Positions 1 to 64,000 of a stretch of DNA of 64,000 nt are shown in pieces (position 1 is the first letter of the stretch; every line of letters starts with the position of its first letter). The position numbers and the translations under genes were made by a program. The stretch is taken from positions 1-64,000 of the forward strand of contig NZ_JAAGOA010000020.1 of assembly GCF_010550675.1 (NCBI RefSeq). Direction: 5' to 3'. Under the pieces are notes generated by a model, which made no database searches, was not told where the DNA came from, and worked only from the letters and a program-made list of their open reading frames with translations. Origin of the DNA: Phytoactinopolyspora halotolerans. GTDB taxonomy: Bacteria; Actinomycetota; Actinomycetes; Jiangellales; Jiangellaceae.

Positions 1-1893
1 ATCGACCACATCCGGGTCGATCTGTTCCTGGGCATGCTCGACGGGAGTCTGGAAGATCTCGACGAAGACCAGATCATCACCCACATCCTCAACCACCCCT
101 TCACCGACGACACCACCACCAGCAACACCGCCGACACCAACACCAGCGGCGGAACCGACCGTCCCAGCGGCGATGGCTCCCCCACCAGCAACGGCTCCAA
201 CCGTCCCAGCAACGACCCCGACAACGGCACCGACGACGACCACGGCCACGGCGGTTCCGACACCGACGGCCCTGGCGGTTCCGACGACAGCCCCGGTCCC
301 GACGACAGCGACGGCGGTTCCGACGCTCCGGGTGGCGGTAGCGGGCCTGACGCACCCGACGACGACAACCCCGGTGACGACGGCTCCGGCGACGGTCCTG
401 GCGCCGGCGACGGTAGTCCTGGCTCTGGCGGCGGCCGCGCAGGTCGTGACTCCGGCCAGCGCGGCGGCAAGGATGATTCCTCCAGCGCTCGCACCACGAG
501 CACGAACACGTGCGATCCTCACGATGACGCGGACACGACCGGCCCTGCCGGCCAGACCGATACACCCGGTAGCGGTGCGACCAGCTCTCCCACCGACGAC
601 AACACAGCCTCGGCTGATGCGGATGGTGCAGGTGCGTCATCGTCGCGCCCTGGTGTGGGTGGTTGGTCGGTGCCGGAGTTGCGTATCGGGTTGGCGAGCC
701 TGCTCGGTGTGGACGAGCACCCCGGTGAGATACCCGCCTGGGACTTCATCCCCGCCGCCGTCGCCCGCCAGATCGCCGCACGAATGCACTCCGCGCAGTG
801 GCGGTTCGCCATCTGCAACAACGACGGACAGTTGATCCAGACCGGGATCACCACCGCCCGGCCCCGCTCACCCGACGAGCAAGCGGTGCGTCGGGATGCC
901 CGCCGCGGCGGCATCCTCGAACTGCATGTCACCATCTCGATGCTGGCCCGCCTGGCCACCCTGATCCACACCACCACCGACGGCCAGGCGGCGGATGAGC
1001 CTGCCCACACGGTGCAGGAGTGTGCCCGTTGGGCCGCGGTCATCACCGACCTCGCCCGCCAACACACCGATGCCACCGCCGGGGAGACCACCACCGGCAC
1101 CCAAACGGGTTCGAGTAACGGTTCCGGCACCGGTACGAGTCCCGGGTCCGGCACCGGTACGGGTTCCGGCAACGGAGCGGGTTCCGGCAACGGAGCGGGT
1201 TCCGGCAACGGAGCGGGTTCCGGCAACGGAGCGGGTTCCGGCAACGGAGCGGGTTCCGGTATCGGCACGGCCAATGGCGCCGGTACAGGTGACGGTGCCG
1301 ACGGGGACGCGGGGGTGCGTCGGCGTCGCGCTGGGGCGGGGCTGCGCCGACACATCCAGATCCGGGACCGCTGCTGCACGCACCCGACCTGCCGGATGCC
1401 CGCCGTACGCACCGACCAAGACCACGAACACGAATTCTGCCTCGGCGGACTCACCGTCGCGGGCAACCTGGCCTGCCTATGCCGCCACGACCACCGCCTA
1501 CGCCACGACGGCGGCTGGAAAGCCCACCGCCCCGACACCGGCACCACCATCTGGCACAGCCCGCTCGGACACCGCTACACCAACCGCGCCCCAGCGATCA
1601 TCCCCACCCTGCCCAACCCCCACCCCGCAACCACCAGGAACGACCACCACACCAACGACGACAGTGACGATGCCGGCGACGGCGGGCACGGCAGTAAGGC
1701 GCGTGTGGCCGAGAAACTACGCCGCATCCGCCACGCCACCACCGCAACCGCCGACCAAGGCAACCGCAACGCTGACAGCGCCGATCACGCTTCGGACCGT
1801 GAGGGCACTACGGAACCCGCTGACATGACGAACAGTACCACCGCCCAACGCCTCAGCGTCCGCCCCGAAGACGACGAAATACCGCCCTTCTGA
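1..1893 (+). CDS. DUF222/HNH-endonuclease domain protein (5' end outside window)
   Basis: The frame is open from base 1, so the true N-terminus lies outside the window. The first ATG is at 34, but the codons before it (IRVDLFLG) already read like the DUF222 helical domain. That domain resumes after an insert (WSVPELRIGLASLLG, near nt 660) and a C-terminal HNH motif follows at about nt 1370-1510: CTHPTC, then DHEHEF, then GNLACLCRHDHRLRH. About 180 Asp/Gly/Ser/Thr-rich residues (nt 100-645) split the DUF222 part, and a GSGNGA array (nt 1162-1251) sits before HNH. Such proteins are multicopy in actinobacteria and presumed nucleases; no substrate is known. The family call is firm, the activity is inferred. 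Confidence 0.88.
   Translation: MDHIRVDLFLGMLDGSLEDLDEDQIITHILNHPFTDDTTTSNTADTNTSGGTDRPSGDGSPTSNGSNRPSNDPDNGTDDDHGHGGSDTDGPGGSDDSPGPDDSDGGSDAPGGGSGPDAPDDDNPGDDGSGDGPGAGDGSPGSGGGRAGRDSGQRGGKDDSSSARTTSTNTCDPHDDADTTGPAGQTDTPGSGATSSPTDDNTASADADGAGASSSRPGVGGWSVPELRIGLASLLGVDEHPGEIPAWDFIPAAVARQIAARMHSAQWRFAICNNDGQLIQTGITTARPRSPDEQAVRRDARRGGILELHVTISMLARLATLIHTTTDGQAADEPAHTVQECARWAAVITDLARQHTDATAGETTTGTQTGSSNGSGTGTSPGSGTGTGSGNGAGSGNGAGSGNGAGSGNGAGSGNGAGSGIGTANGAGTGDGADGDAGVRRRRAGAGLRRHIQIRDRCCTHPTCRMPAVRTDQDHEHEFCLGGLTVAGNLACLCRHDHRLRHDGGWKAHRPDTGTTIWHSPLGHRYTNRAPAIIPTLPNPHPATTRNDHHTNDDSDDAGDGGHGSKARVAEKLRRIRHATTATADQGNRNADSADHASDREGTTEPADMTNSTTAQRLSVRPEDDEIPPF
1162..1251 (+). repeat. 18-bp tandem repeat, five perfect copies
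   Basis: Five identical copies of ggttccggcaacggagcg lie head to tail, followed by a partial sixth. They are in frame and encode (GSGNGA)n, a flexible linker before the HNH domain. Perfect identity suggests recent slippage expansion, so copy number probably varies between strains. Confidence 0.95.
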
Positions 1894-1917
1894 CAGGCTG
1901 ACGTGTGCGGGAATGGG

Positions 1918-2364
1918 CTAGCCGATGGTGGGCCGGTTCTCGTAGGGCGTGGAGAGGACGATCATCGTACGAGTCGACACATTGGCCGACGAGCGGATCC
2001 GCGCGAGCAGATCCTCGAGAGCCACCGGCCGCTCGACGCGCACCTTAAGGATGTAGTTCTCGTCTCCGGCGACCGAGTAGCACGCCTCGATCTCGGTAAT
2101 GTCGGCGAGCCTGTCCGGTGAGTCGTCGGGCTGGCTCGGATCGATGGGCTTGATCGAGATGAACGCGGTCAACGGCAGGCCCAGCGCCTCGTGGTCGACC
2201 ACCGCGGTGTAGCCGCGGATGACGCCCCGCTCTTCGAGTCTGCGGACGCGCTGATGCACCGCCGACGTCGACAATCCGGTGGCCTTACCCAGGTCGGTGA
2301 AGCTCATCCTGCCGTCACGCAGGAGCAGCGACACGATCTGCCTGTCGATATCCTCCACGCGCAT
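1918..2364 (-). CDS. Lrp/AsnC-family transcriptional regulator
   Basis: The 148-residue product has the usual two-part Lrp/AsnC layout: an N-terminal winged helix (DRQIVSLLLRDGRMSFTDLG, then GLSTSAVHQRVRRLEERGVI) and a C-terminal RAM/ligand-sensing domain (YSVAGDENYILKVRV). Length is typical. It is transcribed divergently from the aminotransferase at 2468 with a 103-bp gap, so it may regulate that gene and itself in response to an amino acid; this is inference. A TANNNT hexamer (TACAGT, 2370-2365) lies directly before the ATG, which would put transcription start near the in-frame GTG at 2358. The message may therefore be leaderless and two codons shorter. Confidence 0.93.
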   Translation of the reverse strand: MRVEDIDRQIVSLLLRDGRMSFTDLGKATGLSTSAVHQRVRRLEERGVIRGYTAVVDHEALGLPLTAFISIKPIDPSQPDDSPDRLADITEIEACYSVAGDENYILKVRVERPVALEDLLARIRSSANVSTRTMIVLSTPYENRPTIG

Positions 2365-2467
2365 ACTGTAGACGCTCAGCCGAATCGCCGCTCCTGAACT
2401 AACTGGGCGTGGCGTGCAATCGTGACGAGTCCGTTAGTGGCCGGCATGTCCGTGGGAGGATCGCCTT

Positions 2468-3520
2468 GTGGACATCGAAGCAGCCCAGAGGCTATTCACA
2501 CCGGACCCAGGCTGGCTCAACACGGCCAGTTACGGGCTCCCGCCCACGCCTGCATGGGAGGCCTTGCAGACAGCGCTACATGAGTGGCGGTGTGGGCGTA
2601 CGTCGTGGAAGGGGTGGGGCGAGGCGACCGGACACGCCCGGGAGACGTTCGCCCGCCTGGTGAACGTGCCGGTGTCGGACGTCTCCATCGGTGCTCAGGT
2701 CTCGCAGATGCTGGCCGTGATCGCATCTTCCATGCCGGAAGGCACCCAGGTGGTGGTACCAGAGGAAGAGTTCACCTCGAACCTCTTTCCGTGGCTCGTC
2801 CAACAACGGCGGGGCCTGGATGTCCGTCCGGTACCGGCGGCGGACCTCGCGAACGTCGTCACCGCCGAGACTGGTGTGATCGCCTTCAGCCTGGTCCAAT
2901 CCGCCACCGGGGCGGTCGCCGACGTCGACGCGATCACCGCTGCGGCCGCCGAGGCAGGAGCCGTGACTGTCGCCGACGCGACCCAAGCGTGCGGTTGGCT
3001 TCCGGTGGACGCGAGCCGTTACGACGCCACCGTCGTCGGCGCCTACAAGTGGCTGCTCTCTCCGCGTGGAACGGCGTTCCTGGTCACCAAACCTGAGCTA
3101 CGTAGCACGTTGGTACCGTCGCAGGCGGGCTGGTGGGCGGGCGAGGACCCGCATGCCTCCTACTACGGCCCACCGCTGCGGCTGGCCGACGACGCCCGTT
3201 CCCTGGATATCTCACCAGCATGGTTCAGCTGGGTCGGCACCGCTCCGGCGCTGGAGCTGGTCGAGCAGGTCGGGATCGACTCGATCCACGCGCACGACGT
3301 CGCGCTGGCCAACCGGTTCCGGGCGGGCTTAGGCATGGACGCCGGCGATTCGGCCATCGTCTCGGCCGACGTTCCGGATGCGGAGCGACGTCTGGAGGCG
3401 GCAGGGGTACGAGCTGCGGTGCGCGGCGGCCGGCTCCGCGCGTCGTTCCATCTCTACAACACCAGTGACGACGTCGACATGGCGCTGGACGCCCTCACCG
3501 CTGACACGACGCCTGCCTAG
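2468..3520 (+). CDS. PLP-dependent aminotransferase class V family protein
   Basis: The 350-residue fold type I PLP enzyme belongs to the NifS/isopenicillin N epimerase-like class V group. The PLP lysine is K194 in GAYKWLLSPRGTAFL, and the preceding VADATQACGWLPVDA strand carries the cofactor-binding Asp and Gln. The start is GTG, supported by GGGAGGA at 2454-2460. Which amino donor or sulfur substrate it uses cannot be read from the sequence. A regulator of the Lrp family is divergent upstream. The TAG stop shares the palindrome CTAG (3517-3520) with the stop codon of the converging ribosomal protection gene. Confidence 0.88.
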   Translation: MDIEAAQRLFTPDPGWLNTASYGLPPTPAWEALQTALHEWRCGRTSWKGWGEATGHARETFARLVNVPVSDVSIGAQVSQMLAVIASSMPEGTQVVVPEEEFTSNLFPWLVQQRRGLDVRPVPAADLANVVTAETGVIAFSLVQSATGAVADVDAITAAAAEAGAVTVADATQACGWLPVDASRYDATVVGAYKWLLSPRGTAFLVTKPELRSTLVPSQAGWWAGEDPHASYYGPPLRLADDARSLDISPAWFSWVGTAPALELVEQVGIDSIHAHDVALANRFRAGLGMDAGDSAIVSADVPDAERRLEAAGVRAAVRGGRLRASFHLYNTSDDVDMALDALTADTTPA

Positions 3521-5505
3521 ACACGACGCGTCGTGTGCAGCAAGTAGGCCTGTCGGTCCAGCGGGTTCACCCCGATGCGCGCCCGTTCCGGTACCGGCGC
3601 CCGCACCGGCGCATAGTGATCGAACGCTGTCTCCAACACCGCCTCGCCACGCGTCAGGGCTGGTAGGCGCTGCTGCAAGGTGTGCACGCGTGCGGCGGGG
3701 ATGTGCCCATCGATCACATACGCCTCTCCCCTAGCCTCCTGCTGCCGCGGGATCGCTCCCAGGCTCGCCAGCGCCGGCGCCAGGCTGCCGTAGACATCGC
3801 GCGGAGACTCCAGCCGGAACCGATGCATCGGCTCGAAGACCCCGGTACCCGCCTCTTTCAGCGCTGCCATCAGCACCAGCGGAGTGAGCAGCCGGAAGTC
3901 CGCACCGGTGCTCGACATGCTCTTGTCGAAACCCTGGTGTGCATGGCTCTGCCGGGGTGCGTAGCCGGAGTGGGTCATGGTCACCCGGCAGTCGGTCACC
4001 TCCCACCCGTGCAGGCCCTCACGCAACGTCTCATACACCGTGTCCTCGACCGCTTTCAGGAACGCCGGAGGCAACGCTCCTAGCTCGAACTCGATGCCGA
4101 AGGTGACGCCGGCGCCCACCGGTGCAGGCTCGACACGCAGCCCGACCGTGGCGAGGAACGGGTTGGGCTCGACGTAGATCGTCTCGACCGCCCACCCCCT
4201 GCTCACAGGACGCTCGATGCAGATGGTGGTGGTCTCACGGAACGACACCGCCAGGCCGAACTCGTCCGCGAGGGTCGCTTGAATGACTTCCTTCTGCACC
4301 TCTCCATAGAGGGAGACCGATATCTCCTGCCGGAGATCATCCTGCCGCACGTCGATCAGCGGGTCCTGCTCAGCCAGCTGCGCGAGTGCCGAGTGCACAG
4401 CGCCCCGGTCCACGCCGTCGACAGGCACGACGACGGCCTCCAGCGACGGCGGGGCGAAATAGTGTTCGTCCCTAGCCGTGTGCCCTGCGCCGACCGCGTC
4501 GCCCACCTGAACGTCGTTCAGGCCCCAGAGCTTGCCGATCTGGCCTGCCCGTACGCAGGAACGCTCGATCTCCTTGCCTTGGTGGAAGACCGTGATTCTG
4601 GTGACCTTCGCCTCGGCGCTGCCGTCGCCGAACCGCACGCGTTCCCGCGTCCGCACGGCGCCGGTATGCATCCGGACATAGGCCACCTTTTCCCCTCGCG
4701 GGCCGCGTTCGACCTTGAACACCTTCGCAGCGACGTCCGCCTCGTGATCTCCGACGACGGCCGGCAACAGCTCTCGGATGGCCGCTGTCAACGGCTCTAT
4801 CCCGGCCCCGGTGATCGCCGAGCCGAACAGCACCGGATACACCAAGCTCTGCGCGGTATGTCTCGCGAGAGCGCGGCGCAACCGGCCGTGCGCAACGTCG
4901 GTTCCGTTGACGTATGCGGTCAGCAGCGCGTCGTCGTTCTCTGCGAGCAGCTCGAGCAACCGGATGTTGAACCCTTGGTCCGTGGGATCGAACGGCCGCG
5001 TGGCGGCGTCCCTGGTGCCGATGCGGTCCACGGCGACAAGCGGTGCGATCGCGGTAGACAGCCGCTCGGACACCTCGCGCAACACGCCGTCGTCGCGGGC
5101 ACCGGTCCGGTCGATCTTATTCACGAAGATCAACGTGGGTACGCGAAGGCGCTGCAGCGTCCGCATCAACACCCGGGTCTGCGGTTGCACGCCTTCGACC
5201 GCGGAGACGACCAGGACGGCGCCGTCGAGTACATTCAGTACTCGTTCTACCTCGGCGATGAAGTCCGGGTGACCGGGGGTGTCGATCAGATTGACCGTGA
5301 CGTCGTCGAGGGTGAACGAGACGACGGCGGACTTGATGGTGATGCCCCGCTGCCGCTCCAGCGCGAGCGAGTCGGTGGTGGTGTTGCCGTCATCGACGCT
5401 GCCGATCGTGTCGATGACACCGGCCGCATAAAGCAGCCGCTCGGTCAGGCTGGTCTTACCGGCGTCGACATGGGCCAGGATTCCCAGGTTCAGTGTGCGT
5501 GCCAA
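3517..5505 (-). CDS. OtrA/TetM-like ribosomal protection GTPase
   Basis: This 662-residue translation GTPase matches tetracycline ribosomal protection proteins rather than EF-G. G1 is AHVDAGKT (about residues 11-18), switch I keeps RGITI, G3 is DTPGHPDF and G4 is NKID. The C-terminal half carries the domain IV/V signature of the OtrA branch (DKSMSSTGADFRLLTPLVL). Proteins of this class evict tetracycline from the 30S A site. The chosen start is TTG at 5505, giving the canonical opening TLNLGILAHVDAGKT, with an AGGGG ribosome site upstream. A TetR-type gene lies upstream on the same strand, 169 bp away. Actual resistance is not shown; many soil actinobacteria carry such intrinsic homologues. 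Confidence 0.88.
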   Translation of the reverse strand: MARTLNLGILAHVDAGKTSLTERLLYAAGVIDTIGSVDDGNTTTDSLALERQRGITIKSAVVSFTLDDVTVNLIDTPGHPDFIAEVERVLNVLDGAVLVVSAVEGVQPQTRVLMRTLQRLRVPTLIFVNKIDRTGARDDGVLREVSERLSTAIAPLVAVDRIGTRDAATRPFDPTDQGFNIRLLELLAENDDALLTAYVNGTDVAHGRLRRALARHTAQSLVYPVLFGSAITGAGIEPLTAAIRELLPAVVGDHEADVAAKVFKVERGPRGEKVAYVRMHTGAVRTRERVRFGDGSAEAKVTRITVFHQGKEIERSCVRAGQIGKLWGLNDVQVGDAVGAGHTARDEHYFAPPSLEAVVVPVDGVDRGAVHSALAQLAEQDPLIDVRQDDLRQEISVSLYGEVQKEVIQATLADEFGLAVSFRETTTICIERPVSRGWAVETIYVEPNPFLATVGLRVEPAPVGAGVTFGIEFELGALPPAFLKAVEDTVYETLREGLHGWEVTDCRVTMTHSGYAPRQSHAHQGFDKSMSSTGADFRLLTPLVLMAALKEAGTGVFEPMHRFRLESPRDVYGSLAPALASLGAIPRQQEARGEAYVIDGHIPAARVHTLQQRLPALTRGEAVLETAFDHYAPVRAPVPERARIGVNPLDRQAYLLHTTRRV
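3521..3536. repeat. 16-bp perfect palindrome at convergent gene ends
   Basis: acacgacgcgtcgtgt reads identically on both strands, immediately after the shared CTAG stop palindrome. It lies inside the last codons of the leftward ribosomal protection gene. It could form a short stem downstream of the aminotransferase, but the stem is brief and no U-run follows, so a terminator role is only a guess. Confidence 0.5.
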
Positions 5506-5674
5506 ACGTCATGTCCCCTGCGTGAAGTACGGATCGGGTCTGGGTAGACATGAACGTCCGGCGCATTACCACTCCTGCTGTCGTCGACTCGGCCAGTTAC
5601 CAGTGCGCAGCAAGTTCAGCAGACCGGTAGCGGTACGGACAACTGATTTTCCCCTCCGTCGCCTCCGCTGCCGG

Positions 5675-6298
5675 TCACCGCCCATCGCCGGTGGAACCAT
5701 CGTCGCCGGCCGCAGGGACGACGAGCCCGGCGACGACGGTCCGGGCAAGCGACCGAGCACGCTCCGCCGGTTCGTCCGCCGACTCGTCGTAGAAGTGACG
5801 GTAGAAGGCATCCTGGAAGCATGCGCCGAGCAGCAGCGCTGCTGCCGCGTCCACATCGACGTCCGGCCGTACCCGACCGTGCTGGCGCTCCGATTCCAGA
5901 TACGTACGCAAGGCGAGATTGACGTGTCGTGGGCCGGCACCGTGTCGCTGCAGGCCGTCGCGGTAGGCCGCGAGCAACCGGCGCTCGCTGAACAGCCCCA
6001 TCGCCATCGGGAAGCCTTGTTCATAGAAGCGCAACGCAGCAGCGGCCACGTCACGCAGATTCTCCTCGACGCTGCCCTTTCCCACCCGCTCCGGCAGGCC
6101 CTGCAGCACACTACCCAGATCCGGCAGACGCTCGTTCAGCACGGCAGTGAAGATCGCCACTTTATCCGGGAAATGCTTGTAGAGCGTCGCTTCGGAGAAA
6201 CCTGCGCGACTCGCGATCTCCTTGGTGGTCGCGCGTGCGATGCCATCGCCGCGCATGATCTGCGCCGCTGCGTCCAAGATGCGATCGCGTGTCGTCAC
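5675..6298 (-). CDS. TetR-family transcriptional regulator
   Basis: The 207-residue protein has an N-terminal TetR helix-turn-helix (TTKEIASRAGFSEATLYKHF, about residues 24-43) and a helical C-terminal ligand domain of the AcrR_C type. The start is GTG with a strong AGGAGG five bases upstream. It is divergent from the NAD(P)-binding gene at 6402, and the 103-bp gap holds two identical-consensus direct repeats between back-to-back TTGACA boxes, so it very likely represses itself and that gene. The ribosomal protection gene lies 169 bp downstream on the same strand and could be read through from it. The ligand is unknown. Confidence 0.93.
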   Translation of the reverse strand: MTTRDRILDAAAQIMRGDGIARATTKEIASRAGFSEATLYKHFPDKVAIFTAVLNERLPDLGSVLQGLPERVGKGSVEENLRDVAAAALRFYEQGFPMAMGLFSERRLLAAYRDGLQRHGAGPRHVNLALRTYLESERQHGRVRPDVDVDAAAALLLGACFQDAFYRHFYDESADEPAERARSLARTVVAGLVVPAAGDDGSTGDGR

Positions 6299-6307
6299 GT
6301 GGCCCTC

Positions 6308-6371
6308 CTTGACAGGTTAGTAAGCGTTCACCATCCTAGTAGTTGGTAAGTATTCACTCACCCCTGTCAAG
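6308..6371. promoter_or_regulatory. Divergent promoter with paired TetR operators
   Basis: Two copies of the 16-mer GTTRGTAAGYRTTCAC lie at 6316-6331 and 6342-6357, exactly 26 bp apart. They are enclosed by CTTGACAGG (6308-6316) and its inverse CCTGTCAAG (6363-6371), so each strand offers a TTGACA -35 box pointing at its gene. TAGTAG/TACTAG near 6337-6343 may serve as -10 on both strands. The geometry fits a self-repressing TetR switch; which protein binds is inferred. Confidence 0.7.
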
Positions 6372-6401
6372 GGCATAGCCACCGCTATTTCGAGGAGACG
6401 C

Positions 6402-7034
6402 ATGAAACTCGTCATCATCGGAGCAACCGGGCGCACCGGCCGGCATCTCGTTCAGCAAGCGTTGGATCGCGGATACACCGTCACCGCACCGGTCCGGCAT
6501 CCGGAGAAACTGGCCGACGTGCGGCACGAGCGTTTGACCACGGTCGAGGCCGACATCATGGACCCGGGCGGTCTGGCGCCGCATCTGCGGGAACACAATG
6601 CCGTCCTGTCCACGCTGGGCCCCACACGAGGCGGACCTGCCACCGTCTGCGCGGACGGCACCCGGGCAATCGTGGAAGCGATGTACGACGCCGGTCCCCG
6701 CCGGTTGGTCACGGTCAGCGTGGCGGCCGCACACACCGCCGGCGACGGCCCGTTCACCCGCCTGTTCGTCAAGCCGATGCTCAGGATCATGCTGCGTCGC
6801 TCGATCGCCGATGCGCTCGAGATGGAGCGCATTCTGCAGAGCAGCGCTCTGGACTGGACGACGTTGCGGCCCCCGATGCTCACCGGCCGGCCGTTCACCG
6901 GCGAGTACCGTACTCGGCTGGGCCTGAATGTGCGCGGCGGCTACCGGATTGCGCGCGCGGACCTCGCACACGCGATCCTCGCCGCCGTTGAGGAGCCGAA
7001 TGCCGTTCGGACAGCCGTCGGCGTCGCGGCCTGA
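6402..7034 (+). CDS. NAD(P)-binding (SDR_a5/NmrA-like) oxidoreductase
   Basis: The 210-residue protein opens with a Rossmann nucleotide site (KLVIIGATGRTGRHLVQQAL), in the GxxGxxG form of atypical short-chain dehydrogenases, followed by VRHPEKL for phosphate contact. The C-terminal TLRPPMLTG strand is typical of NAD(P)H-binding/biliverdin reductase B-like proteins. A GAGGAG ribosome site precedes the ATG. It sits under the TetR-controlled divergent promoter, which suggests induction by a small redox-active or toxic compound. The substrate is not predictable. Confidence 0.9.
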   Translation: MKLVIIGATGRTGRHLVQQALDRGYTVTAPVRHPEKLADVRHERLTTVEADIMDPGGLAPHLREHNAVLSTLGPTRGGPATVCADGTRAIVEAMYDAGPRRLVTVSVAAAHTAGDGPFTRLFVKPMLRIMLRRSIADALEMERILQSSALDWTTLRPPMLTGRPFTGEYRTRLGLNVRGGYRIARADLAHAILAAVEEPNAVRTAVGVAA

Positions 7035-7133
7035 GAGGACGGCGCGGTGCCGTAACGAACTCCCCGCGCCGCGCCGTCGAACCGGCTGGCATCTCCCCGT
7101 GCCGCAGCGCCATCCTGTGGTAGAGAGGCCGGA

Positions 7134-8558
7134 ATGGACATCGTTGAGGAGCGCCCGTACCGCTTCCGTGTCGAGCGGCACGGTGACATGCGCGTGCCCG
7201 GCGTCGTCTTCGCCTCGCGGGCGCTGATCCCCGATGCCCGTGCCGACAAGTCACTCGAACAGGTGGCGAACGTGGCTACCCTGCCGGGAATCGTCGAGGC
7301 GTCATATGCCATGCCGGACATCCACTGGGGGTACGGCTTCCCCATCGGGGGCGTCGCCGCCACCGACGTCACCGACGGCGGAGTGGTGTCGCCGGGCGGC
7401 GTCGGGTTCGACATCTCGTGTGGGGTCAGGCTGCTGGCGGCTGACCTCACCCGCGACCGAATGCCGCCACCGGTGCTGAACGACCTGATGGACCGGCTCG
7501 ACGAAGGTACGCCGCGCGGACTCGGCAAGGGCGCCGTGTGGCCGGCGCGAGACTCTGGAAGACACCTGCGCGGCGTGCTGGAGAGCGGCGCCCGCTACCT
7601 GGTCGAGCTCGGCCACGGTGTCCGACGCGATCTGGACCGGTGTGAGGACGGTGGTGGCGTCGCCGACGCCCAGCCCGAGCACGTCAGTGCGCGGGCCATC
7701 GAGCGCGGCCGCGACCAGCTGGGCAGCCTGGGCTCCGGAAACCACTTCCTGGAGGTCCAAGTTGTCGACGAGGTTCACGACGAGCGCATCGCCGCGGCCT
7801 TCGGGCTCCGCGCCGGCCAGGTGTGTGTGATGATCCACTGCGGTTCACGCGGGCTCGGGCACCAGGTGTGCACCGATCACGTCCGCACCATGGAGCGGAC
7901 CATGGGCCGGTACGGCATCACGGTGCCGGACCGGCAGCTCGCCTGTGTGCCGGTCGATTCGTCGGAGGGACGTGCCTACATGGGTGCGATGGCGGCCGCG
8001 GCGAACTACGGCCGGGCCAACCGGCACCTGCTCGGTGAATCCGTCCGGCGCGCCTTCCACGCCGTGGCCGGCACGGACGTGGAGCTCGTGTACGACGTGT
8101 CGCACAACCTGGCCAAGCTCGAACGGCACCAGATCGACGGCCGGGAGCGCGAGCTGTGCGTACACCGCAAGGGAGCCACCCGGGCGCTTCCGCCGGCGCA
8201 TCCCGAGCTGCCAGGTGATCTTGCCACGGTAGGTCAGCCGGTCCTGATCCCGGGGACTATGGGGACATCGTCATACGTACTGGCCGGCGTGCCGGGCGGC
8301 GGCGCGTTCTACTCCACCTGCCACGGCGCGGGACGGGTGCAGAGCAGGAACCAGGCGGCCAAGGCGGTGAATGGCCGCACGCTCCGTGACCAGATGGAGG
8401 CCGGCGGCGTCGCGGTGCGCGGTACATCGTGGAAAGGCCTGGCGGAAGAGGCGCCCACGGCATACAAGGACGTATCCGAGGTGGTGACCGTGAGCGAACG
8501 GGCCGGGCTGGCAGCGCTGGTGGCGCGGTTGGTGCCCATCGGCGTGCTGAAGGGCTGA
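7134..8558 (+). CDS. rtcB: RtcB family RNA ligase
   Basis: RtcB joins RNA 2',3'-cyclic phosphate (or 3'-phosphate) and 5'-OH ends using GTP and Mn2+. The 474-residue protein shows the family's metal and nucleotide motifs in order: [13 protein letters not shown] (metal Cys), [39 protein letters not shown] and STCHGAGR with the guanylylated His. It is at the upper end of bacterial RtcB lengths. The start has GAGAGG five bases upstream. Archease, the factor that lets RtcB turn over, is encoded convergently just 52 bp beyond the stop. A role in tRNA or stress-cleaved RNA repair is likely; the actual substrate in this organism is unknown. Confidence 0.95.
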
Positions 8559-8566
8559 ACGGCTGA

Positions 8567-8614
8567 CCGGCTAGACCGCGGCGGTCGCCGGCTAGGCGTC
8601 GGCAGGCCGGCTAG
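8567..8614. repeat. Three CCGGCTAG repeats between rtcB and archease
   Basis: The octamer CCGGCTAG occurs at 8567-8574, 8588-8595 and 8607-8614, spaced 21 and 19 bp. The last copy contains the archease TAG stop. A short dyad gaccgcggcggtc lies between copies one and two. This fills the whole gap between the converging genes and may contribute to termination, but its stem is too tight to be convincing. Confidence 0.5.
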
Positions 8615-9072
8615 ACGTCGATGGTGACCGAGCACACCCAGCCGTCGTCGTCTTCGGTACAGCTGAGCTCGTGCAGCGACACCGCCTTCGGGACCGCACC
8701 CACCGTGTCAACCGTGGTCGTGTCGACCATCTGGAACCGGACATGCAGTCCACCGCCGGCGGACGGCTCCGCGGTGACGTCGCGTGGCAACTCGCCGTGC
8801 GCGTCCATCCGATAGATCACCTCGTCGAGCAAGGTCACGAGCTGGTCGGCCGGAGCGGCCGCCGGGATGTCCAGCTGCCGCACCGCGGCGTCGTCGGCGT
8901 CGTCCGGAGCCTCCGAGACGTCCGTAACCGCCGGGATGTCCGCGAAGCTGTGCACGAGCCCTTTCGCCGCCTCAGCCAGGCACTCACCGACGCTCGGCGC
9001 CCATGCCTGAACCTGCATGTCCGCCGTGTGCGCGACAACGCGGTGTCCGGTCGTCCCCGGGTTGCCGGCCAT
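8611..9072 (-). CDS. Archease family protein (RtcB cofactor)
   Basis: The roughly 153-residue product begins with the archease hallmark HRVVAHTADMQVQAWAPS and continues with AAKGL, DQLVTLLDEVIYRMD and a C-terminal strand pair ending in VTIDV, all typical of the family. Archease accelerates RtcB guanylylation and makes it multi-turnover. The chosen start is ATG 9072, which overlaps the stop of a 17-codon reading frame that itself begins in the stop of the upstream M24 peptidase gene; a GTG one codon earlier is also possible. Its place next to rtcB supports the assignment strongly. Confidence 0.9.
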   Translation of the reverse strand: MAGNPGTTGHRVVAHTADMQVQAWAPSVGECLAEAAKGLVHSFADIPAVTDVSEAPDDADDAAVRQLDIPAAAPADQLVTLLDEVIYRMDAHGELPRDVTAEPSAGGGLHVRFQMVDTTTVDTVGAVPKAVSLHELSCTEDDDGWVCSVTIDV

Positions 9073-9125
9073 CACAGCGCGGCAGCTCTCGCTGGTTCAC
9101 CCGCCATCACAGATTCACCCGCCAT
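9072..9125 (-). CDS. Possible 17-codon coupling peptide
   Basis: This short frame starts with an ATG overlapping the M24 peptidase TGA (TGATG) and ends with a TGA overlapping the archease ATG (TGATG). It would encode MAGESVMAGEPARAAAL, half of which is a duplication created by a 19-bp tandem repeat (9095-9130). No separate ribosome site is visible. It could pass ribosomes from one gene to the next, or be chance. Confidence 0.35.
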   Translation of the reverse strand: MAGESVMAGEPARAAAL

Positions 9126-10231
9126 CACGGCTCGATGATGGTCAGCTCACGCGGGCGGCGGTTCAGCCGCTCGACGCCGTCGTCGGTGACCACCACGATG
9201 TCCTCGATCCGCGCGCCGTACCGGTCCGGCAGGTAGAACCCGGGCTCGATCGAGAACGCCATCCCCGGCTCCAGCGGACGTGCGTTCCCTGCCACGATGT
9301 ACGGGTCTTCATGCGTGTCCAGCCCGATTCCGTGACCGGTCCGGTGGACGAAGTACTCCCCCAGCCCGGCCTCGCGCAGCACGTCCCGTGCCGCCGCATC
9401 CACGGATTCCGCGCTCACCCCTGGCCTGACCTGCGCCACGGCGGCCTCCTGCGCCTGCTTGAGCGCGCCGTACTCGGTGACGAAGCCGGCCGGTGGCTCA
9501 CCGATGACGTAGGTGCGCGTCTCATCGGAGCAGTATCCGGCCGCCGTGGTGCCGCCGATGTCGACGACCACCGGGTCGCCCGCCCGGATGAGCCGCTCAC
9601 CGGTCTCATGATGAGGGCTGGCTCCGTTCGGCCCCGCCGCGACAATGACGAAGTCCACCGATTCGTGGCCCTCAGCGATGATCGCGTCGGCGATGTCGCG
9701 TCCGACTTCTCGCTCAGTGCGCCCCGATTTGAGCCACTCCGGCACGCGTGCGTGCACCCGGTCGATCGCCTCCGCAGCGGCGCGCAGCGCGTCCAGTTCG
9801 GCGGAGTCCTTGACGATCCGTAGCCCGGACAGGACGGAGCCCGCGACGACCTGCTCCGTGGCCGGCATCGCCACCCGGAAACGGAGCACCTTCTCCGCCC
9901 ACATGTGATCATCCAGTGCCACGCGGCGCGCTTGCGGCAGCATCCGCGCCACCAGCGCCACCGGGTCGTCCGTCTCCGCCCACGGCTCGATTCGTAGCTG
10001 CGATTCACCGGCCGCGGAAGCCCGCGCTGCCGGCGCCTCGAGCTCGGGGACGACGAGCACGACCTCCCCGTCGACCGGTAGCACCAGACAGGTCAACCGT
10101 TCCAACGGCAACGCCGCGTATCCGGTCAGGTACCGCAGGTCCGATCCGGGAGTGATGAGCAGCGCGTCGATCCCGGCCGCGTCGGCCGCCGCACGCGCCC
10201 TGGCCAGGCGGTTGTTGAACACATCGTGCAC
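9125..10231 (-). CDS. M24 family metallopeptidase (Xaa-Pro peptidase-like)
   Basis: The product has the creatinase-like N-terminal domain and the pita-bread C-terminal domain of aminopeptidase P/prolidases. All five dinuclear metal ligands are present: Asp in VVVDIGGT, Asp in YCSDETRTY, His in HRTGHGIGLDTHEDPY, Glu in FSIEPGFY and Glu in ARIEDIVVV. A GTG at 10231 (HDVFNNRLARAR) is the most family-like start, giving about 368 residues; the frame extends further upstream but that part is compositionally poor. It probably cleaves the bond before proline in peptides. It is followed by archease on the same strand. Confidence 0.9.
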   Translation of the reverse strand: MHDVFNNRLARARAAADAAGIDALLITPGSDLRYLTGYAALPLERLTCLVLPVDGEVVLVVPELEAPAARASAAGESQLRIEPWAETDDPVALVARMLPQARRVALDDHMWAEKVLRFRVAMPATEQVVAGSVLSGLRIVKDSAELDALRAAAEAIDRVHARVPEWLKSGRTEREVGRDIADAIIAEGHESVDFVIVAAGPNGASPHHETGERLIRAGDPVVVDIGGTTAAGYCSDETRTYVIGEPPAGFVTEYGALKQAQEAAVAQVRPGVSAESVDAAARDVLREAGLGEYFVHRTGHGIGLDTHEDPYIVAGNARPLEPGMAFSIEPGFYLPDRYGARIEDIVVVTDDGVERLNRRPRELTIIEP

Positions 10232-10412
10232 AGGGGCGAGCCTACTCCGAACGTCCCGGCGCCAAGCACACCCCGCCCCGGGCCCGGCGCCTTCCACCGC
10301 CGACAGGGCGCGACGGTCGCCCGATCGTCACGCCCGGCATCGGTATGAGCTGGTACCGCCCCAGGCTGCATGGGATGTCGGCAGCGGAGCCGATCCGTGG
10401 CAAGCTGTCCGT

Positions 10413-11345
10413 GTGAACCGGCTCATGCTTCTCGATACCGCGTCGCTGTACTTCCGCGCATTCTTCGGCATTCCGGAGAAGATCACTGCTCCGGATGGGA
10501 CCCCGGTCAACGCCGTCCGCGGCCTACTCGACTTCATCGCCCGCCTGGTGACCGACTACCGGCCCGACCAGTTGCTGGCCTGCCTCGACGCCGATTGGCG
10601 GCCCGCCTTCCGGGTGGAGCTGCTGCCGTCATACAAGGAGCACAGGCTCGCCGACGCGGCGACGGGAGCCGAGACGGTACCGCCGACCCTCGCCGCCCAG
10701 GTGCCGATCATCGTCGAGGTGCTCGATGCGCTGGGCATCGCCCACGTGGGTGTGCCCGGTTTCGAGGCCGACGACGTCATCGGCACGCTCGCGGTGGCAC
10801 ACACCGGTCCGGTAGATGTGGTGACGGGTGACCGTGACCTGTTCCAGCTGGTGAACGACGACCGCGAGGTCCGAATCCTGTACACCGCGCGCGGCGTCGG
10901 CAAACATGAGGTGGTGGACGAGTCGGTGGTGACGGCCAAGTACGGCATCCCCGGCTCGGCCTATGCAGCCTTCGCCACGCTGCGCGGGGACCCGAGCGAC
11001 GGGCTGCCCGGCGTCGCGGGCGTCGGCGACAAGACGGCCGCAACGCTGATCAACCGGTTCGATGACATCGAGAACTTGGTAGCGGCCGCGCACGACCCCG
11101 GCTCTGACCTCTCCCCGACCGTGCGACGGAAACTGCTCGATGCCGACGACTATCTGCGCGTCGCCGGGGACGTGGTGGCCGTCCGGACCGATGTGCCGAT
11201 CCCGGACATCGATTTCGCGCTGCCGGGCGCACCCGCCGATCGGCTCGTGCTGGACGCGCTCACCGAACGCTGGGGGCTCGGCGGCTCTATGAACCGGGTC
11301 CTGTCGGCCCTCACCGCCCAAGATCAGGCCGGAGAGCCCGCCTGA
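10413..11345 (+). CDS. 5'-3' exonuclease (FEN/PolI N-terminal family)
   Basis: The 310-residue protein is a stand-alone version of the DNA polymerase I 5' nuclease. It has the N-terminal acidic strand (LLDTASLYFRAFFG), LACLDADWRPAFR, the GFEADDVIG and VTGDRDLFQLV metal ligands and the H3TH helix with GDPSDGLPGVAGVGDKTA. It should remove 5' flaps or RNA primers. GTG 10413 gives the best start; ATG 10425 is also possible. It is divergent from the peptidase gene and converges on the helicase gene, with a perfect 58-bp palindrome between. Confidence 0.93.
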   Translation: MNRLMLLDTASLYFRAFFGIPEKITAPDGTPVNAVRGLLDFIARLVTDYRPDQLLACLDADWRPAFRVELLPSYKEHRLADAATGAETVPPTLAAQVPIIVEVLDALGIAHVGVPGFEADDVIGTLAVAHTGPVDVVTGDRDLFQLVNDDREVRILYTARGVGKHEVVDESVVTAKYGIPGSAYAAFATLRGDPSDGLPGVAGVGDKTAATLINRFDDIENLVAAAHDPGSDLSPTVRRKLLDADDYLRVAGDVVAVRTDVPIPDIDFALPGAPADRLVLDALTERWGLGGSMNRVLSALTAQDQAGEPA

Positions 11346-11361
11346 CCGGAGCCTGTGTCGC

Positions 11362-11419
11362 CGCCTTTGCAATGCACACATATACGCAACGTTGCGTATA
11401 TGTGTGCATTGCAAAGGCG
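11362..11419. terminator. 58-bp perfect spacer-free palindrome between convergent genes
   Basis: Bases 11362-11390 are the exact reverse complement of 11391-11419, with no spacer and no mismatch. The arms are clearly less GC-rich than their surroundings. It sits 17 bp after the exonuclease stop and 18 bp before the helicase stop on the other strand. Either transcript would fold into a stem of more than 25 bp, so a bidirectional terminator is the simplest reading. Confidence 0.7.
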
Positions 11420-11436
11420 CGGTGGGGATGGGGTAG

Positions 11437-14238
11437 TCAGGCGATCATGTCGTAGGCGACGACGCCGCGTCGCAGTGAGCTGACCGCCAGCCGCGCGGTC
11501 TTGCGCAGCTCCGGATTGGTCGCGGCGTCGCCGACCTGATCCAGCAGATCCAGCAACTGCCGGACCGCTCGGACGAAGTCGCCCGCGGCCAGGCCGGCCT
11601 CTTCGAGGACCGCCTCCAGCCGGTGGCCGCTGGCCCAGCGCCACGCGGCGGCGGCGAATCCCAGGTCGGGCTCGCGCAGGAAGTCCACCCCGTGATCGGC
11701 CTCCACGTCTTCCAGACGGCCCCACAGTCTGACGGTCTCACCCAGCGCGTCGCGCACCTGGCCTCCCGGCAACGCCGGCCGCCCCGCGTCGTCGGGCTGA
11801 CGTGACTCGAACGTCAGCGCCGAGACACACGCCGCCAGTTCCGCCGGGTCCAGCCCGTCCCAGATCCCCTCACGCAGGCACTCGGCGGCCAGCAGATCGA
11901 GCTCCCCGTACAACCGCGCCAGCCGCTTTCCCGCCTCGGTGGCGCTGTCTCCGTCGAGGTAGCCCAGCGTATCCAGCACCGCGCAGACCCGGTCGAACTG
12001 CCGGGCGATGGTGTTGGTCCGGGACTCGATCCGCCGGGACAGCTGTGCCGCCTCCCGGCGCAGCTTGTACCAGCGCTGTGCCCAGCGGGCGTGCTCCTCC
12101 CGATCCGCGCAGCCATGGCAGGGGTGCGCGCGCATCTCTCGCCGCAACCGTGCCAGCCGCTCGTCGTCCCCGTCCGAGCCGCGCCCACTGCGGCGCCGGC
12201 TCGGCTTGCTCCGCCGGTCCACGTCGTCCGGCGCGTTCTCCCGCAGAGCGGCGGCCAGGTCGCGCCGGGACGCGGGCACCTTCGGATTGAACGAGCGCGG
12301 GATCCGCATCCGGGTCAGGGATTCCACCGGGTCCGGGAAGTCCGTCAGCGACAGCCGGCGAACCTGGCGGCTCTCGGTCAGCACCGTCGGGCGCGGCCCC
12401 TCGCCCCGAGTCGAGCCGCCGGGCATGCCCGGATCCAGCACGACAGCCAGACCGGCGAACTTACCGGCCGGCACCCGGATCACGTCACCCATCCGCAGCT
12501 TCTCCAGCGACGTCGCGGCTGCCGCCCGGCGCTGGATGGTGCCCTCGCGGGCCAGCTCGTTCTCCCGGTCCTTGATCGCCTGGCGGATCCCGGCATACTC
12601 CTCGAAGTCACCGAGGTGGCAGGTCATCGCCTCCCGGTAGCCTTCCAACGCTTCTTCGCTGCGGCGCAACTGCCGCGCCAGCCCCACCACTGCCTGGTCC
12701 GCCTGGAACTGCGCGAACGAGGACTCCAGGATCTCCCGCGCCGTGGCCCGGCCCACCCGGTCCACCAGGTTGACCGCCATGTTGTACGACGGCCGGAACG
12801 ACGAGCGCAGCGGGTACGTCCGGGTCGATGCCAGCCCGGCCACGCTCATCGGGTCGAAGCCGGGCTGCCAGAGCACCACGGCGTGGCCCTCGATGTCGAT
12901 GCCTCGGCGGCCCGCACGGCCGGTGAGCTGCGTGTATTCCCCCGGGGTGATCTCAGCGTGGCTCTCCCCGTTCCATTTGACCAGCCGCTCCAGCACGACG
13001 CAGCGGGCCGGCATGTTGATGCCCAGCGCAAGCGTCTCGGTAGCGAACACCGCACGCAGCAGCCCACGCACGAACAGCTCCTCGACCGTCTCCTTGAATG
13101 TCGGCAGCATCCCGGCGTGGTGCGCGGCGATGCCGCGCTCGAGGCCGTCCAGCCATCCGTCGTAGCCGAGCACACGCAGGTCTTCGGCCGGGATCTCGGA
13201 GCAGCGCCGCTCCACGATCTCCCGGATCTGGTCTCGCTCGGCGGCGTCGGTGAGGCGGATCCCGGCGCTCAGGCACTGCTGGACCGCCGCGTCACAGCCT
13301 GCCCGGCTGAAGACGAAGATGATCGCCGGCAACAGCGAGCTACGCTCCAGCCGGTCCAGCACCTCGACCCGGCTGGGGGTATATGCGGAGCCGGTCGGCC
13401 TCGGCCCTCGGCCGTTCGCGCCGCGTCCGTCTCCGCCGCGACCGTTTCCACCCCGGGTGCCGCTGCGCCGACGGCCGCCCGGACGGCGGAACTGTTCTTC
13501 CCGCGTGTACCGCAGCAGCTGCGGGTTGACGGCTCGCTTGCCTTCAGCGCCCTCGCCGGCCTGCGCGAACAAGTCCATCATCCGGGAGCCGACCATAGCG
13601 TGCTGCCACAGCGGGACCGGCCGGCGCTCCTCCACCACCACGTCGGTGTCGCCGCGCACCGTCGTCAGCCACTCGCCGAACTCCTCGGCGTTGGAGACGG
13701 TCGCCGACAGCGCCACCACGCTCACCGACTCGGGGAGGTTGATGATCACCTCTTCCCATACCGCGCCGCGGAACACGTCGGCGAGGTAGTGCACCTCGTC
13801 CATGACCGCATACCCGAGGCCGGCCAGCGTGGGCGAGCCGGCGTAGAGCATGTTCCGCAGGACTTCGGTGGTCATCACGACGATCGGCGCCTCGCCGTTG
13901 ACCGTGTTGTCCCCGGTCAGCAACCCGACCGACGCTGCGCCATGCCGTTCGACCAGGTCATGGAACTTCTGGTTCGACAGCGCCTTGATCGGTGTGGTGT
14001 AGAAGCACTTGCGGCCCTCTTCCAGCGCCAGATGGACCGCGAACTCCCCCACGACGGTCTTGCCAGAGCCGGTCGGCGCCGCCACCAGCACCCCGCGACC
14101 GGCCTCCAGCGACTCGCACGCGCGTACCTGGAACTCGTCGAGATCGAAGTCGTAGTTGGAGCGGAAACGACCGAGCGACGACTCGCGGTAGGCCAACCGG
14201 CGTCGGTGCGCCGCGTACCGCTCCGCGGGCGAACTCAT
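11437..14238 (-). CDS. helY: HelY-type DEAD/DEAH superfamily 2 RNA helicase
   Basis: This Ski2/Mtr4-like helicase of about 933 residues shows Walker A (AAPTGSGKTVVGEFA), motif Ia (TTPIKALSNQK), motif II DEVH (VMDEVHYLAD), motif III SAT and motif VI (QLTGRAGRRGID). A C-terminal helical DSHCT domain follows. A linker at about nt 13380-13480 is Gly/Arg-rich and could touch RNA. ATG 14238 is preferred; GTG 14259 is possible. Position directly downstream of tatC is the common actinobacterial arrangement. The role in RNA surveillance is inferred from relatives. Confidence 0.93.
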   Translation of the reverse strand: MSSPAERYAAHRRRLAYRESSLGRFRSNYDFDLDEFQVRACESLEAGRGVLVAAPTGSGKTVVGEFAVHLALEEGRKCFYTTPIKALSNQKFHDLVERHGAASVGLLTGDNTVNGEAPIVVMTTEVLRNMLYAGSPTLAGLGYAVMDEVHYLADVFRGAVWEEVIINLPESVSVVALSATVSNAEEFGEWLTTVRGDTDVVVEERRPVPLWQHAMVGSRMMDLFAQAGEGAEGKRAVNPQLLRYTREEQFRRPGGRRRSGTRGGNGRGGDGRGANGRGPRPTGSAYTPSRVEVLDRLERSSLLPAIIFVFSRAGCDAAVQQCLSAGIRLTDAAERDQIREIVERRCSEIPAEDLRVLGYDGWLDGLERGIAAHHAGMLPTFKETVEELFVRGLLRAVFATETLALGINMPARCVVLERLVKWNGESHAEITPGEYTQLTGRAGRRGIDIEGHAVVLWQPGFDPMSVAGLASTRTYPLRSSFRPSYNMAVNLVDRVGRATAREILESSFAQFQADQAVVGLARQLRRSEEALEGYREAMTCHLGDFEEYAGIRQAIKDRENELAREGTIQRRAAAATSLEKLRMGDVIRVPAGKFAGLAVVLDPGMPGGSTRGEGPRPTVLTESRQVRRLSLTDFPDPVESLTRMRIPRSFNPKVPASRRDLAAALRENAPDDVDRRSKPSRRRSGRGSDGDDERLARLRREMRAHPCHGCADREEHARWAQRWYKLRREAAQLSRRIESRTNTIARQFDRVCAVLDTLGYLDGDSATEAGKRLARLYGELDLLAAECLREGIWDGLDPAELAACVSALTFESRQPDDAGRPALPGGQVRDALGETVRLWGRLEDVEADHGVDFLREPDLGFAAAAWRWASGHRLEAVLEEAGLAAGDFVRAVRQLLDLLDQVGDAATNPELRKTARLAVSSLRRGVVAYDMIA

Positions 14239-14295
14239 ACCGCCCAGGCTACCGGTCACATCCGGGTCGACGCAGACACACCGCGCACGGCGGCG

Positions 14296-15165
14296 TCAGC
14301 TGTCGTCCTCATCGTCGACGCGGCCGATTCTGTCCAGTGCATCGTCAGGGGTCGCCTCGTCCGGGCTGAGGTTGGCGATCGGGTCGCTGTCCCGCCGCCG
14401 GTCCCAGATCCGGCAGATCAGCACCGCTGCCTCGAACAGCAACCACATCGGCGTCGCCAGCAGCATCAGCGTCACCGGGTCGCCGGTCGGCGTGGCCACC
14501 GCGCCGAAGACGAAGATCCCGACGATCACCCAGCGCCGCGCCGACGAGAGCGTCTCATGCCGCAGCACGCCCACCGCGTTGAGCAGGACGATGAAGATCG
14601 GCAACAGGAAGCCGACACCGAAGACCAGCGTCAGCCGGAGGACGAAACTCAGATAGTCCCGGAATGTGATGTAGTTGCTGATGTCATCCGGGGTGAAATT
14701 GAGCAGGAACTCCCAGGCTTTGGGCATCACCCACAACGCGAGCACCACGCCGGCGGCGAACATCGGAACGGCGGCGCCGACGACCGCCAGCGCCCACTTC
14801 TTCTCGTTCGCGTAAAGCGCCGGGGTGATGAATCCCCAGATCTGGTAGATCCAGACCGGCGCGCCCAGCATCACACCGGTCCACATCGCGATCGTCATCG
14901 GGACGATCAACGGGTCAGTCGCTTGCTGATAGGTGGGGCGCGCGTCGGCTCCCGTCCGTTCCGCCGCCTCAAGCATCGGATCCAGCAGGAACTCCATGAT
15001 CTGCTCATGGAAGACGAACCCGATGATGCCGAACAGCAGCACGGCCAGGGCTGACTTGAACAGCCGCGAGCGAAGCTCTCGCAGATGCTCGGTCAGGGTC
15101 ATCCGGCCTTCGGGGTCGCGTTCGGGCCGAGATCCCTTGCCGCGACGGCCGATGATGGTCGCCAC
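14296..15165 (-). CDS. tatC: Sec-independent translocase subunit TatC
   Basis: The 289-residue polytopic protein carries the TatC signature: HLRELRSRL before helix 1, the periplasmic loop and WIYQIWGFITPALY before helix 3, and six predicted membrane segments. With TatA it forms the receptor and pore for folded twin-arginine proteins; the M15-like protein at 41235-42131 has such a signal. The start is GTG 15165, 18 bp after the tatA stop, so the two are one transcription unit. The acidic C-terminal tail is cytoplasmic and variable in the family. Confidence 0.96.
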   Translation of the reverse strand: MATIIGRRGKGSRPERDPEGRMTLTEHLRELRSRLFKSALAVLLFGIIGFVFHEQIMEFLLDPMLEAAERTGADARPTYQQATDPLIVPMTIAMWTGVMLGAPVWIYQIWGFITPALYANEKKWALAVVGAAVPMFAAGVVLALWVMPKAWEFLLNFTPDDISNYITFRDYLSFVLRLTLVFGVGFLLPIFIVLLNAVGVLRHETLSSARRWVIVGIFVFGAVATPTGDPVTLMLLATPMWLLFEAAVLICRIWDRRRDSDPIANLSPDEATPDDALDRIGRVDDEDDS

Positions 15166-15183
15166 GCCTCTATGCCTGCGCGC

Positions 15184-15486
15184 TTAGGCGTCGCGAGCGG
15201 AGGATTCGTTGGCCCGGTCGGCCGGCGTCTCGACCTTCGTCGGCTCGACGGGCGTCGGCTCCGCAGGCGTCTCGGACGACTTCGCCGTGGTGCCGGTCGA
15301 GGCCACCGAGTCGTCGGCCAGGGAGTCGCTCTTCGAGTCATCCTCGATCAGGCCCTTGGTCTCGGCCTTGAAGATCTTCAGCGACTGCCCCAGGCCCCGT
15401 GCCATCTGCGGCAGCCTCTTGGCGCCGAACAGGAGCAGGATGACCGCAGCGACGATGACAATCTGCCACCCTTGCATTCCAAGCAT
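15184..15486 (-). CDS. tatA: Twin-arginine translocase subunit TatA
   Basis: The protein has one N-terminal membrane helix (WQIVIVAAVILLLFGAKRLP), the conserved FGxKRLP hinge, an amphipathic helix (QMARGLGQSLKIFKAE) and a Pro/Thr/Glu-rich tail, the standard TatA design at 100 residues. ATG 15486 is preferred, with GAGGAG twelve bases upstream; a TTG at 15498 lies on top of that ribosome site and ATG 15477 is also possible. It precedes tatC. Confidence 0.94.
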   Translation of the reverse strand: MLGMQGWQIVIVAAVILLLFGAKRLPQMARGLGQSLKIFKAETKGLIEDDSKSDSLADDSVASTGTTAKSSETPAEPTPVEPTKVETPADRANESSARDA

Positions 15487-15586
15487 CGAAAACCCCAACT
15501 CCTCGCGGTCTGGTATGACCGATGTTACGCCACGATGCCCCGTATCCCCTCAGACCGCGTCGTCGGGAACTCGGGACGCGCACAGC

Positions 15587-15772
15587 TTATCGCTCGTGCT
15601 GCCGCTCCCCTGATCCTATGGCCTGGTCCAGCTCTTGGGAAAGACCGTCCATCTCGCGAGCAAGTTCCTTGCCCTTGCCGATGGTGCGCCGGACGGCCAG
15701 GACCACGAGTGCGACGGCCAGCACCAGAAGCAGGGCCACCGCGATGAAAAGCCAGATCGCCAACGTCGACAT
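15587..15772 (-). CDS. Small single-pass membrane protein
   Basis: The 61-residue product is a single hydrophobic helix (about residues 4-27, LAIWLFIAVALLLVLAVALV) followed by a charged helix (KGKELAREMDGLSQELDQAI) likely to form a coiled coil in the cytoplasm. It lies 18 bp after the pafC stop and 88 bp before tatA on the same strand. No function is known. Coding is supported by its clean hydrophobic/charged partition and its operon position. Confidence 0.7.
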   Translation of the reverse strand: MSTLAIWLFIAVALLLVLAVALVVLAVRRTIGKGKELAREMDGLSQELDQAIGSGERQHER

Positions 15773-15790
15773 GATCGTTACAAACCTACC

Positions 15791-16927
15791 TCACTCGTAC
15801 GCGCTCAGCGCGGCCTTGGCGTCGGCGACGATCTCTTCTGCGAGGTCAGGCGGGTCGATGACGGTCCCGCTCGCGCCGAGCCGGAGCGCCAGGCGCCGGA
15901 TCCAGCGCCGGTCGCGCACTCGCAGCTTCACCTCGAGCCCTTCATCCTCGCCGATCTCCTCGGCGCTCTCGCACGGGTAATAGTCCGCAATCCAGCGCCC
16001 CGCCCGAGTTAGCCGAATCGTCACCAACTCGTCATCCGCCGACGGCTGGAACAGCCCGCCGGACAGGTCCCGTGGCCGCGCCTCCCGGGGCACCTGCGCC
16101 GCCACGTCGAGGACCTTGATCCCGGCGACACGGTCCAGCCGGAACAGCCGGACCTCCTCGGCCCGCCGGCACCAGCCCTCCAGGTACAGCCGTCCGTCGA
16201 CGACCACCAGCCGCATCGGATCGACGTCGCGCTCGGTGGTCTCGTCCCGCGCGGGCACCCAGTAGGACAGGTGCAGCCGGCGGCCGTCGTCGAGCGCGGA
16301 TCGGACCGTGCCGGCCACGTCCGCCACGGCGTCGCCGTCGACCTGCACCTGTACCGCGCCGGCCCGTTCGGCGACCTCCCCGGCCGCCTGCTCCAGCTTG
16401 GTGATGGCGCGGTCGATCGCGTCTCGCTCGAACGAGCCCGGAACCTCGGCCAGCGTGCGCAGCGCCACCAGTAGGGCCACCGCCTCGTCGGTGCGCAGCC
16501 GAAGCGGGCGTGCCAGATAGTCCGCGTTGGAGACGCTGATCACGCCTTCGCCCTCGACGCCCTCCATGTCGACCTCGATATAGTCGCCCATGGAGAGTCC
16601 GGGCAGGCCGGAGAACCACAGCACGCGAAGATCCCGGATGACCTGGCGTTCGCTGACCCCGAACAGCTCGGCCACCTCGGAGACCGGGGCCTGCGGGTGC
16701 GAACGCAGGTAGGGCAGCATGGACAACAGCCGGGCCACCTGGGCCGGTGCACTGTCCGGCCGCGGCTTCGGCGGGCTCTTCTTGTTCCTGGGCTGCTTCT
16801 GTCCGGACTGCTTCTGCCCAGACTGTTCCTGCCCAGAGTGCGCCTGTGTGGCCCGTGCCTGTGTGGACTGGCTCCTCTTCACCGGCTGCCGGCTCACGTC
16901 GTCACCCCCGCTACCTTGCTCAGCCAT
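15791..16927 (-). CDS. pafC: WYL-domain transcriptional activator PafC
   Basis: PafC pairs with PafB to activate the LexA-independent DNA-damage regulon. The product has a winged-helix N-terminal region (LLSMLPYLRSHPQAPVSEVA, then VSERQVIRDLRVLWFSGLP), a WYL domain (GRLYLEGWCRRAEEVRLFRL) and the WCX C-terminal extension. The N-terminal 55 residues are a Gln/Ser/Lys-rich tail (SGQEQSGQKQSGQKQ) not expected in the family. ATG 16927 with AGGTGA upstream would overlap pafB by 34 bp; GTG 16897 would overlap by only 4 (GTGA) and is also plausible. Both genes are clearly translated together. Confidence 0.92.
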   Translation of the reverse strand: MAEQGSGGDDVSRQPVKRSQSTQARATQAHSGQEQSGQKQSGQKQPRNKKSPPKPRPDSAPAQVARLLSMLPYLRSHPQAPVSEVAELFGVSERQVIRDLRVLWFSGLPGLSMGDYIEVDMEGVEGEGVISVSNADYLARPLRLRTDEAVALLVALRTLAEVPGSFERDAIDRAITKLEQAAGEVAERAGAVQVQVDGDAVADVAGTVRSALDDGRRLHLSYWVPARDETTERDVDPMRLVVVDGRLYLEGWCRRAEEVRLFRLDRVAGIKVLDVAAQVPREARPRDLSGGLFQPSADDELVTIRLTRAGRWIADYYPCESAEEIGEDEGLEVKLRVRDRRWIRRLALRLGASGTVIDPPDLAEEIVADAKAALSAYE

Positions 16928-17868
16928 GCGATCACCTGTGTGCGCAGCTCCGCAGGCTCCAGCGCCACGGCGTCCGGTCCGTGTGTGGCGATCTCCTCGG
17001 CCAGCCGCGTCGTCGAGGAGTACCGCACCGTCGCGATCTCCCAGCCCGCCTCGTCGTCCGGACGGACGTCGATCGCCTGGCTGCGCAGAATGTGCCCGCT
17101 ACCCTCCCGGATCCGGACCTTCGCGGTCGGAAGGTCCCGGGGCTCCGCCGGTCCGAGCGCCGCCGCGGCGGCCCGGACCTCCTCCGACGGCGGTACGTCG
17201 TAGCTGCCCGGCACACCGTCCGGCTCCACGTCGCCGACGATCCGGGAGAGCCGGAACATCCGGGCGTCCTCGCGGTCGGTGTCGTAGCCGAGCACGTACC
17301 AGCGACCGTGCCAGGACAGGACGCTCCATGGCTGCAGGTGCCGCAGCATCGGGGTGGCGCTGGACGCCTTGCGGTGTGAGAAGCGCACCGGCTGCCGGTC
17401 CCGCACCGCCTCCCACAGCGGCCAGAACGCCGGCTCCTCGCCACCGACGCGCGGCTCGACCGCACCCAGCGCCCGCCGGTCCGCGTCCACCCCGGCCGCC
17501 TGTAGCTTCAGCACGGCATTGCTCGTCGCCGCGGCCAGGCCGGAATGCTGCCAGACCCGTGCGGCCAATCCGACCACCGCCGCCTCGTCCGGCTCCAACC
17601 GGATCTCCGGGAGTTCGAACTCCTGGCGAGAGATGCGGTATCCGGGCTCCTCGTCGCCGAACGGGTCGTTCGACCCCGTCTCGATCGGGATGCCGACCTC
17701 GCGCAGCTCATCCTTGTCGCGCTCGAACATGCGGTCGAACGCCTCGTCGCTCTGGCCACCATAGCCGCCGACCACCCGCCGAATCCTGCTCTTCGGCACA
17801 TAGCCACGCGCCACCAAGAGGCAGATGACCAGATTCATCAACCGTTCACTCTTGGCCTGCTGCGACAC
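16894..17868 (-). CDS. pafB: WYL-domain transcriptional activator PafB
   Basis: PafB is the partner of PafC. The roughly 324-residue product starts with a winged helix (KSERLMNLVICLLVARGYVP), contains the WYL core (LSWHGRWYVLGYD followed by RMFRLSRI) and the C-terminal WCX domain. GGAGG at 17878-17874 is ideally spaced for GTG 17868; an adjacent GTG at 17871 is too close to it. Proteins of this pair bind single-stranded DNA released by damage and recruit RNA polymerase to promoters with TTGTCRGTG-N8-TANNNT; one such site is at 37072-37094 in this window. Confidence 0.94.
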   Translation of the reverse strand: MSQQAKSERLMNLVICLLVARGYVPKSRIRRVVGGYGGQSDEAFDRMFERDKDELREVGIPIETGSNDPFGDEEPGYRISRQEFELPEIRLEPDEAAVVGLAARVWQHSGLAAATSNAVLKLQAAGVDADRRALGAVEPRVGGEEPAFWPLWEAVRDRQPVRFSHRKASSATPMLRHLQPWSVLSWHGRWYVLGYDTDREDARMFRLSRIVGDVEPDGVPGSYDVPPSEEVRAAAAALGPAEPRDLPTAKVRIREGSGHILRSQAIDVRPDDEAGWEIATVRYSSTTRLAEEIATHGPDAVALEPAELRTQVIAWLSKVAGVTT

Positions 17869-17958
17869 CACAACCTCCTCTCACGCCGACGTGAGTATCC
17901 CTCGGGTGAGGCAGACGTGCCCCCGTGCGCCGACTTCATCGCGAGACTACCTCTTGGC

Positions 17959-17964
17959 TACGCT
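17959..17964 (+). promoter_or_regulatory. -10 box placing a leaderless start on the DUF3866 gene
   Basis: TACGCT fits TANNNT and ends seven bases before the GTG at 17971, so transcription would begin at or next to the start codon. No ribosome site precedes the GTG. No clear -35 box is seen. Confidence 0.5.
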
Positions 17965-17970
17965 TTCGGG

Positions 17971-19188
17971 GTGATTCGGTGGCGAGGCGGCGTGGTGCGC
18001 GCGGTCCGGAAGACATGGCCCGGTGCATCCGAGCTGACAGTCGTGGTGGACGCGGGCATCCAGGAAACAGGCGACACATCCGGCGAGCACGATCGAAACG
18101 GCGACGCTCCACCCCGCGAGGTGCGGGCGCTGGCGTACACCCGGCTGGTCGGAGAGCCGCGACCCGGCGACCGCGTGCTGCTCAACACCACCGCGCTGGA
18201 CATGGGGCTCGGCACCGGCGGTTACGCGCACGTCATCGCCGTGCCGGACCGGCTCCCCACTGACCCGCCTGCCGGCCCCGGCCATCTGGTCAAAGCCCGG
18301 TATACACCGCTGCAGGCGACCGTCCTCGGCGCGGACGAGCAGGACTCGCCGTTCCACGAGGTGCTGCGCGACGCCGACGACCTTGCGGGCATGCCGGTGG
18401 TGATCGCCGATCTGCACTCCGCGTTACCGGCCATCGTCGCCGGGATCCGTGCCGGTGCGGGTACCGGGGATGCGACCGCGGACGCCACTGCGGACGCCAC
18501 CGGGGACGCGACTGCGAACGTCACGGGAGACGCCACCGCCACGCCGCGGGTGGCGTACGTGATGACCGACGGCGGCGCACTCCCACTCTGGCTCAGCCGG
18601 ACGGTCTCCGGCCTGTCCGAGGCAGGCTGGCTGACCGGGACGATCACCGTAGGGCAGGCATTCGGCGGTGACCACGAGGCGGTCACGCTGCACACTGGCC
18701 TGCTGGCGGCCCGCAACGTGCTCGGCGCGGACATCGCCGTGGTGGCGCAGGGCCCGGGCAACCTCGGCACCGGCACCCGGTGGGGTTTCTCCGGCGTGGC
18801 GTGCGGAGAAGCCGTGAACGCGTCAGTGATGCTGGGCGGCCGGCCGGTCGCGTCGCTGCGGATCAGCGAGGCCGACGCGCGGCCCCGGCACCACGGCGTA
18901 TCGCACCACAGTCTCACCGCATACGGTCGCGTGGCGCTGACCTCAGCCGATGTCGTGGTACCCCGGCTGGACGGGGAGTTCGGCGAGAAGGTCACCGGGC
19001 AGGCAGAGCGGCTCCGTGGCCGGCACAATCTGGTCACGGTGCCGGTCGACGGGTTGGACGGCGCGCTCCGTGACGTGCCGGTGCGGTTGTCCACGATGGG
19101 ACGAGGGCTGGACGAAGACCACGCCTACTTCCTCGCCGCCGCGGCGGCGGGACGGCACGCCGAGGCGTTGCTGCACCACGACAGCTGA
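17971..19188 (+). CDS. DUF3866 family protein
   Basis: The 405-residue product matches the actinobacterial DUF3866 family. Recognisable stretches are VIRWRGGVVRAV at the start, LNTTALDMGLGTGGYAHV, YVMTDGGALPLWLSRTV, TVGQAFGGDHEAVTLHTGL and a C-terminal RLSTMGRGLDEDHAYFLAA. Function is unknown. A Gly/Asp/Ala/Thr repeat (GDATADATADATGDATANV, nt 18465-18535) interrupts the domain and looks like local slippage. It is the only rightward gene inside the leftward pafBC-FKBP-pafA block and converges on the FKBP gene. GTG 17971 is chosen because of the leaderless -10 box and the conserved opening. Confidence 0.85.
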   Translation: MIRWRGGVVRAVRKTWPGASELTVVVDAGIQETGDTSGEHDRNGDAPPREVRALAYTRLVGEPRPGDRVLLNTTALDMGLGTGGYAHVIAVPDRLPTDPPAGPGHLVKARYTPLQATVLGADEQDSPFHEVLRDADDLAGMPVVIADLHSALPAIVAGIRAGAGTGDATADATADATGDATANVTGDATATPRVAYVMTDGGALPLWLSRTVSGLSEAGWLTGTITVGQAFGGDHEAVTLHTGLLAARNVLGADIAVVAQGPGNLGTGTRWGFSGVACGEAVNASVMLGGRPVASLRISEADARPRHHGVSHHSLTAYGRVALTSADVVVPRLDGEFGEKVTGQAERLRGRHNLVTVPVDGLDGALRDVPVRLSTMGRGLDEDHAYFLAAAAAGRHAEALLHHDS

Positions 19189-19245
19189 CCGAACCTACCC
19201 GGCGTCATCGAGCCAGGCGCCGGGCAGGTCACGCTGAGCACACCA

Positions 19246-19279
19246 TTCACACGACTGTATGTGCGACCTGTCGTGTGAA
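19246..19279. terminator. Hairpin between DUF3866 gene and FKBP gene
   Basis: TTCACACGAC (19246-19255) is repeated inverted as GTCGTGTGAA (19270-19279) with a 14-base loop, in the gap between converging genes. The arm sequence TCACACGAC is also the core of the repeat array at 50.5-50.8 kb. Confidence 0.6.
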
Positions 19280-19312
19280 CATTCGCCGGTCTCGGCGGCG
19301 TCGGCCCGGCGC

Positions 19313-19681
19313 CTACCGGCCGACGGCGAGCAGGTCGATGATGAAGATCAGGGTCTTCCCGGCCAACCGATGGCCGCTCCCGGGCGGCCCATACGCCAGA
19401 TGCGGCGGGATGACCAGCTGGCGCCGGCCACCCTCACGCATCCCGGGAATACCCTCCTGCCAACCCTGGATGAGCCCGGTGAGCGGGAACTCGATCGGCG
19501 TGCCCCGGTTCCAGGACGCGTCGAACTCCTCGCCGGAGTCATAATCCACGCCGACGTAGTGCACCGTCACCTGGGCACCGGGCACGGCCTCCGAGCCGTC
19601 GCCCGACCAGATGTCGGTGATCTCGAGCTGCTCGGGCGCCGCGCCCACCGGAAAGTCGACCTCGGGTCGTTCTAACGTCAT
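19313..19681 (-). CDS. FKBP-type peptidyl-prolyl cis-trans isomerase
   Basis: The 122-residue protein is a single FKBP domain without signal peptide, so cytoplasmic. The catalytic pocket is complete: VTVHYVGVDYDSGEEFDASW, IQGWQEGIPGMREGGRRQL and IPPHLAYG, ending with TLIFIIDLLAV. It catalyses proline isomerisation in folding proteins. It follows the FKBP lipoprotein gene by 12 bp on the same strand, in the conserved pafA-FKBP neighbourhood. Confidence 0.95.
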   Translation of the reverse strand: MTLERPEVDFPVGAAPEQLEITDIWSGDGSEAVPGAQVTVHYVGVDYDSGEEFDASWNRGTPIEFPLTGLIQGWQEGIPGMREGGRRQLVIPPHLAYGPPGSGHRLAGKTLIFIIDLLAVGR

Positions 19682-19693
19682 AGGGCAGAGATC

Positions 19694-20929
19694 CTAGTAG
19701 CTTCCGACGATGTCGATGACCAGGGCGATGGCCGGCGTGTCCTCCTCGCCCGTTCCTCCGGAGGCGTCTTCCGAGGTGAGGCGGGTGATCAGGCGGGAAC
19801 CGACGGTCAGCCCGTCGGACACGTCGTCCCAGCCGGGCAGGGTGGCGAAGCTCTCGATCGGAATCAGCTGCCCCGGACCGTTGCCGCTCTCCCAGGTGCC
19901 CTGCGAGTTCTCGCCGTCCGGGTACGGAGCCTCCAGCATCTGCGCGGCGATCAATGCGCCCTCGCCGATCTCCTCGCCGTCACCACGAGCCACGACGGTG
20001 GTGTCGGACTCCTCCGGCGCGTCCGGCGCGTCCGAGAAGTCGACCGTCGGCTGACCGCTATCGCCACCTTCGACCAGCGGCAAGTCCTCCGGCAGATCCT
20101 CTACCGGCTCACCCGAAGCACTCGCTTCCGGATCGATCGAGTCGACGATGTCGACGACGAAAACCAGCGTGTCTTCCTGCAGGTCGTGACCTTCCTGCGC
20201 ACCATAGGCCTGGTCCGCCGGGATGGTCAGCACCACGCGCGAGCCGACCTTCTGGCCGGTCAGCCCTTCTTGCCAACCGGTGATGACGCCGCCCAGCGGG
20301 AATCCGGCCACCTGTCCCCGCTCGAACGAACTGTCGAAGACGTAGGGCTGCTCTTCGCCGTCTCCGCCGGACTCGTCCTCAGTCTCGGCGTCCTCCCCGT
20401 CGGCGGCACCGCCGGCCGCGGCATCGGACTCCTCAGTCGCCTCGTCGGATGGCTCGCCCTCCCCGGAGCCTTCCGCGTCGCCGGAGTCTTCCGCGTCACC
20501 GGAGCCCTCCGCGTCACCGGAGCCCTCCGCGTCACCGGAGCCCTCGGCATCGCCGGAGCCCTCGGCATCGCCGGAGCCCTCGGCATCGCCGGAGCCCTCG
20601 GCATCGCCGGAGCCCTCGGCATCGCCGCCGTCATCCGGCTGCTCGCCTCCGGTCGCGTCCTCCTGCGGCGCACGAGGCTCCCAGGTCTGGCCGTGGTAGT
20701 TAGCGACGACGAAGTCGCTCTCGCCGACCTCGCGGCCGTCGCCTTCGGACACGACCTCGACTTCGAGCTCCTCAGGAGGATCGGTGTCCGGGATCTCCAG
20801 CGTCGGTGTCTCACCGAACTCGCCGGTCACGGAGATGTCAGAATCCGACGACGAGTCATCGTCGCCGCATGCGGCCAAGACCAGACCCGCGGCCACCAGC
20901 GGTGCTATCAGCAGACGTGTGGTACGCAC
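19694..20929 (-). CDS. FKBP-type isomerase lipoprotein with acidic repeat insert
   Basis: An N-terminal lipobox (LVAAGLVLAAC) predicts a lipid-anchored extracytoplasmic protein. A first FKBP domain begins with VVANYHGQTWE and resumes, after about 105 inserted residues, at FDSSFERGQVAGFPLGGVI and GWQEGLTGQKVGSRVVLTIP. The insert includes nine GDAE(G/D)S hexapeptides and is strongly acidic; it falls in the loop before the FDSS strand. A second, degenerate FKBP-like domain follows and lacks the usual FDSS and AYG residues. GTG 20929 is chosen because it gives a normal signal peptide and GAGGA lies ten bases upstream. Confidence 0.9.
   Translation of the reverse strand: MRTTRLLIAPLVAAGLVLAACGDDDSSSDSDISVTGEFGETPTLEIPDTDPPEELEVEVVSEGDGREVGESDFVVANYHGQTWEPRAPQEDATGGEQPDDGGDAEGSGDAEGSGDAEGSGDAEGSGDAEGSGDAEGSGDAEGSGDAEDSGDAEGSGEGEPSDEATEESDAAAGGAADGEDAETEDESGGDGEEQPYVFDSSFERGQVAGFPLGGVITGWQEGLTGQKVGSRVVLTIPADQAYGAQEGHDLQEDTLVFVVDIVDSIDPEASASGEPVEDLPEDLPLVEGGDSGQPTVDFSDAPDAPEESDTTVVARGDGEEIGEGALIAAQMLEAPYPDGENSQGTWESGNGPGQLIPIESFATLPGWDDVSDGLTVGSRLITRLTSEDASGGTGEEDTPAIALVIDIVGSY
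20465..20626 (-). repeat. 18-bp tandem repeat, nine copies, in FKBP lipoprotein gene
   Basis: Nine 18-bp units encode GDAEGS (one GDAEDS). The units nearest 20626 are nearly identical and the distal ones differ by single bases, the pattern expected from ongoing slippage at one end. The period equals that of the GSGNGA array at 1162-1251. Confidence 0.93.
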
Positions 20930-21055
20930 TGTGGACAATTCCTCAAACCTTCAGTATGTGGACGGCACAAGACACCCACCCTAGACCCGGATGCTGAGAA
21001 CTCGTTAAAGAAACTCGCAGCACACCCGACGTGCCCAGCAAGTGCCGCTACAACG

Positions 21056-22417
21056 TTACATGCTGTCGATGAGCCGGGCCACGCGCTCGTCGGTGGAACG
21101 GAACGGATCCTTGCACAGCACGGTGCGCTGTGCCTGGTCGTTCAGCTTGAGATGCACCCAGTCGACGGTGAAGTCCCGGCGGCGCTCCTGCGCGCGCTTG
21201 ATGAACTCGCCGCGCAGCTTGGCACGGGTGGTCTGCGGTGGCACCGACTTCGCCTCGAAGATCTCGATGTCCCGGGCGACCCGCGCCACCGAGCCTCGTC
21301 GCTCCATCAGGTAATACAGACCTCGGCCGCGATGGATGTCGTGGTACGCAAGGTCGAGCTGGGCGACCCTCGGGTGCGACAGCGTGATGCCGTTCTTCGC
21401 CCGGTAGCGCTCGATCAACCGGTACTTGGTCACCCAGTCGATTTCGCGCTCGATCAACGCCAGGTCCCCGGTGTCGACCGCCTTCAATGTGCGCTCCCAG
21501 AGCTCGAGGATGCGCCGGATCAGCGGAGTATCGATCTCTCGACGCTCGACGAAGTTGCGCGCCTTCGTGAAGTACTCTTCCTGGATCTCCAGCGCCGACG
21601 CCTCCCGGCCGCCGGCGAGGCGGACCTTGCGGCGACCGGTGATGTCGTGGCTGATCTCCCGGATCGCCCGGATGGGGTTCTCCAGCCCGAGGTCACGCAG
21701 GCCGACGCCGGCCTCGATCATCCGGAGCACCAGATCGGTCGTGCCGATCTTCAGCAACGTGGTGCTCTCGTTCATGTTCGAGTCACCGACGATGACGTGC
21801 AGGCGCCGATAACGCTCCGCGTCGGCATGTGGCTCGTCGCGTGTGTTGATGATCGGCCTGCTGCGCGTGGTGGCGCTGGAGACACCCTCCCAGATGTGCT
21901 CCGCGCGCTGACTCACGGCGAACATGGCGCCCCGCGGCGTCTGCAACACCTTGCCGGCACCACAGATGATCTGACGGGTCACCAGAAACGGGATCAGGAC
22001 GTCGGCCAGCCGGGAGAACTCACCGTGCCGACCGACCAGGTAATTCTCGTGACACCCGTAGGAGTTGCCCGCGGAGTCGGTGTTGTTCTTGAACAAGTAG
22101 ACGTCACCGACGATGCCCTCTTCGGCGAGCCGCCGCTCGGCGTCGACCAGCAGACCCTCCAGCACCCGCTCGCCGGCCTTGTCATGGGCGACCAGGTCGG
22201 TGATGGAGTCACACTCCGGTGTGGCGTATTCCGGGTGGCTGCCGACATCCAGGTACAGCCGCGCACCGTTGGACAGGAACACGTTGCTGCTGCGTCCCCA
22301 GGTGACGACGCGGCGGAACAGGTATCGCGCGACCTCGTCGGGTGAGAGCCGGCGTTGCCCTCGGAAGGTGCACGTGACGCCATACTCGTTCTCTAACCCG
22401 AAGATGCGGCGATCCAT
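21056..22417 (-). CDS. pafA: Pup-protein ligase PafA
   Basis: PafA attaches Pup through its C-terminal Glu to substrate lysines, using ATP. The 453-residue protein has the glutamine-synthetase-like fold: GLENEYG (Mg-ATP Glu) at residues 7-13, the catalytic Asp57 in [31 protein letters not shown] and [13 protein letters not shown]. The start is ATG 22417, 9 bp after prcA. Unlike Dop it has no long loop after the first strands, which separates the two paralogues. Confidence 0.97.
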
Positions 22418-22426
22418 AAAACGACT

Positions 22427-23206
22427 CTAGTCCTCTGATTGCTCCGACGGGGTATCTGTTATGTCTCGATCTGTTGTGTCTTCATCCCCCGTACCCTGCA
22501 CGTCCGGCTGCGTCCGGTGCAGCAGCGACTCCAGCTGGCTGCCCCGGAGACGACGGAAGGTGCGGCGCGGGCGGCTACGATCCAGAACGGCGACTTCCAG
22601 CTGCGAGGTCGCGATCTCCCGCACGTCGCCCCCGTTCTCCCGGCCGAGCGCGTCCACGGCCAGCCGAAGCGAATCCTCGAGGGTGGCCGAGCGCTGGAAG
22701 TTCTCCCGGACGTAGGTGGAGACCTGGTCGGACGGGCCACCCATCACGCTGAAGCCGTCTTGCGAGAACACCGATCCATCGAAGACGATCCGGTAGATCT
22801 CGTCGCTGCTCTCGTCGGCACCGAGCTCCGCCACGACCAGCTCGACCTCATAGGCCTTCGGATCCTGGGTGAAGATGGTCCCCAGCGTCTGGGCATAGAC
22901 GTTGGCCAGCGCGCGACCGGAGACGTCGACCCGGTCGAAGGAATACCCGCGCAGATCGGCGAGCCGCACGCCGGCCTGGCGAAGCACCTCGAATTCGTTG
23001 TACTTGCCCACCGCGGCGAAGGCGATCCGGTCATAGATCTCACTGATCTTGTGCAGCGAGGGCGAGGGATTCTCCGCGACGAAGAGGATCCCCCCTTCGT
23101 ATTGCAGAACGACGACCGAGCGCGACCGGGCGATTCCCTTGCGGGCATAGTCCGCCCGGTCCTTCATGATCTGTTCGGGCGAAACGTATCCGAACTGCAT
23201 CGACAC
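22427..23206 (-). CDS. prcA: 20S proteasome alpha subunit
   Basis: The 259-residue subunit opens with the alpha-type N-terminal gate segment ([20 protein letters not shown]), followed by the Ntn-hydrolase fold without a catalytic Thr ([17 protein letters not shown]). The C-terminal 40 residues are a Thr/Asp/Gln/Ser-rich acidic tail, variable in the family. GTG 23206 with GAGAGGA nine bases upstream is chosen; ATG 23200 is possible. It forms the outer rings that dock Arc. Confidence 0.96.
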
Positions 23207-23278
23207 CGGTGGTGATCCTCTCCGAGGCGGGTTGGGTCAGGTCAGGGTCAGTCAACGACGGGTGGGTATCCGGGCCGG

Positions 23279-24127
23279 TCAGCTCAGCGGCGCCTGCGGA
23301 CCGTCCGGACGGTCGCCACGGGCGGACACCACCCGGTCGACCAGTGGGGCGATCGACTCGTTCGAGTAACGTTCGAAGCCGTTCTCGTCGACCACGGTGA
23401 TGATCGGGAAGATCTTGCGATACATGTCCGGCCCGCCGGTCGCGGAGTCGTCCTCCGCGGCGTCATAGAGCGCCTGAATACAGGCCACCACGGCGTCCTC
23501 GCTGCTGAAGTCCTCCCGGAACAGCTTCTTCAGCGCGCCCCGGGCGAACAGCGAGCCCGAACCCACCGAGTAGAAGTCATGCTCCTCAGACCGCGCGCCC
23601 GTCGGGTCATAGGAGAAGATCTGCCCCCGGCTGTTGCCCGGATCGAACCCGGCGAACAGCGGCACGGCCACCAGACCCTGCATCGCCAGCCCGAGGTTGG
23701 CGCGGATCATGTGCGCCAGCCGGTTGGCCTTACCTTCCAGGGAAAGGACCGTTCCCTCGATCTTCTCGTAGTGCTCCAGCTCCAGTTGGAACAGCCGCAC
23801 CAGCTCCAGGGCGATGCCCATGGTGCCGGCGATGCCGACCGCCGAGTACTCGTCGGCCTGGAAGACCTTCTCCGCGTCCCGCTGCGAGATCAGGTTTCCC
23901 GCCGTCGCCCGGCGGTCTCCGGCCATCACGACTCCGCCGGGGAACGTCACTGCCACGATGGTGGTGCCGTGCGGTGCGAGCCCGGAATGGTCCGCGTACT
24001 CCGTTGCACCGGCAAGCCGACGCCCCGGCAACATCTCCGGGGCGTACTGGCTCAGAAAGTCGGTGAACGACGATGTCCCGGCTGTCATGAAGGCCGCTGG
24101 GAGGCGGCCGAAACCGGAGAGATCCAC
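23279..24127 (-). CDS. prcB: 20S proteasome beta subunit (catalytic)
   Basis: The 282-residue precursor carries a 54-residue propeptide that must be cleaved before Thr55 (PHG|TTIVAV) to expose the N-terminal nucleophile. The expected Asp and Lys partners follow in [15 protein letters not shown] and downstream strands, and [17 protein letters not shown] is typical. The GTG start directly follows the pup TAA, so the two are translationally linked. A 72-bp gap separates it from prcA. Confidence 0.97.
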
Positions 24128-24349
24128 TTACTCCCCACCCTTCTGCACGAAGGACCTGACGAAGTCCTCGGCGTTCTCTTCCAGCACCTCGTCGATCTCG
24201 TCGAGCATCTCGTCGACGTCGTCCGCCAGCTTCTCCTGGCGGTCCTTGACCTCGTCGGCGGCCTCGGCTGCCTGGGCCTCTTCGGACTCGACGTCCTCGT
24301 TACGGCGTGGCTGCTTGCGCTGCTGCCCGCCAGCGGTATCACGCGCCAT
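24128..24349 (-). CDS. pup: Prokaryotic ubiquitin-like protein Pup, GGE form
   Basis: Pup is a disordered 73-residue tag. It has the expected N-terminal Gln/Arg-rich region, the central coiled-coil segment that binds Arc (KDRQEKLADDVDEMLDEIDE) and the C-terminal FVRSFVQKGGE. The last codon is GAG, so the protein ends in Glu as made and needs no deamidation by Dop. ATG 24349 has GGAGG six bases upstream; a TTG two codons earlier touches the ribosome site. The stop is immediately followed by prcB. Confidence 0.96.
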   Translation of the reverse strand: MARDTAGGQQRKQPRRNEDVESEEAQAAEAADEVKDRQEKLADDVDEMLDEIDEVLEENAEDFVRSFVQKGGE

Positions 24350-24502
24350 CGTCAACCTCCGATTCGTCGCTACCTAAGACCCTATCCACAGAACACCCGC
24401 TTAGACCCCTGGGGACCAGATCATGACACGGAGTTCTTCTTCCGCCATGAGCGAACCCGGCCATGCGAGCCTCGCTGCGCTGCACACCCATCAGAGCACC
24501 CA

Positions 24503-26014
24503 TCAGCGCGCGGTCAGCTCGCTGACCAGGTCGGCTGCAGTTTCGCATCGGTCCAGCAACGCGCCCACATGGGTTTTCGTCCCGCGTACCGGGTCCAGCG
24601 TCGGTACCCGTTGCAACGCGTCTCGCCCGGGCAGATCGAAGATGACCGAGTCCCAGGACGCCGCCGCGATGGTGTCGGCATATTTGTCCAGGCAACGACC
24701 CCGGAAGTACGCCCGGGTGTCGTCCGGTGGATGCTCCACCGCCTGCCGTACCTGCTCATCGGTGAGCAGCCGTTGCATGCGCGAGCGCTCTACCAGCCGG
24801 TGATACAGGCCGCGCTCCGGGCGGACATCCGAGTATTGGAGATCGACGAGGTGCAGCTTCGGGCTCGCCCAGTCCAGACCGTCCCGGTCCCGGTACGACT
24901 CCAGCAGCGCCAGCTTGGCCACCCAGTCCAACTGGTCGGACAGCGCCATCGGATCATTGCCCAGCGTGGTGACGATCGACTCCCAGCGGTCCAGCACGTC
25001 CGCGGTCACCGGGTCCACATCCGTGCCGTACCGGTCCTCCACGAACTTCCGGGCCTGTTCGGCATACTCGGCCTGCAGCTGAACCGCCGTCAGCCGACGG
25101 CCGTCGGTCAGCTCCACCTGGTGTTGCAGGCTCGGGTCGTGGGAGACGTCATGCAGAGCGCCGACCGGACGTTCGACCGAGAAGTCCCAGCCCAGGAAGC
25201 CCTCCTCGATCATGGCCAGGACCAGCGAGGTGCTCCCCAGCTTGACGTACGTGGAGATCTCGGACAGGTTCGCGTCCCCGACGATCACGTGGAGCCGACG
25301 GTGTTTCTCCGGATCCGCGTGCGGCTCGTCCCGGGTATTGATGATCGGACGCTTCAGCGTCGTCTCCAGCCCTACCTCGACCTCGAAGTAGTCGGCACGC
25401 TGCGAAAGCTGGAAGCCGTCCCGGCCGCCGTCCTGCCCGATGCCGACCCGGCCCGAGCCGCACACCACCGGCCGCGAGACGAAGAACGGCACCAGGTAGC
25501 GGACGATGTCCGCGAACGGCGTCGCCCGGTTCATCAGGTAGTTCTCGTGGCAGCCGTAGGAGGCGCCTTTGTTGTCCACGTTGTTCTTGTACAGCTGAAT
25601 GGGCGACGCGCCGGGCAGGCCGGACGCGAACCGGGCGGCCTCGGCCATGATCCGCTCGCCCGCCTTGTCCCAGATCACCGCGTCCAGCGGATTGGTCACC
25701 TCGGGCGAGGAGTACTCCGGGTGCGCGTGGTCGACGTACAGCCGCGCCCCGTTCGTCAGGATGACGTTGGCCAGGCCGATCTCCTCGTCGGTGAGCTGGC
25801 TCGGGTCGGCCCCGGTGCGGGAGAGTTCGAACCCGCGCGCGTCCCGGAGCGGGTTCTCCTCCTCGAAGTCCCAGCGGGCCCGCCGGGCGCGGGCACGCTG
25901 TCCCGCGTAGGCGTTGACCACCTGCGACGAGGTCAGCATGGAGTTGGCGGCTGGGTTGCTGGGCACCGAGATGCCGTACTCGGTCTCGATGCCCATGATG
26001 CGACGTGCGCTCAT
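24503..26014 (-). CDS. dop: Depupylase/deamidase Dop
   Basis: Dop cleaves Pup from substrates and, where Pup ends in Gln, deamidates it. The 503-residue protein shares the PafA fold: MGIETEYG (residues 7-14), the nucleophilic Asp95 in [31 protein letters not shown] and [13 protein letters not shown]. The Dop-specific loop (about residues 40-80, [20 protein letters not shown]) is present. As Pup already ends in Glu here, depupylation is probably its only needed activity. It lies 153 bp upstream of pup on the same strand. Confidence 0.97.
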
Positions 26015-26108
26015 GGATCGAGCCTACGTGAGAGTTCGTGATTCACGGTCATCTCCGGTACCCATGCGGGCTACCCGGCACACATACGTGACCCCGCACC
26101 CACAGCGT

Positions 26109-27131
26109 TCACAGACCAACCGGAGCGGGCTCCGGATACTCCACCCCGAGCTGGGTCAACGCCTCATCCAGAACCCGCATGACCTCGACCGTGTCGTTCA
26201 ACGGCATCTCCGCACATTCGGTACGGCCCTCCCGCACCGCCTGCGCGACCGCCCGGAGCATCGGGACGTAACCGCGGCCCTCCGGGGTGTGATCGAACGC
26301 CTCCCTGCGTTCCACACCGCGTTCCGGCGCATCCACATGCACGACCTGCGCCGGGTGATGAAACCGGGGAGCGATCTCCAGCCGTCCGAGGGTGCCGACG
26401 ATGCTCGCCGCGCCCGCGATGGGCGCGGTCAGTGTGGCCTCGAGATGCGCTCGCGGGCCGCCGGGCCAGCTCAGCAGCAGCCCGGCTTCGGCGTCGACAC
26501 CGAGCTCTGTCAACGTTCCCACCGCCGACACCTGTGCCGGAGCACCCAGCACCATCTGCGCGAACGCCACCGGATAGACGCCCACGTCGAGCAGCGCCCC
26601 GCCGCCCAACGCGGGGTTCCACAGTCGGTGCGCCGGATCCACCGGCGCCGCGAAACCGAGTTCTGCCGTGATCGAGCGGACCTCACCGATCACGCCCTCC
26701 GCGATCATTCTCCGCGCGCGGACGATCAGTGGGTTGAACCGCGTCCACATCGCCTCCATGCAGAACACACCGCGTGCGCGGGCCAGCTCCACCAGCGCCT
26801 CGGTCTCCGCCAGCGAATGGGTGAACGCCTTCTCGCACAACACCGCCTTCCCGGCCTCCAAGGCCAGCCGGACGGCATACGCGTGCTGGGGATGCGGCGA
26901 GGCGACGTACACCACATCCACCCCGTCGTCGTTGACCAGATCCTTGACCGAGTCGTACGCCCGCTCCACTCCGAACTCGTCGGCGAAGGCGCGTGCTCGG
27001 TCCGCATCCCGGGAGCTGACCGCGGCCAGCCGCGTGTTCTCCAGAAGCCGCAGGTCACCGGCGACCGTTCGGGCGATGCCCCCGGTCGCGACGATGCCCC
27101 ATCCGATGATCTGTTCATCCCGCTGTGTCAT
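26109..27131 (-). CDS. Gfo/Idh/MocA family oxidoreductase
   Basis: The roughly 340-residue protein has an N-terminal NAD(P) domain (IIGWGIVATGGIARTVAGDL; YVASPHPQHAYAVRLALEAG) with the family Glu-Lys pair (VLCEKAFTHS) and a C-terminal dimerisation domain (GGALLDVGVYPVAFAQMVLG, with the His/Asp-bearing helix). It resembles trans-dihydrodiol/1,5-anhydrofructose-type dehydrogenases. ATG 27131 is chosen; the frame upstream is not family-like. It follows the ROK regulator by 10 bp and belongs to the sugar island. Confidence 0.92.
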   Translation of the reverse strand: MTQRDEQIIGWGIVATGGIARTVAGDLRLLENTRLAAVSSRDADRARAFADEFGVERAYDSVKDLVNDDGVDVVYVASPHPQHAYAVRLALEAGKAVLCEKAFTHSLAETEALVELARARGVFCMEAMWTRFNPLIVRARRMIAEGVIGEVRSITAELGFAAPVDPAHRLWNPALGGGALLDVGVYPVAFAQMVLGAPAQVSAVGTLTELGVDAEAGLLLSWPGGPRAHLEATLTAPIAGAASIVGTLGRLEIAPRFHHPAQVVHVDAPERGVERREAFDHTPEGRGYVPMLRAVAQAVREGRTECAEMPLNDTVEVMRVLDEALTQLGVEYPEPAPVGL

Positions 27132-27141
27132 GGCGGTCACC

Positions 27142-28371
27142 CTAGCGGGCGAGTGAGAACAGGCTGTGCTCGACACGGTCCAGGCCCAGCCGGACCGCAC
27201 CGAGCGCCACGGACTCGTCGCCGAGTGTCGACATCCGCAGTTCCGGGAGGCGCAGGCAGTGCGGTCGCATGTGCTCGGCCAGCAGGTCGGTCAGAGTCTC
27301 CCCGGCCGCCGCGATGCCGCCACCGATCACCAGGCAGCGTGGGTTGAGCGCCAGCACCAGGGCGGTCAGCCCCGGAGCGAGCGCCGCGGCGAACGCGTCC
27401 ATCTCGCGCCGGGCGTCGTCGTCGCCGGCCACCGCCCGGGACAACATGCTGACGGCGGAGTCCCCGGCCGGGGTACCGCCCGCACCGGTGAAACTCAGCG
27501 TCTGTTCGCTGGCCTTGGTCCACCCGAGCTCCGGGAGCCAACCGATCTCTCCCGCCGCACCGTCGGCGCCACGGTAGAGCGAACCGTCGATCAGGATGGC
27601 GGCGCTGTACCGGCGCCCGGTCAACACCCAGACGACGTGGTCGACGTCGGTGGCGGCGCCGCGCCAATGCTCGGCGACCGCGGACAGGTTCGTGTCGTTC
27701 TCGACCGTGATCGGCGCCGGGATCCGGTCGGCGAGCGCGTCACCCAGGGTGTCGGCCAGTTCGTCGGCCAGCGGGAAGTCCGACCATTCTGGGAGCACGT
27801 GGCACAGGCTGACGTGGCTCCCCCGCTCCACCAGTCCGGGGGTGCCGACCGTGGCCGCCCACACCTTCGCGAGGTCGATGCCGGCCTGTGCGGCGCACTC
27901 GCGAGCGGCGGCGCCGATCGCGCGCAGCCGCTCCCGTCGGCCGGCGTCCCGGTCCACCGCCGCCGCGGACTTCGCCTGCGTGGTGCCGTGCAGGTCGGCG
28001 AGGATGGCGGACACCCGATGTCCGCCGACCTGGAGGCCGAGCACGTATCCCGCTTCCGGGCAGAACCGGAACGTGCGGGCCGGCCGCCCGACCGGCCGGA
28101 CGTCGTCGTCGCGCGGCACCTCGGCCACCAGGTTCCGCGCCGCCAGTTGTTCGACCGCCGCCTCCGCGGTCTTGCGCGCCAGCCCTGTCGCCTGCACGAT
28201 CTGGGTCAGCGTCATCGGACCGGCCCGGTACAGCCGGCGCAGCGTATTGGTGGCGTTGATCTGCCGCATGTACGCCGGATCGGCGCCGCGAGGCGCATCT
28301 TCCTCCACCCAGACCTCCTTCCGCTCCGGCGCCAACCCGAGCTGGCACCGCACCGCTGGCGATGATGCCAT
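27142..28371 (-). CDS. ROK-family transcriptional regulator
   Basis: The roughly 409-residue protein combines an N-terminal winged helix (MTLTQIVQATGLARKTAEAA) with a ROK sugar-kinase domain (VLGLQVGGHRVSAILADLHG; GTPGLVERGSHV; ITVENDTNLSAVAEHW; AAGEIGWLPELG). The Cys-rich zinc motif of ROK kinases is missing, which favours a NagC/XylR-type regulator without kinase activity. ATG 28371 with AGGTG six bases upstream is used. An AT-rich inverted repeat lies between it and the divergent dehydrogenase-transporter operon, its likely target. Confidence 0.92.
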   Translation of the reverse strand: MASSPAVRCQLGLAPERKEVWVEEDAPRGADPAYMRQINATNTLRRLYRAGPMTLTQIVQATGLARKTAEAAVEQLAARNLVAEVPRDDDVRPVGRPARTFRFCPEAGYVLGLQVGGHRVSAILADLHGTTQAKSAAAVDRDAGRRERLRAIGAAARECAAQAGIDLAKVWAATVGTPGLVERGSHVSLCHVLPEWSDFPLADELADTLGDALADRIPAPITVENDTNLSAVAEHWRGAATDVDHVVWVLTGRRYSAAILIDGSLYRGADGAAGEIGWLPELGWTKASEQTLSFTGAGGTPAGDSAVSMLSRAVAGDDDARREMDAFAAALAPGLTALVLALNPRCLVIGGGIAAAGETLTDLLAEHMRPHCLRLPELRMSTLGDESVALGAVRLGLDRVEHSLFSLAR

Positions 28372-28395
28372 GTCCGGCACCTGGACGAGCAGCTC

Positions 28396-28430
28396 TTGAC
28401 AAATATTTTAGATACTCTCAAAAATATCTC
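28396..28430. promoter_or_regulatory. AT-rich divergent promoter/operator of the sugar island
   Basis: A 35-bp patch, strikingly AT-rich for this genome, separates the ROK regulator from the dehydrogenase-ABC operon. It holds TTGACA (28396-28401), TAAAAT on the reverse strand (28410-28405) and an inverted repeat ATATTTT (28403-28409) / AAAATAT (28421-28427) with an 11-base centre. AT-rich dyads are typical ROK operators; binding is inferred. Confidence 0.6.
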
Positions 28431-28434
28431 TCCA

Positions 28435-29721
28435 ATGGATACACACGCCAGCGACGCCCGACCGCCGATCACCATCGCCGTTGTCGGAGCCGGGAACCGC
28501 GGCCGGGCATACGCGCGATGGGCCGCCGCGAGCGGCAAGGCCCGGATCGTGGCCGTGGCCGACCCGGATCCGGCTCGGCAGAAGTCACTCGGGGATGAGG
28601 CCGGCGTGCCGGCCGACCGTCTGTTCGACGGTTGGCAGGAGCTCGCCGCCGTGCCCCGGGTGGCCGACGCCGCGGTGATCGCCACCCAAGACACCTTGCA
28701 TGTGGAGCCGAGCGAGGCACTCGCTCGCGCCGGCTACCACATCCTGCTGGAGAAGCCGATGGCCACCACCGAGCAGGGCGCCCAGAGAATCCTGGCCGCG
28801 GTCCGCCAGGCGGGCGTCCGGCTGGCGGTGTGCCACGTACTGCGCTACATGCCGTACACGCAGGCGTTGCGGCGGATCATCGACAGCGGCCAGATCGGCG
28901 AGATCGTCAGCGTCGAGCATCTGGAACCGGTCGGCTGGTGGCATCAGGCGCACTCGTACGTGCGCGGAAACTGGCGGCGTGAGGCCGACTCCTCCCCCAT
29001 GCTGCTGGCCAAGTCGGTGCACGACCTGGACTGGCTGAATCACATGATCGGCCGGCGGCCGGCGCGGGTCGCCTCGTTCGGCAGTCTGCACCATTTCCGC
29101 CCCGAGCAGCGGCCGACGGGTGCCGCCGACAACTGCCTCGACTGCCCGATCGAGTCGTCGTGCCCGTATTCGGCGCCGCGTCTGTACCTCTCCTGCCTGG
29201 GCGATCCGGCATGGGAAGACTGGCCGTTGTCCACCGTCACCGACGCCCGGACCCCCGCCGGAGTACTGGACGCGCTGCGCACCGGTCCGTACGGGCGCTG
29301 CGTCTACGACTGCGACAACGACGTCGTAGACCACCAGGTGGTGTCGATCGAATACGAGGGCGGCGTCACCGCGTCGTTCACCATGACCGCGTTCACGCCG
29401 CACATGTTCCGGCAGACCCGGATCTTCGGCACCCACGGCTACCTCGAGGGCGACGGCAAGCAGATCAGCCTGCTCGACTTCCGCACCCGGGACCGGCACG
29501 TGATCACCACCACCACCGGCGACGACGCGACGGCGGCCGGTGGCCACGGCGGCGGCGACAAAGCACTCGTGGACGCCTTCGTCGACGCCGTCGCCGCGGG
29601 CGGCACGTCGCCGACGCTCGCCTCACCGGAAGACAGCTATGCCTCCCACCGGCTCGTCTGGGCGGCCGAGCGCGCCCGCACCACGGGCTCGGTCGTCGAC
29701 CTGAGCACCGACCACACCTGA
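28435..29721 (+). CDS. Gfo/Idh/MocA oxidoreductase with cysteine cluster
   Basis: The roughly 428-residue protein shows a Rossmann start (ITIAVVGAGNRGRAYARWAA), the catalytic EKP motif (LLEKPMATTEQGA) and a C-terminal substrate domain (SVHDLDWLNHMIG, with the His-Asp-Leu-Asp segment). Near the middle it has a Cys cluster, CLDCPIESSCPYSAPRLYLS, and further Cys in GRCVYDCDNDVVDHQ. ATG 28435 is preferred over an in-frame TTG at 28396 that lies on the promoter. No ribosome site precedes the ATG. It heads the transporter operon, so it probably oxidises the imported sugar or a derivative. Confidence 0.9.
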   Translation: MDTHASDARPPITIAVVGAGNRGRAYARWAAASGKARIVAVADPDPARQKSLGDEAGVPADRLFDGWQELAAVPRVADAAVIATQDTLHVEPSEALARAGYHILLEKPMATTEQGAQRILAAVRQAGVRLAVCHVLRYMPYTQALRRIIDSGQIGEIVSVEHLEPVGWWHQAHSYVRGNWRREADSSPMLLAKSVHDLDWLNHMIGRRPARVASFGSLHHFRPEQRPTGAADNCLDCPIESSCPYSAPRLYLSCLGDPAWEDWPLSTVTDARTPAGVLDALRTGPYGRCVYDCDNDVVDHQVVSIEYEGGVTASFTMTAFTPHMFRQTRIFGTHGYLEGDGKQISLLDFRTRDRHVITTTTGDDATAAGGHGGGDKALVDAFVDAVAAGGTSPTLASPEDSYASHRLVWAAERARTTGSVVDLSTDHT

Positions 29722-29734
29722 GCACCGACCACAC
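29701..29734 (+). repeat. 17-bp tandem duplication at a gene end
   Basis: ctgagcaccgaccacac occurs twice in direct succession (29701-29717, 29718-29734). The second copy supplies the TGA stop of the dehydrogenase gene, so the original reading frame may have ended differently. It separates that gene from the binding-protein gene. Confidence 0.9.
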
Positions 29735-29751
29735 CTGAGGAGTGGAACACG

Positions 29752-31092
29752 ATGGCGACAACACGATCGATCACCGCGGCCGGCCTCGCTGCCGCGGTCA
29801 CGGCCATCCTGGCCGCATGCACTCCGGGCAGCGACAGCGCCGGGGCCGACGACACCGGCTCCGCGGAGAGCCCTGACACCGTCTCCACCGAGGTGCCGGA
29901 CGAGGAGGTCACCCTCAAGCTCGCGTTCGTCGACGGCCCGGAGATGGTGGACGAGCTGATCGCAGCGTTCGAGGAGGAGTATCCGCAGGTCACGATCGAT
30001 CCGCAGTTCACCGAGTTCACTGACTACGTCGCCAGCATCCGGCTGAACATGACCTCGGACACCGCACCGGACATCGCGCAGTTCAACGTCGGCGCCATGT
30101 CCGACCTGATCGCCAGCGGCCATCTGCTCGACCTCGATCCGTACAGCGAGGCCTACAGTTGGCCGGAGAAATTCCCGCCGGTCGGGCTGGAACAGCTGAC
30201 CGCTGACGACAGCGGGAAGGTCTACGGAACCGGGAGTCTGCGGGCCGTGCCTGCAGGCATGTCGCTGACCGGTGTCTTCTACAACAAGGAGCTGGCGGCG
30301 GAGGCCGGCATCGAGGTTCCGCCCGCGACGCTGGACGAGTTCGAGCAGGCGCTCGAGACCGCCAAGGAGGCCGGGCAGACCCCGATCAGCATCGGTGCGC
30401 TCGACTCCGGCGGCGCGCACATGTGGGCCGCACTGCTCAACTCGATGATGCCGGTCGACGACTACCGAGCCTGGGTCGGCGGCGAGCCCGGCGGCAGTAT
30501 CACCGGCGACGACGCGCTCGCGGCGACCGAGAAGTTCACCGCATGGGCCGAGCAGGGCTACTTCAACGAATCCGCCAACGGCACCGACCAGGAGGCCTCG
30601 ACCGCGCAGTTCGTCGACGGCCAGAGCGTCTTCCTGATGAACGGGAACTGGGCTGCGGCACAGGTCGCGAACGAGATGGGCGAGGACGCCGGATTCTTCC
30701 TGCTGCCGGGGCTGGAACCGGACTCCCCCGCCGTGGGCTCTGGATTCAGCGTCTCGTACGCGATCTCGGCACAGACCGAGCACCCGGAGGCGGCCGCCGC
30801 GTTCCTCGACTTCCTCGCCTCCGAGCAGGCGGCGGAGATCGAGAGCCAAGGTGGGTTCCTGCCGCCGAACGTCGACGCCGCCCCGGCCGCGGACGGCGTG
30901 CTGGGTGACCTGAACACCGAGTTCGCCCGCGTCGTCGAGGCGGACGGGCTCAACGTCTTCCCGGACTTCTCCGCCCCGGCGACGTATGACGCGATGTCCT
31001 CCGGCGTGCAGGAGCTGATCGCCGGGCGGACCGAGCCGGCGGCGTTTCTGGAGGAACTGCAGGGCATCCGCGACGAGCATCACGCGGAGTAG
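29752..31092 (+). CDS. ABC sugar transporter substrate-binding lipoprotein
   Basis: The 446-residue protein has a lipobox (VTAILAACTPG), then the family 1 solute-binding fold (LKLAFVDGPEMVDELIAAFE; YPQVTIDPQFTEF; TSDTAPDIAQFNVG; FYNKELAAEAGIEVP; VFLMNGNWAAAQV). GAGGAG lies about nine bases before the ATG. It should capture an oligosaccharide or polyol outside the membrane for the two permeases that follow. The ligand cannot be predicted. Confidence 0.95.
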   Translation: MATTRSITAAGLAAAVTAILAACTPGSDSAGADDTGSAESPDTVSTEVPDEEVTLKLAFVDGPEMVDELIAAFEEEYPQVTIDPQFTEFTDYVASIRLNMTSDTAPDIAQFNVGAMSDLIASGHLLDLDPYSEAYSWPEKFPPVGLEQLTADDSGKVYGTGSLRAVPAGMSLTGVFYNKELAAEAGIEVPPATLDEFEQALETAKEAGQTPISIGALDSGGAHMWAALLNSMMPVDDYRAWVGGEPGGSITGDDALAATEKFTAWAEQGYFNESANGTDQEASTAQFVDGQSVFLMNGNWAAAQVANEMGEDAGFFLLPGLEPDSPAVGSGFSVSYAISAQTEHPEAAAAFLDFLASEQAAEIESQGGFLPPNVDAAPAADGVLGDLNTEFARVVEADGLNVFPDFSAPATYDAMSSGVQELIAGRTEPAAFLEELQGIRDEHHAE

Positions 31093-31098
31093 CCACAC

Positions 31099-32043
31099 GT
31101 GTCCGCGCTCACCCGCCAGGCAGGCGAGACACCGACCCCGGCCGTCGGCCGCGCACAGCGACGTGCGGGCGACAGCCGGGGAGGGCTCGGCCGGTTCAAG
31201 GGCTACCTCTGGGTCCTGCCCGCGCTGGCCTTCTATCTCGCCTTCGCCGTCCTGCCCGCCTTCCATACCGCCTATCTGTCCTTGTTCGACTGGGACGGCG
31301 TCACGCTCGCCACCTTCGTCGGGCTGGAGAACTACTCCGAGGTCTTCGCCAACTCGCGCTACCGCAACGCGGTGGGGCACGCGCTGCTGCTCATCGCCTT
31401 CTTCTCCTGGCTTCCGATCCTCATCGGGCTCCTGATGGTCGGCCTGCTGTCGCGGCACCGGCGTCGCGGCATGACCGTCTACCGGGTGCTGTTCTTCCTG
31501 CCGCAGATCGTGCCGCTGGTGGCCGTCGGTATCACCTGGCGGTGGATGTACGGCGACGACGGTGTCGTCAACCAGGCGCTGCGCGCCGTCGGTCTGGGCG
31601 GGGTCACCCGGGCCTGGCTCGGTGACTTCGATCTGGCCCTGCCCGCGGTCGGCCTGGTGGGCACGTGGGCCATGAGCGGGCTGTGCATGATGCTGTTCCT
31701 GTCCGGCGTCCAGAAGGTCGACACCAGCCTGTACGAGGCAGTGCGCCTGGACGGGGCCGGCGCGGTGCGCGAGTTCGTCACCGTCACGCTGCCGGCACTG
31801 CGCGGCGAGATCGCCGTCGCCATGACGGTCACCACCGTCGCGGCGCTGGCCAGCTTCGACATCGTGTACGTCACCACCGGCGGCGGGCCGGGAACGCAGA
31901 CCACGGTGCCGGGCCTGCTCGTCTACCGGCTCGCCTTCTCCGAGGGCAAGGTGGGACTGGCCTCGGCGATCGCCGTCGTCCTGTCCTGTCTGATCCTCGT
32001 CATCGTCTTCATGATCAACCGGTTGTCCAGGACGGAGCCATGA
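31099..32043 (+). CDS. ABC sugar transporter permease (MalF/UgpA type)
   Basis: The 314-residue protein has six predicted membrane helices and the ABC-2 loop contact motif YEAVRLDGAGAVREFVTVTLP (EAA loop). An N-terminal tail is cytoplasmic. It starts 7 bp after the binding-protein gene, and its TGA overlaps the ATG of the next permease (ATGA), so the subunits are made together. Confidence 0.95.
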   Translation: MSALTRQAGETPTPAVGRAQRRAGDSRGGLGRFKGYLWVLPALAFYLAFAVLPAFHTAYLSLFDWDGVTLATFVGLENYSEVFANSRYRNAVGHALLLIAFFSWLPILIGLLMVGLLSRHRRRGMTVYRVLFFLPQIVPLVAVGITWRWMYGDDGVVNQALRAVGLGGVTRAWLGDFDLALPAVGLVGTWAMSGLCMMLFLSGVQKVDTSLYEAVRLDGAGAVREFVTVTLPALRGEIAVAMTVTTVAALASFDIVYVTTGGGPGTQTTVPGLLVYRLAFSEGKVGLASAIAVVLSCLILVIVFMINRLSRTEP

Positions 32044-32864
32044 GACTACGGCAGAGTGAGCGCTGGGCCGGCTACCTGATCCTGACCCTGCTGGCCGTCG
32101 GGATCATCGTGCCGTTCCTGAGCATCTTCTTCGCGTCGATGCAGCCGTCCGGCAGCACCGTGACCGGCCTGGCCTGGCCGGATGAATGGAGCCTGGACAA
32201 CTACCGCGAGGCGTGGTCCGTAGCGGGTTTCTCCGGCTTGATCCGGAACAGCCTGATCATCTGCCTCGGCGTGGTGCCGGCGACACTCCTGCTGGCCACC
32301 CTTGCCGGGTACGCGCTGGGCACGATGCGGCTGCCGGGCGGGAACGCGGTGTTCATGTTCTTCGTCGCCGGGCTCACCATCCCGGTCGAGCTGATCGTCG
32401 TCCCGCTGTACTACAACCTGGATACGGTCGGCCTGGTGAACACATACTGGGCGGTGATCCTGGTGGAGATCGCCCTGTTCATGCCGTTCGGTGTCTTCTG
32501 GATGCGCACCCATTTCCGGTCGACACCGGCTGAGCTGATGGAGGCCGCCCGGGTGGATGGCGCGTCGTCGGGCGTGATCCTGCGTCGCATCCTGCTACCG
32601 CTTGCCCGCCCGTCGCTGATGACACTGGCGGTGCTGGTGTTCATGTGGTCCTGGAATCAGTTCCTGCTGGTTCTGATCCTCATCCAGGATCCGGACCGAC
32701 GCACCGCACCAGCCGGACTGGGCTACTTCGTGGGACAACACACCACGAACATCCCGGTGCTGTCCGCCGGCACGGTGATCGTCATCCTGCCGATCTTGAT
32801 CCTCTACCTGGTCTTCCAGCGCAGTTTCATCGCAGGGCTGCTGCAGGGTGCGCTCAAGGGCTGA
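32040..32864 (+). CDS. ABC sugar transporter permease (MalG/UgpE type)
   Basis: The 274-residue protein has six membrane helices and the EAA loop MEAARVDGASSGVILRRILL. Its ATG overlaps the previous stop. It is the last gene of the island; no ATP-binding subunit follows, so an unlinked shared ATPase of the MsiK/MalK kind must energise the importer. Confidence 0.95.
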   Translation: MRLRQSERWAGYLILTLLAVGIIVPFLSIFFASMQPSGSTVTGLAWPDEWSLDNYREAWSVAGFSGLIRNSLIICLGVVPATLLLATLAGYALGTMRLPGGNAVFMFFVAGLTIPVELIVVPLYYNLDTVGLVNTYWAVILVEIALFMPFGVFWMRTHFRSTPAELMEAARVDGASSGVILRRILLPLARPSLMTLAVLVFMWSWNQFLLVLILIQDPDRRTAPAGLGYFVGQHTTNIPVLSAGTVIVILPILILYLVFQRSFIAGLLQGALKG

Positions 32865-33002
32865 ACCCCTGCGGCGGCGCTGAGCCGCGAGACCAGGCCC
32901 GGACCCCCTGGATCGGGCGCGGGAAGCCGAAGCCGCCCGGTACCGGCTCAGCCAGGTCGTGCTGCCGCGGCTGAACCCCGGCATCGTCTTCGTACCACGA
33001 CG

Positions 33003-33050
33003 CATGGAGACGACTTTGGGGCGCAATGACCCACCAAAGTCGTCTTCATG
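33003..33050. terminator. Inverted repeat downstream of sugar operon
   Basis: Arms at 33003-33019 and 33034-33050 pair over 17 bases with a single G-T position, around a 14-base loop. The core arm is agacgactttgg. It lies between the rightward permease and leftward arc. Confidence 0.65.
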
Positions 33051-33119
33051 GCTTGTATGCACGCCAGCGTCCGCGAACGTGTGCAGGGCAGGTGTGTGGC
33101 ACCTTGGGCCATACGACAC

Positions 33120-33160
33120 CGTGCGGCGCCCTTGGAGTATGTGTCCAAGGACGCCGCACG
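33120..33160. terminator. Strong hairpin downstream of arc
   Basis: Arms at 33120-33136 and 33144-33160 pair over 17 bases with one C-A mismatch and a 7-base loop (gtatgtg). This is the most conventional terminator-like hairpin in the window, although no U-run follows on either strand. Confidence 0.7.
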
Positions 33161-33213
33161 GTTGACGATGGATGTACGACCGACCTCACGTACCCGGATG
33201 ATCCGGGACCGGT

Positions 33214-34899
33214 TTACAGGTACTGGCCGGTGTTGGCGACCGTATCGATGGAACGGCCGGCCTCGCCTCCGGTCTTGCCGGAGATGAGGGTCCGGATGAA
33301 CACGATCCGCTCGCCCTTCTTACCGGAGATCCGCGCCCAGTCGTCCGGGTTGGTGGTGTTCGGCAAGTCCTCGTTCTCCTTGAACTCGTCGAAGCAGGCG
33401 TTCAGCAGGTGCTGGACCCGCAAGCCCTTCGCGCCCATCTCCAACGCGTCCTTGATGGCCATCTTCTTCGCCCGGTCGACGATGTTCTGGATCATCGCGC
33501 CGGAGTTGAAGTCCTTGAAGAACAGCACTTCCTTGTCACCGTTGGCGTAGGTGACCTCCAGGAAGCGGTTCTCCTCGGTCTCGGAGTACATCCGCTCCAC
33601 CGACCGCTGGATCATCGCGTCCACGGTCGCCGCCGGGTCGCCGCCGTGTTCGGCGAGGTCGTCCGGGTGCAGCGGCAGGGTTGTGGTCAGGTACTTGCTG
33701 AAGATGTCCTTCGCCGACTCGGCGTCCGGCCGCTCGATCTTGATCTTCACGTCCAGTCGCCCGGGCCGCAGGATCGCCGGATCGATCATGTCCTCGCGGT
33801 TGGAGGCACCGATGACGATGACGTTCTGCAGGCTCTCCACACCGTCGATCTCCGACAGCAGCTGCGGGACGATGGTGTTCTCCACGTCCGAGGAGACGCC
33901 CGAACCGCGGGTACGGAACAGCGAGTCCATCTCGTCGAAGAAGACGATCACCGGGGTGCCCTCGCTGGCCTTCTCCCGTGCCCGCTGGAACACCAGGCGG
34001 ATGTGCCGTTCCGTCTCGCCGACGTACTTGTTCAGCAGCTCGGGGCCCTTGATGTTCAGGAAGTAGGACTTGCCCTCGGACTTTCCGAGCTTCCGAGCGA
34101 CCTCCTTGGCCAGCGAGTTCGCCACCGCCTTGGCAATCAGCGTCTTCCCGCAACCAGGAGGACCGTAGAGCAGCACGCCCTTCGGCGCCCGCAGCTCGTG
34201 CTCCTTGAACAGGTCGGCGTGCAGATACGGAAGCTCGACCGCGTCCTTGATCTGATCGATCTGACCGCTCAGGCCACCGATGTCGTGGTAGTCGATGTCC
34301 GGAACCTCTTCGAGGATCAGCTCCTCGACCTCGCTCTTCGGGATCCGCTCGTAAATGAATCCGGCGCGCGGCTCCAGCAGTACCGAGTCGCCCGATCGCA
34401 GCCCAGTGTCCTGCAACGACGACGCGATGCGAACCACGCGCTCCTCATCGGTGTGCCCGATGACGAGGGCGCGTTCGCCGTCGGCGAGCAGCTCCTTGAG
34501 CATCACGACTTCGCCCACGCGCTCGTATTCCAAGGCGCGCACCACGTTGAGCGCCTCGTTGAGCATGACCTCCTGTCCGGGGCGGAGGGCCTCGACGTCG
34601 ACCTCGGGACTGACCGCCACTCGCAGCTTGCGTCCGCCCGTGAAAACGTCGACCGTGCCGTCGTCGTGTCGTGCCAGGTAAGTGCCGAATCCGGAGGGCG
34701 GCTGCGCCAGCCGGTCGATCTCCTCCTTCAGCGCCACAATCTGGTCGCGAGCTTCGCGCAACGTTGCTGCGAGCCGTTCATTCTGTGCCGTGACCGAAGC
34801 CAGCCTCGCCTCAAGAAAGGCCACCTCACCAGCGAGCTCGGAAGGCTCTCGCCCCGATCCTCGACGCATGTGCTCGAAGCCGTCATCCTGCGTTGCCAC
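33214..34899 (-). CDS. arc: Proteasome-associated AAA ATPase Arc/Mpa
   Basis: Arc recognises Pup with its N-terminal coiled coil, unfolds the substrate and threads it into PrcAB. The 561-residue protein has the coiled coil (about residues 20-65), two OB folds, Walker A (GPPGCGKT), Walker B (FFDEMDSLF), the sensor and arginine-finger region (ILRPGRLD) and the C-terminal docking motif GQYL. GTG 34899 has GGAGG seven bases upstream. In relatives it lies near dop and pup; here 7.2 kb of sugar genes intervene. Confidence 0.97.
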
Positions 34900-35004
34900 G
34901 GTCGCACCTCCTCGTCGGGTGTCGCTCTTTACAAGACCCTACCTTCGCTTACCCCGATCTCGCCGCTTAGACATCGATCGTGACGAGATGTTGACGGGGG
35001 ATGA

Positions 35005-37028
<2,024 letters not shown>

Positions 37029-37071
37029 GCCCCCAGACTACGGTGGCACCGGCGCCGACGGTGCGCCGCGC

Positions 37072-37094
37072 ATGTCAGTGCGGTCGTCTAGGCT
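37072..37094 (+). promoter_or_regulatory. PafBC-type (RecA-independent DNA-damage) promoter
   Basis: ATGTCAGTG (37072-37080), eight bases, then TAGGCT (37089-37094) matches the mycobacterial RecA-NDp consensus TTGTCRGTG-N8-TANNNT except for the first base. The -10 box ends eight bases before the ATG at 37103, so the transcript would be leaderless. It is the only full match with correct spacing I found upstream of a gene in the window. Confidence 0.72.
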
Positions 37095-37102
37095 TTCCCG
37101 AC

Positions 37103-38041
37103 ATGGACACCTCGGTAGCAGCCGCAGCGGCAGACGTGGCAGCGGGCGAGACGGCGCAGGAGCAGCAGGCAGACCAGCCCGCGCCGGTCAAGAGCCTGTC
37201 GCCGTCGCGCGCCGCGGACTTCATGACGTGTCCGCTGCTGTACCGGTTCCGCACCATCGACCGGCTCCCCGAGCCGCCCAGTCCAGAGGCGACGCGCGGC
37301 ACGGTCGTGCACGGTGTTCTGGAGCGCCTGTTCGATCTGCCGGCCGAGGAGCGTACGGCCGAAGAGGCGGTCCGGATGGTCCGCCCGGAGTGGGACCGGT
37401 TACTCGCCGAGGAGCCGGACGCCGCGTCCCTGTTCGACTCCGACGATGACGGCAGCGCCCTCCAGGAGTGGCTGACCAGCGCGGAGGCACTTGTTCAGCG
37501 ATACTTCACGCTCGAAGACCCGCGGCGGCTCGAACCTGCCGAGCGCGAGCTGTACGTGGAGACGACACTGGAGTCCGGGCTACGACTGCGCGGCTACATC
37601 GACCGGGTCGATCGTGCGCCGGCCACCGGAGAGATCCGCGTGGTCGACTACAAGACGGGCAAGGCCCCGCGCGCCGGGTTCGAGCAGCGCGCCATGTTCC
37701 AGATGCGCTTCTACGCGCTCGTGCTCTGGCGGTTGCACGGTTCGGTTCCGCGTCTCCTACAACTGGTCTATCTCGGCAGCGGTGAGGTACTCCGGTACGA
37801 GCCGGACGAGGCCGACCTGCGCGCGACGGAGCGCAAGCTCGCCGCGCTCTGGAGCGCCATCGAACGCGCCACGGAGCGTAAGGATTGGCGGCCGAGTCCG
37901 AGCAAGCTCTGCGACTGGTGTGCGCACCAGGCCCTGTGTCCGTCGTACGGAGGTACTCCCCCGCCTGTGCCGGACACGCCGGTGGTGCCGGACGCGGAGG
38001 CGGACGCTCCGTCGCCGCGGACCTCCGGCGCCGACCTGTAG
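37103..38041 (+). CDS. RecB-family PD-(D/E)XK nuclease with Fe-S cysteines
   Basis: The 312-residue protein belongs to the RecB-like exonuclease family. It has LSPSRAADFMTCPLLYRF at the N-terminus, TRGTVVHGVLERLF, the catalytic YIDRVDRAPATGEIRVVDYK core (Asp...Asp-Tyr-Lys) and the C-terminal CDWCAHQALC. Cys43, Cys270, Cys273 and Cys279 have the AddB/Cas4-type arrangement that holds a 4Fe-4S cluster. ATG 37103 follows directly from the leaderless promoter. A role in DNA repair is supported by that promoter; the partner helicase, if any, is not here. Confidence 0.93.
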   Translation: MDTSVAAAAADVAAGETAQEQQADQPAPVKSLSPSRAADFMTCPLLYRFRTIDRLPEPPSPEATRGTVVHGVLERLFDLPAEERTAEEAVRMVRPEWDRLLAEEPDAASLFDSDDDGSALQEWLTSAEALVQRYFTLEDPRRLEPAERELYVETTLESGLRLRGYIDRVDRAPATGEIRVVDYKTGKAPRAGFEQRAMFQMRFYALVLWRLHGSVPRLLQLVYLGSGEVLRYEPDEADLRATERKLAALWSAIERATERKDWRPSPSKLCDWCAHQALCPSYGGTPPPVPDTPVVPDAEADAPSPRTSGADL

Positions 38042-38049
38042 GCCAGTCC

Positions 38050-38154
38050 GGCGGGAGGGGTGAATTCCCGGCCCCGCCCGCGGCGAAGTCGTCGCAGGGC
38101 TCCTCCCTCGCCGATGCCCGAGCCTACCCAGGCCGGGAATTCACCCCTCCCGCC
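38050..38154. terminator. 24-bp perfect inverted repeat downstream of RecB-like gene
   Basis: Arms at 38050-38073 and 38131-38154 are exact reverse complements around a 57-base centre. The left arm begins 9 bp after the nuclease stop and the kinase gene in the same direction starts 133 bp later, so it probably ends the nuclease transcript. Bases 38155-38287 hold only the kinase promoter region (TACCGT at 38274-38279); nothing else is recognisable. Confidence 0.65.
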
Positions 38155-38287
38155 TCGTCCCGTCGATCGGGCCGACCAGGTCCATCACGTAGCGCGCGGG
38201 AACGCGCCGGATCATCCTCGGGTCGGAGGGAGCACTTCGCCATGGAGTAGGACGGTCGGCGTGGTGCGTCCGTTTACCGTTGGGTGT

Positions 38288-39517
38288 ATGAGCGACGCCG
38301 TCGATCACCAGCCACGAGTCAAACCCGTGGTCTTCGACGGAGCACTCGTGGTGCTGCTGATCGCGCTCGGCGTCGTCTCGATGGTGCTGTACGCGGACCT
38401 GTCCGACACCTACCGCGATCCGGACCTGATCGGCGCGGTGCTGACGGTGCTCAACGTGTCGCCGCTGCTGTTCCGCCGGACGCACCCGGCGTTCGCCGGC
38501 CTCCTCGTCGCCGGCACGACCACGGGATACCTGCTCTGGGACTATGCGTCGATGTCGGTCACCGTCGCCATGCTGGTCGCGGTCTACAGCGCGGGGGCCT
38601 ACGCTCGCCTGGACCGTGGCCTGGCCGTGGTCGTCGCGCATCTCGCCGTCACCGTCACGTACGTCGCTCAACACTCCGAGGACTTCGGCCCGCGCAGCGC
38701 GGCCGCACTGAACCTGACCTTCGCCGCGTTCGGATACGCCGGGCTGTGGGCGTTCGGCCGGGCGATGCAGCGACGCCGGCGATACACCTCGGAGCTGGAG
38801 GATCGCGCATACCGTCTGGAACGTACCCGGGACGCCGAGGTCCGCGTGGCGCTCGCCGAGGAGCGTTCCCGGATCGCTCGTGAGCTGCACGACGTCGTCG
38901 CACATCACGTATCGGTCATGACCGTCCAGGCAGCCGGAGCGCGGCGTGCGATGCAGCGGGATCCTCAGCGCAGCGGAGACGCGCTGCAGTCGATCGAGGA
39001 CACCGGCCGCGCGGCGCTGGCCGAGATGCGGCGGATCGTCGACCTGTTGCGCAGTCCGGATCGCAGTGGACGGCTCGAGCCCGCCGGTTCGCATCGGGGT
39101 CCACAGCCGGGCGTCGGAGATCTGGAGACTCTCGTCGAGCAGATGCGAGCCGCCGGTGTGTCCGTCGATCTGACGGTCGAGCCCGGATGCGCTGACCTGC
39201 CGGCGGGCGTGGACGTCACGATCTTTCGGATCGTCCAGGAGGCGCTGACCAATACGTTGAAACATGCCGGGCCGTCGTCGGCCGAGGTCAGGCTGGCCAG
39301 GGACGGTGACGCGATCACCGTCGCCGTCTGCGACGACGGGCGCGGCATCGCGGCCGAGCTGGACGGGCACCAGCCCGGCCTGGGGCTCGTCGGCCTCCGT
39401 GAGCGGGTCACGCTCTATGGTGGCAAACTGGCGGTCGGACCTCGCCGCGGTGGCGGTTACCAGGTCCGGGCTTGGATACCAGTGGACTACTCAGAACATT
39501 CGGCGGTGCCATCATGA
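38288..39517 (+). CDS. NarL-type sensor histidine kinase
   Basis: The 409-residue kinase has four to five N-terminal membrane helices (ALVVLLIALGVVSMVLYADL onward), a HisKA_3 dimerisation helix with the phospho-acceptor His (ERSRIARELHDVVAHHVSVM) and a HATPase domain (VQEALTNTLKHA; VCDDGRGI; GLGLVGLRERV). No extracellular sensor domain is visible, so it probably senses through the membrane region, like DesK-type kinases. Its TGA overlaps the regulator ATG (ATGA). A TACCGT box nine bases before the ATG suggests a nearly leaderless transcript. Confidence 0.94.
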   Translation: MSDAVDHQPRVKPVVFDGALVVLLIALGVVSMVLYADLSDTYRDPDLIGAVLTVLNVSPLLFRRTHPAFAGLLVAGTTTGYLLWDYASMSVTVAMLVAVYSAGAYARLDRGLAVVVAHLAVTVTYVAQHSEDFGPRSAAALNLTFAAFGYAGLWAFGRAMQRRRRYTSELEDRAYRLERTRDAEVRVALAEERSRIARELHDVVAHHVSVMTVQAAGARRAMQRDPQRSGDALQSIEDTGRAALAEMRRIVDLLRSPDRSGRLEPAGSHRGPQPGVGDLETLVEQMRAAGVSVDLTVEPGCADLPAGVDVTIFRIVQEALTNTLKHAGPSSAEVRLARDGDAITVAVCDDGRGIAAELDGHQPGLGLVGLRERVTLYGGKLAVGPRRGGGYQVRAWIPVDYSEHSAVPS

Positions 39518-40197
39518 CGCTCACCCCACCCGTCAGGGTGCTGCTCGTCGACGATCAGCCGCTGCTGCGCACGGGCTTCCGGATGATCCTCGAGGCCGAG
39601 TCGGACATCGCCGTCGTGGGCGAATCGGGCGATGGTGAGGCCGCCGTCGCGGATACCCGCGCTTTGCAGCCCGACGTCGTCCTGATGGACATCCGCATGC
39701 CGAGGATGGACGGGGTCGAGGCGACCCGTGCGATCACGGGCGCCGCACGTGAACGACCGCCGCGCGTGCTGGTGCTCACGACGTTCGACCTCGACGAGTA
39801 CGTCGTCGAGGCGTTGCGCGCCGGCGCCAGCGGGTTTCTGCTCAAGGACGTGCCCGCGGACCAATTGGTGGAGGCGATCCGTACGGTTTCGCGTGGCGAC
39901 TCCGTGGTGGCGCCGAGCGTGACGCGCCGGCTGCTGGACATGTTCGCGAACCGGCTGCCGGCCAGCGACGTGCCGACGCCGGCCAGCCTGAACCACCTGA
40001 CGGCCCGTGAGCGTGAGGTACTCACCATGGTGGCCAGAGGTCTCTCCAACGCCGAGATCGCGGCCGAGCTGGTGGTGTCCGAGACCACGGTGAAGACCCA
40101 CGTCGGGAATCTCCTCACCAAGCTCGGCGTCCGGGACCGGGTCCAGGCGGCCATCTACGCATACGAGAGTGGGCTGGTCACCCCCGGCGCTCTGTAA
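39514..40197 (+). CDS. NarL/LuxR-family response regulator
   Basis: The 227-residue regulator has a receiver domain (VRVLLVDDQPLLRTGFRMIL; phospho-Asp in VVLMDIRMPRMDG; LLKDV with the conserved Lys) and a C-terminal LuxR helix-turn-helix (LTAREREVLTMVARGLSNAE, TVKTHVGNLLTKLG). It is translationally coupled to the kinase. The target genes are unknown; the dioxygenase gene follows at once but has its own promoter region. Confidence 0.96.
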   Translation: MTLTPPVRVLLVDDQPLLRTGFRMILEAESDIAVVGESGDGEAAVADTRALQPDVVLMDIRMPRMDGVEATRAITGAARERPPRVLVLTTFDLDEYVVEALRAGASGFLLKDVPADQLVEAIRTVSRGDSVVAPSVTRRLLDMFANRLPASDVPTPASLNHLTAREREVLTMVARGLSNAEIAAELVVSETTVKTHVGNLLTKLGVRDRVQAAIYAYESGLVTPGAL

Positions 40198-40203
40198 ATT
40201 AAC

Positions 40204-40281
40204 GGTCCATTGGTCTGGTAATGACGGAATCAAGGCGGTAGGCTCGCCGAAACATGAGGTCACAGTGCAGACCAATGGTTC
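40204..40281. promoter_or_regulatory. Inverted pair of ACCAATGG motifs upstream of dioxygenase gene
   Basis: GGTCCATTGGTCTGG (40204-40218; reverse CCAGACCAATGGACC) and GCAGACCAATGGTTC (40267-40281) form a widely spaced inverted pair before the dioxygenase start. ACCAATGGTTC differs by one base from ACCACTGGTTC at the GntR gene promoter (44480-44490). A shared regulator is possible but unproved. Confidence 0.45.
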
Positions 40282-40297
40282 GGAGGTGTCCACTGCC

Positions 40298-41128
40298 ATG
40301 ACCGCGACCGATACCGGCGCGACCGACGCCGGACTGACCGACCCGTACCCGCTCGCCGACGCGGCCGTCGAGGCGTTCGAGCGCGATGGCTACGTGCGGC
40401 TGGCCAACGTCGTCGACCCTAACCTGCTGACCGAACGCGAGCCGGAGATCACCAGCAAGGTCCTCGAGCTCAATACGGTCCATGCGCCGATGGACGAGCG
40501 ATCCACCACCCAGAAGGCGTTCCTGCAGGTCGGAAACCTGTGGCGGCACAGCCAGGCAGCGCGGGACCTAGTGTTCTCCCCCCGCCTGGCGCGCATCGCC
40601 GCCGAATTGCTGCAGGTGGACGGCGTCCGGCTCTACGCCGACCAAGCGCTCTACAAGGAACCGTCGGGAGGCATCACCCCGTGGCACGCGGACCAGTATT
40701 ACTGGCCGCTGTCATCCGATCGCACCTGCACGGTCTGGATCCCGCTGCAGGATACGCCGGTGGAGATGGGGCCGCTGTCGTTCGCGGCCGGCAGTCATCG
40801 GTTCGAGTTCGGCCGGGACATGAAGATCAGCGACGAGTCGGAGCGAGCGCTCCAAGAGGCGCTGCAACGGGAGCGGTTCGAGGTCGATGAGGCTCCGTAT
40901 CGGCTCGGGGATGTCAGCTTCCACCTGGGGTGGACGTTCCACCGCGCCGGGCGCAACGTCGGCACCGAACCCCGGCGCGTGATGACGGTCATCTACATGG
41001 ACGCGAACATACGCGTAGGACCACTGGTCCGGCCGGAGCAGCAGAACGACCTCGACATCCTCATGCCCGGCGCCACCCTCGGCGAGATCCCCGACACCCC
41101 CTCCAACCCCATCCTCTACTCCGCCTAA
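40298..41128 (+). CDS. Phytanoyl-CoA dioxygenase (PhyH) family protein
   Basis: The roughly 276-residue protein is a non-haem Fe(II)/2-oxoglutarate oxygenase. The double-stranded beta-helix carries the iron ligands in TPWHADQYYW (His, Asp) and a distal His in LGWTFHRAG, and the 2-oxoglutarate Arg is likely in RRVMTVIY. N-terminal AFERDGYVRLANVV is typical. Many bacterial members hydroxylate amino acids or small natural products, so the substrate is open. ATG 40298 is chosen with GGAGG eleven bases upstream; GTG 40286 is possible. The stop codon lies inside a long palindrome. Confidence 0.92.
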   Translation: MTATDTGATDAGLTDPYPLADAAVEAFERDGYVRLANVVDPNLLTEREPEITSKVLELNTVHAPMDERSTTQKAFLQVGNLWRHSQAARDLVFSPRLARIAAELLQVDGVRLYADQALYKEPSGGITPWHADQYYWPLSSDRTCTVWIPLQDTPVEMGPLSFAAGSHRFEFGRDMKISDESERALQEALQRERFEVDEAPYRLGDVSFHLGWTFHRAGRNVGTEPRRVMTVIYMDANIRVGPLVRPEQQNDLDILMPGATLGEIPDTPSNPILYSA

Positions 41129-41215
41129 ATGATCATGTGAAGTGGGTTTTCTCCAGCACTACCATGCCTGCAGACCTGGTAGTGCACGAAGAAACCTACT
41201 TCACATGATCATTTA
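41126..41215. terminator. 90-bp nested palindrome between convergent genes
   Basis: Outer arms 41126-41149 and 41192-41215 pair over 24 bases with one G-T position; an inner dyad GCACTACCA (41156-41164) / TGGTAGTGC (41177-41185) sits in the loop. The left arm begins with the dioxygenase TAA stop, and the right arm ends 19 bp before the stop of the converging gene. The AT-rich outer arms contrast with the surrounding DNA. A bidirectional terminator is the likely role. Confidence 0.7.
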
Positions 41216-41234
41216 GGGCCGGGTGGGCGGTCGG

Positions 41235-42131
41235 TCAGTAGGACTGGGTGCCGACGGCTTTGCGGAAGGAGGCCGTGAGGAACGCCCGGAAGTTGTACTT
41301 GTTGGTGATGTTGCCGCTTGACCGCCCGATCCGCCGCAGCACCTGGGTGGAGTGACGTTCGGTCTCGGGGCCGTAGTCGCCGTCCAGCGCAGTGCCGAGT
41401 CCCCACACAACTCGGCAGCACCCTTGGACGATGTAGGTCTGCGACGTGGACCCGGTGCTGTAGTAGCAATCGGTCGTGGAACCGTAGATCGCGTTGTCGG
41501 CGTGGATGTGATTGTGATGGGTGCTGTTGTCCGCGTAGGTGATCACGTGCCGGAACCGGCGCGCGAAACTGGCCGCCGCTCCCCAGTAGCGCCTGCGATA
41601 CAAAGCCGCATTCGACCCACCGTGCCATACGTCATAGCGCATGCTGATCGTATGCGTGGTGCCGCTACTGTTCTTGTAGACAATCTTTCCGATGTCGAAT
41701 GCCCGGCCCGATCCATGCATTCCGGGCTTGTCGACGTAGGCGCCATAGGAATAGATCCGTGACGGCCAGCCCCAACTGTCCGGCGCATTGTTATAGATGA
41801 AATTCTTCCAAGAACTCAACTGGTTGTAGAACGTGTCGTTGAAGGTGAAGCTGTTCGGGTTGCCGCTGGGCTCGTAGTACAGCTTGCAACCGGTTGTACC
41901 AAGATAGTCCCTCGTGATCAACGCCATCGCCGAGACCTCCGACGGCTCAAGGTCCAGCGGCTCGGAGGGTGCGGGTGGCGCGGACGTCCCGCCGGGTGGC
42001 GCGGACGGCCCGGCTGCCAGCGCCTGACTGGAATGGATCAGGCCGGCCGCGCCGGCGACACCGGCCGTTCCAGCTAGTAGAAGGTTTCGCCGCGACATGG
42101 CGGGGCGGATGAATTCTTCGCTTCCGGACAC
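41235..42131 (-). CDS. Tat-exported M15/extensin-like peptidase with C-terminal binding domain
   Basis: The roughly 298-residue precursor has a twin-arginine signal (AMSRRNLLLAGTAGVAGAAG, cleavage near ALAAG) and a Pro/Ala linker. The central domain has GMHGSGRAFDIG and HHNHIHAD, the His...Asp and HxH zinc ligands of M15/extensin-like carboxypeptidases. The C-terminal part (VVWGLGTALDGDYGPETERH) resembles a peptidoglycan-binding repeat. GTG 42131 has GGAAGGAG seven bases upstream. It likely trims or binds cell wall peptides outside the cell, exported by the TatAC system. The palindrome ATTCGCGAAT lies 80 bp upstream. Confidence 0.78.
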   Translation of the reverse strand: MSGSEEFIRPAMSRRNLLLAGTAGVAGAAGLIHSSQALAAGPSAPPGGTSAPPAPSEPLDLEPSEVSAMALITRDYLGTTGCKLYYEPSGNPNSFTFNDTFYNQLSSWKNFIYNNAPDSWGWPSRIYSYGAYVDKPGMHGSGRAFDIGKIVYKNSSGTTHTISMRYDVWHGGSNAALYRRRYWGAAASFARRFRHVITYADNSTHHNHIHADNAIYGSTTDCYYSTGSTSQTYIVQGCCRVVWGLGTALDGDYGPETERHSTQVLRRIGRSSGNITNKYNFRAFLTASFRKAVGTQSY

Positions 42132-42379
42132 TGTGGTCTCCTTCCGTCGGCACCTCGGATGAGGATTTGTGAAGTCAACGTAGGAGGCCGAGGTGAACAC
42201 CACAAGACGCATTCGCGAATAGCCCTCGGAAAATCGCGGGTGGAAACCAATCAGAAACCATGAACAATGCTTCCCGATTCAATACGCGCTCGCTGACCTG
42301 GAGATATTGCGTCAACGGCGCTTGCTGTACGGTCTCTGGTCGGTAACTGGTTCTCTCACTGCCCGGCGAGACGCGACAT

Positions 42380-43699
42380 CTATCGTGGTACGAGTGACGG
42401 CCTGCCCTCGAGCGTCGCCAGCGCGAGGAGCACAGTGGCTCCGGTGAGTCCCAGGGGGGCGACGGCGGCCGGCAGGCCAGCCGCCGTGACCTTCTCCGGA
42501 AGCGAGCCGAGCCGAGTGCGGCGGACGTCAAGCCAGCTCAGCAGCCGGTGTGCGAGTGCCGCGTCGCCCACCGAAGCGGCGGTCAGAGCGTGCAGCGAGA
42601 CCTGGGGGGTCCATGCGGTCGAGAGATCGGTCCACTCCTCCCCCGGGCGTACACCTCCGTTCGCGACGGTGGTGGCTGCCAGCGCCGCCCGCCATGCGCT
42701 CTCCACGTCGTCGGCATGCGGCGCAAACGGCGGCAGCAGGAAGGCCGTCGATGCGTCCCTGCCCCCGTCGCCACTGCTCCGGCGGGTGTAGCCGTGCGGG
42801 CCGAACGTCGTACGGATGGCCTCGGCGAGTCGGCGTGCCGCATCGTCGGCACGCTCGGCAAGGCGCGCGTCGCCGACCGGGCCGTCGTCCGTAGTGCCGG
42901 TCGCTCCCGCGGCGAGCATGTCTCGCCCGCACCGCAACCCGAGCAGTAGCGGCGCGGCTGAGCCGAGCGTGGCTTCCTCGATGTCCATCTCCCAGAAGTC
43001 CTGAGACGCGCGCGGCAATGACGTCTCCGGATGGAGCGCGTCCACGCCCGCCCCGACGGCGGCGCGGACCATACGGGCCAGGCCGCCCGGCACCCGACGC
43101 GGAGCGCCGGATCCGGTGCGGGACCAGACCCAGGTGGCCCACAGCGTCCACCCGATGCCGTCGAGCTGGCGACCGCGCCCATCCGGCACGTCACCGGAGC
43201 CGTCGGGCAGATACCTCGCCTCCCAGCCGCCGTCGTCCTCCTGCACCGATGCGACGTACTCCAGCTGCCGCCGGGCCTCGCCGTGCCGGCCGCACATCGC
43301 CAGCGCCGCGGCGACGAACCCGGTGTCCCGCGGCCACACGTACCGCCAATACGGGCTGCCGGCAGCTACGAAGGCTCCGTTGTCGAAGGTGAGCACCTCG
43401 ATGTCGATCAGAGCTGCGCGCGCCATGTGCACGTACGGGGTGTCGCGGCCGGGCAAGTCCGCCTCCGCCGACCGGGCCACCGCGCGGTCGACGTCGTCGG
43501 CGGTCGGCACGGCGGCACCGGGCAAGGTGCCGCTGGAGGGATCCAGGTAGCCGGTGCCCGGCAGCCGCCGCAGGTCCGAGTGGGGCGGTACGATCAGCGG
43601 CGCGCCGTCGTCCCCGACCACCACGCCGTCCGAGTACAGCCGGGTCTCGGGGTTCCACGCCGTACCGCGGGTGCCCAGTTCCTCCGTCACAGCCCTCAT
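42380..43699 (-). CDS. GH15-like (alpha/alpha)6 glycoside hydrolase
   Basis: The 439-residue protein resembles the catalytic barrel of glucoamylase/trehalase-type GH15 enzymes: YWRYVWPRDTGFVAAALAMC (the WPRD substrate segment), LDGIGWTLWATWVW, HPETSLPRASQDFWE and TAWTPQVSLHAL. No signal peptide is present, so it acts inside the cell on an imported or stored sugar. Its ATG overlaps the stop of the GntR gene (ATGA), making regulator and enzyme one operon. The exact glycan is not predictable, and the match to GH15 is by motif only. Confidence 0.8.
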   Translation of the reverse strand: MRAVTEELGTRGTAWNPETRLYSDGVVVGDDGAPLIVPPHSDLRRLPGTGYLDPSSGTLPGAAVPTADDVDRAVARSAEADLPGRDTPYVHMARAALIDIEVLTFDNGAFVAAGSPYWRYVWPRDTGFVAAALAMCGRHGEARRQLEYVASVQEDDGGWEARYLPDGSGDVPDGRGRQLDGIGWTLWATWVWSRTGSGAPRRVPGGLARMVRAAVGAGVDALHPETSLPRASQDFWEMDIEEATLGSAAPLLLGLRCGRDMLAAGATGTTDDGPVGDARLAERADDAARRLAEAIRTTFGPHGYTRRSSGDGGRDASTAFLLPPFAPHADDVESAWRAALAATTVANGGVRPGEEWTDLSTAWTPQVSLHALTAASVGDAALAHRLLSWLDVRRTRLGSLPEKVTAAGLPAAVAPLGLTGATVLLALATLEGRPSLVPR

Positions 43700-44418
43700 T
43701 GCTCCTGATGCGCGTAGGCCACGGTGTTGAAGTCGTACCGATCTCCCCGATACAGCGATCGGCCGTGTTCGACCTTCCTACCGTTCTGATCGAAGGCGGT
43801 CTGCACGACGTAGAGCCCGGCCGCCCGCTCGGCGACACCGAAGAGTTCGGCGGTCGGCGCGTCGACGTTCATCGCGCTGATGCGCCGCTCGTGCCGGAAG
43901 ACCCGCACGCCGTACGCGGTGCTCAGCAGCTCGTACAGGGATCCGGTCAGGTCGTGCTCGAGCAGGCCCGGAAAGTACGCCTCGGGCAGCCGGACCCGCT
44001 CGATGGACAGCGGAACCTCGTCGGCCAGCCTGATCCTGGTGATCTCGTAGTATGGCGTGCCCGGCTCGATCGACAGGTCGTGTGCGACGACGAAATCGGC
44101 CGCCTCGACCTTGGTCTCCACCAACCTCGAACCCGGGGTCCACCCTCGCTCCCGGATCTCCTCGGAGAACGACTTGAGCGCGGGTGCCTTGGTGGAGACG
44201 TGTGGCGCCGCCACGAAGGTGCCCACACCCGGCGCGGAGCGCAGCAGCCCCTCGTCCTCCAACATCTTCAACGCGGTGCGAACCGTCACGCGGGACACGC
44301 CGAACAGCTCCGCCAGGCTCCGCTCGGAAGGCAAGACGTCTACGGGCTGCCTGCTGGCGATGAACTGCTGGACCAGCAGGTCACGCACCTGACGGGATTT
44401 GACCGAAGGTCGAGCCAT
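43696..44418 (-). CDS. GntR-family regulator, HutC/UTRA type
   Basis: The roughly 240-residue regulator has an N-terminal winged helix (LPSERSLAELFGVSRVTVRT) and a C-terminal UTRA ligand domain (YYEITRIRLADEVPLSIERV; LYVVQTAFDQNGRKVEHGRS). UTRA members sense sugars or other small metabolites. ATG 44418 with GAGGTG nine bases upstream is chosen; GTG 44430 is possible. It is co-translated with the hydrolase, and its upstream region carries two matching dyads. Confidence 0.92.
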   Translation of the reverse strand: MARPSVKSRQVRDLLVQQFIASRQPVDVLPSERSLAELFGVSRVTVRTALKMLEDEGLLRSAPGVGTFVAAPHVSTKAPALKSFSEEIRERGWTPGSRLVETKVEAADFVVAHDLSIEPGTPYYEITRIRLADEVPLSIERVRLPEAYFPGLLEHDLTGSLYELLSTAYGVRVFRHERRISAMNVDAPTAELFGVAERAAGLYVVQTAFDQNGRKVEHGRSLYRGDRYDFNTVAYAHQEQ

Positions 44419-44756
44419 CGGGCCGGGCACCTCACATGTCTCACATGTCGCGTTCGCACACGGTCAGCAAGAATCTCATACCACTGGTTCAGTCCAGCCC
44501 ATGGTAGCAGGTCATCGCCGTTGCAACGCGATACCAGTGGTCCGTGTTTGACGGCCCGCGGCCGATCCGCGGCAGCATGGACACAAAGGGGCGCGTGCTG
44601 ATCACGAGGCCGGGAGTCTCCTCCCAAGGGAGGAAACGTGAGCCGTGGTCATCCGCCGGTCGGATCGTCGAAACCCGCCCTGAACCCGACGGATCCCCCG
44701 CGCGCGTGCAATAGCGTGATCGACAGACTCAGCAGATTGCGATGAGGAGCTCCGCT
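44419..44756. promoter_or_regulatory. Divergent control region of GntR-hydrolase and ABC operons
   Basis: The 338-bp gap contains TACCACTGGTTC (44479-44490) and TACCAGTGGTCC (44532-44543), both near-palindromic ACCASTGGT sites 53 bp apart. ACTGGTTCAGTCCAG (44483-44497) also resembles a HutC/DasR-type TGGT...CCA operator. Nearer the ABC genes are a CCGCGG dyad (44556-44572) and TCCTCCCAAGGGAGGA (44619-44634). No gene is visible. The first pair is the best candidate for GntR binding. Confidence 0.55.
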
Positions 44757-45518
44757 TTGACCACCCACACACATGACCAGCCGGCCGCGGCCACCGCGGT
44801 CGAACTGACCAAGATCTACGGATCGGGCGATACCGAGGTCGTCGCTCTCGACCACGTCGACGTCGAGTTCGCCGCCGGCAACTTCACCGCCATCATGGGG
44901 CCGTCAGGCTCGGGCAAGTCGACACTCATGCATTGCATGGCCGCACTCGATGCCCCGACGTCCGGCAAGGTCTACATCGGCGACATCGAGCTCAGCTCGC
45001 TCAACGACAAGGATCTCACCCGAACCCGGCGGGATCGGCTCGGCTTCATCTTTCAGGCGTTCAACCTGGTGCCGACGCTCAACGCCAAGGAGAACATCAC
45101 TCTCCCGCTGGACATCGCGGGCAAGGACGTCGATTCCGAGTGGTTCGACACGGTGATCCGCACGGTCGGCCTCAGCGACCGGCTCAAGCACAAGCCCAGT
45201 GAGCTCTCCGGTGGCCAGCAGCAGCGCGTGGCATGCGCCCGCGCGCTGGTCAGCAAGCCGGACATCATCTTCGCCGACGAGCCCACCGGTAATCTCGATT
45301 CCCGTTCCGGCGCCGAGATCCTCGCCTTCCTGCGCAACTCGGTCCGCGAGCTGGGGCAGACCATCGTCATGGTCACGCACGACCCGGGGGCCGCCGCGTA
45401 CGCCGACCGCGTCCTGTTCCTCGGTGACGGCCGGATCGTCGACGAGATGGCCGAACCCACCGCGGAGAAGGTGCTGGAGCGGATGAAGAACTTCGACACG
45501 ATCGGGCAGGTGTCCTGA
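44757..45518 (+). CDS. MacB/LolD-type ABC transporter ATP-binding protein
   Basis: The roughly 253-residue ATPase has Walker A (GPSGSGKST), Q-loop, signature LSGGQQQR, Walker B (IIFADEPTG) and the H-loop (VTHDPGAAAY). The long-loop MacB/LolD form drives mechanotransmission by FtsX-type permeases rather than import. TTG 44757 has GAGGAG seven bases upstream; an ATG at 44742 would overlap that ribosome site. The permease gene follows after 4 bp. Confidence 0.95.
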   Translation: MTTHTHDQPAAATAVELTKIYGSGDTEVVALDHVDVEFAAGNFTAIMGPSGSGKSTLMHCMAALDAPTSGKVYIGDIELSSLNDKDLTRTRRDRLGFIFQAFNLVPTLNAKENITLPLDIAGKDVDSEWFDTVIRTVGLSDRLKHKPSELSGGQQQRVACARALVSKPDIIFADEPTGNLDSRSGAEILAFLRNSVRELGQTIVMVTHDPGAAAYADRVLFLGDGRIVDEMAEPTAEKVLERMKNFDTIGQVS

Positions 45519-45522
45519 CCCG

Positions 45523-48084
45523 ATGCTGAGAGCAACCCTCAAGAGCCTCGCAGCCCGGAAGCTGCGACTCGGGATGAGTGCGTTCGCGATCGTGATCGGC
45601 GTCGCGTTCGTCGTCGGGTCGTACGTCTTCACGGACACCTTGAACCGCACGTTCAACGACATCTTCGGCGATCTCAGCGCCGACGTCGTGGTCCGGCCCG
45701 CCACTCCGGAGGGCCAGGAGAGCTGGGCCACGCTCGCCGGCGCCGGATCCTCGGTGACCATCCCCGCGCAGACGGTCGAGGAGATCGGCGCGCTGCCCGA
45801 GGTCGCCAGCGCCGACGGCGAGATCGAAAGCTCCAGCCTGTATGTCCTGGACCGCGACGGCGACGTGGTCGGCGTCGCCGGTGCGCCCGGCGTGGCCGTG
45901 AACTGGTACGAGGAACCCACCAGCGACGACGAGGACCCGGTCCTGGATCTCGTCGAGGGCCGAGCGCCGGAACGATCCGGGGAGGTCGCCCTCGACGACC
46001 AGACCATCGACACGACCGGATACCAGATCGGCGACGAGATCCCGATGGTCACGCTCGGCGATCAGCCGCGGATCACCGCCGAACTGGTGGGTGTCGTCCG
46101 GTTCGGGGAGAGCGGCAGCCTCGCCGGTGCCACCCTGGCCGCGTTCGACACCGCTACCGCGCAGGAACTCTTCCTGGACGGTGAGAACGCCTTCAACCGG
46201 GTCTCGGTCACGGCCGCCGAAGGGGTCGACGCCGAGTCGCTGCGCGATACCGTCGCCGGCCTGCTTCCGGACAACCTCGAGGCCATGACGGGAGAGGCGG
46301 TCGATGACGAGACCGCTTCGGCCGTGGAGGAAGGTCTCGGCTTCTTCAACACGTTCCTGCTGATCTTCGCCGCCATCGCGCTGTTCGTCGGGATCTTCCT
46401 CATCCTCAATACGTTCTCGATCCTGGTGGCGCAACGCAGCCAGGAGATGGCACTGTTTCGGGCGCTGGGCGCCAGCCGACGTCAGGTCACCCGGTCGGTC
46501 ATGCTGGAGGCCGTGGTGGTCGGCCTGGTCGGCGCCACGCTCGGGTTGCTGCTCGGGCTCGCCGTGGCGGTGGGTCTGCAGGCGATCTTCGCCGCCTTCG
46601 GCATGGACTTCGGCGGCGGTCTGGTGCTGCAGCCACGCACGGTGATCGTGGCGTACGTCGTCGGCGTCCTGGTGACCATGGTCGCCGCCTTCGTTCCCGC
46701 GCGGCGCGCGTCCAAGGTGCCGCCGGTGGCGGCGATGCGCGACGACGTGGTGCTGCCGAGCTCGTCCCGCCGGAACCATGTGCTCTCCGGCGGCGTCCTC
46801 GTCGTCGGTGGGGCCGCGGCGATGGCGGCCGGCCTGCTGGACATCGCGCCGTCGGCGGCCGTGTTCGTCGGCCTCGGGATCCTGGCCGTGTTCATCGGGG
46901 TGGCGCTGCTCGCACCGGTGATCTCGGTGCCCATCGTCCGCGTGATCGCCGGCTGGTACCCGAAGACGTTCGGCACGGTGGGACGTCTGGCGAAGGAGAA
47001 CGCGCTGCGGAACCCGCGCCGGACGGCGGCGACCGCCTCCGCTCTGATGATCGGGCTGGCGCTGGTCTCCTCGATCTCCGTCGTCGGCGCGTCGGCGAAC
47101 AAGAGCATCGACGAAGCGCTCGACCGCGGCATGAACGCCGAGTTCGTGATCGCCAGCGTGTCCGGGCAGCCGTTCTCGCCCGCCATCGCCGACGCCGCGC
47201 GTGAGATCGACGGCGTGTCGACGGTGGCGGTGATGCGCGGCTCGTTCGCGGTCATCGACGGCTCGCAGAGTTACCTGAGCGCCGTCGATCCCGATGCGTT
47301 CAACGAGGCCAGCGAGCTCACCATGGTGGAGGGCACGATGGACCTCTCCGGTGGCGGCCTGATCGTGGACAGCGACACCGCCGACTCCGAGAATCTCGCC
47401 GTCGGCGACACGGTTCCGCTGGACCTTGGCGGAAGTCGCACCGAGCAGCCGGTTGCCGGCGTCTACGACGGCGACCATCCTCTGATGTCCGGGTACGTCA
47501 CAGGGCTGCAGACGCTCGAGGAGCTGGGCATCACACCGGCGGATTCGACGGTGTACGTCGTCACCGAATCCGGAGCCGATCTGGGCCACGTCCAGGCCGA
47601 TCTGGAAGAGGCGACGTCCGAACTGCCGATGGTGACCGTGCAGAACCAGGAGGAGTACAAGGCCTCCCAGCGCGACCAGGTCAATCAGCTTCTGTACATC
47701 GTGTACGCCCTGCTGGGGCTCGGCATCGTGATCGCCATCCTGGGCATCGTGAACACGCTGGCTCTGTCCGTGATGGAACGCACCCGCGAGGTGGGGCTGC
47801 TCCGGGCGGTGGGCCTCAGCAGGCGCCAGCTGCGCACCACGATCCGACTGGAATCGGTCGCGATCGCGGTGCTCGGGGCGGTGCTCGGGATCGGTCTCGG
47901 GCTCATCTTCGGGGTCTCGCTGCAGCGCGCGGTCGCCGACGAAGGGCTGGACACGCTCTCCGTGCCGTTCGGGCAGCTGATCACCTTCGTCATACTGGCG
48001 GCGCTGGTGGGGATCCTGGCCGCGGCCTGGCCGGCGCGCCGCGCCGCCAAGCTGGACGTGCTGAGAGCGATCAACACCGAATGA
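45523..48084 (+). CDS. FtsX-like ABC transporter permease (fused double form)
   Basis: The 853-residue protein has an N-terminal membrane helix (LGMSAFAIVIGVAFVVGSYV), a large extracytoplasmic domain (about residues 45-245) and a first FtsX core of three helices (FLLIFAAIALFVGIFLILNT). A second helix-plus-ectodomain half ends with another FtsX core (LLYIVYALLGLGIVIAILGI). The duplicated layout is usual for actinobacterial drug or lipid exporters partnered with the preceding ATPase. The cargo is unknown. Its stop is 16 bp from that of the converging HAD gene. Confidence 0.94.
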   Translation: MLRATLKSLAARKLRLGMSAFAIVIGVAFVVGSYVFTDTLNRTFNDIFGDLSADVVVRPATPEGQESWATLAGAGSSVTIPAQTVEEIGALPEVASADGEIESSSLYVLDRDGDVVGVAGAPGVAVNWYEEPTSDDEDPVLDLVEGRAPERSGEVALDDQTIDTTGYQIGDEIPMVTLGDQPRITAELVGVVRFGESGSLAGATLAAFDTATAQELFLDGENAFNRVSVTAAEGVDAESLRDTVAGLLPDNLEAMTGEAVDDETASAVEEGLGFFNTFLLIFAAIALFVGIFLILNTFSILVAQRSQEMALFRALGASRRQVTRSVMLEAVVVGLVGATLGLLLGLAVAVGLQAIFAAFGMDFGGGLVLQPRTVIVAYVVGVLVTMVAAFVPARRASKVPPVAAMRDDVVLPSSSRRNHVLSGGVLVVGGAAAMAAGLLDIAPSAAVFVGLGILAVFIGVALLAPVISVPIVRVIAGWYPKTFGTVGRLAKENALRNPRRTAATASALMIGLALVSSISVVGASANKSIDEALDRGMNAEFVIASVSGQPFSPAIADAAREIDGVSTVAVMRGSFAVIDGSQSYLSAVDPDAFNEASELTMVEGTMDLSGGGLIVDSDTADSENLAVGDTVPLDLGGSRTEQPVAGVYDGDHPLMSGYVTGLQTLEELGITPADSTVYVVTESGADLGHVQADLEEATSELPMVTVQNQEEYKASQRDQVNQLLYIVYALLGLGIVIAILGIVNTLALSVMERTREVGLLRAVGLSRRQLRTTIRLESVAIAVLGAVLGIGLGLIFGVSLQRAVADEGLDTLSVPFGQLITFVILAALVGILAAAWPARRAAKLDVLRAINTE

Positions 48085-48100
48085 CGGACTGATGTGGTCG

Positions 48101-48793
48101 TTACTGGTCGCTGCGTCCGGACTCGGCATCACCGACGGCAAGCAGAAGGTCGTCGACGCCGAGTCCGGCCAGCGTCTCCATGAGGACGAGGCCCGGCCGC
48201 GGCTGGATCCCGACCGCGTTCGGCACGCCGATCACACGCATCCCGGCGGCAAGTCCTGACTCGACGCCGGGCGGCGAGTCCTCGATCACCAGGCACTGCT
48301 CCGGCTTCACGTCGAGTTCCGCGGCGGCCGCCAGGTAGGGTTCCGGATCCGGCTTTCCCCGGCTCACCTCGTCGCCCGTCACCATGGTGGTGAACCGGCC
48401 CGCGGGCAGTTGTCCGACGACCGTCTCGGCCAACTGCCGGTACGACATCGTGACCAGCGCACACGGCACCGCGGCGAGATCGAGCGCGGCGAGCAGTTCG
48501 ACCGCCCCTGGTCGCCAATCGGCGCCACGCTTCACGCCGTCCAGAACCTGCTCCATCAGCGCATCGCGCACCTGCGCGGCGGTCATAGGCAGATCGGCCT
48601 TGCGCCGGATATAGTCTCCTGCGGCAAGCAGGTCGCTGCCTACGAGGGCTAGGCTGTCGGCGTCGGTCCAGGTTCCACCGTACCGGCCCACCAGCTCCTT
48701 CTCCGCGGCGATCCAGAGGGGTTCGGTATCGACCAAGGTGCCGTCCATGTCCCAGAGGACCGCGGCTGGGTAAGGCTGTGTCACGCGCTCCAT
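48101..48793 (-). CDS. HAD-superfamily phosphatase (beta-phosphoglucomutase-like)
   Basis: The roughly 230-residue enzyme shows HAD motif I (AVLWDMDGTLVDTEPLW, nucleophile Asp and acid Asp), motif II (LVTMS), motif III Lys (GKPDPEPYL) and motif IV (LVIEDSPPGVESGLAAGM). The alpha-helical cap after motif I places it with sugar-phosphate phosphatases and phosphoglucomutases. ATG 48793 is chosen; GTG 48784 is possible. It is divergent from the PAC2 gene. The substrate is open. Confidence 0.93.
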   Translation of the reverse strand: MERVTQPYPAAVLWDMDGTLVDTEPLWIAAEKELVGRYGGTWTDADSLALVGSDLLAAGDYIRRKADLPMTAAQVRDALMEQVLDGVKRGADWRPGAVELLAALDLAAVPCALVTMSYRQLAETVVGQLPAGRFTTMVTGDEVSRGKPDPEPYLAAAAELDVKPEQCLVIEDSPPGVESGLAAGMRVIGVPNAVGIQPRPGLVLMETLAGLGVDDLLLAVGDAESGRSDQ

Positions 48794-48866
48794 GTTCGCA
48801 TGTCGGCGATCTGGCCGTAGTCTGGCCCATGACGATACGACGCACACGCGGGGAAGGTCGGCCTAA

Positions 48867-49715
48867 GTGATTGAACTCGAGAGCGTTCCACAACTGAACG
48901 AGCCGGTGCTCATCGCCGCGTTCGAAGGATGGAACGACGCCGGTGAGGCCGCCACGGCGGCCGTCGAGCACCTCGAGCAGGCCTGGCAGGCGGAGACACT
49001 CGCCTCTCTCGACCCGGATGACTACTACGACTTTCAGGTCAACCGTCCCGTCGTATCCATCGGCGACGACGGCCGACGCACCCTGCAATGGCCCACGACC
49101 CGCATCTCCCTTGCCCAGCATCCGGACCTGAATCGGGACGTCGTGCTGCTCCGTGGCATCGAGCCGAACATGCGCTGGCGTGGCTTCTGCGCGGAGTTGC
49201 TCGGTGTCGCGGCCGAGCTCGGCATCGAGCAGGTCGTCACGCTCGGGGCCCTCCTCGCCGACGTTCCGCATACCCGGCCGGTTCCGGTGACGGTGGCCGC
49301 CAGCGACCCGGATGCGTCCACCTCGCTCGGCATCGAGCCGTCCCGGTACGAGGGCCCCACCGGCATCGTCGGGGTCTTCCAGGACGCGGCGGCGCGGGCC
49401 GAGCTGGACGCGCTCTCGCTGTGGGCGGCCGTCCCGCACTACGTCGGGCAGTCGCCGTGCCCCAAGGCGACCGTGGTGCTGCTGCGCCGCGTGGAAGACA
49501 TCCTCGAGCTGCCCATCCCGCTGGGCGACCTGCCCGACCAGGCGGAGGCGTGGCAGCACGGAGTCGAGGAGCTCGCCCAGGAGGACTCGGACGTCGCCGA
49601 GTACGTGCAGCGCCTGGAGGAGGCTTCGGACACGATCGACCTACCCGAGGCGTCCGGCGAGCACATCGCCCGCGAGTTCGAGCGTTACCTGCGCCGGCGC
49701 GGCAACGAAACCTGA
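48867..49715 (+). CDS. PAC2 family protein
   Basis: The 282-residue protein matches the PAC2 (proteasome assembly chaperone 2-like) family: PVLIAAFEGWNDAGEAATAA at the N-terminus, VVLLRGIEPNMRWRGFC, VVTLGALLADVPHTRPVPV and YEGPTGIVGVFQDAAARAEL. Actinobacterial members often lie within tens of kb of the proteasome genes, as here, but a role in proteasome assembly has not been shown to my knowledge. GTG 48867 has GGGAAGG about ten bases upstream. Confidence 0.92.
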   Translation: MIELESVPQLNEPVLIAAFEGWNDAGEAATAAVEHLEQAWQAETLASLDPDDYYDFQVNRPVVSIGDDGRRTLQWPTTRISLAQHPDLNRDVVLLRGIEPNMRWRGFCAELLGVAAELGIEQVVTLGALLADVPHTRPVPVTVAASDPDASTSLGIEPSRYEGPTGIVGVFQDAAARAELDALSLWAAVPHYVGQSPCPKATVVLLRRVEDILELPIPLGDLPDQAEAWQHGVEELAQEDSDVAEYVQRLEEASDTIDLPEASGEHIAREFERYLRRRGNET

Positions 49716-49758
49716 CCCCCGCGCCCGTCGGCCCGGCGGGCAGGGAGGATCTCCCGTC

Positions 49759-50292
49759 CTACGCGCTGAAGCCGCGTGGGACGGTGTCGTCGAGTTCGAC
49801 CGTCTCCGGCCAGGGCGCGTATCCGGCCAGGTGCAGCCAGCGCACCAGCACCTTGCGACGCAGCCGCTGTGCCGCACGCACCACCTCGTTGTGGAACCGG
49901 CGGGCGTGCGCGGCGCGACGGCAGGCCAGTCCCAGCTCGTCCAGCGGCTCGGCGAGCCCGGGCTGCTCTTCCTTCAGCTCGGCGACGTCCTCTGGGTCGT
50001 CGAGGGCCGCACACAGCACCGCGGTGAGGTCGCTCTCGGCCTGATACCGGGTCTCGTCGTCGACCGTGCGAGCGCGTGACGCGGCGTCGGCGATCACCAC
50101 CGACGTGGCCGGATCCAGCAGACCCAGGGTCGCCAGCTCAAGTGCCGACGCGGACCGGCGCAGCAGCTCCGCATCGAGGACCGCGCGCGAGGCGTCCACC
50201 CGCGCATGCAGCCGATCCAGACGCCCCGCCGTCCACGACAGGTATACGCCGAGCAACAGCAGCACGAGGATGACGACGGGGATCCAGACCAC
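49759..50292 (-). CDS. LemA-like small membrane protein
   Basis: The roughly 177-residue protein has one N-terminal membrane helix (VWIPVVILVLLLLGVYLSW) followed by long helices with LemA-like spacing (RLDRLHARVDASRAVLDAEL LRR; ARTVDDETRYQAESDLTAVL). The charged helical part should face the cytoplasm. GTG 50292 begins just before the helix; the longer upstream frame is not protein-like. It lies downstream of the PIM genes on the same strand but is separated from pimA by the repeat array. Function unknown. Confidence 0.75.
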   Translation of the reverse strand: MVWIPVVILVLLLLGVYLSWTAGRLDRLHARVDASRAVLDAELLRRSASALELATLGLLDPATSVVIADAASRARTVDDETRYQAESDLTAVLCAALDDPEDVAELKEEQPGLAEPLDELGLACRRAAHARRFHNEVVRAAQRLRRKVLVRWLHLAGYAPWPETVELDDTVPRGFSA

Positions 50293-50947
50293 AACGTCAG
50301 ACCTTATCGGGGCGGTGCGCGGTCGGCCCGATGGGGACCAGCGTCGCGGGAGTGTGCTGCCCACCCTGTTCGTGATGTGCTCGCCCTGCCTCACCCAGTG
50401 CGGCGTGACGGACGCGCACGGTGGGACCGTGCGATCGATTGTGTGAAGCTCGGCCGCGCGGACGCCGCCCGGACGCCTCGTGCGGATGGCCGTGTGGGTT
50501 CCGGCCGCGTATGGCGGCCGCCTCTCACACGACATCGCCCGCGACGCCACATACCGCCCCAGAACCGGCCCACACTCACACGACCAGCCACACGACGCCC
50601 GATAAGCGGCCACTCTTCACACGACCTGGTACACGACCGCGACGTCGACGGTCAGTTCTCACACGACTCGACACACGCCGCTGCATCGACCGGCCGAAAC
50701 CCCGCACGACGGGCCACACGACACTCGATGAGCGGCCGCTCTTCACACGATCAACCGCACGGTTCAACCGAGCTGGGACGCGGGCCCGCGGCCGTCGCCT
50801 GCAAGGCCCCAACTGTGCGGTTGGTCGTGTGAGAGGTGGCCGCTGGGGTGAAGCGGTCAACGGGCTGAGGCGGGTCCCGACGCTATCGTCAGCGCCCGAC
50901 TACGAGGGGCTGCCTGCCAGGCAGCGGCCTGCCTGTCGGGCAGCGCG
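50293..50947. repeat. 655-bp gene-free region with a degenerate ~42-bp repeat array
   Basis: The core GCGGCCRCYCTYCACACGAY or close variants start at 50514, 50565, 50606, 50649, 50691 and 50732, giving direct units of 51, 41, 43, 42 and 41 bp. Most units contain a second CACACGAC about 13 bases on, and several end in CGATRA. An inverted copy lies at 50824-50843. Extended copies at 50732-50760 and 50815-50843 pair at 28 of 29 positions if G-U is allowed. No reading frame is kept across units. 50293-50513 shows nothing recognisable except the upstream region of the LemA-like gene. Confidence 0.75.
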
Positions 50948-52087
50948 TTACCGGCCGGGTTTCCAGAACCGGCGGCTCGCCGGTGTACCGACCGCGAGTA
51001 CCATTTCGTAGACGGCGAGCACTTCCGTCGTCAGTTCGGACCAGTCGTAGCGTCGCACGCTCACCGACGCCGCCTGCCGGTACCGGTTCCGCCGCTCTGG
51101 GTCCGCCAGCAGCGCACACGCCTCCTCCGCCAGCGCCGCCGAGTCCCCCACCGGAACCAGTGCGCCCAGCCGGCCGTCGTCCAGCACCGCCCGGAAGGCC
51201 ACCAGGTCGCTCGCCAGCACCGGCGCACCGGCTGCCATCGCTTCGACCAGCACGATGCCGAACGACTCGCCCCCGGTGTGCGGCGCGATGTAGAGATCAC
51301 TGCTGGCCAGCATGGCCGCTTTCTCGTCGTCGCTGATCGCGCCCAGGAAGGTCACGGCATCGCGGTGTTCGGCGGGGATACCGCGACGGATCTCCTCCAC
51401 CTCGCCCGGGCCGGCCACCAGCAGCCGCACGCCGGGCATCCGGGCATGGATCACCGGCCAGGCCTCGAGCAACACCGGCAGACCCTTGCGCTGCTCGTCG
51501 ACCCGTCCGAGGAAGCTCAATGTTCCGGTCTCACCTTGCCATTCCGGCCGCGGCGGTACCTGGAACCGGTCCACGTACAAGCCGTTCGGGATCAGCACGG
51601 CGTCACCGCCCAGATGCTCCACCACGGTGCGCCGAGCCTCCTCCGAGACGGCGATCCGTGCGCTGAGCTTCTCCAGCGCAGACACCAGGATGCCGTGTGC
51701 CGCGGTCATCGCCCGCGACCGGGTGGAGCCCTGATGGAACGTCCCCACCGCCGGAACATCGGCGAGCCAGGTGGCCAGCAGCCCCAAGCTCATCGTCTCC
51801 GGCTCGTGGATGTGTACCAGGTCGAACTTGCCGTCCGTCATCCAACGCCGCACCCGGGTCGCCGCGCGGGGACCGAACAGGATGCGCGCCACCGAACCGT
51901 TGTACGGCACCGCCACCGGACGTCCCGCCTTGACCACATACGACGGCACCTCGTCCTCGTCACCGCCCGGCGCCAGCACCGACACGCTGTGCCCGCGCGC
52001 CATCAACTCCTCGGTGAAGTCCCGGATGTGAAACTGCACGCCCCCCGGCACGCTCCAGGAGTACGGACAGACGATCCCGATGTTCAC
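50948..52087 (-). CDS. pimA: Phosphatidylinositol alpha-mannosyltransferase PimA
   Basis: PimA adds the first mannose from GDP-mannose to phosphatidylinositol at the inner membrane. The 379-residue GT-B enzyme (GT4) opens with NIGIVCPYSWSVPGGVQFHI, whose Gly-rich loop binds both substrates. It has LVHIHEPETMS, GTFHQGSTRSR, a C-terminal LSFLGRVDEQRKGLPVLLEA and the EX7E motif (ESFGIVLVEA). GTG 52087 overlaps the patA stop (GTGA). It closes the pgsA-patA-pimA operon. Confidence 0.94.
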   Translation of the reverse strand: MNIGIVCPYSWSVPGGVQFHIRDFTEELMARGHSVSVLAPGGDEDEVPSYVVKAGRPVAVPYNGSVARILFGPRAATRVRRWMTDGKFDLVHIHEPETMSLGLLATWLADVPAVGTFHQGSTRSRAMTAAHGILVSALEKLSARIAVSEEARRTVVEHLGGDAVLIPNGLYVDRFQVPPRPEWQGETGTLSFLGRVDEQRKGLPVLLEAWPVIHARMPGVRLLVAGPGEVEEIRRGIPAEHRDAVTFLGAISDDEKAAMLASSDLYIAPHTGGESFGIVLVEAMAAGAPVLASDLVAFRAVLDDGRLGALVPVGDSAALAEEACALLADPERRNRYRQAASVSVRRYDWSELTTEVLAVYEMVLAVGTPASRRFWKPGR

Positions 52088-53016
52088 GGCGCCACAAGCT
52101 CGTTCCGTCGCGGATCGTCCGGCTTCAGATCGGCCAGGAACAATCGCTGTGTCATATGCCAGTCCTCCGGGTGCCGGCCGATGCCCTCCTCGAAGGCCTC
52201 GGCGACCCGCTGCGTCATGGTGGTGATCCGGTTGGCCCGTTCGTGCGGGACCTCGACCGGCTCGTGGAAATGCAGCACAATGCCGTGGTTGGGTTCCCTG
52301 CCCTCGTACGACAGCGTGAGCGGAAGCAAGACGGAGCCGGTGCGCAGCGCGAGCATGGCCGGCCCCGGCGGCATCCGTGCCTCCTCGCCGAAGAACTTCA
52401 CCGGCACTCCCCGCTGGGACAGGTCACGCTCGGCAGGCAGGCACACCAGCCCGCCGCCCTGCAGGTGTTCCGCGAGCTTGGCCATCACGTTCACGTCGCT
52501 ACCGGTCAGCGGATAGATGGTGATACCCAGTTGGGCGCGGTAGTCGAGAAACTTCTGGAACAACCCCTCCGGCTTGAGCCGTTCCGCGACGCTGGCCACC
52601 GGCGTCCCGGTCAGGCCCGCCCATCCCCCGGCATGATCGAAGTTCGCCATGTGCGGCAACGCGATCACCACGCCCTGGCCGTTGGCCAGCGGCTCCCGCA
52701 TCCTCTCCTCGTGGACGGTACGCACCCGGCCGGTGATCCGCTCGTGGCTCCAGTCGCCGATCCGGAACGCGTCGCACCAATACCGCATGTAGGACCGGGC
52801 CGCGGCCTTGCTCACCGTCCGCAGTTCTTCCTCGCCGCCGTGGACGATCCGGGCCAGGTTGCGCTCCAGCCGCTGCACCGACGGTGCTCGACGGCGCCAG
52901 GCGACGTCGGCGATGGTGCGGAACGCGGCGTACGCTGCTCGCTCCGGCATGGCGCGCACGATCGCCCACCCGGTGCTGTACATCCACAGCTGCCGACGGT
53001 CCCGCAGGCTCGTCAT
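52084..53016 (-). CDS. patA: Phosphatidylinositol mannoside acyltransferase
   Basis: PatA acylates the mannose of PIM1/PIM2. The roughly 310-residue protein belongs to the LpxL/HtrB acyltransferase superfamily, with the catalytic HX4D motif in ALPHMANFDHAGGWAGLTG, GGGLVCLPAERDLSQRGV and PPGPAMLALRTGSVLLP. It has no clear membrane span and should act at the inner leaflet. ATG 53016 overlaps the pgsA stop (ATGA). Operon position between pgsA and pimA supports the identification. Confidence 0.92.
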   Translation of the reverse strand: MTSLRDRRQLWMYSTGWAIVRAMPERAAYAAFRTIADVAWRRRAPSVQRLERNLARIVHGGEEELRTVSKAAARSYMRYWCDAFRIGDWSHERITGRVRTVHEERMREPLANGQGVVIALPHMANFDHAGGWAGLTGTPVASVAERLKPEGLFQKFLDYRAQLGITIYPLTGSDVNVMAKLAEHLQGGGLVCLPAERDLSQRGVPVKFFGEEARMPPGPAMLALRTGSVLLPLTLSYEGREPNHGIVLHFHEPVEVPHERANRITTMTQRVAEAFEEGIGRHPEDWHMTQRLFLADLKPDDPRRNELVAP

Positions 53017-53624
53017 ACCTCCACCGCCTGCCGGTGCACGTCGCGCACGCGCTGGACCACCGTCCACGCACTCGCCGCCATCAACAGCCACAGCACGACC
53101 TCCAGTACCACCACCGGCAGGTCGAGCATTCCGACGAACCCGGTGGTGACCAGGATTGCCACGAGCCGGTCGGCCCGTTCGGCGATTCCGCCCGACGCCG
53201 TGTAGCCGAGGCTCTCGGCCCGGGCGCGTGCGTACGACACGACGGCGCCGAACACCAGGCAGGCGATCAGCAGCGTGGTCATCCGCAGGTTGTCACCGCT
53301 TCCGGCGAAGTAGAGCGCCAGCGCGCCGAAAATCGCCGCGTCGCCGAACCTGTCCAAGACCGAATCGAGGAACGCGCCCCAATTGCTCTGGCGTCCGGAC
53401 AACCGGGCCATGATGCCGTCGATGTTGTCTGAGAAGACGAATGCGGTGATGACGACCGTCCCCCAGAAGAACTCGCCCCGCGGGTAGAACGCGAAGGCGC
53501 CGACGGTGACACCGATGGTGCCCAGCATCGTCACCAGGTCGGGGCTGATCCGCGCCTTGAGCAGTGCGCGCGCCGTAGGCGTCAGTATTCGGGTCGTGTA
53601 GACCCGGGTGTACTTGTCCAGCAT
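53013..53624 (-). CDS. pgsA: CDP-alcohol phosphatidyltransferase (PI phosphate synthase)
   Basis: The 203-residue membrane enzyme has the full CAP signature: DNIDGIMAR, then eight residues, GAFLDSVLD with the last Asp completing the metal site. Six membrane helices are predicted. Actinobacterial members with this operon make phosphatidylinositol phosphate from CDP-diacylglycerol and inositol-1-phosphate, the precursor for PatA and PimA products. ATG 53624 is the start. The 257-bp gap to the EF-G2 gene upstream holds divergent promoters and no other gene. Confidence 0.93.
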   Translation of the reverse strand: MLDKYTRVYTTRILTPTARALLKARISPDLVTMLGTIGVTVGAFAFYPRGEFFWGTVVITAFVFSDNIDGIMARLSGRQSNWGAFLDSVLDRFGDAAIFGALALYFAGSGDNLRMTTLLIACLVFGAVVSYARARAESLGYTASGGIAERADRLVAILVTTGFVGMLDLPVVVLEVVLWLLMAASAWTVVQRVRDVHRQAVEV

Positions 53625-53881
53625 CTGTCTGGTCTTCGTCCAGTCTCTTCAAGAATACAGCGGCATGATCCGTGTCGTCTGCCGGGCACGCTGAGCTCGC
53701 CCGGAACCCACCCGGCCACGCCATCGTACTGGTGCGGGGGAAGAATGCCGTCACCCACTTGCACATCGCCGCGTTGCGCAGGAGAGTGTCAGTACCCACG
53801 CACGAACAGTCGGCGCCATCGCGTTCAGCGCCCGACGGTGAGGAGGCGACGGCGCCGCTCAACGATGAGAGGCAGGGCGCC

Positions 53882-56029
53882 ATGCCGACTCGACACGCCA
53901 CCGACCGCAATTCAGGAGCCGCGACGGGCGGTGATGCCGCGCCGTCGGGTGTAGGTGACGTCCGCAACGTCGTGGTGGTCGGCCACGCCGGTGCGGGCAA
54001 GACGACGTTCCTGGAGACCCTGCTCGCCGCGAGCGGCACGATCTCCCGGCCGGGCCGCGTAGAGGACGGGACCACGGTCAGCGATTACGACGAGGCCGAG
54101 CTGCGCCAGCAACGGTCGGTCAACCTCGCGCTCGTGCCGATCGAATACCACGGCGTGAAGATCAACTTTCTCGACACCCCCGGCTACGCCGACTTCGTCG
54201 GCGACCTTCGGGCCGGCCTGCGGGCGGCGGACTGCGCCCTGTTCGTCGTATCGACGACCGACGCCGTCGACGGCACCACCCGGATGCTCTGGAACGAGTG
54301 CGCCGCCGTCGGCATGCCGCGCGCCGTCGTTCTGACCAAACTCGACCACCCGCGCTCGGACTATGCGGCGACGCTGCAGGCGTGCCAGGACGCGTTCGGC
54401 GAAAAGGTCCTCCCCCTCTACCTGCCGAGCCCTCAGAAGGGCACGGTGACCGGCCTGGCCGGGTTGCTCAGTCAGCATCTGCACAACTACGCCGACGGTC
54501 ATCGGGAGGAGACCGAACTCGGCGACGAGGATCAGGTCCGGGTGGAAGAGGCGCGCGGGGAGCTGATCGAGGGCATCATCGAAGAGTCCGAGGACGAGAC
54601 GCTGATGGACCGCTATCTGGGTGGCGAAGACATCGACCCCAAGGTCCTCATCGACGACCTGGAGCGGGCCGTCGCGCGAGCGTCGTTCTTCCCGGTCATC
54701 CCGGTCTGTTCGGCCGGCGGTCCGGGCGTGACGGAGCTCCTCGATGTCATCACCAGCGCGTTCCCCTCTCCCGCCGAACACCCGATGCCCGAGGTCACGA
54801 CGGTCGACGGCAAGCCGAAGACCGGACTCACCGGTGACCCCGAGGGCCCGCTGCTGGCCGAGGTGATCAAGTCGACGGTCGATCCGTACGTGGGGCGGAT
54901 CAGCCTGGTCCGGGTCTTCTCCGGCACGCTCCGCCCGGACGACGCCGTGCACGTCTCCGGACATTTCCTGGCCGACCGCGGCCACGAGGAACACGACGAG
55001 GACGAACGGGTCGGCACCCTCTCGTCGCCGCTCGGCAAGACCCAGCGCCCGGTGCCGCAAGCCCGGGCCGGAGACATCGTCGCCGTGGCCAAACTCTCCC
55101 GCGCCGAGACCGGCGACACACTCTCCGACTGCGCCGCTCCCCTGTTGATGAAACCGTGGGACGTTCCGGAACCGATGCTGCCGGTGGCCATCGTCGCGCG
55201 GACCAAGGCCGATGAGGACAAACTCTCCCAGGGCCTGAACAGGCTCGCCGCCGAGGACCCGACGCTGCGGATCGAGAACAACTCCGAGACTCATCAGCTC
55301 ATCCTGTGGACGATGGGCGAGGCACACGTGGACGTCCTGCTCGACCGTCTGTCCGGCCGGTATGGCGTCAACGTGGACAAGACCCAGGTACGCGTGCCGT
55401 TGCGGGAGACGCTGGCCGGCTCCGCCCCGGGTCGCGGCCGGCACGTCAAGCAGTCCGGCGGGCACGGACAGTACGGCGTGTGCGAGATCGAGGCGGAGCC
55501 GCTGCCAGAGGGCGCAGGCTTCGAGTTCGTCGACCGCATCGTGGGCGGCGCGATCCCCCGGCAGTTCATCGCCTCCGTGGAGAAGGGCATCCGAGCCCAG
55601 ATGGAGAAGGGCACCACCTCGGTCGGTTATCCGATGGTGGACATCAAGGTCACTCTGCTCGACGGCAAGACCCACAGCGTCGACTCGTCCGACCTTGCGT
55701 TCCAGATGGCCGGCGCGCTCGCCCTCAAGGATGCCGCACAGTCGGCCGGAGTCACCCTCCTCGAGCCGTTCGATCAGGTATCGATCCTGGTCAATGACGA
55801 CGATGTGGGCACCATCATGGGTGACCTGTCCAGCCGGCGCGGGCACGTGCTCGGCACCGAGTCGGTCGGTCAGGGCCGCTCGCTGATCCGGGCCGAGGTC
55901 CCGCAGACCGAGCTGCTGCGTTACGCGATCGAGCTGCGCGCGATGAGTCACGGCACCGCGACGTTCACCCGGCAGTTCGCCCGGTACGAACCGATGCCGC
56001 ACAACCTCGCCGCCAAGGTCCTTGAGTAA
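53882..56029 (+). CDS. Elongation factor G-like protein EF-G2
   Basis: The 715-residue translation-type GTPase has all EF-G domains: G1 VVGHAGAGKTT, G3 DTPGYADF, G4 as TKLD instead of NKxD, and domain IV with SGGHGQYGVCEIE. The switch I sequence is RSVNLAL where canonical EF-G has RGITI, so the Mg-coordinating Thr is absent. This pattern occurs in the actinobacterial EF-G2 group, whose role is unclear. ATG 53882 is chosen; the longer upstream frame is not conserved-looking. It lies in the opposite direction inside what is otherwise the thrS-HIT-pgsA-patA-pimA order. Confidence 0.92.
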   Translation: MPTRHATDRNSGAATGGDAAPSGVGDVRNVVVVGHAGAGKTTFLETLLAASGTISRPGRVEDGTTVSDYDEAELRQQRSVNLALVPIEYHGVKINFLDTPGYADFVGDLRAGLRAADCALFVVSTTDAVDGTTRMLWNECAAVGMPRAVVLTKLDHPRSDYAATLQACQDAFGEKVLPLYLPSPQKGTVTGLAGLLSQHLHNYADGHREETELGDEDQVRVEEARGELIEGIIEESEDETLMDRYLGGEDIDPKVLIDDLERAVARASFFPVIPVCSAGGPGVTELLDVITSAFPSPAEHPMPEVTTVDGKPKTGLTGDPEGPLLAEVIKSTVDPYVGRISLVRVFSGTLRPDDAVHVSGHFLADRGHEEHDEDERVGTLSSPLGKTQRPVPQARAGDIVAVAKLSRAETGDTLSDCAAPLLMKPWDVPEPMLPVAIVARTKADEDKLSQGLNRLAAEDPTLRIENNSETHQLILWTMGEAHVDVLLDRLSGRYGVNVDKTQVRVPLRETLAGSAPGRGRHVKQSGGHGQYGVCEIEAEPLPEGAGFEFVDRIVGGAIPRQFIASVEKGIRAQMEKGTTSVGYPMVDIKVTLLDGKTHSVDSSDLAFQMAGALALKDAAQSAGVTLLEPFDQVSILVNDDDVGTIMGDLSSRRGHVLGTESVGQGRSLIRAEVPQTELLRYAIELRAMSHGTATFTRQFARYEPMPHNLAAKVLE

Positions 56030-56478
56030 GTCCGCCCGATCTGTGCTCTGCTCTACCCGTGACTATGCCCGGAGCACACCACGCGGCTCGATTGCTCCAC
56101 GCGCATGTCACCTCGCGTATCGCATGTCACCACCTGTATCGCGAAGGCTCCGATTTCCGGCCCATCACGTAACGCCAGGTGACATGCGCGACGCCAGGTG
56201 ACATGCGCGACGCCAGGCGGCATGGCAAGGTGACGTGTCGTCGCCAAGGTGCGGTGTAGAAGCCGCACCCGAGGTGACCTCGCGCGGATGAGAAGGGTCG
56301 GCGCACCCGAGGCGACCACAGCGGGGTGAGGGCCGGGACTTGCGTCCATGGTGTGGTGGGCATCGGCGACGACGAGCTCCAGCGAGGAGGAGCCGCTGGG
56401 CAAGGACGCAAGTCCCGGCGCTCACCCCTCACACCAGTGCGAGGACCATCCGCTGGGCGAGGACGCAAGTCCCGGCGC
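56030..56478. repeat. 449-bp gene-free region with mixed direct and inverted repeats
   Basis: Two 19-bp direct copies acgccaggtgacatgcgcg (56172-56190, 56191-56209) plus a decayed third face inverted copies gcgcatgtcacct (56101-56113) and cgcatgtcacc (56121-56131). Further right, a 36-bp sequence is duplicated with one change (56393-56428 and 56450-56485), and its last 25 bases occur inverted at 56323-56347 with one mismatch. The rightmost copy contains the HIT gene stop codon. Long stems can form in either transcript. No open frame or mobile-element gene is visible. Confidence 0.8.
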
Positions 56479-56985
56479 TCACCCCACGGGCCAGCTCGAC
56501 GCAAGCAGCGCCCGGGTCTCCGACAGCAGCTGCGGCATGATCTTGGTGTCTCCCACCACCGTCATGAAGTTCGCGTCGCCGCTCCACCGCGGAACGACGT
56601 GCTGATGCAAGTGCGCGGAGAGCGACCCACCGGCCACCCCACCGAGGTTGAGGCCGACGTTGAACCCGTGCGGGTTCGACGCGGCCTTGACCGCCACGAC
56701 CGCGTCCCGCGTCATCGAACTCAGCTCCGCCGACTCGGCGTCCGTCAGCGATTCCAGCTCGCCGATGTGCCGGTAGGTGACGATCATCAGGTGGCCGGGG
56801 TTGTACGGGTGCAGGTTGAGCACCGCGTACACCTCGGCCCCGCGACGGACCACCAGCCCGTCCTCGTCCGCCTTCTTCGGAATCGCGCATAGCGGGCACT
56901 CGTCACCGTCGCGGCCGTTTCCGGGCTCGCCCTTGATGTAGGCCATCCGGTAGGGGGTCCACAGCCGCTGCAATCGATCCGGCAC
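56479..56985 (-). CDS. HIT-family hydrolase/phosphorylase
   Basis: The 168-residue protein has the histidine triad AHLHQHVVPRW and the zinc-type CPLC near the N-terminus, as in the mycobacterial Ap4A phosphorylase group (Rv2613c-like). It also has LHPYNPGHLMIVTYRHIGEL, typical of the fold. It should act on dinucleoside polyphosphates or nucleotide-phosphate esters. It is downstream of thrS on the same strand with a 174-bp gap, an order kept in mycobacteria. The stop codon lies within one arm of a repeat. Confidence 0.93.
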   Translation of the reverse strand: MPDRLQRLWTPYRMAYIKGEPGNGRDGDECPLCAIPKKADEDGLVVRRGAEVYAVLNLHPYNPGHLMIVTYRHIGELESLTDAESAELSSMTRDAVVAVKAASNPHGFNVGLNLGGVAGGSLSAHLHQHVVPRWSGDANFMTVVGDTKIMPQLLSETRALLASSWPVG

Positions 56986-57159
56986 GTCGCTCCTCCCCTT
57001 GCCTACGTCCGAGAGCCTCTACCCGGACCGACTCTAGCGTCCCGAAACGCGAGTGCTGACGGCCACACGGTGCAGGACACCGACCGCACAAGGCCCTGCG
57101 GATCGTGGCTTATGACGCTCAATGTTCAGGACGTTGGTATTCCGGCGCTGTGGGTGTGC

Positions 57160-59157
57160 TCAGATCTGGACACGTCGACGGACTGCGTCGACGATCTCAG
57201 CGACGGCATCGTCGACGGGTACGCCGTTCTTCTGGGAACCGTCCCGGTACCGGAACGAGACCGCGCCCTTGGAGACGTCGTCGTCGCCGGCCAGCAGCAT
57301 GTACGGCACCTTCTGCTTCTGCGCCGTGCGGATCTTCTTCTGCATCCGGTCATCCGAGGTGTCCACTTCGACGCGCACCCCGTGCTCACGCAACTTCGCC
57401 GCCACCTGGTCCAGGTGCGGCACGTGATCGTCCGCGATGGGGATGCCGACCACCTGAACCGGCGACAGCCAGGGCGGGAAGGCGCCGGCGTAGTGCTCGG
57501 TGAGCACACCGACGAACCGCTCGATCGAGCCGAACAGGGCCCGATGGATCATGATCGGCCGCTGCCGGCTACCGTCCGCCGCGGTGTACTCCAGCTCGAA
57601 CAACTCAGGCAGGTTGAAATCGAGCTGGATGGTGGACATCTGCCAGGTGCGTCCGATCGCGTCCTTGGCCTGCACCGAGATCTTCGGACCGTAGAACGCC
57701 GCCCCGCCCGGATCCGGGACGAGTTCCAGCCCGGACGCGGTCGCGACCTCACGCAACGTGTCGGTGGCGCGGTCCCACACCTCGTCCTCACCGACGTACT
57801 TGTCCGGGTTCTTGGTGGACAACTCCAAGTAGAAGTCGTCCAGGCCGTAATCCTTGAGCAGATCGAGGACGAAGATCAGCAGATCCGCGAGTTCCTCGCG
57901 CATCCGCTCGGCGGTGGTGAAGATGTGCGCGTCGTCCTGGGTCATGCCGCGGACACGGGTGAGGCCGTGCACCACACCGGACTTCTCGTACCGGTAGACC
58001 GAACCGAACTCGAACATCCGCAGCGGCAGCTCGCGATAGGAACGCCCCCGGGAGCGATAGATGAGGATGTGGAAGGGGCAGTTCATCGGCTTCAGGTAAT
58101 AGTCCTGCCCCGCCTTGCGGACGTTGCCGTCGGCGTCCCGCTCCTCATCCATGTGCATCGGCGGATACATGCCCTCGGCGTACCAATCGAGGTGCCCGGA
58201 GATCTCGAACAGGTTCGCCTTGGTGATGTGCGGCGTATAGACGAACTCGTATCCGGCATCCTCATGCCGGCGCCGCGAGTAATCCTCCATCTCCTTGCGG
58301 AGCACACCGCCCTTGGGGTGGAAGACCGCCAGGCCCGAGCCGATCTCCTCCGGGAAGCTGAACAGGTCCAGCTCGGTGCCGAGCTTGCGATGATCGCGGC
58401 GCTCCGCCTCGGCGAGCCGGTCCAGGTATTCCTGCTGAGCTTCCTTGCTCTCCCAGGCAGTGCCGTAGATCCGCTGCAGCTGCGGGTTCTTCTCGCTGCC
58501 GCGCCAGTAGGCGCCGGCGACGCGCATCAGTTTGAACGCCGGGATGTTCTTGGTGGTCGGCAGGTGCGGGCCGCGGCACAGGTCCTTCCAGGCCACTTCA
58601 CCGCCGCGTCGCACATTGTCGTAGATGGTGAGCTCGCCGGCGCCGACCTCCACGGACGCGCCCTCAGCGTCGCCGGCGCCGCCTTTGAGTCCGATCAACT
58701 CCAGCTTGTACGGCTCGTCCGCCAGTTCGGCCCTGGCCTCGTCGTCCGAGACCGGGCGGCGGACGAACTGCTGACGCTCCTTGATGATCCGCTGCATCTG
58801 TTTCTCCAGATGCTTCAGATCCTCGGGCGTGAACGGCTCGGCGACATCGAAGTCGTAGTAGAAGCCGTTCTCCACCGGCGGCCCGATGCCGAGCTTCGCG
58901 TCGCCGAACAGCTCCTGCACGGCCTGGGCCAGCACGTGGGCCGTGGAATGCCGCAGAATGGCCCGTCCGTCGTCGGAAGAGATCTCGACCGGTTCGACCT
59001 TGTCGCCGTCGCGCAGCGCGCGGGCCAGGTCCACCAGATCGCCGCCGATGCGCGCCGCGATCACCGTGGGGTCGTCGGCGAACAGGTCGGCGGCCGTCGC
59101 GCCCGCATCGACCTGTCGCTCGGCTCCGGCGACGACGATACGGATCTGATCGGACAC
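57160..59157 (-). CDS. thrS: Threonyl-tRNA synthetase
   Basis: The 665-residue class II synthetase has the N-terminal TGS domain ([20 protein letters not shown]), the editing domain ([24 protein letters not shown]), motif 1 region ([12 protein letters not shown]), zinc Cys in MNCPFHI, motif 2 ([20 protein letters not shown]) and motif 3 ([15 protein letters not shown]), then the anticodon-binding domain. GTG 59157 with AGGGAG six bases upstream is chosen; the frame continues upstream without family similarity. No T-box leader could be supported. Confidence 0.97.
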
Positions 59158-59368
59158 GACGTGCTCCCTCTGCTCTGAACCGGATGGGTGAACCCGCTCG
59201 ATGGTACCTGCGCGTCCACCGTCCGTCGTAACGGGCAGCCCGCGAGTCGACGAATCCCCTGGGCGGCCGCCAAGAGCCCGCACTTTGATTCCGCGCATGG
59301 CTACGGCCCGGCCCTCAACACCGCTGATGGGGTCAAGAGCCGGACCGGTGGGATGCGCCGAAGACTGA

Positions 59369-60457
59369 TCAGATCCCGGCTGAGGCGGCCCGGCGGCTCC
59401 TCAGGACCACGCCACCGCTGAGGAGCGCAAGCGCTGCCAGCGCCATGGGCAGGACGCCCGTACCTGTGTCGGGCAGGGAGCCCTCCGCATCATCGCCGGA
59501 TCCCGACTCGTCGCTTCCGGACGTGTCGCCATCGCCGTTCGCGCCGTCGTCATCGTCGACGTCGCCTTCGCAGCCCGCACCGTCGGCATCGGCGTCCAAC
59601 CGGAAGGGATCGTTGTCCGCATCCCGCAGCTCGATCGGCTTGTAGCCGTCATCGATCTCATCGCAGTCGTAATCCGCGACCTGCGCTTCACACCACTCGC
59701 TCGAATCGACGTACGCGTCGCAATCACCGGAACCTGCCGCGTTGGGGTCGTCTCCGGAACCGTCGTCGGGGGTCTCCTCGGTGCCTCCCTCGGCGCCCGA
59801 GCCGCCATCACCACCGCTTTCGTCGCCAGCGTCGTTGCCGCCGCCGTCCACGTCGGCCTCGCAGCCCTCACCGTCGGCGTCAGCGTCCAACCGGAACGGA
59901 TCGTTCTCGGGGTCGACGAGCTCAATCGGCTTGTGCGAGTCGTCAATGTCCGGACAGTTATAGTCGGCTACGTTGTCGTCGCACCACGCCGACGAGTTCT
60001 TGTACGCCTCACAGTCGCCGGAGCCGGACTTCTGCTCCGCGTCCTGGTTCGCGTCGTTCTCGGTCTCAGTGTCCTGCTCGGTGTCGTTCTCCGCGGCCCG
60101 ACACCACTCCGGCAGAGTCAACTCGCTAAACGCCCAGCCCGAGTTCTGCGCCACGACCTGTGCACCAGGCTCGTACGGAACGACAAGTTCGATATTGTCC
60201 CCCGGCGAAAGAAGCTGGACCACCGTGGAGAATTCGTTGGCGCTTGTCAATACAAACTGAACCTGGCCCGATCCCGGATTGGTCGCCGAGATCGTCACTT
60301 CCTCGGTACCTTCCGGGACACAGTCCGCTGGACCGCTGAGCTCGACCTGGCCAGCCGCATCTTCGGGCGGCTGCGTCGCTTCCGACGCCTGAGCTGCGCT
60401 CACGCCGGCGATTACGAGTGCAGCCGCTCCAACAGACGCAGCAATCATCCTTCGCAC
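59369..60457 (-). CDS. LPDTG cell-wall anchored protein with two Excalibur-like repeats
   Basis: The roughly 362-residue precursor has a signal peptide ([21 protein letters not shown]), a beta-rich N-terminal domain, two related modules (about nt 60020-59855 and 59740-59565; [11 protein letters not shown]...[10 protein letters not shown] and [11 protein letters not shown]...[10 protein letters not shown]) and a C-terminal LPDTG motif, membrane helix and Arg tail. The modules end in the DxDxDGxxCE calcium-binding pattern of Excalibur domains. A class E/F sortase elsewhere must anchor it. GTG 60457 is chosen because the signal peptide begins there. Acidic linkers separate modules. Confidence 0.88.
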
Positions 60458-60763
60458 GTGTGTGTTCCCCCACTCGCGTGTATTGCGCACCACATCATCT
60501 ATGTGCGCGATGAACCCCTCAACGCCAGCGCACAATACCGACAAAGAGCAGTGTTGAGAACCCCTGTACGCACGGAGTTCGGCACAACGACGGAACAGCC
60601 GATACCGCGTCGTCGTTATATCCAGATGGCTACGTTTACGTGGCGTGAGCCGTGCTGGAATCGGGCGTCTCATGGATGTGCGTCAACGCGCGTGACGACG
60701 CTGCGGTATTCCGCCCGGCACACCGCCAGTCCGTCGCTTGGTGCCGGACACGCCCTTGAGTGT
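60458..60763. other. 306-bp intergenic region upstream of the LPDTG protein
   Basis: No gene is visible. The AT-richer patch at 60615-60640 is the best place for the promoter of the leftward LPDTG gene. A dyad GCGCAC (60485-60490) / GTGCGC (60503-60508) lies close to that gene's start. The rest shows nothing recognisable. Confidence 0.4.
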
Positions 60764-61657
60764 TCAGCAGCGGGAGGCGATGGCGTCCGCGAACCGCTGT
60801 GGGGCCGCGGCGTCGTGACCGAGGAACAGGCTGGGCTCGCTCAGCTCCAGCTCCAGCACCACCGGAGTGCCGTCCGGGCCCGGAATGAGATCGACCCGGG
60901 CGTACAGCAGGTCGTCCGAGCCGGGCACCGCAGCCAGGACAGCGTCCGCGGTCTTTCGTTCGACGTCCGAGGCGGAGCGCCGGGTGATCTGTTCCGGCCG
61001 GTACAGCCGGACCTCGCCGTCGTCGGGACCGCTGAGCATCGGCCCCTTGCGGATGGCGTGGCTGAACTCCCCCGCGAGGAAGAGCATCGCGGTCTCGCCG
61101 AACGCGTCCACGGCGGACAGGTACGGCTGGATCATGACGGTCGCGCCGCGGTCTAACAGCCGGGTGACATGAGCCCGGGCCAGATCCCGGTGCGACGGCT
61201 CATCGGCCCGGTAACGACCGGCACCCAGTGAACCGGCGCTCACCGCCGGCTTGACGACGTACTCGTCGGCGATGGCCAGGGCATCCGACGGGGCGGTCTT
61301 CTCGCCCGGCAGTATCACCCGATCCCCCGGCGTCAACCACCACGTCGACACCACCGGAACGCCGGCGTCCTCCAGCTCGCGCAGATACCGCTTGTCCGTG
61401 TTCCACCGCACGACCTCGGCCGGATTGAGCAGCCTCGGCACTGACGACGCCCAGCTCACGAAGGCGTCCCGGCGGGATGTGTAGTCCCACGTCGAGCGCA
61501 GTACGGCCAGGTCGAACGAGGACCAGTCCACGGCCGGATCGTCCCAGACCGCCGGAACGGCATCGATGCCGCGATCCGCGAGCGGCCGAAGGAGGAGCCG
61601 ATCGTCGTCATCCAGCTCCGCCAGTTCCGAGCACGTGACCAGCGCGATCCGTGGCAC
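60764..61657 (-). CDS. ATP-grasp domain protein (RimK-like)
   Basis: The 297-residue protein has an N-terminal pre-ATP-grasp region (RIALVTCSELAELDDDDRLL; LAVLRSTWDYTSRRDAFV), the central ATP-grasp strands (EYVVKPAVSAGSLGAGRY, with the ATP Lys) and the metal-binding end (LYARVDLIPGPDGTPVVLEL, then ELSEPSLFL). It should activate a carboxylate and couple it to an amine or thiol. It stands alone, divergent from the LOG gene. The substrate is unknown. Confidence 0.9.
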   Translation of the reverse strand: MPRIALVTCSELAELDDDDRLLLRPLADRGIDAVPAVWDDPAVDWSSFDLAVLRSTWDYTSRRDAFVSWASSVPRLLNPAEVVRWNTDKRYLRELEDAGVPVVSTWWLTPGDRVILPGEKTAPSDALAIADEYVVKPAVSAGSLGAGRYRADEPSHRDLARAHVTRLLDRGATVMIQPYLSAVDAFGETAMLFLAGEFSHAIRKGPMLSGPDDGEVRLYRPEQITRRSASDVERKTADAVLAAVPGSDDLLYARVDLIPGPDGTPVVLELELSEPSLFLGHDAAAPQRFADAIASRC

Positions 61658-61816
61658 AGCCGTGCACCTCCCCCTGTGTGGTCTTCGTCATCGCCACGCA
61701 CGACCATACGACACGCCCCGCCGACAGGCGATCCGCCGAACGGCACCATGGCCTTCCCGCTACTCGCACGCGCCACAATGCCTTCCGCTCACGTGGCCGG
61801 GCAGCATGCAGGCGCA

Positions 61817-61836
61817 CCGGAGTCTTTAGACTCCGG
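61817..61836. promoter_or_regulatory. Hairpin directly before the LOG gene start
   Basis: CCGGAGTCTTTAGACTCCGG is a perfect 8-bp stem with a TTTA loop, ending three bases before the GTG at 61840. It could be an operator or an RNA stem that blocks the start; no ribosome site is visible between. Confidence 0.5.
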
Positions 61837-61839
61837 GAT

Positions 61840-62460
61840 GTGAGCGATCAACAGCTGTCCCCCGTGCAGTCCACCCTCTCTCGTGTCTGCGTCTTCTGTG
61901 GCTCCAACGCCGGTGCGAGACCCGAGTATCGAACGCTCGCCGAAGAACTCGGAGCCCGGCTGGCCGCGGACGGGCTCACCGTGGTCTACGGCGGTGCGCG
62001 CGTCGGCACGATGGGCGCCGTCTCCGATGCCGCGCTCGCCAAGGGCGGCGAGGTGATCGGCGTCATCCCGCGGGTGCTGGTCGATCGCGAGGTGGCCCGC
62101 CGCGACCTCACCGAACTGCACGTCGTCGGCTCCATGCACGAGCGCAAGGCCATGATGAACGACCTGTCGGACGCGTTCGTCGTGTTGGCCGGCGGGCTCG
62201 GCACGTTCGAGGAGCTGTTCGAGGTGGCCACCTGGGGACACCTCGGCCTGCACCGTAAGCCGATCGTCCTGCTCGACCGGTCCGGTTACTTCGATCCGTT
62301 GCTGGCCATGCTCGATCATGCCGTCGACGAGGGATTCCTCAGGCCGGGCGCGCGTGCCCTGGTCCGCAGCGCCGGCACCATCGACGACGCGATGACGCAG
62401 CTCCGCCGGCCGGTCGAGGAGCAGCCCGCGAACATCTGGCTCCGCCCCGAGCAGACGTGA
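61840..62460 (+). CDS. LOG family protein (cytokinin-type nucleotide 5'-monophosphate phosphoribohydrolase)
   Basis: The roughly 206-residue Rossmann-like protein has VCVFCGSNAGARPEY at its start, VYGGARVGTMGAVSDAAL, MHERKAMMNDLSDAFVVLAG and the catalytic PGGxGTxxE equivalent AGGLGTFEELFE. LOG proteins release free bases such as cytokinins from nucleoside monophosphates; mycobacterial Rv1205 is an example. The Pro of PGG is Ala here. GTG 61840 is the chosen start; GTG at 61864 (VQSTLSRVC) is possible. Confidence 0.92.
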   Translation: MSDQQLSPVQSTLSRVCVFCGSNAGARPEYRTLAEELGARLAADGLTVVYGGARVGTMGAVSDAALAKGGEVIGVIPRVLVDREVARRDLTELHVVGSMHERKAMMNDLSDAFVVLAGGLGTFEELFEVATWGHLGLHRKPIVLLDRSGYFDPLLAMLDHAVDEGFLRPGARALVRSAGTIDDAMTQLRRPVEEQPANIWLRPEQT

Positions 62461-62494
62461 GGGTGGCACGCGACGGCAGAGCGTGAGACACGTG

Positions 62495-62540
62495 ACGCCG
62501 GAGAGTTCTTGCTGCCCCCACCACCACAAGTCTCCGGCGT
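62495..62540. terminator. Hairpin between LOG gene and FAD oxidase gene
   Basis: ACGCCGGAGA (62495-62504) pairs with TCTCCGGCGT (62531-62540). After a 3-base bulge the stem continues with CTTG (62508-62511) against CAAG (62527-62530). It lies between converging genes and is a probable bidirectional terminator. Confidence 0.65.
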
Positions 62541-62562
62541 GAACGACGAAAACGTTCCGACG

Positions 62563-64000
62563 TTACGAGCGCGGGATGATCTTGTCCGGGTTGAAGTTGC
62601 GCTTCGGGTCGGCGCTGTCGAACAGACCCTGCATCAGCGCAACCCCCTCCGGCGAGATGTCCTGGCTCAGCCATGGCGCATGCTCGACACCGACCGCGTG
62701 GTGGTGCGAGAGCGTGCCGCCCGCGTCGATGAAGGCCTGCTGGATCGCCGACTTGACGTGGTCGTACTGTTTCAAGGGCTCGTCGCCGTGCATGAAGGCG
62801 AAGGTGAAGTACAGACACGCACCGGCGTGGTACGAGTGCGACAGGTGGCACATGATCCACCCCTGGACGCCGATATCGTCATAGGCTTTGCGGGCCGACG
62901 CGATCGTGTGCTCGTAGAGATGCTCCAGCTTCGACCACGGCGCGGCGGTCTCAGAGACGTCGCCCGCAGCGCCACGGTCCAGCAGGAAGTCCCGGATGTA
63001 CGGCGTGTCGAACTTCTTCTGGTCGTACAGCCGGCCAGGGCTCTTGCCGACGCTGAACCCGCCGTGCCGGCGCACGATCTTCCTCACCAGCTTCTTCTCG
63101 TAGCGCACATGCGACGCGCTGCCCTCGTACCCGATGAACGACAGGCAGATCTGATCGAGATCCCATCCGCGCGCCTTCAACACCCGCATCAGCGCGTTGG
63201 CTCCGGCCGCCTCGATCCCCTTGCTCTCCTTTCGGGTGGCGAACGAGAACGCACTCTCCGGCGCGTCCGACACCCGGGTCACCGTCGGGCTGGCGTCGCT
63301 CTCCGCGATCTCACGCATCGCCGCGAGCCCCGCCTTCCAGTTCGGGAAGAAGTAGCCCAGGATCTCCCGGACCTCCGGAACCCGGTGCACGTGCATCGTC
63401 GCCTCGGTGATCACCCCGAGCCGGCCCTCGCTGCCGACGATCATCTCCCGCACGCTGGGGCCCGTCGATGCGCTGGGGATCGCGCGGATCTCCACCACGC
63501 CGCCCGGGCGCGCGACCCGCACGCCGCGCACGATGTCGGCGATGTCCCCGTACTTGTCCGACTGCATCCCCGACGACCGGGTGGCGATCCAGCCGCCGAG
63601 GGTGGAATGGGTGAAGCTGTCCGGGAAGTGGCCCATGGTCCATCCCCGCTTGCCGAGCTCGCGCTCCAGGTCGGGGCCGAGAGCGCCGGCTTCGATCCGC
63701 GCCAGCCCGGATTCCTCGTCGATCTCCAGCACCCGGTTCATCCGCCCCATGTCGAGCGAGATCACGACCCGCTCCTCATCCGGTGCGGGTTCCAGGCTGC
63801 CGGCGATATTGCTGCCGCCGCCGAACGGAATGACGACACAGTCCGCGGCCACGGCGGCGTGCACCAGCCGCTGCACCTGGTCCTCGTCGCCCGGGTAGAC
63901 GACGACATCGGGGGTGCGCTCGAGCGAACCGGAGCGCACCCGCAGCAGATCGCGGATGCTCTTGCCGAAGGTGTGCACGACGCGGCTCATCGCGTCGACC
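62563..64000 (-). CDS. FAD-linked oxidase, alkyl-DHAP synthase-like (5' end outside window)
   Basis: The visible 478 or so codons match the alkyldihydroxyacetonephosphate synthase/FAD-binding type 4 family: VIPFGGGSNIAGSLEPAP (FAD loop), GHFPDSFTHSTLGGWIATRS, SDKYGDIADIVRGVRV, GYEGSASHVRYEKK and the C-terminal SHHHAVGVEH, which carries the active His cluster. The frame stays open past the ATG at 63990 to the window edge, and the family usually has some 60-100 more N-terminal residues, so the start is outside. Actinobacterial members may make ether lipids or oxidise hydroxyacids; which applies is unknown. Confidence 0.9.
   Translation of the reverse strand, partial: VDAMSRVVHTFGKSIRDLLRVRSGSLERTPDVVVYPGDEDQVQRLVHAAVAADCVVIPFGGGSNIAGSLEPAPDEERVVISLDMGRMNRVLEIDEESGLARIEAGALGPDLERELGKRGWTMGHFPDSFTHSTLGGWIATRSSGMQSDKYGDIADIVRGVRVARPGGVVEIRAIPSASTGPSVREMIVGSEGRLGVITEATMHVHRVPEVREILGYFFPNWKAGLAAMREIAESDASPTVTRVSDAPESAFSFATRKESKGIEAAGANALMRVLKARGWDLDQICLSFIGYEGSASHVRYEKKLVRKIVRRHGGFSVGKSPGRLYDQKKFDTPYIRDFLLDRGAAGDVSETAAPWSKLEHLYEHTIASARKAYDDIGVQGWIMCHLSHSYHAGACLYFTFAFMHGDEPLKQYDHVKSAIQQAFIDAGGTLSHHHAVGVEHAPWLSQDISPEGVALMQGLFDSADPKRNFNPDKIIPRS

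Follow-up and report, generated by a model that had tools for sequence, protein, structure and literature searches.

The window, i.e., the whole stretch of 64,000 nucleotides from Phytoactinopolyspora halotolerans that was analyzed, contains a gene on the forward strand encoding a RecB-family PD-(D/E)XK nuclease of 312 amino acids (37103..38041; PF12705, 3e-41). The divergently oriented neighboring gene on the reverse strand (35922..37028) encodes an M50 metalloprotease with a CBS domain (PF02163, 1.7e-20; PF00571, 6.8e-8). Directly after the stop codon of the nuclease gene, a perfect 24-bp inverted repeat (GGCGGGAGGGGTGAATTCCCGGCC) was found at 38050-38073 and 38131-38154 with 57 nt between its arms; a search of the window for a further copy with up to three mismatches gave none. 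Upstream of the nuclease gene lies a damage-type promoter site, ATGTCAGTG-CGGTCGTC-TAGGCT (37072-37094, forward strand), and the genes for the putative activator, PafB and PafC, are located in the same window.

The nuclease scored 142 bits against the PDDEXK_1 profile (cut-off 22). The residues G66xxxH70, D167 and D182-x-K184, which we take to be the catalytic residues, as well as the four cysteines Cys43, Cys270, Cys273 and Cys279 (Cys-x226-CxxC-x5-C), presumably the ligands of an Fe-S cluster, are invariant in all 16 orthologs aligned. The protein is therefore predicted to carry such a cluster, in line with its first description as a RecB-like nuclease with cysteines of the Fe-S type. Its best profile matches among solved structures are AdnA/AdnB chains, the matched entries being named UvrD/REP or DNA helicases and, in the case of 9np6, AdnA-AdnB. 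The structure model is of middling quality (pLDDT 69.5); its best fold match is also of the AdnA/AdnB type, with only the top match below an E-value of 0.001. Like AdnA/AdnB and the AddB modules, the nuclease combines a PD-(D/E)XK fold with a CxxC-x5-C motif and an upstream cysteine. However, it is a stand-alone protein of 312 amino acids lacking a helicase, and it reached 45.4 bits with the AddB model (TIGR02786), far under the cut-off of 486.5. The Cas4 model (TIGR00372) gave 44.9 bits against a cut-off of 65.

PafB, the predicted activator subunit with WYL and WCX domains, is encoded at 16894..17871 on the reverse strand and matches PDB 9fnd chain X (9.1e-70) and PafBC 6sj9 (4.3e-55). PafC (15791..16927, reverse strand) shows HTH_PafC, WYL and WCX domains (PF19187, 4.1e-38); its alignment to PafC 7p5x (6.7e-54) begins at residue 62, and the true start codon is probably located about 60 codons inside this open reading frame. 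Both were found by sequence 19.2 kb from the nuclease promoter, close to the 20 kb given in the initial annotation. Between pafC and the nuclease gene stand Pup-proteasome genes identified by Pfam (21056..26014, reverse strand), with two Pup_ligase-family genes (21056-22417 and 24503-26014) and two proteasome subunits (22427-23206 and 23279-24127). In 52 of the 80 genomes possessing both pafC and the nuclease gene, the two are found on one contig, at a median distance of 17.4 kb. Together with the Pup-proteasome genes in between, this indicates a conserved locus and not a special arrangement of this window, so that there is nothing unusual in finding regulator and target close together. HTH_PafC was found above the Pfam cut-off in 91 of 99 related genomes.

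The promoter site consists of ATGTCAGTG (37072-37080), eight further nucleotides and the hexamer TAGGCT (37089-37094), and the ATG of the nuclease gene follows 8 nt later at 37103. The consensus of the RecA-NDp promoters is tTGTCRgtg, 8 nt and TannnT (PMC5656591). The site comprises the -26 box TGTCAG (37073..37078), with TGTCR followed by TANNNT 11 nt on, and its sole departure from the consensus is an A at the weak first t; the match at every defined position but one described initially is thus correct, the exception being the weakest position. When WTGTCRGTG-N8-TANNNT was searched with up to one mismatch, this site was the only match in the window (0.27 expected from shuffles), whereas the looser core TGTCRG-N10-TANNNT gave 9 matches at the same tolerance versus 8.6 expected, which is chance level. 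In the 7.3 Mb of the organism's own genome, the W form had 10 exact matches and, with up to one mismatch, 62 matches versus 23 for the reversed pattern. Taken by itself, the motif match is no more than suggestive; it is the conservation across orthologs that lifts the site far beyond chance.

The upstream regions of 166 orthologs of the nuclease gene, which are related sequences and not independent, were compared. Of these, 86 derive from a set of 99 relatives, in which 87 genomes had a match and one (G026) was dropped, as its match starts at base 3 of its contig. The other 80 are the best 80 of 571 matches in named genomes and are consequently biased to close families, the nearest being two Jiangella sequences with 78-79% identity. 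A second nuclease family (~32-40% identical, E-values of ~1e-20 to 1e-25) was excluded from all ortholog counts. With TANNNT as the anchor, placed 6-8 nt ahead of an ATG or GTG in frame, a start-abutting -10 box was identified in 164 of the 166 orthologs, one apiece. In 125 of these 164, TGTCR is found upstream with a gap of exactly 11 nt to the TA, while the remaining 22 gap lengths between 2 and 24 nt together gave 7 matches (5, 1 and 1 at gaps of 2, 19 and 24 nt; none at the other 19). A strict joint test, allowing 5-9 nt to the start and TTG as a further start codon, was passed by 127 of 166 orthologs (68/86 of the relatives and 59/80 of the best 80 named genomes). In a shuffle control, the site was present in 124 of 166 orthologs against a shuffle mean of 6.4 (maximum 7), and the sites remaining after shuffling are probably those outside the shuffled 300 nt. 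Hence, orientation towards the gene and position are conserved. A chance match was rejected on the basis of this footprint and of the spacer controls.

Among the best 80 of 571 named orthologs, 25 of the 27 from Streptomyces carry the strict site before the nuclease gene, e.g., TTGTCAGTGGCGGGCCGTAGGGT. The 39 orthologs that failed the strict test include single-base variants such as CGTCGG and lineages retaining the -10 box without the -26 box. In Actinomadura, 0 of 14 orthologs passed. There, TGTCGG reads CGTCGG in 10 of the 14 (among L177-L242) and the -10 box is kept, which might reflect a changed specificity of PafB.

The position of the -10 box predicts where transcription begins. In S. 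lividans, the distance from the -10 box to the start site has a mean of 6.3 nt and a range of 4-9 nt (PMC8079986), which would place the start of the nuclease transcript at A37101 to A37103 (37101..37103, forward strand; A37101 or A37103) and thus make the message leaderless. No Shine-Dalgarno-like word was found in the 25 nt before the ATG, and the layout, with 8 nt between TANNNT and the ATG in the window, is kept in 164 of 166 orthologs. Both the PafBC-type box and the leaderless message proposed in the initial annotation therefore hold at sequence level: the start codon is placed as predicted for a leaderless message, and box, spacing and start are preserved in most orthologs. The divergent M50 gene, whose ATG is at 37028, has a TANNNT box as well (TAGTCT, 37035-37040, reverse strand) at a distance of 6 nt from this start codon, and thus both genes look leaderless.

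A genome-wide motif scan was carried out with the pattern TGTCRG-N10-TANNNT-N6,8-ATG. It yielded 18 sites in the organism's own genome, compared with none for the reversed pattern and none with the ATG displaced by 20 nt (N26-28). The products of 16 sites were scanned with Pfam (L022 and L162 were left out), and nine of these 16 belong to DNA repair, nuclease or helicase families: RecA, UvrB, AP_endonuc_2, an AlkZ-like protein, SNF2, an RNase_T/GIY-YIG protein, a RadA-like ATPase, the window nuclease and a YhgA-like protein. Here, "RadA-like" is a name given from the domains of the protein, and the YhgA-like protein is assumed to be a nuclease in nature. The same start-abutting architecture thus marks repair genes across the genome. 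The other nine of the 18 products are non-repair proteins (seven) or the two outside the Pfam scan; the seven are a mycothiol-S-transferase, a PIG-L protein, a WYL regulator, a PNPOx protein, a luciferase-like protein, a GDSL lipase and a short-chain dehydrogenase. Furthermore, GTG serves as the start codon behind the sites of LigA (at 7 nt) and an Nth-type glycosylase (at 6 nt), whereas a leader follows the sites of UvrA, a RecQ-like helicase and DnaE, whose start codons are 83, 34 and 104 nt away, respectively. Among 27 unique sites with an intact core taken from the 62 matches mentioned above, an ATG or GTG follows at 6-8 nt in 15 and not in 12.

Several of these loci show further features. 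The PafBC site of the YhgA-like (Transposase_31) gene is an exact match in leaderless layout (L010, G000:C37). The recA gene (L164, G000:C3:54150-57000), which has a leaderless PafBC-type promoter, contains an intein with a LAGLIDADG endonuclease domain. Two further HTH-WYL regulators (L036 and L024) are encoded directly behind near-consensus PafBC sites, suggesting a regulator cascade. Finally, upstream of a gene for a HEPN_SAV_6107 protein (L173, positions 81-128; G000:C25), a consensus PafBC site is followed after 9 nt by TCGAACAGTCGTTCGA, which we take to be a LexA-type palindrome; dual control of this gene is possible.

In the 99 related genomes, the start-abutting pattern had 1262 matches compared with 13 for the reversed pattern, and it exceeded the reversed pattern in 98 of the 99, the exception (G054) having zero of both. 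The reversed pattern was rejected as a sufficient control because it is blind to the richness of leaderless -10 boxes, and a pattern with the spacer lengthened by 3 nt and all else equal was therefore added. It gave 31 matches in 22 genomes, of which six are located in a single genome (G015), five of these being one repeated sequence. One of the 99 genomes, G039, whose nuclease locus (L257) shares 87% identity over 3 kb with the Streptomyces rishiriensis locus (L244), has 33 sites, of which 30 were fetched and 24 predicted products scanned with Pfam. Repair or nuclease proteins make up eleven of the 24, namely SbcD, the ortholog of the window nuclease, an RNase_T exonuclease, UvrB, MGMT, RecD2, an AlkZ-like protein, a RadA-like ATPase, the Exonuclease VII large subunit, a UvrD-type helicase and an Exo_endo_phos protein. 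The other 13 are transporters, enzymes, a histidine kinase and proteins of unknown function or without a Pfam match.

These counts bear on the question whether the site is an ordinary constitutive sigma-A promoter of a leaderless gene, in which TGTCAG occurs incidentally. Leaderless genes are indeed common in Streptomyces, accounting for 17% of the primary start sites in S. lividans (PMC8079986), and the start-abutting -10 box of the nuclease gene is kept even where TGTCR is lost (164 versus 125 orthologs). However, TGTCR keeps a single spacing in 125 of the 164 orthologs with an anchor, and a spacer longer by 3 nt reduces the matches in the 99 genomes from 1262 to 31. In addition, no conserved -35 element stands out upstream of the box in the 127 site-bearing orthologs: the columns -20 to -1 before TGTC reach at most 0.31 bits in this set, which was picked for having the site. 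Thus, a constitutive promoter is a very improbable explanation.

The box and the regulator are imperfectly coupled across the class, as each was found without the other. In six genomes (G052, G057, G063, G083, G089 and G094) PafBC is present and the nuclease box is absent. G054 also encodes PafBC, has no match to the pattern and carries a TGTCAC variant at the nuclease gene, a variant that has been listed for M. tuberculosis (PMC8151990). Conversely, PafB and PafC were not detected in G049 and G097, two near-complete genomes of one family with six pattern matches each, two of those in G097 being one sequence on two contigs. The sites in G049 belong to uvrA, a RadA-like gene, Exonuclease VII, an AMP-binding protein and two proteins without a Pfam match, those in G097 to uvrB, a polA-like gene, FtsK, HlyIII and the ortholog of the window nuclease. 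Missing assembly pieces, a divergent PafBC or another regulator could account for these two genomes.

Such sites next to repair genes without a detectable PafBC raise the possibility that the box is read by a different activator, i.e., another WYL protein or ClgR, for which a 2011 paper reported recognition of the motif (cited in PMC5656591). In the organism's own genome, the WYL regulators L036 and L024 lie behind near-consensus sites. Against this, the motif bound by PafBC is very similar to RecA-NDp (PMC8223512), HTH_PafC is as widespread as stated above, and the genes missing from G049 and G097 could reflect assembly gaps. A different activator is as improbable as a constitutive promoter. 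Control by LexA as part of the SOS response is the least probable of all: the target is a nuclease of the DNA repair type and dual control applies to some repair genes of mycobacteria (PMC8223512), but neither GAACN4GTTY nor RAACN4GTTC occurs in the window, none of the 166 orthologs shows a LexA-like box between -250 and +30 of the matched start, and a LexA box at the nuclease promoter was accordingly rejected.

The region 37072-37094 is therefore very probably a PafBC-dependent, LexA/RecA-independent damage promoter from which a leaderless message for the stand-alone RecB-family nuclease would be transcribed. The box, its spacing, the -10 box, the start position, their conservation, the regulator genes and the enzyme family are read directly from the sequence, whereas we infer that the promoter is induced and bound by PafBC, as well as the precise 5′ end, the presence of the Fe-S cluster and the substrate. 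In mycobacteria, PafBC is activated when it binds single-stranded DNA; PafB recognizes the -26 box, and domain 4 of sigma-A is contacted by PafC (PMC11804915). By analogy, an accumulation of single-stranded DNA would activate PafBC, which would enable RNA polymerase with the housekeeping sigma-A to use the promoter via TGTCAG at -26 instead of a -35 element; the same mechanism is assumed here because no -35-like columns stand out upstream of the box in the orthologs. Transcription would then start at the ATG or at most 2 nt off, resulting in a leaderless message, and the nuclease presumably processes damaged DNA ends.

The M. tuberculosis gene rv2119 is presumably the ortholog of the window nuclease gene and, like it, has been called recB-like. 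The two are tied by a table row in PMC2587704. With both strains under mitomycin C, the level of rv2119 in a recA mutant exceeds that in the wild type (PMC8151990, section 3.3), and section 3.6 does not name it with the genes whose induction persists once PafBC is lowered as well; the available text of that paper states neither a PafBC motif nor a PafBC dependence for it. The connection of the nuclease gene to damage in vivo is thus an indirect one. Taken together, the nuclease gene counts as a new target, and a well-supported one, of a regulon already known and not as a new system, and it would extend the RecA-independent damage response by a nuclease that is deeply conserved.

The less expected part, and the one deserving specialist attention, is the apparently leaderless character of a large part of the regulon, also in Streptomyces. 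There is about an even chance that the PafBC regulon exists in Streptomyces as well and is largely leaderless throughout the class, including recA, uvrB, the RadA-like gene, the nuclease gene and others, so that damage-induced transcription would be tied to leaderless translation initiation. In that case, activator and translation mode may have been co-selected. In M. tuberculosis, lexA and recX are leaderless, but not as RecA-NDp genes (PMC2897130, PMC3062782), and the reading is weakened by the RecA-NDp gene Rv1955, as its mapped start lies ~50 nt before the start codon (PMC2897130). PafBC and leaderless are not linked in the available text of PMC7790235, and the terms "leaderless" and "sigma adaptation" were not found together among the literature matches listed, although subscription papers and supplements may hold such a link. 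For S. venezuelae, an initial search in 2022 suggested that the M. smegmatis PafBC motif was not conserved, and a RecA/LexA-independent response remained to be shown there (PMC9380542). The start-abutting sites described here make such a response in Streptomyces directly testable.

RecA-NDp promoters are known beyond mycobacteria (PMC8223512), and the present sequence evidence suggests that this promoter class runs well outside them and on a set of repair genes. In Streptomyces rimosus, the UV-inducible recA promoter reads TTGTCAGTGGC-N6-TAGggT (Ahel 2002, quoted in PMC2375139); its box and spacing are the same as in the Streptomyces nuclease sites, whereas the target gene is different. The same applies to SCO6735, a UV-inducible Streptomyces gene with a RecA-NDp promoter (PMC5087735, PMC9411070), which shares box and spacing with the nuclease site and differs in the target; neither the word "PafBC" nor the word "leaderless" occurs in these two papers. 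Compared with the RecA-NDp/PafBC promoters of the mycobacterial recA P1 type, the site has the same strong positions, the same spacing to the -10 box, a target of the repair type and PafBC encoded in the genome. In contrast to their consensus, it has an A instead of the first t, and its start codon follows 8 nt past the -10 box, as predicted for a leaderless message.
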